Positions 1 to 39,575 of a DNA stretch of 39,575 nt are shown piece by piece; positions within the stretch are counted from its first letter, which is position 1; every line of letters begins with the position of its first letter. Made by a program: the position numbers and the translations under genes. This stretch comes from Pseudomonadota bacterium. Its GTDB lineage: Bacteria; Pseudomonadota; Gammaproteobacteria; Acidiferrobacterales; UBA6901. The notes beneath the pieces were generated by a model. It was not told the origin of the DNA, searched no databases, and worked only from the letters and a program-made list of their open reading frames with translations. The stretch covers positions 1-39,575 of the forward strand of contig JAKASJ010000027.1 of assembly GCA_021819085.1 (NCBI GenBank), given 5' to 3'.

Positions 1-583
1 TCAGGTCGAGATCTGAAGCACCGGTCAACTCACGCCCAGATCGCGCACGCGCGACACCCTGGCCGTGCCAAAACATCAGCAATTTCAAACCGGCCAGATT
101 CAAGCATGATCGCGCCGTCGTCCACACTATTGCCTGCTTCTGGCAATTTCCTGACGGGAACTCGGTGTCCCGATATTCCTCCTTCATGCCTCGGTCTGCG
201 CGCGCAGGGCAATCCGCCTTTCGACCAGGATTCATTGTGTCGATAACAGGCTGTGGCGATCCGAGGTTGGCCAGCTTCGCGCACCTCTGCGCCCGTTTCG
301 CCGGACGCCGGTTCCCGGACACACGGTCGTAGGGATCCTGTCGGAGGAAGCCCGCAGATCATGAAGAGGGCGGGGTGGCCATTAATCCGGTGATTCGCAG
401 CGTTCAGCGTTTTCCCTCTGGCTGCCGAGGCCAACAATGGTAGGGTGTTTTTTCGGAGAGATGCCCAAAAGGCAGAAATAACCACAGAAAAGGCGGGAAT
501 GGGGTGGTGTTGGTAACGGCTTGCTGCGGTGTGCAGCGACGGATGCGGTGTGGCAGAACCGTTTTTCCCCAGGAGGTGCTGTT
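1..583. other. Spacer without recognisable gene
   Basis: I recognise no protein-coding gene here. Open frames exist on the minus strand, for example 30-485, but their translations are rich in Arg, Pro and Ser without family motifs and look like GC-driven frames. The stretch 440-500 is less GC-rich than its surroundings and could hold the promoter of the small membrane protein that starts at 584. No clear sigma70 hexamer pair stands out. A gene could be cut by the window edge, but nothing near position 1 supports that. Confidence 0.5.
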
Positions 584-742
584 ATGTGGTGGATTATCCT
601 TGGCTGGATCGTGGCAGCGTTTATTGTCGCGATAATTTTCGGGCACGCGGCAAACCGGGATGAAGGGATAGACGAGCTTGAAGCAGCAGCTGATGATAAT
701 GCCGTCAAGGCGTATCAGCACTCCCATTCCGTACTGCACTGA
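584..742 (+). CDS. Small single-pass membrane protein (52 aa)
   Basis: This is a 52-residue protein. It starts with a Trp-rich hydrophobic helix at about residues 2-21 and ends in an acidic, soluble tail (about 26-45) with His near the C-terminus. The start at ATG 584 is fixed by a consensus AGGAGG at 571-576, seven bases upstream. Longer in-frame starts from about 521 lack a ribosome site. The helix is followed by His and Arg and then an acidic segment, which fits a small inner-membrane protein. I do not recognise the family and assign no function. It stands alone, with about 220 bp to the convergent dynamin-like gene. The strong ribosome site and clean helix make it likely to be real. Confidence 0.6.
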   Translation: MWWIILGWIVAAFIVAIIFGHAANRDEGIDELEAAADDNAVKAYQHSHSVLH

Positions 743-964
743 CTGCTCGCCGAAGGATTGGTGTCCGGCGGCGGAGCGCCCCGGCGACACGTCTTGAAAC
801 CCTGAGGTTCGGCTTTTACTTGAGCCGCAGGGGCTTGCCAGCCGGCTCCGCGCGTACTGCACGGTTGGCGGTACCGTGGCGCTGACGGTGTTGCAATTCG
901 GGTCTGCGCGGTACCGGATTTCCCCTTCGGAAGCGGTATGCCCGGCGCAGAAGGCCCGGCAGCC

Positions 965-2947
965 TCAGGCAGACAGGTCGATATCAAGTGCCGGTTCGGC
1001 GCGAGCGGCTGGTCCCGCAGGAGCGTTGAGAATCGAGGTAATGGTTTCAGCCTGCGTCTCGAGCGCCTTGTCCTGGGCGCGAATGCCATCGCGTACGTCC
1101 TTGAGTTCGTTCAGCCGGTCGTCCAGGGTATCGCTCGCCTTGTGGATGCGCTTGATGCTTTCGAGGCGCCGGCGCAGTTGAATCTGGTGTTCGCGTACCT
1201 GCGATTCCATGGGCGACATGATAGTCCTGAGCCAGTTGTCGGCATCGCGGTTGGCGGTGGCGAAGATTGCTCGGATGCGGGCGACCGCCGATTCATAGAA
1301 TTTCCGCGTAACTGATTTCTGTTCGGTGATCAGCAGCGACATGCCGCCAAAAAACTGCATGTGCTTGTCCTCTACACGCTTGATCTCGCGCAGGTATTTC
1401 ATCACCGAAAAGCCGTGTGGCTTGATATTGGACAGGCCGTGTTCTTCCTGGAACTTCCTGTATACGCCCTCCATGAGTTCCTTGATTTCCTGTGCCTGCC
1501 GGGCAACGTCTTCCATGATGGCGTGCATCTGCCTGAAGAAGGTCTGCATGCGTGTTTTCAGGCCGGAAGTCGTCAGGCTGATTTCCATATCGCGCTTGGT
1601 CTCGGCAATCATCTTGTCGATGGCCTTGAGATTGAGGTGCGAGTACAGCAGGTTGGTCTGCTGCGAGAAGATGCTGCGGGTTGCCTGGAAGCGCTGCAGG
1701 CTCTTCTCGAAGTGCTCCTTGTCCACCCTGACCTTTTCCATCATGTGGTCGATGACGTCCAGATTCTTACCGCTCAGGCCCTCGAGCTCCTCCATGTGCT
1801 CTTGGACGCCCTTGAGCCGTTGCGTGAGGATGACGCGCATGGACTTGATGATGTCGACCATTTCGCCGCCGATGTTTTCGCGCACAATGTCACGCTTGGC
1901 GGGGAGCATTTCCTCTCCCAGCGCGTTCTCGAGGGCGCCTATACGGCTGCGCTCCAGGATTGCCCTGTCGCCCCTGATCTTGCCGAGCAACGCCTTCTGT
2001 GCCGATACCGGGTAGATGTTCTGTTCGCTGATCCCCAGGTGCTTCGCGGTTTCCTGGATCTGGCGGTCTATCTCGTGCTGCACTTCCTCCCAATCCCGAA
2101 GTTCATCCCACAGGCCGTCGATCTTGTTGAGCACTACCAAACGGCCCTTTGCCGGACCCCCTTTGGGGTTGCTGATGAAGTCACGCCAGACCTGGATATC
2201 GGATTTGGTCACGCCGGCATCAGCAGCAAGAATGAAAAGGACCGCATGGGCGCTTGGCAGCAGGCTCAACGTCAACTCTGGTTCGGTGCCGAGGGCGTTG
2301 AGACCCGGTGTGTCCAGGATCACCAGACCCTGTTCCAGAAGCGGATGCGGGAAATTGATGACGGCGTGCCGCCATCTGGGAATTTCCACCAGCCCCTCAT
2401 CGGTGACATGCATGCCATTCTGGGTGTCTTCCTCGGCGATGTGCAGGCCCATCGATTGTGCGACTTCCTTAGACACTGTCTTGATCTGTGCAATATGCTG
2501 CAGTGCCTGGGCGACCTTGTCCGGAGACTGTATCTCCAGCGGGATCGTGGTCCATTCATCCGGGAACCCCTTGAGTTCCGATACCGTAGTGCCGCTGCTG
2601 CGGGTTTCGATGGGCAGAAGGCGAATGAACGGAGTGTCCCTGTTCTCACAGACGAGCTCGGTGGGGCACATGGTCGTGCGCCCGGCACTTGATGGCAGTA
2701 CGCGCTGGCCGAATCCGGCGAAGAAAATGGCGTTGATGAGCTCGGATTTGCCGCGGGAGAATTCGGCTACGAAGGCTACGTACAGTTTGTCGTCGCGCAG
2801 CGTAGAAAGCACCTGTTCCAGGCGCTGGTCGACCTGGGCGTCTGCGATTTCCTGGGTGCGCAGCCAGCCGCGGAATTCGCTGATTGCACCGAACAGCCCC
2901 GCACGCCAGGAGCTGTAGGCCTCAAATTGCTGTTCTATGTTGTTCAT
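965..2947 (-). CDS. Dynamin-family GTPase, soluble, 660 aa
   Basis: This is a large GTPase of the bacterial dynamin superfamily. Visible motifs are the P-loop AEFSRGKS at residues 61-68, switch-I threonines at 91-92, DTPG at 212-215 and NKID at 274-277. Residues about 350-640 are helical and heptad-rich, matching the stalk region of dynamin-like proteins, with long coiled-coil stretches near 400-470 and 590-640. The first P-loop Gly is Ala. I believe this occurs in proteobacterial relatives with the same AEFSRGKSELIN sequence, so it need not mean loss of nucleotide binding. No transmembrane paddle is evident, so membrane attachment would have to be peripheral. Family members remodel or tether membranes, but the substrate membrane here is unknown. 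The gene is single, about 190 bp downstream of mutM, and preceded by AGGACGG just before ATG 2947. Confidence 0.85.
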   Translation of the reverse strand: MNNIEQQFEAYSSWRAGLFGAISEFRGWLRTQEIADAQVDQRLEQVLSTLRDDKLYVAFVAEFSRGKSELINAIFFAGFGQRVLPSSAGRTTMCPTELVCENRDTPFIRLLPIETRSSGTTVSELKGFPDEWTTIPLEIQSPDKVAQALQHIAQIKTVSKEVAQSMGLHIAEEDTQNGMHVTDEGLVEIPRWRHAVINFPHPLLEQGLVILDTPGLNALGTEPELTLSLLPSAHAVLFILAADAGVTKSDIQVWRDFISNPKGGPAKGRLVVLNKIDGLWDELRDWEEVQHEIDRQIQETAKHLGISEQNIYPVSAQKALLGKIRGDRAILERSRIGALENALGEEMLPAKRDIVRENIGGEMVDIIKSMRVILTQRLKGVQEHMEELEGLSGKNLDVIDHMMEKVRVDKEHFEKSLQRFQATRSIFSQQTNLLYSHLNLKAIDKMIAETKRDMEISLTTSGLKTRMQTFFRQMHAIMEDVARQAQEIKELMEGVYRKFQEEHGLSNIKPHGFSVMKYLREIKRVEDKHMQFFGGMSLLITEQKSVTRKFYESAVARIRAIFATANRDADNWLRTIMSPMESQVREHQIQLRRRLESIKRIHKASDTLDDRLNELKDVRDGIRAQDKALETQAETITSILNAPAGPAARAEPALDIDLSA

Positions 2948-3103
2948 CAGGCCGTCCTAGAGGTTTTGTCCAACCACATATGAAAATGTAGCTGCGCGAC
3001 CTGCGCGCTGCTGACCGGCGGCCGTGACTTCCGGACCGTCGGTCGGTTGGCATGCCTATTTACTACCAAGTATCCTAACCAAAAAATCAGGGAAATCAAA
3101 ATG

Positions 3104-3117
3104 CTTGCGTAAGCAAG
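3104..3117. repeat. Short inverted repeat between mutM and the dynamin-like gene
   Basis: CTTGC-GTAA-GCAAG forms a 5-bp hairpin about 25 bases past the mutM stop. On the minus strand it is followed by a moderately T-rich stretch (TTTTGATTTCCC, then TTTTTT). It could be a weak terminator for the mutM operon or part of the dynamin gene's control region. The stem is too short and too GC-poor to be confident. Confidence 0.3.
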
Positions 3118-3140
3118 TAACGTGCCACATTAAGTTTTGT

Positions 3141-3956
3141 TCAGCTCTGGCAGTGTGGGCAGAAGAATGCCCGCCGCGGGCCAAGGCGGCGGGCTCGGAT
3201 CAATGTGGTGCAGCGCCGGCAGGGTTTGCCGACCCGCCCGTAGACGGCGAGGGACTGCTGGAAATACCCGGGACGGCCGTCGGCATTCTGGAAATCGCGA
3301 AGCGTTGTGCCGCCCGCATCGATGGCCTTCCTGAGCGTTGCGCGAACGGCCCGGACCAGGCGGTCGCATTCGGCGCCGCTGAGCCGGCCCGCGCGCCGGC
3401 TTGGACGGATTCGAGCGCGAAACAGCGCCTCGTTGGCGTAGATGTTGCCAATGCCGGCAACGATGCGGGTGTTGAGCAACAGGTCCCGAACCGCGATCGT
3501 GCGCCGGCGCGTGCGAGCATGCAAAAACGCGCCGTTGAACCCGGCTGCAAATGGTTCAGGGCCGATATCCCTGAGCAGGGCATGGAGCGCCGGATCTGTG
3601 TGGGTCCACAGCACCGCACCAAAACGCCGCGGATCCCGCAAACGCAGGCATTTGCCATCGGCAAGCACGAAATCCACGTGGTCGTATCGTTCCGCCGGGG
3701 TGGTAGAGGCCACGATGCGCAGGCTGCCGCTCATGCCGAGATGGACGATGACGGTGCCGCGGTCAGCGCGCAGCAGCAGGTACTTGGCGCGCCGCTCCAC
3801 CGCATGCAGGGTTTGCCCCGGCAGTTCCCGGGCCAACTCGGCCGGTACCTTCCAGCGCAGATTGGGATTGCGGATCACTATCGCCTGGACGCGTTGGCCC
3901 AGCAGGTGGGGCGCGATTCCGCGGCGTGTGGTCTCGACTTCCGGAAGTTCCGGCAT
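3141..3956 (-). CDS. mutM: Formamidopyrimidine-DNA glycosylase (MutM/Fpg)
   Basis: This is a bifunctional base-excision repair enzyme that removes 8-oxoguanine and formamidopyrimidines and cleaves the abasic site by beta/delta elimination. The N-terminus is MPELPEVETT: Pro2 is the Schiff-base nucleophile and Glu3 the acid. The RRAKYLLL segment near residue 57 carries the conserved catalytic Lys. A GGTTLRDF segment and a complete C-terminal zinc finger (two CXXC pairs in the last 35 residues) are present. At 271 aa the length is normal. It is the last gene of the leftward ABC-transporter operon, starting 19 bases after the DUF4340 stop, so it should share that operon's promoter at 8008-8036. 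This pairing is unusual compared with the frequent mutM-coaD neighbourhood. Confidence 0.97.
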   Translation of the reverse strand: MPELPEVETTRRGIAPHLLGQRVQAIVIRNPNLRWKVPAELARELPGQTLHAVERRAKYLLLRADRGTVIVHLGMSGSLRIVASTTPAERYDHVDFVLADGKCLRLRDPRRFGAVLWTHTDPALHALLRDIGPEPFAAGFNGAFLHARTRRRTIAVRDLLLNTRIVAGIGNIYANEALFRARIRPSRRAGRLSGAECDRLVRAVRATLRKAIDAGGTTLRDFQNADGRPGYFQQSLAVYGRVGKPCRRCTTLIRARRLGPRRAFFCPHCQS

Positions 3957-3975
3957 GAACTTTGCGCAATGCGGC

Positions 3976-4890
3976 TCAGTGAGGTTTCAGTTCCAGGAGC
4001 TGCGAGGCCATGTCGGCAGGAAAATGATATTCGAGGCCCTCGTCTTTGCGATAGAGAATAAACTCTGGTTTGCGCTCCAGGATGCCGAGATCCAGCACGC
4101 TGCGCGGACCCGATTTCGGCGGTTTGCCTGGAGTGCCGGGGGGGTGGCCGGCGCTGGCCGGCGTGCGCACCGCAGGCAGCGCAAAGGCGATGTGGACGTG
4201 GGCGATCACAGGTTTTCCGGAATATGGCCTGACGGACAGCGCTTCCGCGTAGCGCCAGTCATCGACGAATGTGTTCACGCGATCAGTCGACAGCTTCTTG
4301 TTCGGCGGCGTGACCTGCCAGCTGCCATCCGGTTTGCGCGTGAGGCTCAGCCCGGGCAGCCGCAGAGCCATAAGCCTGCTGCGGATGTTGATCAGGCGGG
4401 TACTGAAAAATCCCGACAGCGGTGCCGTAGCGGCATTGGCGTAATGGTTGGGGACCAGGTAGACCTGCCCGCGGTAAAGAACATAGTGATCCGGGTCCAA
4501 GGGATGCGGTCCGCCAAAGCTGATCTTTTCGTTGTTCAGCCAGACTTCGGCGCGCGGCTTGTCAAGGCCATACCTGCCGAGATCGGCCGCCGGAGCGGCG
4601 AAATGCGTGGCAATCCTGGCCACAGCCAGGTGCAGCAGCTCGTTGATGCGGAACCTGTTGGCGCGCGCCTTGCGCGGAGCCGTCATCACCCATTGTCCAG
4701 CGGACCTGGCGAGGTCGATCTCGGGTTTGCCGGGACGCTGCAGACGGATATGGTCAATTCGATTGATGGATAGGTCAGTGAGCGGCGGGATGGCCGGTGC
4801 CTTGTGCATTCCAGGCTTGAATTCCACGACCAAAGCCAGGGCGATGATCAGGGCAGCCAGGCCGATGTTGAGCCACCAGCGACCGCTCAT
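3976..4890 (-). CDS. DUF4340 domain protein, membrane-anchored
   Basis: This 304-residue protein has one N-terminal transmembrane helix (about residues 7-24) and a large extracytoplasmic part. Repeated short beta segments such as DLGRYGLDKPRAEVWL and YVLYRGQVYLV are typical of DUF4340. DUF4340 proteins are commonly encoded directly after a GldG-like gene in Gld-type ABC operons, as here, 16 bases downstream. Their biochemical role is not established. A Pro/Gly-rich insert near residues 250-265 looks like a flexible linker. The context implies it works with the ATPase, permease and GldG-like protein at the inner membrane or periplasm. Confidence 0.85.
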   Translation of the reverse strand: MSGRWWLNIGLAALIIALALVVEFKPGMHKAPAIPPLTDLSINRIDHIRLQRPGKPEIDLARSAGQWVMTAPRKARANRFRINELLHLAVARIATHFAAPAADLGRYGLDKPRAEVWLNNEKISFGGPHPLDPDHYVLYRGQVYLVPNHYANAATAPLSGFFSTRLINIRSRLMALRLPGLSLTRKPDGSWQVTPPNKKLSTDRVNTFVDDWRYAEALSVRPYSGKPVIAHVHIAFALPAVRTPASAGHPPGTPGKPPKSGPRSVLDLGILERKPEFILYRKDEGLEYHFPADMASQLLELKPH

Positions 4891-4906
4891 GCGCGCTCCC
4901 GACGGT

Positions 4907-6253
4907 TCAGCGCTTGCGCCGGCGCAGCCATATCCCGACTCCGCTTGCGAGAAGTACCAGGGGGAGTACCACCAGGAACCCGATGCCGATGACGGCCTCG
5001 GCCGTGCGCGACAGGTCCAGACGCAGGTCTGGCGCGACCCGCGCAGGCACGTTGATGTAAGCGTCGTCGTTGCTCAGCCAGTTTATCAGGTTCATGCCGA
5101 GATCCAGGTTACCGCCGTTGCCGATGAAGGTGTTCGACAGGAAATTCCCGTTCCCGATGATGGCCACCCGCTGCTGCCGTTTGGCGCGTTCGTGGGTGAG
5201 TGCCACGCCGATGTTGAGCGGACCGGGTATGTCTTTGCCTTTCCTGAAACTGGTTACCTTGCCGAGTGGTCCGGTCGCCGACCAGGCGGTGGGTGAGGTG
5301 TCGATTATCACCTGTGCCTGCCAGTTCTTCGGCTGTTTGACCGTAAGGCCGCCAGCCTGCGGAAACAGGGTCATCAGATTGAAGCCGCGCACCACCGGCT
5401 GCTCGCCGTATCGGGTGATGACCACGTCGGTGGCGGACTGCCCTCCGGTCAGAAGCTGGGAGACCGGATCTACGATCACGCCCGGCTGGAACTGGACGCC
5501 AAGCATCTCAGCCAGCGGAGTCAGCCCTTCGCGCGAACCTGGATCGCTCAGCCACAGCAGATTGCCGCCGTGACGTACGTAGCGCTCAACCTCTTTTACC
5601 TCTCCCGGAAGAAATCGGGCGGTCGGGCTGGCAATGACCAGCACCGAGGTTTTCTTCGGGATCCGTCCGGTTGCGCCAAGCGTCAGGCTGCGGGTCTTCA
5701 GGCCGCGCTTGTTCATCTGCGCGACCCAGGTCGAAAGGTCGAAATTCGCATTGCCGTCCGGACTGCGCTCGCCCTGGCCGCTGAGAAACACCACCGAGCG
5801 CTGTCCACTGCGACCGGCGCGTGCGAGCGCGTTGGTCAAGGACTGTTCATTGACCTGGTCGACTGTCTGCGTCTGGTCACCGTATTGGACCAGAAGCTCT
5901 CCGTCAAAACGGATGCCTGCGGCGCGGGCGCGTCCAGGATCCTTGTCGGGATTGACGAAGTGCAGCGCAATGTTGCTGTCGTGACGCTGATAGCGCGCCA
6001 CGAGCTCCGATATGCGCATGCGCAGGTTGCGCTTGTCGGTGGCAAATGCCGTGATCGTGATCGGCTTGGGCAGACGCTTCAGGAGCGTCACGCTTGCCTG
6101 AGAGAGGCTGTTGCGGCCCGATTCGGTCCAGTCGAACTGCCTGTGGTACTGCCGACTCAATGCCATCAGCAGCCCTACGACGATCAGGAACAGCACGACC
6201 GAGCTGCTGCTGGCAAGACGCATGCGGACGCGCGATTGGCGGGGTGTGTGCAT
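4907..6253 (-). CDS. GldG-family ABC transporter auxiliary protein
   Basis: This 448-residue protein has an N-terminal helix (about 18-33), a periplasmic region of the ABC-auxiliary type (GldG/DUF4350-like, with the WTESGRNSLS segment typical after the first helix), and a C-terminal helix (about 420-441) ending in LRRRKR on the cytoplasmic side. It lies five bases after the permease gene. In Bacteroidetes GldA-GldF-GldG is linked to gliding. In proteobacteria the same module is widespread and its substrate is unknown, so the name denotes the family only. The segment VVFLSGQGERSP near residue 155 is characteristic of the family. Confidence 0.88.
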   Translation of the reverse strand: MHTPRQSRVRMRLASSSSVVLFLIVVGLLMALSRQYHRQFDWTESGRNSLSQASVTLLKRLPKPITITAFATDKRNLRMRISELVARYQRHDSNIALHFVNPDKDPGRARAAGIRFDGELLVQYGDQTQTVDQVNEQSLTNALARAGRSGQRSVVFLSGQGERSPDGNANFDLSTWVAQMNKRGLKTRSLTLGATGRIPKKTSVLVIASPTARFLPGEVKEVERYVRHGGNLLWLSDPGSREGLTPLAEMLGVQFQPGVIVDPVSQLLTGGQSATDVVITRYGEQPVVRGFNLMTLFPQAGGLTVKQPKNWQAQVIIDTSPTAWSATGPLGKVTSFRKGKDIPGPLNIGVALTHERAKRQQRVAIIGNGNFLSNTFIGNGGNLDLGMNLINWLSNDDAYINVPARVAPDLRLDLSRTAEAVIGIGFLVVLPLVLLASGVGIWLRRRKR

Positions 6254-6258
6254 CGGTC

Positions 6259-7008
6259 TCAGCCTCCCAGCCGGTCCATGTCCAGACGCCGTATGCTCAG
6301 CATCAGGAATGTAAGGATGAACAGCACCAGATATGCGGCATCGCTCGTGTCGAAAATGCCCCGCAGGAACGGTTCATAGTGATTCAGGATCGACATATAG
6401 CCGAGGATTCCGGAGGCGCCCGACCCCTGTCCGGCCCAGTCCAGGATCCAGAACAGCAGCAACACGCCGAACGTGCTGACTGCGGCTACGGTCTGGTGCT
6501 GGGTGAGCGTGGACATGAAAAGCCCGACTGCGGCGAAGCCGGCAAGCAGCAGCGCCAGACCGAGCAGTCCGGCGCCGAACATGCCGAAATCGAGCGTGCC
6601 GCCCGCCAGCAGCGACAGCGGCATCAGCGCCACCAACGCCAGTATCAACCACAGAAAGCCCACCAGGCTGAGATATTTGCCCAAGACGATCTCGGTCATC
6701 GAGACCGGAGCGCTGAACAGGAGACTCAGCGTCTTGTTGCGGCGCTCGTCGGCAACCAGCCGCATGCTGACCAGTGGAACGACCAACAGCAGCACGACTG
6801 CCGCGTTCCCGAGCAGCGGTGCGACCACGACGGCGGTGAGTCCCTGATCGCTGCCCATGCTCAGCAGGCGCGACTGTATCATCACGAAGTACTGCAGGTT
6901 GCTGAGAAACATGAACGCCAGTATCAGCAGTACCACCGCCAGGATGGTCCAGGCCAGCGGCGAAAGGAACATGCGACGCAGTTCATTGCGTGCTATCGTG
7001 AAGATCAT
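6259..7008 (-). CDS. ABC transporter permease, GldF/ABC-2 type
   Basis: This is a 249-residue integral membrane protein with about six hydrophobic helices and the family phrase TLSLLFSAPVSMTEIVLGKY in the first cytoplasmic region, typical of ABC-2 permeases of the GldF type. Its ATG overlaps the stop of the ATPase gene (ATGA at 7005-7008), so the two are translationally coupled. It should form the membrane channel or scaffold for the ATPase. The transported substrate cannot be read from the sequence. Confidence 0.9.
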   Translation of the reverse strand: MIFTIARNELRRMFLSPLAWTILAVVLLILAFMFLSNLQYFVMIQSRLLSMGSDQGLTAVVVAPLLGNAAVVLLLVVPLVSMRLVADERRNKTLSLLFSAPVSMTEIVLGKYLSLVGFLWLILALVALMPLSLLAGGTLDFGMFGAGLLGLALLLAGFAAVGLFMSTLTQHQTVAAVSTFGVLLLFWILDWAGQGSGASGILGYMSILNHYEPFLRGIFDTSDAAYLVLFILTFLMLSIRRLDMDRLGG

Positions 7009-7958
7009 GCCACTGCCCCCGTCAAGGATTCGTGCTCCTCGGTGGTGATGTGCACGAAAATGTCCTCGAGCGATGCGCGCTGGGGTTGCAGCTCGTAGAG
7101 ACCCCAGCGCTTCTGCACGGCCAGCTCTACCAGCGCCTCGGTGGGGTCGATGGCGGGATCGTAGAACACATGCAGCCGCCCGTCTCCCTGGTCCTGTACT
7201 GACTTGACCCCCGTGATGCCCTGTATCAGGTCGAGATCGGGAGTGTTTCGCAGGCCCACGGACAGCGCCGAGGACTGCATGTGCCGCGACAGGCCCTCGA
7301 TGCTGTCATTGAGGACTAGTTCACCCTTGTTGATGATCTGCACCTGGTCGCAGGTCGCCTGCACCTCCGGCAAGATATGGGTGGACAGGATCACCCCGTG
7401 TTCCTTGCCCAGCTCACGGATCAGGTGCCGGATCTCGCGTATCTGGATCGGATCCAGGCCCACCGTGGGTTCGTCCAGGATGATGACCGGCGGCAGGTGG
7501 ATAATCGCCTGGGCCAGGCCGACGCGCTGCTGGTAGCCTTTCGAAAGATTGCCGATGAGTCGCCTGCCGACATCGCTCAGGCCACATTTCTTCTTCGCCG
7601 CTTCCCGCGCCGCCCGCCGCTGACTGCGCGCGATGCGGTTCAGTCCGGCGCAATAATCCAGGTACTCGTCGACGGTAAGTTCACGGTACACGGGTGGTTG
7701 CTCGGGCAGATAGCCGATCGCCTGTTTCGCCCCGTGCGGATCCTCCAGCAGGTCGTGTCCCGCAATGCGTACCCGTCCGGTGCTGGGCGCAAGATTGCCG
7801 CTGAGGATCTGCATGGTGGTGGTCTTGCCGGCACCGTTCGGACCGAGAAATCCGAGTACCTGCCCGCGGCGGATGCTGAAGTTGATATGCTTGACCGCCA
7901 AGATCGCCCCATAGAAGCGCGACAGATCTTCCACTTCCACCAGTACTTCGTCACTCAT
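7005..7958 (-). CDS. ABC transporter ATP-binding protein, GldA-like
   Basis: This is the nucleotide-binding subunit of the Gld-type transporter. Counting from the upstream ATG at 7967, it shows Walker A GPNGAGKT (42-49), signature LSKGYQQRVGLAQA (141-154), Walker B VIILDEPT (161-168) and the switch His in LSTHIL. The C-terminal extension after about residue 230, with an ASLEDIFVHIT end, is the usual DUF4162-like tail of this subgroup. I prefer the second ATG (7958, MSDEVLVEV) because GGAAG lies nine bases before it, whereas it directly abuts the first ATG. This is the first gene of the five-gene operon, about 43 bases downstream of the predicted transcription start. Confidence 0.93.
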   Translation of the reverse strand: MSDEVLVEVEDLSRFYGAILAVKHINFSIRRGQVLGFLGPNGAGKTTTMQILSGNLAPSTGRVRIAGHDLLEDPHGAKQAIGYLPEQPPVYRELTVDEYLDYCAGLNRIARSQRRAAREAAKKKCGLSDVGRRLIGNLSKGYQQRVGLAQAIIHLPPVIILDEPTVGLDPIQIREIRHLIRELGKEHGVILSTHILPEVQATCDQVQIINKGELVLNDSIEGLSRHMQSSALSVGLRNTPDLDLIQGITGVKSVQDQGDGRLHVFYDPAIDPTEALVELAVQKRWGLYELQPQRASLEDIFVHITTEEHESLTGAVA

Positions 7959-8007
7959 GACCGGCATCTTCCAGTGTTACGTGATCAACGGTTCGACATG
8001 GTGCGCA

Positions 8008-8036
8008 ATTAAATGTACGCGCAAAGGGGTTGTCAA
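8008..8036 (-). promoter_or_regulatory. Sigma70 promoter of the ABC-mutM operon
   Basis: On the minus strand a perfect -35 hexamer TTGACA (8031-8036) is separated by 17 bases from TTTAAT (8008-8013), which matches five of six positions of the -10 consensus. Transcription would start near 8001, leaving a leader of about 43 bases before ATG 7958. The local AT content is higher than in the neighbouring sequence. Confidence 0.8.
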
Positions 8037-8514
8037 TGCATGGCCAGAGATTTGTCATGCAGTAGAGGCGGTTCGTTTTTCGAGCATTCGGTCACCTGGG
8101 CTGCTGGGCTGGTCCCCGCACTCTTTGACGTGGCTCGCTGAGTTTGGTTCCGGACCGCCGCCCATGGTGTCACGGGTCCCGCGCCCCGCGGGCGCCGCCG
8201 TCCGGATTCCTAAAGCCCGGGGAACGGCTGCCATCCTGGCAAGCGGCCGCTGATTATATGATAAATGTGTCTTGTGCGGGCATCGGACAGCAGAGGGTGC
8301 CACCGCCGGTCCGGAAGCCACCCAGCGCAGCGAGCGGATGCCTGGGCGGAATTCCGGTCCTGTGCAGCGCGGGCAAGGGCACCTGCCGGCAAACACGGGA
8401 TGATGCGCTCCCTTTCTCGAAACGTCGGGCATTGCCAGCGCCGGCTTTGACTCAACCGTGTTTTTGGAGACAATGCGGAACGTCGCGCCCATTGACCGGG
8501 CGACCGGAACAGAT
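8037..8514. other. GC-rich spacer between the ABC operon and the reductase gene
   Basis: About 480 bp without a recognisable gene. It contains a short AT-rich patch at about 8250-8270 (TTATATGATAAATG) that may include a -10 element for the rightward reductase gene, but I find no matching -35. The rest is GC-rich with short imperfect inverted repeats and no T-run terminator. Open frames on both strands lack motifs. Confidence 0.5.
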
Positions 8515-9570
8515 ATGACTTTCAAAGTTCGCATCGAGCCGAGCGGCCATGAGTTCGTCGCGGAGGGCAGTGAAACCATTCTCGAGGCTGCCCTGCGCCA
8601 CGGCTTCAATCTTCCCTACAGCTGCCGCAATGGAGCCTGCGCTACGTGCAAGGGCAAGGTGATTACGGGTTCCGTCGACTATGGCGTATACGAAGCCAAG
8701 GCGCTGAATGAGGCGGAGAAGCTTGCTGGCATGGCGCTGTTCTGCCGTGCCCGGCCACTTTCCGATGTGGTCATTGAGGTGCGCGAGATCGGGGCAGCCC
8801 GGGGCATCACCATAAAGACGCTTCCGTGCCGAGTGGTCCGCATGGAGCGGCTCGCGCACGATGTGATGGCGCTTCATCTGAAATTGCCTCAGAGCGAGCG
8901 GCTCCAGTTTCTTGCGGGCCAGTATATCGACATCCTGCTGCGCGACGGACGCCGTCGCAGCTTCTCGCTCGCCAATGCCCCGCATGATGATGAGGCATTG
9001 CAGCTCCATATCCGGCATCTGCCGGGCGGCCATTTCTCCGGACATGTTTTCACGCACATGAAGGAAAAAGACCTGCTGCGCTTCCAGGGTCCGCTGGGAA
9101 CGTTTTTCCTGCGCGAGGAGGATGCGCCGACCGGGGCCGATTCGCCCACGGTCGAACGCCCCGTAATACTGATGGCCGGTGGCACCGGTTTTGCGCCCAT
9201 CAAAGGCATTCTGGAACATGCATTTTACGTGGGGACGCAGCGACCGCTGCACTTGTACTGGGGGGCGCGTGCCAGACGCGATCTCTACCTGCACGCGCTC
9301 GTTCGGTCCTGGGTCGAGGCCCACGCCAATTTCCGCTATACGCCGGTGCTGTCCGAACCGGATCCGAACGACCACTGGGACGGCCGTTGCGGATGGGTGC
9401 ATGACGCCGTGGTGCAGGACTACCCGGACCTGAGTGGCCATGAGGTCTACGCCAGCGGCCCGCCGCCCATGATCGAGGCCGGCAGGCTGGCCTTTTCGGC
9501 ACACGGCTTGCCGGCTGATCGCCTGTTCTATGATTCGTTCGAGCGGGCACAGGACCCCGTCGTGCAGTAA
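8515..9570 (+). CDS. 2Fe-2S/FAD NAD(P)H-dependent reductase (CDP-6-deoxyglucoseen-reductase family)
   Basis: This is an electron-transfer flavoprotein with an N-terminal plant-type ferredoxin domain (CRNGACATC: Cys37, Cys42 and Cys45, with the fourth ligand Cys77), an FAD-binding barrel with RRSFSLAN, and an NAD(P)-binding domain with AGGTGFAPIKGIL. The C-terminal acidic/aromatic segment LFYDSFE is typical. Database names usually say CDP-6-deoxy-delta-3,4-glucoseen reductase, but no 3,6-dideoxyhexose genes are nearby. A general reductase partner for an oxygenase or other redox enzyme is more likely. I chose ATG 8515 (MTFKVRIEPSG, 351 aa) because homologues start at this point. In-frame GTG 8458 and ATG 8473 would add 19 or 14 residues without homology, though TTGGAGA precedes the latter. 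Confidence 0.88.
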   Translation: MTFKVRIEPSGHEFVAEGSETILEAALRHGFNLPYSCRNGACATCKGKVITGSVDYGVYEAKALNEAEKLAGMALFCRARPLSDVVIEVREIGAARGITIKTLPCRVVRMERLAHDVMALHLKLPQSERLQFLAGQYIDILLRDGRRRSFSLANAPHDDEALQLHIRHLPGGHFSGHVFTHMKEKDLLRFQGPLGTFFLREEDAPTGADSPTVERPVILMAGGTGFAPIKGILEHAFYVGTQRPLHLYWGARARRDLYLHALVRSWVEAHANFRYTPVLSEPDPNDHWDGRCGWVHDAVVQDYPDLSGHEVYASGPPPMIEAGRLAFSAHGLPADRLFYDSFERAQDPVVQ

Positions 9571-9595
9571 GCCGCGCCGCGCAGTGGGGCGATCC

Positions 9596-10555
9596 ATGCT
9601 GCACCATCACGACGGTAGTCACGCTCACCGGAGCGGGCACCACCCGCCCGCGACGGGTGGTCATCGTCAGCTCGGATGGGTGCTGGTGCTCACGCTCGGA
9701 TTCGCCGCGGTGGAAGCGCTCGGTGGCCTGTGGGCGCATTCACTCGCCCTGCTGGGCGATGCTGGGCACATGTTTTCCGACTCCGTTGCGCTGGGTATGG
9801 CGGCCACGGCTTCATGGGTAGGGAGACGTCCTCCGTCGGCGCGGCACTCATACGGGTTGGCGCGGGCGGAAGTGGTGGCCGCCCTGCTGAATGGCCTTGT
9901 GATGCTGGCAGTGGTCGTCGCAATCGTGGTCGAGGCCATCCGGCGCTTCCGCGGACCCCAGCCGGTCGCGGGCGTGCCGGTGATGGTGATCGCAGGTGCC
10001 GGACTTTTGTTCAATGTGGCGGCCGCGCTCATACTGAGCCGGGGCGAGCGGACCATCAACGTGCGCGGCGCGCTGGTGCACGTGATCGGCGACCTGCTGG
10101 GGTCGGCGGGTGCGCTGCTGTCAGGAGCGGTTATCTATTTTACCGGGTGGATGCCAATCGATCCGCTGCTTTCATTGCTGATCTGTGCGCTGATCCTGTA
10201 TTCGACGATGCGCCTTCTGCGAGAGGCTTTGCATGTCCTGATGGAGGGCGTGCCGCCGGAGCTCGATCTCAACGGGGTCGGTCAGGCGCTGGCGCATGTG
10301 CCGGGTGTAGTTTCGGTGCATGATCTGCACATCTGGATGCTGTCGCCAGGCATTCCGGCGCTTTCGGCGCACGTGGTGATGGACGACCTGAAGGCCTGGC
10401 CGAAGGTGCTGGCAGACATGCGTCAGCTGCTAGACAGGCGTTACCAGATCGGGCACGTGACGCTGCAGCCGGAGATAACAGCTGATCTGGTGGAAGTCCC
10501 GTTGCCACACGGCGCAAAGGTTTATCCGCTAAAGCCCGAAAATACCCGGCGCTGA
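9596..10555 (+). CDS. Cation diffusion facilitator (zinc/cadmium/cobalt exporter, CzcD/ZitB type)
   Basis: This is a proton-coupled metal exporter of the inner membrane, 319 aa. The first 25 residues are His-rich (seven His), followed by about six transmembrane helices and a cytoplasmic C-terminal domain from about residue 205. Transport-site residues are visible in helix 2 (LLGDAGHMFSD: Asp55, His58, Asp62) and helix 5 (HVIGDLLGS). This pattern fits Zn-type members. ATG 9596 is chosen over in-frame 9530, which overlaps the reductase gene and lacks homology. TGGGGCG precedes 9596. It is 25 bases after the reductase stop, so likely co-transcribed. It converges with hemY, separated by only six bases. 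Confidence 0.93.
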   Translation: MLHHHDGSHAHRSGHHPPATGGHRQLGWVLVLTLGFAAVEALGGLWAHSLALLGDAGHMFSDSVALGMAATASWVGRRPPSARHSYGLARAEVVAALLNGLVMLAVVVAIVVEAIRRFRGPQPVAGVPVMVIAGAGLLFNVAAALILSRGERTINVRGALVHVIGDLLGSAGALLSGAVIYFTGWMPIDPLLSLLICALILYSTMRLLREALHVLMEGVPPELDLNGVGQALAHVPGVVSVHDLHIWMLSPGIPALSAHVVMDDLKAWPKVLADMRQLLDRRYQIGHVTLQPEITADLVEVPLPHGAKVYPLKPENTRR

Positions 10556-10561
10556 ATGCAC

Positions 10562-11827
10562 TCAGCGGCTGTAATGGCCGACGCTGTCCGAGGCTCCACG
10601 CCTTGCGCTGAAAGGCCTGTCGGCGGTCCCGCCACCAGGCCGGACGTTACCGCCGTACAGTTCCAGGGCGTGGCGGTAGTATCCCAGCGCCTTTTCGTGC
10701 TCGCCGCGCTGCTCCAGCAGATCAGCCAGCTCCTGGTAGGCTTCTGCCGGACCGTGCAGCAGTATGGATTTTTCCAGGTATTCGCGTGCCTGGTCGAGAA
10801 GCTTGTTGCGGACTGCCAGGCGACCAACCGTCAGCAACAGCACGGGGCTGTCGCTCTGGGTGGCGAGCCAGCCCTCGGCGGTTTCGAGCTGTGCCGCCGG
10901 ATCGGTCGCTTGCACGAGACCGTAAAGCCGCACCAGGTCCTCGTTCCATCCATTGCCGAGAGCCGTTGCCAGTAGTTTTTCCGCATCATCCATTGCGCCC
11001 TGGGCCATGAGGTGCCGGGCGTAAATGGCGACCAGATCCGGCTGACGGCGCAGGTGGTGGGGTATCGCATTCCAGGCCTGTTTGAGCACGCCGGTGGCCC
11101 CACTGGGCAGGGCGAGCATGAGCAGCTCGCGTCTGGCCTCGAGCTCCAGGGCGTCGATCTCGGGTGCCGGCAGCGCCTTGTGCTTGCGCAGCTCCGGAAT
11201 CACGTTGGCCAGGCTTTCCCAGTCGTGCAGTTCGCGGTAGGTCTGAGCCAGCAGCCCGAGCACCCGCGGAGCTTTGGGATCCATCGTGCGCAGTTGCGAA
11301 AGCGTTGCGAGTGCACGTTCGTCCTGGTGAGCCAGAATCTGCAGCTGCGCCTGCGCCATGCCGGTGGCCAGGGCATGTCCGGGCACGCTGCTGTGCGCGA
11401 GCGCCAGATACTCATCGCGCTTCTCGGTGTTGCCGCGCGCTTGGGCTACGAATGCGGCAGCGAGGTAGTTGATGGACGACGTCTCGCTATGGCCGATGTC
11501 GGCAAGCAGCTGCTTTTCCGCTTTTTCCCAGTTTCCCTCGCTCAGGCTGATGAGGCCCTGCACCAGGGCCTCGCGCGCCCGCCGCTCGCGCTGTCGCCGG
11601 CGCCATTGAGTCACGTCGCGGGGAGTGTTCCACAGCCTGATTGCAGCGCGCACCACCGCGTACATCGCGCCAAAGCCGAACACAAGCGATATGGCGAAGA
11701 CCGTGAGCGGCATTTCTACGCTCCACGGCGTACGCGCGATCAGCACATAGCCCGGATCATGCATGACCGCAAGCGCCAGCGTCACCGAGGCGAACAGCAC
11801 TATCAGTACGAAGATCAGGAATTTCAT
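10562..11827 (-). CDS. hemY: HemY, haem-biosynthesis-associated TPR membrane protein
   Basis: This is a 421-residue inner-membrane protein with two N-terminal helices (about 2-21 and 39-62), a basic cytoplasmic stretch (RRRQRERRARE) and a C-terminal array of TPR-like helical pairs. It matches the gammaproteobacterial HemY (HemY_N plus TPR), which is not the protoporphyrinogen oxidase of the same name in Gram-positives. Its precise role in tetrapyrrole metabolism is unresolved. Its ATG overlaps the hemX stop by four bases, so translation is coupled. The last 25 residues are Gly/Arg-rich and probably disordered. Confidence 0.93.
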   Translation of the reverse strand: MKFLIFVLIVLFASVTLALAVMHDPGYVLIARTPWSVEMPLTVFAISLVFGFGAMYAVVRAAIRLWNTPRDVTQWRRRQRERRAREALVQGLISLSEGNWEKAEKQLLADIGHSETSSINYLAAAFVAQARGNTEKRDEYLALAHSSVPGHALATGMAQAQLQILAHQDERALATLSQLRTMDPKAPRVLGLLAQTYRELHDWESLANVIPELRKHKALPAPEIDALELEARRELLMLALPSGATGVLKQAWNAIPHHLRRQPDLVAIYARHLMAQGAMDDAEKLLATALGNGWNEDLVRLYGLVQATDPAAQLETAEGWLATQSDSPVLLLTVGRLAVRNKLLDQAREYLEKSILLHGPAEAYQELADLLEQRGEHEKALGYYRHALELYGGNVRPGGGTADRPFSARRGASDSVGHYSR

Positions 11828-12849
11828 GGGGAAGCCCCGGCCCGCCGGATTCGGCGCAGCAGCTCGAGCGACCCGGAAATATCCGGCAGCTTGCTGCGGA
11901 ACGGCGAGTTGAGCATGTGACCGAGCTCATTCTCCGCCGCCTGCACCGACGCCGCCGAGCCGTCATAGTATTCCTTGATCCACTGGTGGGCTGCTGCCAC
12001 ATCCTGGCCGAATACCGCGGCGTTGCCCTGAAGCAGCGCCGTCTGCGCGCCATAGAGCATGAGACGGAGATTCTGGCGCAGGAAGTATTCCTCGTCCGGC
12101 GGCAGCAGCGGCACGCGCAACTGGCTGGTGCGCCTGATGCGCACCAGACCGATGAGGTCGTGCCACATGGTCCCGAGTTGTGAGCGCTGCACTGCCGGCG
12201 CCGGTGCGGGCCGCGGGGTGGGGTGCGATACCGGAGCAAGCGGAAGGCCATCGACGTGCTGGGCGATGTCACCAAGGCGAAGTGCCATGCCCGAGACGTC
12301 AATACTGCCGAGGGATTGAAGTCCTCCGATTTCATCGGCCAGCAGCCGTCGTACCGGCAGGTAGCGCGGGTCGGCGAGCTGCTTCAGATCCTGGTCTGCT
12401 GCGCGCAATGCGGCAAGCGCCAGCTTGACGTTGCGTGACAGCTGCAGGCGATGATTGGCGATCACCAGCAGTTGGTCGGATTCCGAAAGCAGCCATTCCC
12501 GGCGGCCTTTGCCGAACTCGCTCGAAACCTTGAGCAGTGCGGCCTGGAGGGCATCCTGGTTTTTTTCCAGCGTGTCCAGTCGCTGTGTCATGGTGGCGAT
12601 TGTGCCCTGCGACTTTGCGCTCTGCTCCGCGAGATGTTCCAGGTTGCTCGACACGCTGGCGCTGTAAAGACCACGCCTCGCGATCAATGTGTAAGCGAGA
12701 TAGGCGCTGGTGAGCAGTGCCACAGTCGCGAGAATCAGGGCGAGGCGGCCGGAGATCGACCCGGCGCGCCGGCGCTGGGCGGCATTCGGCCTCGGAGGTT
12801 CAGTGGCACTCGCGCCGGGTGTCCGGGCGTCGGGATCCTTGTTCGTCAT
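11824..12849 (-). CDS. hemX: HemX, uroporphyrinogen-III C-methyltransferase-like membrane protein
   Basis: This is a 341-residue HemX-family protein. A Pro/Arg-rich cytoplasmic N-terminus is followed by one transmembrane helix (about 34-56), a coiled coil (about 65-110, EHLAEQSAKSQGTIATMTQRL) and a helical periplasmic domain containing LLVIANHRLQL and EYFLRQNLRLML, both typical of the family. It carries none of the SAM-binding motifs of real methyltransferases, so the database name is historical. It is the third gene of hemC-hemD-hemX-hemY, 82 bases after hemD. Confidence 0.92.
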   Translation of the reverse strand: MTNKDPDARTPGASATEPPRPNAAQRRRAGSISGRLALILATVALLTSAYLAYTLIARRGLYSASVSSNLEHLAEQSAKSQGTIATMTQRLDTLEKNQDALQAALLKVSSEFGKGRREWLLSESDQLLVIANHRLQLSRNVKLALAALRAADQDLKQLADPRYLPVRRLLADEIGGLQSLGSIDVSGMALRLGDIAQHVDGLPLAPVSHPTPRPAPAPAVQRSQLGTMWHDLIGLVRIRRTSQLRVPLLPPDEEYFLRQNLRLMLYGAQTALLQGNAAVFGQDVAAAHQWIKEYYDGSAASVQAAENELGHMLNSPFRSKLPDISGSLELLRRIRRAGASP

Positions 12850-12931
12850 TGTTCACCGGCTGTGCTGTTTTTCATCGGCCCGATGCTCCCGGGTATTCCA
12901 AGTACGCCAGTACCTGGAGTCTGATCCGGGA

Positions 12932-13729
12932 TTATAGGGATTTTTGCGCCGCCCGCCATGTCTTGATGGTTTCGACAATAGCTTCGTCACTTGCCTGCGC
13001 CGCGACCAAAGGCTCGGTCTTGAATCCCAGTTCGCGGCAGGCAGCGGCCGTACGTTCGCTTACTACGACAATCGGGGTCTTCACCAGCCACTGCTGACCC
13101 AATTTGCCCACCAGGTCGTAGAGATTGCGCAACGCCTGGGTGCTGGTGACGGATACGATATCAATGTCGCCGCGTGCCCAGCGGCGCATGAGCGGAGCGG
13201 TGTCGACATGCGGTTTTCCGCGCCGGTAGCACTCCGCGTATTCAACGTGCGCGCCGCGCCGCTGCAGGGTTTCGCCGAGTGTTTCACGGCCGCCGTCGCC
13301 CCGGAAAATGATGACATGCCAACCGGCAACCCGTGCCAGAGCAGACATCTCGAGCAGCGCCTCGCTGTCGAATTTTCCGGCTGGGGCAATCACGTTTTCG
13401 CAGCCGAAGCGGGCAAGCTCGCGCGCCGAGCCGCGTCCGACACAGGCCAGTTTCAGGCGTGCGGGCAGCGGGCGGCGCGAACGAATGACGTTCATCGCCT
13501 TGTTCACGGCATTCGGGCTGATGAAAACCGCCAGGTCGAAGTCCTCAAGCCGGTCCACGATGCGCAGCAGCGCACCGCTATCGATTGGATCCAGAATCTC
13601 CAGCACCGGAAAACGCACTGCCTGTCCGCCGCTGCGCTCGATGAGCGCAGCGAGCGCGTCAGCCTGTGCCGCCGGACGCGTGACCAGCACGGTCGTCCGC
13701 TCGAGCGGCGCCTTTTCAGGCACGACCAT
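12932..13729 (-). CDS. hemD: Uroporphyrinogen-III synthase
   Basis: This enzyme cyclises hydroxymethylbilane with inversion of ring D to give uroporphyrinogen III. The sequence is divergent, as always for HemD, but shows [17 protein letters not shown] at the N-terminus, the central [11 protein letters not shown] and the C-terminal [16 protein letters not shown], which mark the two similar lobes. I place the start at ATG 13729 ([12 protein letters not shown], 265 aa). The frame is open upstream, but that part is the shadow of hemC. The start overlaps the end of hemC by 14 bases, indicating coupled translation. Confidence 0.94.
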
Positions 13730-14660
13730 AAACTCGATCAAGCAGCTCGCGCGCGCCGCGCGCGAGCAACTCGTCAGCGAGCGCGATTCCCAGCTCCTCG
13801 GCGTCTCCGGCCGGGCCGCGGATCTCACCGCGGATGATGCGGCTGCCGTCCGTTGCCCCCACCAGCCCGCGCAGATGCAGAATGCCGTCAGCGAGTTCGG
13901 CATAGCCGCCGATCGGGACCTGGCAGCCGCCCTCCAGGCGCGCGTTCATGGCACGCTCGGCCCGCACCCGCAACGCCGTGGGCGGGTGGTTGAGCGTGGC
14001 GATCAGCTCGTTGAGCCCGATATCGTCAATGCGGCATTCGATGCAGATCGCGCCCTGACCGACCGCAGGCAGGCTTTCCTGGGGGTCGAGGAGGGCGCGG
14101 ATGCGCGCAGCGAAGTCGAGCCGCTTGAGTCCGGCGGCGGCAAGAATGATTGCGTCGTAGTCACCGCCGTCGAGCTTGGCGAGGCGCGAATTGACGTTTC
14201 CGCGCAGGTCCAGAACCCGGAGTTCCGGGTGGGCCGCCCGCAGCTGGCATTGGCGGCGCAGGCTGGATGTCCCCACGCGACTTCCGGCCGGCAGCGCGTC
14301 GATTCCCGGAAAACGACTGGAGACGAAGGCGTCGCGCGGGTCTTCGCGTTCGCAGATCACGGGGATGTGCAGACCGGCTGGCAGGGTTGCCGTCACGTCT
14401 TTCAGGGAATGAACCGCCAAGTCGATGCGTCTATCCATCAGACCCTGTTCCAGCTCTTTGATGAAAAGACCCTTTCCGCCCACCTTGGCGAGGGGACTAT
14501 CGAGTATCTTGTCTCCCTGGGTGGTCATTTTGACCAGTTCAACTTCGAGGCTGGGGCAGTGCGCAACCAGTTGGTCGCGGACATATTCGGCCTGCCACAG
14601 GGCAAGCTGGCTCTTGCGGGTGCCGATACGTACAGTTTTCAAAGCGGGGACAGAATGCAT
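13716..14660 (-). CDS. hemC: Hydroxymethylbilane synthase (porphobilinogen deaminase)
   Basis: This enzyme polymerises four porphobilinogens into hydroxymethylbilane. At 314 aa it is complete: [12 protein letters not shown] near residue 12, the catalytic Asp88 in HSLKDV, the arginine-rich substrate segment [10 protein letters not shown] (132-141), and Cys246 in [10 protein letters not shown], which carries the dipyrromethane cofactor. It is the first gene of the leftward haem operon. Its ATG lies at the divergent boundary with the thioredoxin-like gene, so its promoter must lie within 14661-14793. TAGGAT at about 14690 on the minus strand is a possible -10, but the paired -35 is poor. Confidence 0.97.
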
Positions 14661-14713
14661 GAAAGCGGCGAAGCCGGAATTCGAGCGGGACGGTAATCCT
14701 AAATCAAATCGGG

Positions 14714-14729
14714 CCGGGAATCATCCCGG
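14714..14729. repeat. Perfect inverted repeat in the hemC/thioredoxin divergent region
   Basis: CCGGGA-ATCA-TCCCGG is a perfect 6-bp inverted repeat with a four-base centre, about 55 bases upstream of the hemC start. It could be an operator half-site pair or a hairpin in a leader. It matches no regulator consensus that I know. Confidence 0.35.
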
Positions 14730-14745
14730 GTATTTCTATGGCATC

Positions 14746-15288
14746 GTGGTTGCCCGTCTGGGGCAGTCCCTGAGCGGGCGCGTCTGCGCGTCGATGCTGT
14801 TCCTGTGGCTCGTCGCACCGCTGGCTGCGGCCTCCGGCCTTCCAGCGGCAAGGAATCTGCAGGCCGATGCCCGGGAAGCCGCGCGCGACCGGTTGCCGGT
14901 ACTCGTGTTTTTCTATGCCAATTCTTGTGCCTATTGCAAGGAAGTTGACGAGCTTTATCTCGAGCCAAGGTACGCGGACACGGGCTACCGCAAGAAAGTC
15001 ATCATCCGCGAAGTCAATATCGATAGTGCGCGTACGCTGCGCGATTTTTCCGGCAGAATGACCAACGATGCGGCGTTTGCGCAGCATTATGGAGTATCCC
15101 TGACTCCGACGATCAAGTTTCTCGATGCCCATGGCCGCGAACTCGTGCCGGCCCTGGTCGGGGTGGCCGATTCCGATTTCTACGGCAGTTATCTGGACGC
15201 ATCTGTTGCCGCAGCCGGGCACAAACTGCGCACAGGAAGGACCCTGGGCCCGACCGCCTTCGTGCACGCAAACGCACCCCTGCGCTGA
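14746..15288 (+). CDS. Secreted thioredoxin-fold protein (CXXC)
   Basis: This is a thioredoxin-like protein with active-site motif SCAYCKEV, preceded by VLVFFYAN and followed by a cis-Pro segment LTPTIKFL, the core marks of the fold. The hydrophobic MLFLWLVAPLAAASG segment is a signal peptide or signal anchor, so the protein should act in the periplasm, perhaps as a thiol-disulfide or cytochrome-assembly factor of the SoxW/DsbD-C type. The start is uncertain. GTG 14746 gives a signal sequence with an Arg-containing n-region. ATG 14794 gives a very short signal. ATG 14659 has GGGGA eight bases upstream but would overlap the hemC start codon and add a long untypical tail. The gene diverges from hemC and converges with algR. 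Confidence 0.75.
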   Translation: MVARLGQSLSGRVCASMLFLWLVAPLAAASGLPAARNLQADAREAARDRLPVLVFFYANSCAYCKEVDELYLEPRYADTGYRKKVIIREVNIDSARTLRDFSGRMTNDAAFAQHYGVSLTPTIKFLDAHGRELVPALVGVADSDFYGSYLDASVAAAGHKLRTGRTLGPTAFVHANAPLR

Positions 15289-15301
15289 GTGCGGCGCCCG
15301 G

Positions 15302-16036
15302 TTAATGGCGTGCCCAGCGTCGCACCGATGCGGCATGACGCCGGCTGACATCTAGCTTCCTTTCCAGACCCTTGAGACTCACCTGCCAGGTACCGCCAGG
15401 GCTTTTTTCAATCCCCTTGATGTAGCCGGTGGCGACCAGCGCGTTGCGGTGAATCCGCAGAAATGCCTTTTCGCCGAATTCCTTCTCCAGATTGACCAGG
15501 GAGTCCTCGATCAGGTGCTCCTCGGCGGGGGTGCGCACCGTCACATATTTGCTGTCCGCCATGAAGTAGAGAATATCCTGAACCGGTACCAGCCGGATGT
15601 TGCCGCGCAGGTGCACGCTGATGTGCGTGCGTGCGCTCGGTTGCTCCTGCGCCTGGTTAATCTGCTGCAACTGCTTGAGCGTGAGCTTGTGTGCTTTTTC
15701 AAGCGCCATGGAGAGCCGTTCCTTGCGGATCGGCTTGAGCAGGTAGTCCACGGCGTTGACCTCGAATGCATGCAGCGCATGCTGGTCGTAGGCGGTCGTG
15801 AAAATGACGCTCGGCGGATTCTCCAGACCCATTAGATGCATTGCTGCCTCGAGTCCGTCCATGCCGGGCATGCGGATATCCATCAGCAGCACGTCCGGCC
15901 TCATTTCGGCGGCCCTCTCTACTGCCTCATTACCGTTCATGGCTTCACCGACAATCGTATGGCCTCCGATCTCGGTCAGCAGTTCACGCAGGCGGTCGCG
16001 CGCCAGCTTCTCGTCGTCAACAATCAAAACCTTCAT
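15302..16036 (-). CDS. algR: LytTR-family response regulator AlgR
   Basis: This is a two-component regulator with an N-terminal receiver domain (Asp8/Asp9, phospho-acceptor Asp53 in LLMDIRMPG, Thr80/81, Lys101 in LLKPI) and a C-terminal LytTR DNA-binding domain from about residue 140 (HLRGNIRLV, FLRIHRNALVA, VSRRHAASVRR). It is 244 aa. The start at ATG 16036 has GGAGGG a few bases upstream; the longer frame to 16087 has no support. In Pseudomonas AlgR controls alginate, type IV pili and virulence. The targets here are unknown, and the neighbourhood (algZ, hemC, argH) matches the conserved locus. It is separated from algZ by 200 bp, which may hold its own promoter. Confidence 0.93.
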   Translation of the reverse strand: MKVLIVDDEKLARDRLRELLTEIGGHTIVGEAMNGNEAVERAAEMRPDVLLMDIRMPGMDGLEAAMHLMGLENPPSVIFTTAYDQHALHAFEVNAVDYLLKPIRKERLSMALEKAHKLTLKQLQQINQAQEQPSARTHISVHLRGNIRLVPVQDILYFMADSKYVTVRTPAEEHLIEDSLVNLEKEFGEKAFLRIHRNALVATGYIKGIEKSPGGTWQVSLKGLERKLDVSRRHAASVRRWARH

Positions 16037-16236
16037 AGATTCCCTCCGAATGTCGCCAGGGCGAAACCACGGCACACCGGGCCCCAACCCTGGTCAGCTG
16101 TCGCATTAATGGCTTTGTCACAGCGGCATCGGTTCGCTGGCATCCTCTGAGTCAACCCTGTTCTGTCTGTGCCGGACGTGTGTTGCCGGGTCTGCGCGCA
16201 GCCAGCCAGCGTCCGTTGCAGACAGTTTCTTCGTAA

Positions 16237-17289
16237 CTAGCCCCTGACGATCGGCATCTTCAATTTTACGTGGTACTGCTTGCCTTCCTCGAATGTCTGC
16301 ATGGTGGCAGTGCTGCCGAAGTGAGTATTCAGCCGCTGGCGAATGTTGTCCTGGGCAATCTTGTTGCCCTTAGAGGAGCGGTGATTCTCGGTTTCCGGCA
16401 GCGGGTTGCTGATCAGCACGTTTAGATAGTCGCCCTCCGCCCACAGTTCGATTTTCAGCGTTCCGCCGTTGAACCGCGGCTCAATGCCATGGTAGATCGC
16501 ATTTTCCAGGAGCGGTTGCAGCGTAAGCGCCGGGATGAGCGCGCTGCGTGGCACATTGCTCACGTTCCAGGACACTTTCAGCCGGTCGCCAAGGCGCAGT
16601 TTCTCTATCTCCAGGTACTGCCGTGATATTTCGCGTTCCGCCGAGATGGGCACCAGGTTGCGGGCATCGGCGAGCAGCACGCGAAACAGGTCTGCGAGAT
16701 CCTGCAGGGCCGTCTCGGCGCGCGCCGGGTCGCTGCGCATGAGGCTCGCGATGCTGTTCATGCTGTTGAATAGAAAATGCGGGCGTATGCGCGATTGCAG
16801 CGCCTGCAGGCGAGCTTCCTGTTCGGACTTGGCGTCCGCCTCCGCGCGGTGCGACACGATCAGATAGCGCAGACCCAACGCGCTAATGATCCCGCCGATG
16901 AGCAGACTGCGGGCGAGCAGTGCCACGTGCCAGGAAGGCCAGCGCACGTTGATCAGGCCGAGATCATACAGCGCAAAGATCACCAGCTCGGTCCCGAGCG
17001 CGATTGCGCCGAGAAGCAGCAGAAAGGCCACGATGGAACCGTTGGCAAGCGACATGCGACGTATGACCGGTTGCGCCAGCTTGAGAACGATGACGCTTAC
17101 GAACGAAATCATCAGAGCAAAAGCCGTGAGCAGGTTGAGATCCTGCCACGCGCTTTCGTCGAACGTGGCGTTGCGTCCGATCGTGATGATCACCGCGATG
17201 ATCAGCGCGAGAAAGATGATCCGCAGCGCATTGCTCAAAGATCCAAAATCGGGCAAAAAGTCCTGGGTAGGAGACTTGGGCTTGTTCAT
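16237..17289 (-). CDS. algZ: LytS/AlgZ-type sensor histidine kinase
   Basis: This is a membrane sensor kinase of 350 aa with about four hydrophobic helices (23-38, 52-70, 85-110, 122-144), a short linker and a HisKA_7TM/His_kinase-type domain. The phospho-acceptor is His171 in RIRPHFLFNS. The N-box LQPLLENAIYHGIEP is intact, whereas the expected Gly-rich G-box is replaced by SSKGNKIAQDNIRQRL, a degenerate form that I believe is typical of the AlgZ/FimS subgroup. It should signal to AlgR, encoded next downstream. No sensor domain other than the membrane helices is present. Confidence 0.9.
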   Translation of the reverse strand: MNKPKSPTQDFLPDFGSLSNALRIIFLALIIAVIITIGRNATFDESAWQDLNLLTAFALMISFVSVIVLKLAQPVIRRMSLANGSIVAFLLLLGAIALGTELVIFALYDLGLINVRWPSWHVALLARSLLIGGIISALGLRYLIVSHRAEADAKSEQEARLQALQSRIRPHFLFNSMNSIASLMRSDPARAETALQDLADLFRVLLADARNLVPISAEREISRQYLEIEKLRLGDRLKVSWNVSNVPRSALIPALTLQPLLENAIYHGIEPRFNGGTLKIELWAEGDYLNVLISNPLPETENHRSSKGNKIAQDNIRQRLNTHFGSTATMQTFEEGKQYHVKLKMPIVRG

Positions 17290-17683
17290 GTCCGAGCTAC
17301 CGTGGGGGTGTGCAGTGCTGTTTCAGCATGGATAATGGGTGGGCCGCGGTCGGCGTCAGCGACGCCCGGCAGTGCCGCAATGTCCCGCATATCGTGCTCG
17401 TGTAACATCCGGGATTTGTGACAAACGACCATGTTTGCGGATCCGCAGGCCTTCCCTGCCGGGAGTCGACCCGACGCCTGTGCCATGTCTTCCGCCGACG
17501 GGTTATTTCCGCCATGACCACGGCGTTGCCGTCGATGCAGGCGCGATTTAACCGCAACGCTTGCTTGCAATGCAAGAATAGTACCCCAAGTTGTTCTGTT
17601 TTTGTGCATAAAAAATAAGTATATTCAGACCGTGGCCCGGCGTGGATCCAGGGTGGCCGAGCGACATACCGGTGCCGGTACGG
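17290..17683. other. Spacer upstream of algZ
   Basis: About 390 bp without a recognisable protein gene. Position 17580-17640 is AT-rich (TTTGTGCATAAAAAATAAGTATATTC) and could supply the algZ promoter on the minus strand (TACTAT near 17580 as a possible -10). TACCGG-TG-CCGGTA at about 17667-17680 is a short palindrome just past the leftward terminator. Small open frames here have no motifs. Confidence 0.45.
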
Positions 17684-17713
17684 AAAAAAAAGCCCCCGTC
17701 TGGGACGGGGGCT
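17684..17713 (-). terminator. Intrinsic terminator of the candidate small RNA
   Basis: A 10-bp GC-rich stem (AGCCCCCGTC paired with GACGGGGGCT) with a three-base loop is followed on the minus strand by eight T. On the plus strand there is no T-run, so it works only leftward. No protein gene lies immediately upstream on the minus strand. Confidence 0.9.
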
Positions 17714-17800
17714 AGAAGACCTGGTTCGGCATTCGGGGTGGGGGTGCACAAAGGAGAGTCCGAACCAGGGAAAGCACCGACTAATCCGCGACTCGTTCAA
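17684..17800 (-). ncRNA. Candidate small RNA with C-rich/anti-Shine-Dalgarno loop
   Basis: Read leftward, this 110-120 base segment has a perfect 10-bp stem (arms 17760-17769 and 17720-17729) enclosing a 30-base loop. The loop contains CTCTCCTTT and CACCCCCACCCC. It is followed by a strong intrinsic terminator (17684-17713). The loop is complementary to AAAGGAGAG-type ribosome sites, as in C-rich loop regulators such as Xanthomonas sX13 or alphaproteobacterial anti-SD RNAs. No coding gene ends at this terminator, so a free-standing RNA is the simplest explanation. The 5' end is not fixed; TATCTT near 17809-17814 on the minus strand could be its -10. I do not recognise a known RNA family. Confidence 0.6.
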
Positions 17801-17969
17801 CAAGCTTAAAGATAGGTTAACACTAGCCTAGAATGCACGGCCGCAACAATGCCCTACCGACGGCCGGGCTCGGTGCACGGACGAGCGGGACGGCAACTGC
17901 TCGTGCATGCGATGATGCGTGGTCGCGTTTTTTAGCTGTGACAGTCAAGACATTAGTGATGGCACATAC

Positions 17970-19364
17970 ATGAATATTGATAAACCCTGGGACGGTCGGT
18001 TCACCGAGCCGACAGATGCTTTCGTGGAGGCCTTTACCGCCTCGGTGTCGTTCGACCGTCGGCTATACCGACAGGACATCGCCGGCTCCGTCGCCCATGC
18101 CAAGATGCTCGCGCATGTCGGTGTGCTAACCGCGGCGGAGCGAGATGCCATCGTCAAGGGCCTGTCCGAGATCGAAGCCGAGATTGATGCCGGCACGTTT
18201 ACCTGGAGTGTGGCGCTCGAGGACGTGCACATGAACATCGAGTCGCGCCTGATCGCGCGCATCGGCGAGGCCGGCAAGAAGCTGCATACCGGACGCTCGC
18301 GCAATGACCAGATTGCAACTGACCTGCGCCTGTATCTGCGCGATGCCGCCGACATGATCGATTTCGCAATTCAGCGGCTTCAGAAGGCGCTGGTCTCGGT
18401 CGCCGAGCGCGAGGTGGACTCGATCATGCCTGGGTTCACCCACCTACAGGTAGCCCAGCCTGTCACCTTCGGTCACCAAATGCTGGCATGGTTCGAAATG
18501 CTTCAGCGCGATCGCGGGCGTTTCGCGGATTGCCGCCGGCGCATCAACGTCATGCCGCTTGGCGCCGCCGCCCTGGCCGGGACGAGTTATCCGATTGATC
18601 GCGCATTCGCCGCCCGCCTCCTCGGCTTCGATGCTGTTGCCGAGAATTCCCTGGACGCGGTGTCCGATCGTGATTTCGCCGTGGAATTCGCGGCCGCCGC
18701 CGCGTTGCTGATGGTCCATTTGTCGCGCTTCTCGGAGGAGCTGGTACTGTGGTCATCCAGCCAGTTCGATTTTGTCGAGCTGCCCGATGCGTTCTGCACG
18801 GGTTCGTCGATCATGCCGCAGAAAAAGAACCCGGATGTTCCGGAGCTGGTTCGCGGAAAGAGCGGCCGCGTTGTTGGAGATCTGGTCTCCCTGCTTATCA
18901 TGATCAAGGGCCAACCGCTTGCATATAATAAGGACAATCAGGAGGACAAGGAGCCGCTGTTCGATGCTGTGGATACGGTGCTCGGCAGCCTCAGGGCATA
19001 TGGCGATCTGGTACCGAACATCAGGGTCAAGCGTGAATCCATGCTGCATGCCGCACAACGTGGTTTTTCTACGGCCACCGACCTGGCGGATTACCTGGTG
19101 CGCAAGGGCGTCGCATTTCGCGACGCGCACGAAGTCGTCGGACGGGCAGTCCGCCACGGCGTTGAAAGCGGCAAAGATCTGGCGGATATGACGCTGGAGG
19201 AACTGCGGGGCTTTTCCGCAGCAATCGGCCCGGATGTCTTTGAAGTATTGACGGTGACTGGGTCGGTGGCTGCCAGGAATCATCTGGGCGGTACTGCGCC
19301 GGAACAGGTGCGCATGGCCATTGCGCGTGCGCGCGAACGCCTTGAGTCTGCGGCAAGGAAATAG
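17970..19364 (+). CDS. argH: Argininosuccinate lyase
   Basis: This is the last step of arginine biosynthesis: argininosuccinate to arginine plus fumarate. At 464 aa it is complete: WDGRF at the N-terminus, HMNIESRL and TGRSRNDQ (substrate loops), and the fumarase-superfamily signature [11 protein letters not shown] with the catalytic Ser loop. The start at ATG 17970 ([11 protein letters not shown]) fits homologues; an in-frame start at 17919 would add 17 unrelated residues. The ribosome site is weak. ACGAGC/GCTCGT arms at about 17881-17904 form a loose inverted repeat in the upstream region. argH is divergent from algZ and from the candidate small RNA. argB lies 20 kb away, so the arginine genes are scattered. 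Confidence 0.97.
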
Positions 19365-19408
19365 GCTTGCCGGTGGCACGGCCGCCGTGAACTGCCGGGC
19401 AGGCAAGC
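19365..19408. repeat. Nested inverted repeats between argH and the GGDEF gene
   Basis: Outer arms GCTTGCC (19365-19371) and GGCAAGC (19402-19408) enclose an inner hairpin CACGG-CCG-CCGTG (19377-19389). The structure begins directly at the argH stop and ends about 18 bases before the next start. It could protect the argH message end or attenuate read-through. There is no T-run. Confidence 0.4.
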
Positions 19409-19426
19409 TAACAGGAGCGGGACGGG

Positions 19427-20539
19427 ATGACGCAGGGTCGACGTGAATCCGACAGACGGATCCGGCAGGAGCGGCGCCGCGAGAATCGCCGCCATGGCGG
19501 CCGCGTGTGTACGGCGTCCTGGGAGGATCAGCGCGTCCAATACGTGACGCGCTACATGTTTTGGGCCCTTTATCTGCTCTACTTCAGGCTGGGCGGACCG
19601 ATCGTGCATGCCGGGCCGGAAAGGACCGCGGTGGTGATTGCGGGCGGTGTGTATTTCATCCTGACCACCGCGTACCTGCTGCACGCGCGCCGTTATATAC
19701 GTTCGGTCGTACGCTGGCGCCTAGCGATGTGGACGGATCTGCTGATGGTATCGTTCGCGGTGATGATGGATCCTAATCCGATGTCGCCCGCGTACCTTGC
19801 TTATATCATGGTGATACTGGGCAATGGCATGCGCTACGGCATGAGGCTGTTCGCAGAGACGCTGATCGGCACGTTTTCGTTCGTGGCGATCATCACCGTT
19901 CTGCGCTTCTCCTCCTATCTGCATGTTGTTTCGGCCACAACCCTGTTCTTTCTTGCGTTTTTCGCGATCATCATCGTGTATGCCTATTCGCTCATGTCCA
20001 GGATCGAGAAGAGCCGACTGCAGCTCGAGGTCGAGAGCAACGTGGATCTGCTTACCGGCCTTCTTAACCGGCGCGGTTTGCAGGAACGGGCCGACACACT
20101 GTTCCGGGAGCTCACCGGCACCGGGAGACAGGCGGCAGTCTTGTTCGCGGACATGGACCGGTTCAAATCGATCAACGACGAACTCGGCCATCATGCAGGC
20201 GACAGGGTGCTGAAGGAGATTGGAGGCATTATCAGGGCAGCGGTGCGCGAATACGACGTTGCCGCACGCTATGGCGGCGACGAATTCGTGATTGTCATGC
20301 CCGATACGGATGTCGATAATGCGGCACGCGTTGCGCGTCGCCTCCAGGAGGCGGTGGCGCGATGGTCGCAGGAAGACCATATTTCGCTCAGCATGTCTGT
20401 AGGCATCGGCGTCGCTCCGCAGGATGGGCACGATCTGGCGAGCGTGCTGCGACGTGTGGATTCCGCCATGTACCAGGGCAAGCTGGCGGATGGGCGCGGT
20501 GGAATCCGGTGTGCCGGCCAGCAACCGGATCCGGCATGA
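19427..20539 (+). CDS. Membrane diguanylate cyclase (GGDEF)
   Basis: This enzyme makes cyclic di-GMP from two GTP. The 370-residue protein has an Arg-rich cytoplasmic N-terminus, about six hydrophobic helices between residues 40 and 190 (a MASE-like input region I cannot name), a short signalling helix (SRIEKSRLQLEVESN) and a C-terminal GGDEF domain beginning at DLLTGLLNRRG. The active site GGDEF is intact (283-287), and an RXXD inhibitory site (Arg274-Asp277) lies five residues before it, so product feedback is expected. AGGAG precedes ATG 19427. Its stop overlaps the start of the next gene (ATGA). Confidence 0.93.
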   Translation: MTQGRRESDRRIRQERRRENRRHGGRVCTASWEDQRVQYVTRYMFWALYLLYFRLGGPIVHAGPERTAVVIAGGVYFILTTAYLLHARRYIRSVVRWRLAMWTDLLMVSFAVMMDPNPMSPAYLAYIMVILGNGMRYGMRLFAETLIGTFSFVAIITVLRFSSYLHVVSATTLFFLAFFAIIIVYAYSLMSRIEKSRLQLEVESNVDLLTGLLNRRGLQERADTLFRELTGTGRQAAVLFADMDRFKSINDELGHHAGDRVLKEIGGIIRAAVREYDVAARYGGDEFVIVMPDTDVDNAARVARRLQEAVARWSQEDHISLSMSVGIGVAPQDGHDLASVLRRVDSAMYQGKLADGRGGIRCAGQQPDPA

Positions 20540-20916
20540 AGCGGGAATCCATGGACTTGCAGGCATCGACAACCGCATTGGACCTGCTGGTTCAGCGCCT
20601 GCGCGGTTTTGCCCGCGAGCGCGACTGGGAACAGTTCCACTCGCCCAAAAACCTGTCCATGGCGCTTATCGTGGAAGCGGCGGAGCTGGTCGAGCACTTC
20701 CAGTGGCTGACCGAGCAGCAAAGCCTGCAGCTTCCCGCGAACACGCTTGCCGCAGTGGAACAGGAGCTCGCCGATATATTCATTTATCTCATTCGTATCT
20801 CCGACCGGCTGGGGGTGAACCTGGTCGAGGCCGCATGGCGCAAGATCGAGATCAATGAGCGCAAGTATCCGGCCGACAAGGTGCGCGGGAAGGCAGGAAA
20901 GCCCGATGATTCCTGA
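20536..20916 (+). CDS. MazG-type nucleotide pyrophosphohydrolase
   Basis: This 126-residue all-alpha NTP pyrophosphohydrolase resembles the small MazG-like/dCTPase group that hydrolyses non-canonical or excess (d)NTPs to monophosphates. The metal-binding pattern is visible: EAAE (Glu47, Glu50) and ELAD (Glu77, Asp80), with LVEHFQWL and YLIRISDRLGV around them. The start at 20536 overlaps the preceding GGDEF stop (ATGA). ATG 20551 is an alternative that would remove five residues. The substrate cannot be decided by eye. Confidence 0.88.
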   Translation: MKRESMDLQASTTALDLLVQRLRGFARERDWEQFHSPKNLSMALIVEAAELVEHFQWLTEQQSLQLPANTLAAVEQELADIFIYLIRISDRLGVNLVEAAWRKIEINERKYPADKVRGKAGKPDDS

Positions 20917-20991
20917 CAGGATTGCCCGCTCGTTTTCCGTCAGCACGGGTCCGTGTGACCGGCCATTGCGGACCGATGGCGCGACCCGCCC

Positions 20992-21816
20992 TTGAACTAC
21001 CGCCACAGTTACCACGCAGGCAACATTGCCGATGTATTCAAGCACTATGTTCTCACCCTGGTGTTGGAGGCACTACACCGCAAAGACACACCATTCTGCG
21101 TGATTGATAGCCACGCCGGTGCCGGACTCTACGAGCTCGGACGAAGCGGAGAATACGAGCAGGGAATAGGACAGCTGTGGCCGGAGCGCGGGGCCTGGAC
21201 AGCGCTGGCCGGCTACCTTGAAATCATCGCGCGGTTCAACCCTGGCGGCAGACTCAGGTTCTACCCGGGTTCACCGATGATCATACGTGAGTTCCTGAGG
21301 ACCGGAGACCGGGCAGCGCTGCTGGAGCTGCACCCGCAGGAGTATGCCTGCCTCAGGGAATCTATGCATGACGTCCGCGGCATCGGGGTGCATCACATCA
21401 ATGCCTGGAACGGGATCAGGGCGTTCGTCCCGCCGAAGGAAAATCGTGGATTGGTACTGATCGACCCGCCCTACGAACGGCCGGACGAATTTACGGCTGT
21501 TGCCGCCGCTCTGCGCCATGGCATGCGGCACTGGCGCAACGGCATGTATCTCGCATGGTATCCGATCAAGTCGCGCCGGCCGGTCGAGTCCTTCTACCGT
21601 GCAGTGGCTGCCATCAAGGCGCCGGCGCACGCGGTGGAGTTCATCACGTTACCGCTAGATGTGGAACGCCGCCTCAATGGCAGCGGACTGCTGGTCATCA
21701 ATCCGCCGTGGCGGCTCATGGAAACATTGCATGCCAGTCTGCCGCCGCTCGCCGAGCGTCTTGCCGGCATCGGTGGTTCGCCGCAGGTGCGGCTGGTCGA
21801 TCTGACGGCGAATTGA
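20992..21816 (+). CDS. rlmJ: 23S rRNA (adenine(2030)-N6)-methyltransferase RlmJ
   Basis: This enzyme methylates A2030 of 23S rRNA at N6 using SAM. The N-terminus NYRHSYHAGNIADVFKH is the RlmJ hallmark. The SAM-binding region CVIDSHAGAGLY (36-47) and the catalytic DPPYE (158-162) are present. At 274 aa the length is normal. The start codon is TTG 20992, chosen because homologues begin at this Tyr-Arg-His block and there is no ATG close by; the ribosome site is weak. It lies 75 bases after the MazG-like gene and may be co-transcribed with it. Confidence 0.95.
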   Translation: MNYRHSYHAGNIADVFKHYVLTLVLEALHRKDTPFCVIDSHAGAGLYELGRSGEYEQGIGQLWPERGAWTALAGYLEIIARFNPGGRLRFYPGSPMIIREFLRTGDRAALLELHPQEYACLRESMHDVRGIGVHHINAWNGIRAFVPPKENRGLVLIDPPYERPDEFTAVAAALRHGMRHWRNGMYLAWYPIKSRRPVESFYRAVAAIKAPAHAVEFITLPLDVERRLNGSGLLVINPPWRLMETLHASLPPLAERLAGIGGSPQVRLVDLTAN

Positions 21817-21860
21817 TTCCGCGTCACCCGGATCGCTGCTGATGGACGGGCCGCCCGGAT

Positions 21861-21874
21861 TTGATCCTGGTCAA
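21861..21874. promoter_or_regulatory. ANR/FNR-type box
   Basis: TTGAT-CCTG-GTCAA matches the FNR-family half-sites TTGAT-N4-(A/G)TCAA at every position, in the form preferred by ANR/DNR of pseudomonads. The centre is at about 21867.5. A class II arrangement (centre at -41.5) would put the start of transcription at about 21909 and the -10 at about 21896-21901, where TAAAGT is found. It lies 45 bases after rlmJ, and no protein gene starts downstream on the plus strand. Confidence 0.55.
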
Positions 21875-21907
21875 TGCCGTGGCGTCAGAAGGGTGTAAAG
21901 TGCCTAT

Positions 21908-22060
21908 CTCGTCAGCTGGCGAGATGGCCGGCAGATGCCTCCCACAGGGCAGGCTGGGGTGGATGCCACAGGCAACCCAAGCTCTGGGCTCGCAACAGAT
22001 CCCTACCCGGGATGTCAGGTAACGAGCTTCTAGTCCCGTGGATCTGCCGGCTCATCCTTT
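21908..22060 (+). ncRNA. Candidate oxygen-responsive structured RNA
   Basis: Downstream of the ANR/FNR-type box, a local hairpin (ATCTCG 21906-21911 with CGAGAT 21920-21925) is followed by a long-range stem. GCCGGCAGAT (21927-21936) is perfectly complementary to ATCTGCCGGC (22042-22051) and can be extended to about 14 bp with one bulge (GATG/CATC). CCAC/GTGG and GGG/CCC pairs continue it inward. The enclosed 105 bases contain further short hairpins, and CTTTTCC follows the right arm. The layout recalls oxygen-regulated RNAs such as FnrS or PhrS, but I see no sequence match to them. A 32-codon ORF (21924-22022) inside lacks a ribosome site. The right arm abuts the ykgJ stop, so a role as an mRNA 3' structure for ykgJ is possible instead. 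Confidence 0.4.
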
Positions 22061-22513
22061 TCCGCGCGTTGCCGGAGCTTTCACGGAAGGCGGCAGGGCG
22101 GTCGGGAGATTCAGGTTGCCCCTGATCGTGGTGAGTGCAATCACCGGTCCCTGACCGATCCCTTCGCAGCGTCGTGCCTCCGCTTTCCACGCGGCAGGTC
22201 GGAGAAGTTCCGGCCACCACGGATAGGTTTTGCACTGCAGCGGGCGTACCGGATACACCCGGCAACTGAGGTCGTCGAGGAGAAACGGACAGCGGCCATC
22301 GGCGCCAAGGCGAATTCCTTCGACCTTATCATTTACCGGCACGACGTAACGGCGCCGGAACCAGGGTCGCGAAAGACCCAGATAATCCCGTAACGCCTCC
22401 TGCTCCGCCCGTCCTATTTCGACGTAGTGATCGGCACCACCGATGCAGCAGGCGCCGCAGCCGGTGCACCGGAAACGCAAACCGGTCATCCCCTCCATCA
22501 GGCTCTTGGTCAT
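22052..22513 (-). CDS. YkgJ-family cysteine cluster protein
   Basis: This 153-residue protein has the YkgJ (zinc- or iron-chelating domain) pattern: FRCTGCGACC near the N-terminus (Cys16, 19, 22 and 23), then GRCPFLLDD, SCRVYPVRPLQCKTYPWWP and a final RRCEG. These Cys probably bind a metal or cluster. The function of the family is not established. The start is uncertain: ATG 22513 (MTKSLMEGM) has GGTACGGA directly before it, ATG 22498 is possible, and the frame is open to 22606 without support. It follows a conserved hypothetical gene on the same strand and converges with rlmJ. Confidence 0.85.
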   Translation of the reverse strand: MTKSLMEGMTGLRFRCTGCGACCIGGADHYVEIGRAEQEALRDYLGLSRPWFRRRYVVPVNDKVEGIRLGADGRCPFLLDDLSCRVYPVRPLQCKTYPWWPELLRPAAWKAEARRCEGIGQGPVIALTTIRGNLNLPTALPPSVKAPATRGKG

Positions 22514-22590
22514 TCCGTACCGCAATACCGTGCCAATTTCTGCAGTCGCACCGCTTGCTCCGGTCTGCCCAGTGCCGCAGCTTCTGTGAT

Positions 22591-23127
22591 CTACTTGATA
22601 CGCCACAGGGCAGCCAGTGGCGAAACCGGACCACTGTTTGCCGAAAGCGGAAGTTCAACGTGCCGGATGTGGTCAAGTGCTCCGGATACACGGTCGAATG
22701 CGCCGTACAGGTAGCGAAACAGCCTGATGCGCGCCGGATCCGATTCGAAGTAGGCGCTGTGCCAGAAGGCGCTGCGGCCTTGCTCCAGATAATATCCGAG
22801 CTGGCCACGCGCAGCCAGACGCTCACGGAACAGCCCGCTCATGAACAGCGAATATTCACCGATGTGGCGTACGATCAGTGCCTCGCGCGGCCGGTTTACG
22901 GGCGCATTGTCCCAGCCCTGCGTACGCCTCCATTCGGCGAGCATGCCGGCGATGCTGGTCACCGGTTCGCCGCTGTCGTTTCTGACGACATCAAGCATGC
23001 GCACGTGACTGAAGCGTGTCAGCACGTCGCTGACATAGTCCACGGCGGCCGGTTCGCCGACGCCATGGACCCCGAAACCGTGCTGAACGTGGCGATGGAA
23101 AAACTGGTAAAGTCCCGGGACTAACAT
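22591..23127 (-). CDS. Conserved hypothetical protein (178 aa)
   Basis: This soluble protein of 178 residues begins MLVPGLYQFFHRHVQ and has internal blocks RHIGEYSLFMSGLFRE and GQLGYYLEQGRSAFWHSA. I recognise these as features of an uncharacterised proteobacterial family whose members also begin with a YQFFH segment. No catalytic motif or membrane helix is visible. ATG 23127 has AGGGGG seven bases upstream. A strong promoter lies at 23187-23216, giving a leader of about 53 bases. It is followed by ykgJ on the same strand. Confidence 0.75.
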   Translation of the reverse strand: MLVPGLYQFFHRHVQHGFGVHGVGEPAAVDYVSDVLTRFSHVRMLDVVRNDSGEPVTSIAGMLAEWRRTQGWDNAPVNRPREALIVRHIGEYSLFMSGLFRERLAARGQLGYYLEQGRSAFWHSAYFESDPARIRLFRYLYGAFDRVSGALDHIRHVELPLSANSGPVSPLAALWRIK

Positions 23128-23186
23128 GCACAAACCCCCTGCCCATGAACGTGGACGCTGGCTGTCTGCGGTGACTCTTCAATGAA

Positions 23187-23216
23187 ATTATAGAACAAGA
23201 CGGGAAAGCGGGTCAC
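23187..23216 (-). promoter_or_regulatory. Sigma70 promoter of the hypothetical-ykgJ pair
   Basis: On the minus strand a perfect TATAAT (23187-23192) lies 18 bases downstream of GTGACC (23211-23216, four of six matches to the -35). The start of transcription would be near 23180. The surrounding 40 bases are AT-rich compared with the spacer beyond. Confidence 0.7.
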
Positions 23217-23971
23217 AGCACCAGATTTTAAGGACGGTGCCGGTCTCCGTGGTCCCGCCGAAGCCGGTTTCTGCAGCCGCAAGGGCCGGTTTCTGAGTTC
23301 TGCCGCGGTTCGGAGTCGCTGCGTGCTTTTCTGCAGGCAGCCGCTGGTAGCCTCGGATCTGGCGGGGCGGCGTTCCGGCATTGTCTTCGGCAGTTGCCGA
23401 TACCTCCTCCAGAGCGGGCGGCGCTGCGCAGAGATGCCCCGGTCTCTGCAGCCTCCGCACACTGCCCGGGCTCAGGGGGGTCGATGGCCGGGGGCGGTGT
23501 GCGCGACCGATACCGGACCGGAAGTCCTGCCGTGTGGCCGACTTCGATAGGGTTCGGTATCGCCCCCGGTCTCGTTACCATTGGCAACCGAAGTACGTTG
23601 TGCCCCCGCGGTGTCAGGCCGGCTTGACCGGGGGGTGAGGCTTTGTGATGGAGGCGCGCATAGGTATGATGTCTGGCAAGATCTGGCAGCACTGTCAGTG
23701 TGGTGGCCACCAGTGAGGATGGTGGCGTCGGTCACGTGCCAGGGCGGTTTACGTGGGCATGGCCGGACCGATCCTGCGGGACGGTGTGGCATTACCTGCC
23801 GGCAGGGAAACTGACAGGCGGATTCCGGGGACCCGGTCACACCAAAAAATCGCGATTCGGCGCCACGGTTCTGCGTCGAGTAAGTGTCGCAAGGTCAGCC
23901 TGGGGAAGCGACCGCGGTCCGCAAACGTGGTATGCGTGCGGCACATCGATCATCGAAATCGGGACAAATAC
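23217..23971. other. Long GC-rich spacer upstream of purT
   Basis: About 750 bp in which I recognise no gene. Open frames occur in all six frames because stop codons are rare in GC-rich DNA, but their products are Arg/Pro/Cys-rich and mutually inconsistent. The frame of purT itself stays open to 23753 without homology. No tandem repeat or terminator is apparent. GGGACA at about 23961 may serve as ribosome site for purT. It may be a decayed gene or accumulated spacer. Confidence 0.45.
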
Positions 23972-25195
23972 ATGGTTGTCATCGGAACGCCCCTCTCTCC
24001 CACGGCCACCCGCATCCTGCTGCTCGGCAGCGGTGAACTCGGCAAGGAAATTACCATCGCCGCCCAGCGTCTGGGGGTTGAGGTCGTCGCAGTCGACCGC
24101 TACCCCAATGCGCCGGCCCATCAGGTCGCGCATCGGGCACACGTGATCGATATGACGGACGGCGATGCCCTGCGCAGGCTGGTGGAGCAGGAGCGGCCGC
24201 AAATCATCGTGCCCGAGATCGAAGCCATTGCAACCGGGGCACTGCTTGAGATTGAGGGGGCCGGGCTCGCGGAGGTGATTCCTACCGCCCGTGCCGCGCA
24301 CCTGACCATGAACCGCGAGGGCATTCGCCGGCTTGCCAATGAAGAACTGGGACTTCCGACCTCACGCTACGCATTTGCCTCGAGCCTGGATGAACTTAAG
24401 GCCGAGATCGACCAGGGCATCGGCTACCCGTGCGTGGTCAAGCCAGTGATGTCATCGTCCGGAAAAGGACAGTCGCGCGTGGACAGCCCTGAGCAGGTGG
24501 CGGCGGCATGGAACTACGCGGGCAGCGGCGCGCGCGTCCGCAACACGCGCGTTATTGTCGAATCGCTGGTCGAATTCGAGTACGAGATCACGCTCCTGAC
24601 CGTGCGTGCCTTCAACGGCGATGGCCGGATCGAGACCCATTTCTGCGATCCCATCGGACATCTTCAGGTTCATGGAGATTATGTGGAGAGCTGGCAGCCG
24701 CACCCAATGAGCGAGCGTGCCCTGGCCAAGTCCAAAGACATTGCTGAACGCGTTACCGGCGCACTTGGCGGACGCGGCGTATTCGGCGTGGAGCTGTTCG
24801 TAAAGGGTGATGAGGTTTGGTTTTCCGAAGTAAGTCCGCGCCCACATGACACCGGCATGGTGACGATGATCACCCAGGCGCAGAACGAGTTCGCATTGCA
24901 TGTGCGCGCAATTCTCGGCCTTCCCGTGGGAACGCGCATGCGACGTGCTGGTGCGAGCGCCGTGATTTACGGCGGAATCTCGGGTGAGGGCGTGGTGTTT
25001 GAAGGTGTGGACGAAGCGTTGCGCATACCCGAGACCAATCTGCGTCTGTTCGGCAAACCGGTATCCTATGAGCGCCGGCGCATGGGCGTAGCGCTGGCCG
25101 CCGCCGACAACGTTGATGTCGCGCGCCGGCGTGCCAAGGACTGCGCAGCGAAGGTCCGGCCGCGTGCCGCGAAATCACCGCCTCAGTTGAAGTAG
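23972..25195 (+). CDS. purT: Formate-dependent phosphoribosylglycinamide formyltransferase (GAR transformylase 2)
   Basis: This enzyme uses formate and ATP to formylate GAR in purine synthesis, as an alternative to folate-dependent PurN. It is an ATP-grasp enzyme of 407 aa. Visible features are [11 protein letters not shown] at the start, [35 protein letters not shown] for ATP binding, and [13 protein letters not shown] near the metal site. The start at ATG 23972 ([14 protein letters not shown]) aligns with E. coli PurT. The C-terminus is about 15 residues longer than in E. coli, Lys/Arg/Pro-rich. The stop overlaps the end of the convergent slp gene by 13 bases. Confidence 0.97.
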
Positions 25196-25683
25196 CCGAT
25201 TCCGACGCCAATCCGGAAGCTGGGTTCGGCGCCGGTGTCTGGCTGCCTGGGCCACAGGTGCAGTTGCTCGGCGCCCAGTACCGCGAAGCGGTAAGGAGCC
25301 TTGCCCACGAATCCGGCCTTTATCTCCGTGACCGTCCCGACCGCGGTAACGAGGCGGCCGGGTGCATAGTCGACCGTCTCGAGATATCCCCGCTGGCGGA
25401 GAATAAAGCGGCCGAGATCCTTCTTTCCGAGTTCAGGCCTTGCCGAGCGGTTCAGCGGGTAGGCCAGTATCTCCAGGTCGGTCCGGTCGCTCAGATTCTT
25501 CGCGGCGACGATCACTCCGCCCCACTCGACCCGATGGCCTCGTGCTGTGCCGATGTCGACCACCGCCTGCGCCGGCGTCAGTGCCGTATCGACATTGGTC
25601 AGGTCAAATGGCGGGGCGGTGGCGCAGGCCGCAAGCAGGGTGCTGCCGATGCAGGCCAAAGCCAGGGTCGCGGAGAGTCGCAT
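25183..25683 (-). CDS. Slp-family outer-membrane lipoprotein (second copy)
   Basis: This 166-residue lipoprotein has a signal peptide and lipobox LLAAC (Cys20). The mature part has the Slp pattern: [50 protein letters not shown] and LWPRQ. In E. coli Slp is an outer-membrane lipoprotein induced by starvation and acid. It follows its paralogue 12 bases downstream, so the two are a tandem pair in one operon. The C-terminus ends with a short segment (IGVGIGYFN), unlike the aromatic tail of the paralogue. Confidence 0.9.
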
Positions 25684-25695
25684 GGGTGCCTCCCG

Positions 25696-26220
25696 TCAAT
25701 AGTAGCGGCCATAGGGGAAGGGATAACCCCACGGATACCACGGGTCTGGCCAGAATGGGTTGTAGTAGTAACGCCGCACTGGCTCCGGGCGTGGCCACAG
25801 GTGAACCCGCTGCGCCTTGACCACGGGAAATGTGTAGGGGTATTCGCCGATGTCGCGGGACTGGGGTGCCAGCAAGGTGCCGCTGACCGTGATGTCTCGG
25901 CCGTTGGCATAGATCGACGGGTCGAGAAATCCCGGTACTTGTACGAGAAAACGTCCGCCTGTCTGGTCGGTTTGCTGTGGTCTGCCGTCGCCATCAAGGG
26001 GGCGTTCGACGACCTCTATCCAGGTATCGGTCGCGTGGTTCTCGACGCCGGCGATGGTGCCACCCCAGCGTATCCGGTTGCCAATGAGCCGCACGCCCGC
26101 AGCACGTGCCTCGGCAATTGTGATGTTGCCGGGCGCCGGTTCCCGTATCGACCTGGGAATCGTGGCGGCGCAGCCGGTCAGCACCAGCGCCAGACCAAGC
26201 ATGACACTGAGCTGCTTCAT
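25696..26220 (-). CDS. Slp-family outer-membrane lipoprotein with aromatic tail (first copy)
   Basis: This 174-residue lipoprotein has lipobox LTGC (Cys17). The core matches Slp: RIRWGGTIAGVENH, WIEVVERPLD, GRFLVQVPGFLD, ITVSGTLLAP and VHLWPRPEP. After the core comes a tail of about 25 residues made almost only of Tyr, Pro, Trp, Phe and Gly, as seen in some surface lipoproteins. It is the upstream gene of the tandem pair, and the copies have diverged well beyond recent duplication. ATG 26220 is preceded by TAGGATCC. Confidence 0.9.
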   Translation of the reverse strand: MKQLSVMLGLALVLTGCAATIPRSIREPAPGNITIAEARAAGVRLIGNRIRWGGTIAGVENHATDTWIEVVERPLDGDGRPQQTDQTGGRFLVQVPGFLDPSIYANGRDITVSGTLLAPQSRDIGEYPYTFPVVKAQRVHLWPRPEPVRRYYYNPFWPDPWYPWGYPFPYGRYY

Positions 26221-26489
26221 GGATCCTACATTACTCCGTCATGCTCCCCGACGGTAGACCTGCAAGGCAGGCCGTGCCGGACCCTTCGCGGCGCGCCGGA
26301 GGCTGGTCGCACCGGCGGCCATGCTGCGGTCGTTGCGACGGTCTGTCCCGGGCCGCGGACATGAGCGTCGGAATCCGGGGTCTGGCTCCGCGAGGGGGTG
26401 ACGTGACGTACATGCCGCAGCTAGAATTGCCGGCGAGTGGCAGGAAGCGCGGTGTTCCCGTGGTTTTGTTACTGCAGAAGGTGTGATTG

Positions 26490-26768
26490 ATGGGCTGGTT
26501 CGTCGACTTCAAGTGCCCGTATTGCAGGTATGAGGAGATTGGCCTCGGAGTGGGCCGCGGACAACATCCGTTTCCGTTTCTTGCGCTGTTCTCCTGCGCT
26601 AACTGCAAATCCATCGGCAGCACATGGGTCGATGAAAACAAGGTACCGCGCTGCGGTGCCTGCTACCACGAAGGCGTGACGCTGCTTGCAGACGATGTGC
26701 GCCGTGTCGATTGTCCCAAGTGCGGCGAACCGGCGATCATCACCCGCGGCGAGGGGGTCTGGGAGTAG
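26490..26768 (+). CDS. Small double zinc-ribbon protein (92 aa)
   Basis: This 92-residue protein contains four CXXC pairs: CPYC (about 9-12), CANC (about 36-39), CGAC (about 55-58) and CPKC (about 75-78), the spacing of two zinc ribbons. Between them are conserved-looking aromatic blocks. I do not recognise the family. RNA-binding or a structural role in a complex is possible, but this is inference from the fold only. ATG 26490 has GAAGGTG upstream; the codon before it in frame is TTG. It converges on cyaY with one base between stops. Confidence 0.7.
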   Translation: MGWFVDFKCPYCRYEEIGLGVGRGQHPFPFLALFSCANCKSIGSTWVDENKVPRCGACYHEGVTLLADDVRRVDCPKCGEPAIITRGEGVWE

Positions 26769-26769
26769 G

Positions 26770-27090
26770 TCAGGCGATGCGCACCGGCGTGCGGGCCTGC
26801 TGACTTATGATGCGCGAGAGCTCGGCAAACAACTCTGTACCGCTTTGATCATTCACCCATTGATCGTCGGCTTCCTGGTAGTCGTAGTGGTAACCGCCGG
26901 ACTTTGCGGCGACCCAGATCTGGGCAGCTGCACCCTGCTTGTTGACGATGACTTTGCTGCCGTCCGTGAACTCCAGCGTCAGAATGTCTCCGGCATTCTC
27001 GAACTCTATGTCTGCGCCGCTTGCCTCCACGGCCTGCTCGATAAGGCTGAGCGTTTTCTCGACCTTCAGGTTGAAATCGGCCTCGTTCAT
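26770..27090 (-). CDS. cyaY: CyaY, bacterial frataxin
   Basis: This iron-binding protein modulates IscS during Fe-S cluster assembly. At 106 aa it has the frataxin fold pattern: an acidic first helix (MNEADFNLKVEKTLSLIEQ), DIEFENAGDILTLEFTDGS, VIVNKQGAAAQIWVAAKSGGYHYDY and a C-terminal helix. The start at ATG 27090 fits homologues; the open frame to 27159 is upstream sequence. It diverges from lptM, the classical gammaproteobacterial arrangement cyaY-lptM-lysA. Confidence 0.96.
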   Translation of the reverse strand: MNEADFNLKVEKTLSLIEQAVEASGADIEFENAGDILTLEFTDGSKVIVNKQGAAAQIWVAAKSGGYHYDYQEADDQWVNDQSGTELFAELSRIISQQARTPVRIA

Positions 27091-27118
27091 GTCTGCTGTC
27101 CGGGACTTATTGGTTCGT

Positions 27119-27132
27119 GTAACGGATGTTAC
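27119..27132. repeat. Inverted repeat in the cyaY/lptM divergent region (1)
   Basis: GTAAC-GGAT-GTTAC is a perfect 5-bp inverted repeat with a four-base centre, about 30 bases upstream of the cyaY start. It could be an operator. It does not resemble a Fur box. Confidence 0.35.
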
Positions 27133-27175
27133 CGGAGTCGCCAGCGGAGCAACAAGCACAGCTCTGCAAGCCGCT

Positions 27176-27204
27176 GTTTATCGTTGCATGGGGCGGGGAT
27201 AAAC
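27176..27204. repeat. Inverted repeat in the cyaY/lptM divergent region (2)
   Basis: GTTTATC (27176-27182) and GATAAAC (27198-27204) are perfect 7-bp arms around a 15-base GC-rich centre, ending 29 bases before the lptM start. It is AT-rich in an otherwise GC-rich area and may be a regulator site or overlap the lptM promoter. Confidence 0.4.
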
Positions 27205-27233
27205 TAGCGGTTGGTTCGAGATCGGATGCCGAG

Positions 27234-27386
27234 ATGAATCTTCGCTGCTTTGCACTACGCTTATTGCTTCTGGCCGCTCTCGCGGCTGCGTTCGGTCTGA
27301 CGGGTTGTGGGCTTAAAGGCCCGCTTTATCTGCCGAGCCGGCCGGCGCCGCACAAGGCCGCCCCAGAACCGGCCCCCTCTCGTTGA
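27234..27386 (+). CDS. lptM: LptM (YifL), small lipoprotein assisting LptD
   Basis: This 50-residue lipoprotein has signal peptide MNLRCFALRLLLLAALAAAFG and lipobox LTGC (Cys25), followed at once by GLKGPLYLP, the hallmark of LptM. In E. coli it supports oxidative maturation of the LptD translocon for LPS export. The Pro/Ala-rich tail is disordered. A start at ATG 27234 follows GCCGAG. It sits between cyaY and lysA, and its stop is 12 bases before the lysA start. Confidence 0.93.
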   Translation: MNLRCFALRLLLLAALAAAFGLTGCGLKGPLYLPSRPAPHKAAPEPAPSR

Positions 27387-27397
27387 AGCCCGCCGCC

Positions 27398-28657
27398 ATG
27401 GACCCATTCGAATACCGGGACGGCCGGCTGCATGCAGAGGGCGTCGCGCTGCCGGAAATCGCCGACTGCGTAGGCACTCCCTGCTACGTATATTCGCGGG
27501 CGGGCATCGAAGCCGCTTGGCACAGTCTCGATGAAGCTTTCGGCGCCCGCGACCATCTTGTCTGCTATGCAGTCAAGGCAAATTCGAATCTTGCGGTTCT
27601 GGGCGTGCTCGCGCGCCTTGGTTCCGGATTCGATATCGTGTCGGCCGGAGAGCTTGAGCGTGTGCTGCGTGCCGGCGGCGATCCGGGTCGGGTGGTGTTC
27701 TCCGGGGTAGGCAAGACGGAAGACGAGATGCGCCGCGCACTGCAGCTTGGAATTCATTGCTTCAACGTGGAGTCCGTGCCGGAGCTCGAGCGTCTGGATC
27801 GTGTGGCCGGCCGACTCGGCAAGCGCGCGCCGGTGTCGCTGCGCGTCAATCCGGACGTTGATGCCCGTACCCACCCCTATATCGCCACCGGACTAAAAGA
27901 AAACAAGTTCGGTGTCGCCATGGCCGAGGCGCCGCAGGCCTATCGGCTGGCTCTGCAGATGGAACACCTGCAGGTCGTCGGCGTGGATTGCCACATCGGT
28001 TCCCAGCTGACGCGGCTAGAGCCCTTCAGTGACGCTGTCGGGCGGGTCATGTCTCTTGTGACGGATCTCGCCTCTGCTGGCATCGAGCTTCGGCATGTGG
28101 ATCTCGGCGGGGGTCTGGGTATCCGCTACCGTGACGAGACGCCGCCCTCGCCGCGTGAATACGTCTCGGCGCTAGTGCGCGGCGTGGATGCCGCCGGCGG
28201 TGGCAGGCTGCGCATTCTCATCGAGCCGGGGCGGGCGATCGTCGGCAATGCAGGCGTTCTGCTTGCCCGCGTGGAATATCTCAAGCACGGTGAGACCAGA
28301 AACTTCGCCGTCGTTGATGCCGCCATGAATGACTTGCTCAGACCGGCGCTTTACGATGCGTGGCATGACGTCGCACCGGTGGTGCGGCGCCCCGGTACGC
28401 CGCAGGTCTACAACGTGGTCGGTCCCGTCTGCGAAAGCGGGGACTTTCTGGCGCGCGAGCGCGCCCTGTGCGTCGAACCGGGCGACCTGATCGCGCTGCG
28501 TTCGGCCGGGGCCTACGGTTCGAGCATGAGTTCCAGTTACAACACCCGCCCACGCTGTCCGGAGGTCATGGTTGACGGCAGGCGGTTTCACGTGACGCGC
28601 CGCCGGGAAACCTTCGATGAGCTACTGGCGCTCGAGTCGGTTTTGCCGGAGTACTGA
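27398..28657 (+). CDS. lysA: Diaminopimelate decarboxylase
   Basis: This is the last step of lysine synthesis: meso-diaminopimelate to lysine plus CO2, PLP-dependent. At 419 aa it shows the PLP Lys60 in YAVKANSN, the Gly-rich DLGGGLGI, the EPGRAIV phosphate-binding segment, and the catalytic Cys in GPVCESGD. I use ATG 27398 (MDPFEYRDGRL). TTG 27383, which overlaps the lptM stop, is possible and adds five residues. It is co-transcribed with lptM. dapF, the preceding enzyme of the pathway, follows after a 318-bp gap. Confidence 0.96.
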   Translation: MDPFEYRDGRLHAEGVALPEIADCVGTPCYVYSRAGIEAAWHSLDEAFGARDHLVCYAVKANSNLAVLGVLARLGSGFDIVSAGELERVLRAGGDPGRVVFSGVGKTEDEMRRALQLGIHCFNVESVPELERLDRVAGRLGKRAPVSLRVNPDVDARTHPYIATGLKENKFGVAMAEAPQAYRLALQMEHLQVVGVDCHIGSQLTRLEPFSDAVGRVMSLVTDLASAGIELRHVDLGGGLGIRYRDETPPSPREYVSALVRGVDAAGGGRLRILIEPGRAIVGNAGVLLARVEYLKHGETRNFAVVDAAMNDLLRPALYDAWHDVAPVVRRPGTPQVYNVVGPVCESGDFLARERALCVEPGDLIALRSAGAYGSSMSSSYNTRPRCPEVMVDGRRFHVTRRRETFDELLALESVLPEY

Positions 28658-28975
28658 ACCGTTTTCAGGCGTTCGTCATCGGTTCTCTTGGCCAAACGAC
28701 GGAACCAGTCAGTGCGACCGTACCGTGCGGACTTTTGCGGAACTGGATTGCGCGTCGCCATGTTCCCCTGGTCGTCCTATCCGACGCCGTTGGTGCTTGC
28801 GGCCTGTCCAAGTCGCTGCCAGGTGGTCGCGTTGCCGGCGTTTTGATGCCTCTGCACCGGTGATGTGGGCGCCGGCCCGTTCCCGCGGGGTGGCTGCAGG
28901 GTCCGCCATCCCTGGTGCCCGGCGGCCTGGCCCCCGGGTTTCCTTGCTGCGCGGAGCAGGGTAATCTAGCCGGAT
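28658..28975. other. Spacer between lysA and dapF
   Basis: A 318-bp gap. The first 50 bases contain GGTTC/GAACC arms around TTGGCCAA (about 28680-28710), a possible weak hairpin after lysA without T-run. The rest is GC-rich. One open frame (28617-28964) crosses it but has no motif. A TAATCT just before the dapF start is too close to serve as its -10 unless the message is nearly leaderless. In most relatives these genes are adjacent. Confidence 0.4.
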
Positions 28976-29830
28976 ATGTACCTCACCTTCACCAAGATGC
29001 ACGGCTTGGGTAATGATTTCATTGTCTTCGACGGCATCAATCAGAACGTCAATCTTACCGCGGAGCAGGCGCGCGCACTCGCGCATCGGCGTACGGGAAT
29101 AGGCTGTGATCAGATTCTGATCGTGGAGCGCCCGGCGCGTCCGGATGCCGATTTTCGCTATCGAATCCTCAATGCAGACGGCGGCGAAGTTGAACAGTGC
29201 GGCAATGGCGCCCGCTGCTTTGTGCGCTTTGTGCGCGACCATGGCCTGACCAGCAAGGATGAAATAGCCGTGGAGACCCTGGCCGGCATGATCTATCCGC
29301 GGCTCGAAGCCGACGGTCAGGTCACAGTGAACATGGGCGTGCCGCGATGGCAGCCTTCGGACGTGCCGTTCATCGCCGATACGGTTTCGCACCGCGGCAT
29401 CGTCTATGATCTAGATATAGGTGGTGCGGTTGTGCCTGTGAGCATATTGTCCGTGGGTAACCCGCACGCGGTGCAGGTGGTCGAGGACGTCGACCGGGCA
29501 CCGGTGCTCAGTCAGGGTCCCATGATAGAGTCGCATCCGCGATTTCCGCGTCGGACAAATGCCGGGTACATGCAGGTTGTTGACCGCGGCCATATTCGCC
29601 TGCGCGTCTATGAGCGGGGCGCTGGCGAAACGCTGGCTTGCGGTACCGGAGCCTGTGCTGCGGTGGTCGCCGGACGATTACGCGGATTGCTTGATGCGAC
29701 GGTGGAAGTTGCGGTGCGCGGAGGGTCTCTGCGCGTTGTCTGGCAGGGCGAGGGTGAGCCGGTGTGGATGACCGGCCCCGCCACCCGCGTTTTCGAGGGG
29801 CGCGTGGATCTGCAGGTGTTTTCTCAATGA
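28976..29830 (+). CDS. dapF: Diaminopimelate epimerase
   Basis: This enzyme interconverts LL- and meso-diaminopimelate without cofactor. At 284 aa it has both catalytic cysteines, Cys75 in EQCGNGARC and Cys222 in LACGTGAC, and the N-terminal [13 protein letters not shown]. The meso product feeds LysA and peptidoglycan. The stop is ten bases before the next start, in an operon dapF-DUF484-xerC. Confidence 0.97.
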
Positions 29831-29840
29831 GGGAGGTCAA

Positions 29841-30572
29841 GTGAGCAACAAGCCGTCGAGTGGAGAACAGAACAAGGAATTGTCGTGGGAGGATGCCGTT
29901 GCCCGTTACCTCGAGGGCAATCCGGATTATTTCCTGCGCTATCCCGCTCTGCTCGAAGGGTTGAACGTACCGCACCCGGGAACCGGTACCGCCGTATCCC
30001 TGATAGAACGCCAGGTCCAGATACTGCGCGACCGCAACCAGGAACTGTCACAGCAGCTGCGCGAACTGCTGAGCATCGCCCGCGAGAATGATGTTTTGGC
30101 CGACCGCCTGCATCGATTCGCACTGGCAATGATCGACAGCAGCTCACTGGACGAGGCGCTCGGCACTGCGCGCGACATGCTTCGCCAGCAGTTCAAGCTT
30201 GATGCCGTCGTGATTTTGCTCAAGGCCGGTAGCGAACGTCTGGCCGGACGGCCCGAATTCGTCGATGCCTTCGATCAGCGTTTCGAGCAGCTGGTGCGCC
30301 AGCTCGGCGGGGCCGGCGACAGCACGCTGGCGGCAGGCCTTCCAAAGCCGCTGTGCGGCGCGATGCATGGAGTCGACATCATGAGCTACCTGTTTGCGGG
30401 TCAGGCCCAGACGATCCGCTCCACGGCGATGGTGCTGCTTTCGGGGGCGGAAATGCGTGGAATCATGTGCCTTGGGAGTACCGACCCGCTGCGCTTTCAT
30501 CCGCAGATGGGCACGGTCTACCTGGCGCGCCTCGGCGAGATTCTGACGTCGGGCCTGGGGCGCCTGCTGTAG
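29841..30572 (+). CDS. DUF484 (GAF-like) protein
   Basis: This 243-residue cytosolic protein of the DUF484 family is nearly always encoded between dapF and xerC. The N-terminus has the helical block EDAVARYLEGNPDYFLRYPALLE, followed by a coiled coil (about 55-95, IERQVQILRDRNQELSQQLR) and a C-terminal GAF-like domain. The start is GTG 29841, supported by GGGAGG at 29831-29836. The function is unknown; the GAF fold could bind a ligand or protein. Its link to recombination rests on gene order only. Confidence 0.92.
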   Translation: MSNKPSSGEQNKELSWEDAVARYLEGNPDYFLRYPALLEGLNVPHPGTGTAVSLIERQVQILRDRNQELSQQLRELLSIARENDVLADRLHRFALAMIDSSSLDEALGTARDMLRQQFKLDAVVILLKAGSERLAGRPEFVDAFDQRFEQLVRQLGGAGDSTLAAGLPKPLCGAMHGVDIMSYLFAGQAQTIRSTAMVLLSGAEMRGIMCLGSTDPLRFHPQMGTVYLARLGEILTSGLGRLL

Positions 30573-30598
30573 GCCGGAGTCTGTCCGGGGCGGTCCGC

Positions 30599-31552
30599 AT
30601 GGCCAGCGCACGCACACCGGAACAGGCGCAGATCGGGAGCTTCATCGAGTATCTGCGCAGTGAGCGGCGCATGTCGCCGCACACTTTATCCGGATACCTT
30701 CGGGATCTGAGGTGCCTTCGCGCTTACTGTGACAAGGAGGCAATCAATGACTGGTCTGTGCTTACCGGGCGCCATGCCCTGGCGTACGTCGCCCACCTGC
30801 ATCGGACTGGCCTCGGCGGCAGGAGCATTCAGCGCGCGCTTTCGGCTGCGCGATCTTTTTATCGCCACCTTCTGCGCTCCGGCACGGTGTCCGGCAACCC
30901 GTTCGTCGGTGTCCCGGCGCCGAAATCCCGCAAGCGGTTGCCGAAATCCCTGAGCGTGGACCAGGCCGCGCGCCTGGTGGGGGTGGACGGAAGCGAGTCC
31001 ATGACGGTACGCGATCGGGCGATCATGGAGCTGCTTTATTCGTCGGGCCTGCGTCTGGCGGAGCTGGTGTCGCTGGACGTAGCGGACGTGGATCTGGGCG
31101 ACGGAGTGGTGCGTGTTACGGGCAAGGGTGGAAAGACCCGTATTGTTCCAGCGGGACGCTTTGCGCGCGATTCGATCAGGCTGTGGCTCGTGGTGCGGGT
31201 GGCCATCGCGCTACCGGGTGAGCAGGCCCTGTTCATCGGGCGCGGGGGGCGGCGCCTCGGACCGCGCTCCGTGCAGTTGCGTCTGAGATACTGGGCGCGT
31301 CGGCAGCAGCTCGGGACGCCGGTTCATCCACATATGCTGCGTCACTCGTTTGCAAGCCACCTGCTGGAGTCCAGCGGGGACCTGCGTGCGGTACAGGAGT
31401 TGCTTGGGCACGCGCATATCTCGACAACCCAGATTTACACCCATCTCGATTTCCAGCACCTCGCCCGTGTCTACGACGGCGCTCATCCCCGTGCGCACAG
31501 GAGGGGTGGCGTTTCCGTCCGGGGTCGAGGCACGCGCAAAAAAGACGACTGA
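30599..31552 (+). CDS. xerC: Tyrosine recombinase XerC
   Basis: With XerD, this enzyme resolves chromosome dimers at dif. At 317 aa it has the SAM-like N-terminal domain (FIEYLRSERRMSPHTLSGYLRDL) and a complete catalytic set: Arg152 in GLRLAEL, Lys176 in GKGGKTR, His245/Arg248 in HMLRHS, His271 in LGHAH and Tyr280. The C-terminal tail after about residue 296 is longer and more basic than usual (RAHRRGGVSVRGRGTRKK). ATG 30599 begins in the DUF484 trailer, 27 bases after its stop. The frame is open further left but without homology. Confidence 0.95.
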   Translation: MASARTPEQAQIGSFIEYLRSERRMSPHTLSGYLRDLRCLRAYCDKEAINDWSVLTGRHALAYVAHLHRTGLGGRSIQRALSAARSFYRHLLRSGTVSGNPFVGVPAPKSRKRLPKSLSVDQAARLVGVDGSESMTVRDRAIMELLYSSGLRLAELVSLDVADVDLGDGVVRVTGKGGKTRIVPAGRFARDSIRLWLVVRVAIALPGEQALFIGRGGRRLGPRSVQLRLRYWARRQQLGTPVHPHMLRHSFASHLLESSGDLRAVQELLGHAHISTTQIYTHLDFQHLARVYDGAHPRAHRRGGVSVRGRGTRKKDD

Positions 31553-31681
31553 TGGAGGCCGTCCAGGCCGCTTACCGAGGCGCACACACACTCACTCACT
31601 GGCGGCAGGGCCGGGCCTTGTGATAACTTAAACCGCCGGTGCCAAGGAGTGCGTCTGGCGGGCATTCGGAGGTGACAAGTC

Positions 31682-31993
31682 ATGAGTGGCAGCTGTAGCG
31701 AATTGGAGCCTTTCGCGCTGCGCGTCCTGGGCGACAGCATGGCGCCAGAGTTCTGGGATGGCTGCATCGTCATAATCGACCCCGGTTCACCTGCCCGGGA
31801 CGGGGCATACGTGATCGTTGAATACGAGGGGGAGCATATCTTCCGTCAGCTGCGAATCGAGTCCGGCCGCCACTACCTCAAGCCCCTGAATGAGTCCTAT
31901 CCTCCCGTCGAGCTGGCCGGACCCTATACGGTTCGGGGTGTCGTCATTCAGCGCGCCGGACGGAGGCGCTCGGAACATAAGCACTACGACTAG
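31682..31993 (+). CDS. S24-fold (LexA/UmuD-like) protein lacking the catalytic Lys
   Basis: This 103-residue protein consists only of an S24 peptidase-like beta domain. The nucleophile region is intact (RVLGDSMAPEFWDG, Ser19). At the position of the general-base Lys (normally a KR or KL context) it reads HIFRQLRIE, with Arg55. It has no DNA-binding domain and no cleavage site. The ribosome site GGAGGTGA is excellent, eight bases before ATG 31682. A similar FRQL form exists, as I recall it, in betaproteobacterial proteins, so it may be a conserved non-proteolytic subfamily. It may bind a partner or peptide. It stands 130 bases after xerC and 70 before the DUF2007 gene. Confidence 0.8.
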   Translation: MSGSCSELEPFALRVLGDSMAPEFWDGCIVIIDPGSPARDGAYVIVEYEGEHIFRQLRIESGRHYLKPLNESYPPVELAGPYTVRGVVIQRAGRRRSEHKHYD

Positions 31994-32064
31994 GCAAACG
32001 GACTTCCGGCGGCGCTGAAGCTGCGGGGTGGGCGCAGTGTCACCGGCTGCAACGTGTGGTCGAC

Positions 32065-32367
32065 ATGCAAAAACTTTATAGTGCGGCGAATCTGCAGGAG
32101 GCCCACCTCATAAAGGGCATGCTATCGGCAGCAGGCATCGAGGTGCGTATTTTCAACGAGCACCTTCAGGGAGGACTTGGAGAGATCCCGTTTTCCGAAG
32201 TCTACCCCGAAATATGGCTCGAGGACGAAAGCAATGCGGCGCGCGCGCAGTGCATCCTGGCTGACTACGAACGCCCGGCCTCGCTTGCCAGCCGTCGTTG
32301 CCGGTCATGCGGCGAAGATAGTCCGGGGGCGTTTGAAATCTGCTGGAGCTGCGGCAGACCGATCTAG
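32065..32367 (+). CDS. DUF2007 protein with C-terminal zinc ribbon
   Basis: This 100-residue protein has an N-terminal DUF2007 domain (MQKLYSAANLQEAHLIKGML and VRIFNEHLQGGLGEIPF, resembling a PII-like signal-transduction fold) followed by a short zinc ribbon with two CXXC pairs (CRSCG and CWSCG). The start at ATG 32065 matches the usual beginning of the family; GTG 32056 in frame would add three residues. The role is unknown; many homologues are annotated as putative signal-transducing proteins. Confidence 0.88.
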   Translation: MQKLYSAANLQEAHLIKGMLSAAGIEVRIFNEHLQGGLGEIPFSEVYPEIWLEDESNAARAQCILADYERPASLASRRCRSCGEDSPGAFEICWSCGRPI

Positions 32368-32474
32368 CATGGAAACCTGCCGATTGCCTTGGATCGATGG
32401 GCACGGGAGGGAAGCCGTCACCGTGGACTCCATGTGCTTAGGTCACCGGGGCCATCGGTTCCTTGACCCGGGAC

Positions 32475-32576
32475 ATGACCGATGCAATCGGCAAGGCGAT
32501 TGCGCATGCTGGGCAGACGGCCACGAGCCCCGCCTGGTTTGGATTCGCGGAATTGGGCGTACATCCAGAGCACTGA
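32475..32576 (+). CDS. Possible small ORF or gene remnant (33 aa)
   Basis: An ORF from ATG 32475 (or TTG 32463) to the TGA ending at 32576 encodes MTDAIGKAIAHAGQTATS followed by PAWFGFAELGVHPEH. The amphipathic helix and ordered C-terminus look like the end of a real protein, but the frame is closed by TAG just upstream (about 32440), so it is either a very small protein or a 5'-truncated remnant. CGGGA before the ATG is a weak ribosome site. Confidence 0.25.
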   Translation: MTDAIGKAIAHAGQTATSPAWFGFAELGVHPEH

Positions 32577-32701
32577 CGGATTGCAGGGTCCCGGATCAGA
32601 TTTACATCGGATTCCGCCCAGGGCAGGGTAACCCGACCGGCCGCACGCCCTGGGACGAAGCGGGTGCTTCGCGGTTGCGGGAATTCCTGTAACATTCGGG
32701 C

Positions 32702-32717
32702 CGGTGCCGCGGCACCG
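32702..32717. repeat. 16-bp perfect palindrome upstream of marC
   Basis: CGGTGCCGCGGCACCG is identical to its reverse complement. It lies where the marC promoter or early leader should be and could be an operator for a dimeric regulator, or a simple GC hairpin. Confidence 0.5.
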
Positions 32718-32745
32718 ATTCCGAAAATGCGGAAGGGATCCGATC

Positions 32746-33378
32746 ATGGCCGCGCTCCTCAATACCTTCGTCATGCTGTTTGTGGTCATAGACCCCATCG
32801 GGCTCGCGCCGATGTTTGCCGGACTCACCTATGGCGGTACGGAAAGCTACCGTCGTCGCATGGCAGTCAGGGGTACGCTGCTCGCGGGCACCGTTCTGGT
32901 CATCTTCGTGTTTGTGGGCAAGCCTCTGCTGCACGCTCTGGGGATAGGGATACCGGCGTTCCAGATCGCCGGCGGTGCGCTGCTGTTTCTGTTGGCCATC
33001 GACATGGTATTCGCGCGCCAGTCGGGACTGCGGTCCACGACCGAGCGCGAACAGCAGGAAGCGGAGCAGCGTGCGGACATTTCGGTGTTTCCGCTCGCCG
33101 TACCGCTAATCGCCGGGCCTGGGGCTATCACCACCGTGCTTCTGATGTCCGGAAGCTCCGGACAGACGTTGATGGGGACCATTGCAAGGCTCTTAGTGCT
33201 GCTTGCGGTACTGGTACTTGCGTTGGGATCGCTCCTGCTTACCACGCGCATCATGCGATTCATGGGGGAGACCGGCGCTAACACCTTCACGCGCACTTCC
33301 GGTGTCATTCTCGCTGCGCTTGCCGTGCAGTTCATGATTGACGGATTGTCCGCGGGCGTCCTGCCGCAACTCCGGTGA
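32746..33378 (+). CDS. MarC-family integral membrane protein
   Basis: This 210-residue protein has six predicted helices of the MarC family (MALLNTFVMLFVVIDPIG-type start, here MAALLNTF; also VPLIAGPGAITTVLLM, a family signature in helix 4). MarC proteins were once linked to multiple antibiotic resistance, which was later not supported; the function is unknown. ATG 32746 has GGAAGGG eight bases upstream. The frame upstream to 32704 crosses the palindrome and is not used. Confidence 0.92.
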   Translation: MAALLNTFVMLFVVIDPIGLAPMFAGLTYGGTESYRRRMAVRGTLLAGTVLVIFVFVGKPLLHALGIGIPAFQIAGGALLFLLAIDMVFARQSGLRSTTEREQQEAEQRADISVFPLAVPLIAGPGAITTVLLMSGSSGQTLMGTIARLLVLLAVLVLALGSLLLTTRIMRFMGETGANTFTRTSGVILAALAVQFMIDGLSAGVLPQLR

Positions 33379-33388
33379 GTGCCGCCGC

Positions 33389-34024
33389 GTGAACGCGGAC
33401 CGGAACACGGATGCGGTCGTGATACTGCTGAGCGGGGGAGTGGAGAGTTCCACGCTGCTGTACGAATTCTCTGGAGGTTCGGCACCGATCGGCGTTTTCA
33501 TCGACTATGGCCAGCGCGCGGCGCGCCGCGAGCTGGCGGCTGTGCATGCCCAGTGCCGTGCTGCAGGTGCGCACCTGCAGTGTCTCGATATGGGTGCGGC
33601 CGGCAGGAGTTTTCGTGCCGGCCAGGTCCTCAGCCGCCATGTGCCGCTGCCGCACCGCAACCTGGCGATACTGAGCCTCGGTCTGAATTATTGTGCCCAG
33701 GTCCGGGCACGGCGTCTTGCAATCGGGCTTGGCCGCGAGGACGCCACGGTTGATCCAGGCAGCGCGCCGCGCTTTATAAGGGAATTCCAGCGCCTGGCCA
33801 AGGTCCTCGGCGATATTGCGGTTGTTGCCCCGTTCGTGGCGAAACCCAAGACCTGGATCATCAGGCACGGGCTTGAACTCGGCGTCGATTATGCCCAAAC
33901 CTACAGCTGCCTGCTCGGGCATCCCCGGCACTGTGGCCGGTGCCCGCAGTGCCGGAAGCGGCGTGCAGCATTTACGGCTGCCGGTGCCCCCGAGCCGCTG
34001 GATTTTTATCGCGCCGGCGATTGA
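33389..34024 (+). CDS. QueC-like PP-loop ATPase, divergent paralogue
   Basis: This 211-residue protein has a QueC/ExsB-like layout: PP-loop SGGVESST (15-22), IDYGQRAARRE (38-48, as in QueC), PLPHRN in the place of the QueC FVPGRN loop, and a C-terminal zinc site of four cysteines (Cys174, 182, 185 and 188, HCGRCPQC). It differs from real 7-cyano-7-deazaguanine synthase in the PP-loop (Glu19 where QueC has Asp) and in lacking the conserved SGYPDCR-type segment. It may therefore act on another carboxylate or base. The GTG start at 33389 is ten bases after the marC stop, so the two are probably co-transcribed. No other queuosine gene is in the window. Confidence 0.8.
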   Translation: MNADRNTDAVVILLSGGVESSTLLYEFSGGSAPIGVFIDYGQRAARRELAAVHAQCRAAGAHLQCLDMGAAGRSFRAGQVLSRHVPLPHRNLAILSLGLNYCAQVRARRLAIGLGREDATVDPGSAPRFIREFQRLAKVLGDIAVVAPFVAKPKTWIIRHGLELGVDYAQTYSCLLGHPRHCGRCPQCRKRRAAFTAAGAPEPLDFYRAGD

Positions 34025-34079
34025 CCCGTCGTCCGCATTCCGCCATCGCAGATCGAGCGTGGGGCAGAAGCGGCGCGGA

Positions 34080-34108
34080 TTTCCACCGGCCGGTCAGGCG
34101 GGTACAAT
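34080..34108 (+). promoter_or_regulatory. Probable sigma70 promoter of hslVU
   Basis: TACAAT (34103-34108, five of six) lies 17 bases after TTTCCA (34080-34085, four of six). Transcription would start at about 34115, some 20 bases before ATG 34137. No sigma32 elements are visible here, unlike in E. coli. Confidence 0.5.
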
Positions 34109-34136
34109 TCCCTCACAGTCCTGAAGTGGAGCACCC

Positions 34137-34676
34137 ATGGATCAGTTTCGCGGAACCACCGTCCTTTCGGTACGGCGTGGCAGCCAAGTCGTCATCGGTG
34201 GCGACGGTCAGGTATCGATGGGCAGCACGATCATGAAAGGCAATGCGCGCAAGGTGCGCCGTCTTTACAAGGACCAGGTGATCGCGGGATTTGCCGGGGG
34301 GACTGCGGACGCTTTTACGCTCTTCGAGCGTTTCGAGGCGAAACTCGAGAAGCATCAGGGAAACCTGACGCGTTCGGCGGTGGAACTGGCCAAGGACTGG
34401 CGCACCGACCGTGTGCTGCGGAGGCTGGAGGCGCTGCTTGCGGTAGCGGACCGTACGGCGTCGCTGATCATCACCGGGAACGGTGATGTGGTCGAGCCGG
34501 AGGGCGGGCTGATGGCCATCGGCTCAGGTGGACCGTTCGCGCAGGCTGCGGCGCGTGCATTGCTCGATAACTCCGAACTCCCGGCGCGCGCCATTGTCGA
34601 AAAAGCGCTGAATATTGCCGCCGACATCTGTATTTATACGAACCACAACCTGACCGTCGAAGAGCTGGAAATCTGA
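34137..34676 (+). CDS. hslV: ATP-dependent protease peptidase subunit HslV
   Basis: This is the proteasome-like N-terminal-threonine peptidase of the HslUV complex. At 179 aa it has the catalytic Thr at position 7 (MDQFRG then TTVLSVRR), so a six-residue propeptide must be removed. In E. coli the Thr directly follows Met; the propeptide form is common in betaproteobacteria. [18 protein letters not shown] and [11 protein letters not shown] are conserved. A GTGGAG ribosome site precedes ATG 34137. hslU follows six bases after the stop. Confidence 0.97.
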
Positions 34677-34682
34677 ATCGCC

Positions 34683-36026
<1,344 letters not shown>

Positions 36027-36080
36027 CCTCCCAGGGTTGTTTCCCCCGAGTTGATTCCGGAAAGACGGGCTTTTCTGGCG

Positions 36081-36108
36081 CTTGAAAAGAGCGATCGCAC
36101 CCCCATTC
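36081..36108 (+). promoter_or_regulatory. Sigma32 (heat-shock) promoter
   Basis: CTTGAAA (36081-36087) followed after 13 bases by CCCCATTC (36101-36108) is a near-perfect RpoH promoter (CTTGAAA-N13-CCCCATNT). Transcription would start at about 36115, 70 bases before the small heat-shock gene. It indicates heat-shock control of that gene. Confidence 0.92.
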
Positions 36109-36184
36109 TAGACGTGGGCTGGCGCTAACCGCCGGCCGTACATTGGGAATTTCGGAAATCGAACCTGAATTAGGAGGTGACACC

Positions 36185-36640
36185 ATGAATACCCTGATCC
36201 GCAACCCCGCGCGTGAGCGGCAGACTCAGCGCTTCGGGGACGATTTTGACAATCTTTTTGAGGGTTTTTTCCGCCCCATGCGGTGGCTCGAGGAGCCGGT
36301 GAGCGAGGGCCTGGTCCCGCGCATGGATGTGGTCGAGAACGACAATGAGTTCATCGTTCACGCGGAACTGCCGGGGGTGAAGAAGGAAGACATCCATATT
36401 ACGCTCGAAGATGGCGTGCTCACTCTGGATGCCGAATCGAAGAGTGAAACCGAGGAGAAGGAAGGCAGTCGCATTGTGCGCCAGGAGCGGCGCTATGGGA
36501 AATATGTCCGCAGCATGCGTCTTGGTAAGGAAATCGATGAGAAGAAGGTGAAGGCCAACTACAAGGACGGGATCCTGGAACTTATGCTTCCCAAGGCGGA
36601 GGAAGTTAAACCGAAGAAGATCAATGTCGATGTGAGCTGA
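36185..36640 (+). CDS. Small heat-shock protein, Hsp20/alpha-crystallin family
   Basis: This 151-residue ATP-independent holdase has a Phe-rich N-terminal arm (FDNLFEGFFRPMRW), an alpha-crystallin domain from about residue 45 (PRMDVVENDNEFIVHAELPGV, then DGVLTLDAE) and YGKYVRSMRL, with ANYKDGILELMLPK as the classical family signature. The C-terminal extension lacks an obvious IXI motif, though PKKINVDVS is close (IXV). The start at ATG 36185 follows TAGGAGGTGACA. It is transcribed from the sigma32 promoter at 36081-36108 and ends before the strong terminator at 36660-36695. Confidence 0.96.
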   Translation: MNTLIRNPARERQTQRFGDDFDNLFEGFFRPMRWLEEPVSEGLVPRMDVVENDNEFIVHAELPGVKKEDIHITLEDGVLTLDAESKSETEEKEGSRIVRQERRYGKYVRSMRLGKEIDEKKVKANYKDGILELMLPKAEEVKPKKINVDVS

Positions 36641-36659
36641 GCGTGCGGTATTCGCCTGG

Positions 36660-36695
36660 CCAAAAAAAGGGTCGCTCACGCGGCCCTTTTTTTGG
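36660..36695. terminator. Bidirectional intrinsic terminator after hsp20
   Basis: A 16-bp stem with one T-G pair (CCAAAAAAAGGGTCGC with GCGGCCCTTTTTTTGG) around a TCAC loop. It has seven T on the plus strand and, by the A-run, seven T on the minus strand. It ends hsp20 transcription and would also stop leftward transcripts from the following spacer. Confidence 0.95.
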
Positions 36696-38329
<1,634 letters not shown>

Positions 38330-38339
38330 TGGAGAACCT

Positions 38340-38615
38340 GTGGACAGCGATTCGTTGCTGAATTTCTTCGTATTTACCGCCGACCTCACGGCGGTCTGCA
38401 CCCAGAACGGCTGGCCTGACCCGGAGTCTCTGCACGTCGAGATCCTCGAACAGCGGGCCGGCGAACTTCTGTGCGCGGTAGCGTTCGAGGAAGTTATCAT
38501 GGAAGGCTCCGGTTGCTGCGCCGGGCGCATTGGCTGCTGGGGCAAGTACCGGGTTGAGCTGGATGCCACCGGAAACATTGCCCGGGCGGAAGCGGTGGCG
38601 GGTACGCGGGCGTAA
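38340..38615 (+). CDS. Small conserved cysteine-containing protein (91 aa)
   Basis: This 91-residue protein has a GTG start at 38340 (MDSDSLLNFFVF) with GGAGA upstream. The C-terminal half has a compact block EGSGCCAGRIGCWGKYRVEL with three Cys, and an earlier Cys is near residue 20. No membrane helix is present. I believe similar short proteins occur next to slmA in other gammaproteobacteria, but I cannot name a domain. A metal site is possible. It lies between argB and slmA on the same strand. Confidence 0.7.
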   Translation: MDSDSLLNFFVFTADLTAVCTQNGWPDPESLHVEILEQRAGELLCAVAFEEVIMEGSGCCAGRIGCWGKYRVELDATGNIARAEAVAGTRA

Positions 38616-38700
38616 TGCGCTCCGTCGACATCGGCGGATTGCGCCTCCCGCGGCTTCGCGCAGCCGTGAGCGGCTGAACTGCGAGCAAGGGAGCCCCGAT

Positions 38701-39303
38701 ATGGCCAGAGCCCGAAGTGGCGAACGGCGCCAGGATATCCTGCAAACACTGGCGCATATGCTCGTGGAACTGCAGGGCGAACATATCACTACGGCCGCCC
38801 TGGCGCGCAGCGTCGGTGTCTCCGAGGCAGCGCTTTACCGCCACTTTCCGAGCAAGGCCAAGATGTTCGAGGCGCTGATCGAGTTCATCGAGGAGTCGTT
38901 ATTCACACGTGTCAACAGGATACTGCTGGAAGACCAGCAGACCGAAATGCGTGTGCAGAAAACCATGTTGCTGGTCCTGGGGTTTGCCGACAGGAATCCG
39001 GGCCTGGCGCGGCTCATGCATGGCGACGTGCTCGTGGGCGAAACCGCCCGCCTTCGCCAGCGTATGTCTCAGATCTACGATCGCCTGGAGACCCAGTTTC
39101 GGCAGATCCTGAGAGAAGGCGATTCCGCAGGCGTGTCCATTGCAGCCGCCGATCATGCACGCCTGCTGCTGGCGGTCGTCGAGGGGCATATTGCCCAGTT
39201 CGTGCGCAGCGGCTTCCGGGTATCGCCAGTGGAGGGATGGGATCGCCGGTGGCAGCTGCTGTGCGACGGGGGGTTCGGCAAAACGCCGAGAACCACGGAC
39301 TAG
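38701..39303 (+). CDS. slmA: Nucleoid occlusion factor SlmA (TetR family)
   Basis: This DNA-bound inhibitor of FtsZ assembly prevents division over the nucleoid. At 200 aa it has an N-terminal TetR helix-turn-helix (ITTAALARSVGVSEAALYRHFPSKAKMFEAL) and a helical dimerisation domain with TEMRVQKTMLLVLGFADRNPG and LARLMHGDVLVGE, which are SlmA-specific. ATG 38701 is preceded by AAGGGAG. It is gammaproteobacterial in distribution, which supports the placement of the window. Confidence 0.95.
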   Translation: MARARSGERRQDILQTLAHMLVELQGEHITTAALARSVGVSEAALYRHFPSKAKMFEALIEFIEESLFTRVNRILLEDQQTEMRVQKTMLLVLGFADRNPGLARLMHGDVLVGETARLRQRMSQIYDRLETQFRQILREGDSAGVSIAAADHARLLLAVVEGHIAQFVRSGFRVSPVEGWDRRWQLLCDGGFGKTPRTTD

Positions 39304-39539
39304 CCCATGCGCAGAATCGACCCTGAGGCAACGCTGAATCAATGACTTAGGCAAAAAGTCGGCACTACATTTTGTTTAAGCAACGGTGCGGGTCGCGGGC
39401 GTGGCGACATCGACCTCAGGTAGCCGGATGCGCTTCGGTAACACCAGACCTAAGTACACACATCCGTAAATATAGTGACGTATAAAATGTGGCAATCACC
39501 GGCGATTCGGAGCATATTTCCCTCCACTGGAGGTGAAGT
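39304..39539. other. AT-richer flank, probable left end of an insertion sequence
   Basis: After slmA the composition becomes noticeably less GC-rich, especially 39440-39540. It contains AAATATAGTGACGTATAAAATG. No terminal repeat can be proven, because the right end of the element lies outside the window. The 5' 100 bases may be normal spacer. Confidence 0.4.
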
Positions 39540-39575
39540 ATGCCAAGAAAAAGTCCATGGACTATCACGCTCTCG
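39540..39575 (+). CDS. Partial transposase, probably IS630 family
   Basis: A start codon with consensus GGAGGTGA upstream opens a frame MPRKSPWTITLS that runs off the window. IS630-type transposases often begin with an R-K-S-P-(F/Y/W)-hydrophobic-L segment ahead of the helix-turn-helix, and this fits. Only 12 residues are visible. The call also rests on the change in base composition before it. Confidence 0.5.
   Translation, partial: MPRKSPWTITLS

Follow-up and report, generated by a model that had tools for sequence, protein, structure and literature searches.

A candidate FNR/ANR-activated structured small RNA between rlmJ and ykgJ in one gammaproteobacterial family

The gap between rlmJ and a convergent ykgJ-like gene in the window (the whole stretch of DNA analysed, 39,575 nucleotides in length) very probably holds a member of a new family of FNR/ANR-class small RNAs. 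The reading that we favour, with a probability of roughly 0.78, is that of a stand-alone, non-coding, structured sRNA of ~150 nt, which is activated by FNR or ANR and acts in trans in the anaerobic response. Comparison among relatives supports the promoter layout, a covarying fold, a preference for the plus strand and a lack of coding behaviour; transcription, FNR as the activator and action in trans are what we infer. The original prediction, that the gap has the architecture of an oxygen-regulated sRNA of the FnrS or PhrS type, is supported, and very probably right, as regards FNR-type control, via the conservation of the box and of its spacing together with the covarying fold.

With respect to mechanism, we propose that an FNR/ANR-type activator would bind the box centred at -41.5 and would start transcription at ~21909 when oxygen runs out (or NO appears). 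The transcript would then form a hairpin at its 5' end and, after it, a long stem that encloses a three-way junction, and would end, as a stand-alone RNA, near the convergent ykgJ. The RNA would most likely be a post-transcriptional regulator acting in trans in the anaerobic response.

Locus layout and promoter

The source genome is labelled G000; G001 to G004 belong to the same genus, G005 to a second genus and G006 to a third, all within one family. In the source contig the order is rlmJ, box, -10 hexamer, structured RNA and convergent ykgJ, with the following features:

20992..21816, plus strand: rlmJ (23S rRNA methyltransferase J), the upstream neighbour (PF04378, 224 bits)
21861..21874, plus strand: FNR/ANR-type box TTGATCCTGGTCAA; TTGAY-N4-RTCAA in 6/6 genomes
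21896..21901, plus strand: -10-like hexamer TAAAGT, with a predicted +1 at ~21909; 21 nt after the box in 6/6 genomes, TAnnnT in 5/6
21908..21923, plus strand: 5' hairpin P1, starting at the predicted +1; folds in all six species, with 4 bp only and weak in G005
21923..21936, plus strand: closing stem, 5' arm; covariation
21942..21950, plus strand: second stem, 5' arm; three two-sided pair changes within the genus
21951..21985, plus strand: hairpin A of the three-way junction; its GGA bulge does not vary in the genus but differs in G005
21986..22029, plus strand: hairpin B of the three-way junction; a U-A to C-G change in G001
22033..22041, plus strand: second stem, 3' arm, partner of 21942..21950
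22042..22056, plus strand: closing stem, 3' arm, with a one-base bulge; covariation
22057..22061, plus strand: short, weak U-run after the closing stem; longer and U/A-rich in G005, no run in G001
22052..22606, minus strand: ykgJ-like gene (CxxCxxCC), convergent, with its stop codon inside the closing-stem 3' arm (PF03692, YkgJ-type, 42 bits)

The Pfam assignments and the strands of the two flanking genes bear out the earlier statement that rlmJ and ykgJ converge around the box, and the rlmJ-box-RNA-ykgJ order is common to all five genus genomes examined and to G005, i.e. to six of the seven genomes of the family that were examined.

The exact pattern TTGAT-N4-GTCAA occurs once in the window, at the listed box (mean in shuffles 0.05), and tolerating one mismatch brings in no second site, although 1.47 sites would be expected. 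Across the whole genome there are 21 matches, versus four for a reversed control pattern, or one match per ~163 kb, such that the earlier estimate of one chance occurrence in several such windows was a fair one. The FNR consensus is TTGAT-N4-ATCAA; the description of the box as perfect thus holds for the loosened pattern TTGAT-N4-GTCAA, but with respect to the consensus itself there is one mismatch. All five genus members retain the GTCAA half. The box of G005 (TTGATCTGCATCAA) is a plain TTGAT-N4-ATCAA and is followed by the hexamer TAGAGT; the hexamer of G001, CGATGC, is a poor -10 element. The -10 hexamer TAAAGT was found where it had been predicted, and -41.5 spacing places the +1 at 21909, so that, as in FNR/ANR-activated sRNAs, an FNR-type box lies at about -41.5 relative to a start that is itself predicted.

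Comparison of G000 with G005 reveals that 9/10 of the fixed box bases and 5/6 of the -10 bases are alike, as are 7/21 of the spacer bases and 1/4 of the central box bases. The distance of exactly 21 nt has been kept in all six genomes although the G005 spacer is near random, which argues that the promoter is under selection. The position of the box relative to the rlmJ stop codon ranges from 49 nt behind it to a 4-nt overlap; the box overlaps the stop codon in G005 (L103 1437-1450) and in G004 (the matching site in L004), whereas the remaining four genomes have it 18-49 nt past the stop. The distance from the predicted start to the closing stem, in contrast, is steady, staying between 14 and 17 nt in each of the six genomes, and on this basis we consider that the position of the box is tied to the RNA and not to rlmJ. 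Thus, the proposed check on conservation of the box upstream of the RNA gave a positive outcome, with the same spacing in 6/6 genomes, and box and RNA gene are conserved together in the manner of FNR/ANR-activated sRNAs. A simple scan for sigma-70 promoters, which demands a -35 hexamer as well, found none in G000 or G005; at a class II promoter, the activator site would stand in for the -35 element.

Fold, covariation and distribution among relatives

The RNA, at ~21908-22060, is predicted to form a 5' hairpin and then a long stem that closes a three-way junction. Both elements had been anticipated: the local hairpin corresponds to 21908-21923 and the long stem to the pairing of 21923-21936 with 22042-22056, the latter comprising 10 bp, a one-base bulge and 4 bp, with base 21923 shared with the local hairpin. 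The CTTTTCC following the long stem is likewise present. The proposal that the stem encloses about 105 bases is correct with regard to the stem but not with regard to an open loop, as the interior consists of a second stem and two hairpins in a three-way junction. The plus-strand minimum free energy has a z-score of -2.7, with none of 200 shuffles as stable, and G005 folded alone (z -3.1) gives the same overall plan, with a 5' hairpin, a long stem and a two-hairpin junction. Scans of both strands around the RNA in G000 and G005 revealed no canonical terminator, and the position of the RNA 3' end is uncertain as a consequence; in G005 the stem is followed by a U-rich stretch.

When the genus sequences alone are aligned with MAFFT, 97.9% of cells are paired, and two-sided changes affect 4/48 pairs, a count reached by one of 500 shuffles (mean 1.2), with slid versions giving 0 or 1. 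Inclusion of G005 raises the number of core pairs changing on both sides to 12/48 (shuffle mean 3.1, 0/500; slid versions at most 3) in the six-row alignment A6, which was fitted to the covariance model and hence leans towards structure. For the 5' hairpin, a comparison of the three species that have its 19-nt form shows two-sided changes in three of eight pairs, a count reached by 30/500 shuffles. The number of further pair types is not in excess over shuffles, either within the genus only or with G005. Covariation of the stem among relatives, which had been named as a check on the prediction, is thus found in all three counts, and we take the RNA to be under selection for structure. In the G005 row 35/46 aligned pairs are standard, and no more than 18 recur in the minimum-energy fold of the G005 sequence itself, such that the register of this row is uncertain. 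Core identities to the window are 97.8% (G003), 94.8% (G002), 88.1% (G004) and 87.2% (G001), and the respective rlmJ DNA identities are 94.6, 82.8, 76.6 and 74.3%; for G005 the core is 67.5% identical versus 65.7% for rlmJ DNA.

A DNA search of 60 genomes, the source included, located the region in the four other genus genomes, G001 to G004, and gave two further matches, of 43 and 23 bases (E ~0.002), in other families of the order; neither of these two loci has an RNA-model match. With laxer filters, R1, the covariance model of the five genus core sequences, gave one full-length match among 13 other genomes of the order, in G005 (25.7 bits, E 0.07 for one genome, a marginal score by itself), which falls exactly between the rlmJ and ykgJ of that genome. 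With strict filters R1 matched 5/57 genomes of the order and missed G005, so that absence outside the family is weakly tested; it matched one of 369 sampled genomes of the class, its own, with nine candidates scored per genome. Model R2, on 40 genomes of the order, gave two partial matches (E 0.36 and 3.4), which span 41 and 73 bases, compared with 135 model positions, and are discounted. Over 86 loci with rlmJ relatives it recovered L008 and L009, which probably correspond to contigs of G003 and G002, respectively, and one 28-base chance match. G006 has no model match, and the 600 bases after its rlmJ contain neither a box nor a ykgJ-like frame. The RNA family has so far been found in one bacterial family.

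None of the Rfam 15 families matches in the window at gathering score; a permissive search gave two chance-level matches there (E 9 and 9.5), and in three relatives there was none at E up to 5. With regard to a mobile-element origin, which we reject, no similar DNA was found in plasmid and phage collections, and there was no exact 20-mer match in viral contigs.

Candidate regulators and alternative explanations

The source genome has nine matches to CRP/FNR-type helix-turn-helix domains, and three of these proteins were inspected. Two exceed the NCBIfam Fnr cut-off and carry a C-x2-C-x5-C motif together with a distal cysteine, presumably at the place expected for an FNR cluster ligand. The genome thus encodes two FNR proteins with four candidate iron-sulphur cluster cysteines, which would make them putative oxygen sensors. 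The third, L091, is FNR-like, lies below the Fnr cut-off and is without the N-terminal cysteine cluster.

The surroundings of all 20 other copies of the box were taken, and 12 proteins beside 10 of them were scanned; several other copies fall inside long frames. Four of the 12 have an evident anaerobic or NO link, i.e. NnrS, a hemerythrin-domain protein, a nickel-hydrogenase-like large subunit and HypA, and these neighbours fit an FNR or a Dnr regulon. A membrane pyrophosphatase, an efflux outer-membrane protein, a patatin-like protein, a B12-radical-SAM protein and a DUF302 protein are without an evident link, and three of the 12 scanned proteins gave no family match.

In L114 1500-3362 (G000:C3), one box lies at the start of the nnrS frame and a second 62 nt before the hemerythrin-domain frame, which suggests a small NO-response cluster. 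In L122 1284-1514 (G000:C41) a copy lies 216 nt before the nickel-hydrogenase-like gene, and in L123 1498-2222 (G000:C43) another lies 285 nt before hypA; hydrogen metabolism may be under FNR control. L134 (G000:C17:9000-20500) holds, within ~7 kb in total, a four-cysteine FNR gene, two tandem U32-family (UbiU/UbiV-like) genes and, ~2.3 kb beyond this pair and inside a long frame, a copy of the box; the first gene of the pair, in our own reading, directly follows a radical-SAM-like frame. This region is possibly an anaerobic ubiquinone cluster.

The fold of the single sequence leaves the strand unfixed, because the minus strand folds alike (z -2.9; 1/200 shuffles as stable) and its consensus energy, -65.6, is nearly equal to that of the plus strand, -66.3. 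The structure might accordingly belong to the minus strand, as the 3' UTR of the ykgJ mRNA. Against this very improbable assignment, the balance of G-U to A-C cells favours the plus strand (22 vs 6 over six rows and 19 vs 2 in the genus, with 3 vs 4 in G005), a count that leans that way as the structure was derived on that strand. Given that derivation and the near-equal energies, the stronger argument with regard to strand is that box and -10 hexamer stand in plus-strand spacing in 6/6 genomes. Nor is the stem merely the 3' end of ykgJ, as the original prediction had asked, since in G005 ykgJ stops 16 nt beyond it. A plus-strand transcript converging on ykgJ could instead control that gene in cis, by transcriptional interference or antisense pairing, and the location of the ykgJ stop codon within the 3' arm in 4/6 genomes and the lack of a clear terminator against read-through are consistent with this. 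However, the ykgJ frame extends 5 bases into the core in four genomes and does not reach it in G002 and G005, and a covarying three-way junction is unneeded for pure antisense pairing; we regard cis control as unlikely. There is no assignable gene just downstream on the strand of the RNA, ykgJ and the next conserved frame (22591-23133) being on the other strand, such that a leader function is improbable and action in trans the likeliest mode. The least credible of the alternatives is that the RNA is a small mRNA, or a dual-function RNA, for a 32-residue peptide encoded at 21935-22033. An open frame of identical length is present in 4/5 genus genomes, but changes are spread over the three codon positions (7, 6 and 9), 11/17 changed codons are non-synonymous (in three comparisons), G001 has lost the start, by a deletion, and also the stop, and G005 has no counterpart; the start codon, moreover, falls where the closing stem ends. 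We reject the peptide-coding reading, there being no codon periodicity, and the earlier statement that no protein gene starts there agrees with our observation that no frame behaves as coding.

A different question is which sensor drives the RNA. The same gene could be under the control of an NO-sensing relative of FNR, of the Dnr or NnrR type, and thus encode a nitrosative-stress or denitrification RNA; the GTCAA half kept across the genus, the same box pattern beside nnrS and the hemerythrin-domain gene, and the presence of L091 with its missing N-terminal cysteine cluster would all be in accord with such a role. We nonetheless regard NO control as rather improbable, given the plain TTGAT-N4-ATCAA box of G005, the box copies that also accompany the nickel-hydrogenase-like and hypA genes, and the two four-cysteine FNR proteins. 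As to how the proposed FNR/ANR-activated RNA would work, the positions that do not vary within the genus belong to its helices and to short, asymmetric internal loops, including the GGA bulge in hairpin A. Only two runs of at least four bases have a mean unpaired probability above 0.55, both of which vary, and no conserved open seed, as defined by these thresholds, was found in the RNA. Since conservation falls on these elements and not on open seeds, the RNA may act through its fold; that its three-way junction binds a protein or a small molecule, in trans, in place of pairing through an antisense seed, is a proposal we make tentatively. We lean only slightly towards pairing via an internal-loop region over protein or ligand binding.

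Relation to known oxygen-responsive RNAs

The 6S RNA is likewise long and extensively paired, and its size is similar to that of the RNA described here. The single match to 6S RNA (RF00013) in the source genome is on another contig (C73, 98 bits), and the present RNA differs further in that its fold is a three-way junction; its identification as 6S RNA is rejected. FnrS acts by Hfq-assisted pairing; Hfq is present in the source genome, in which ProQ was looked for and not found. FnrS thus pairs with mRNAs, whereas the RNA described here is almost fully folded. FnrS of E. coli is FNR-dependent and hypoxia-induced and regulates at least 32 mRNAs, PhrS of P. aeruginosa is an ANR-dependent sRNA that pairs with a target mRNA, and PaiI is NarL-dependent (PMC5703892). 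PhrS has the ANR-type control that we propose for the new RNA, and the latter is without a match to any Rfam family.

The nearest in kind in the literature consulted is SicX (PA1414) of P. aeruginosa. An Anr motif lies upstream of its gene, low oxygen induces it, and it occurs in this species only; by means of a seed it pairs with the ubiUVT 5' UTR so as to activate ubiUVT translation (PMC10247376). SicX and the RNA described here, compared by description only, share an Anr-type motif before the sRNA gene and a narrow phylogenetic range, but SicX has a seed, whereas no conserved open seed was found in the new RNA. The target of SicX is ubiUVT, and the source genome has two tandem U32-family (UbiU/UbiV-like) matches. 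Among the matches listed from the open-licence literature, none describes an sRNA between rlmJ and ykgJ.

The overall results add a well-supported candidate, the promoter and fold of which appear to be under selection, to the few FNR/ANR-driven sRNAs in the literature consulted, i.e. FnrS, PhrS and SicX. The two named records of the lineage are metagenome-assembled genomes, and the alignment of the six sequences can serve as the seed when covariance models are used to search more deeply. If the RNA acts through its fold, it would represent a different route by which the low-oxygen signal reaches the post-transcriptional level, and a new architectural class of FNR-regulon RNA.
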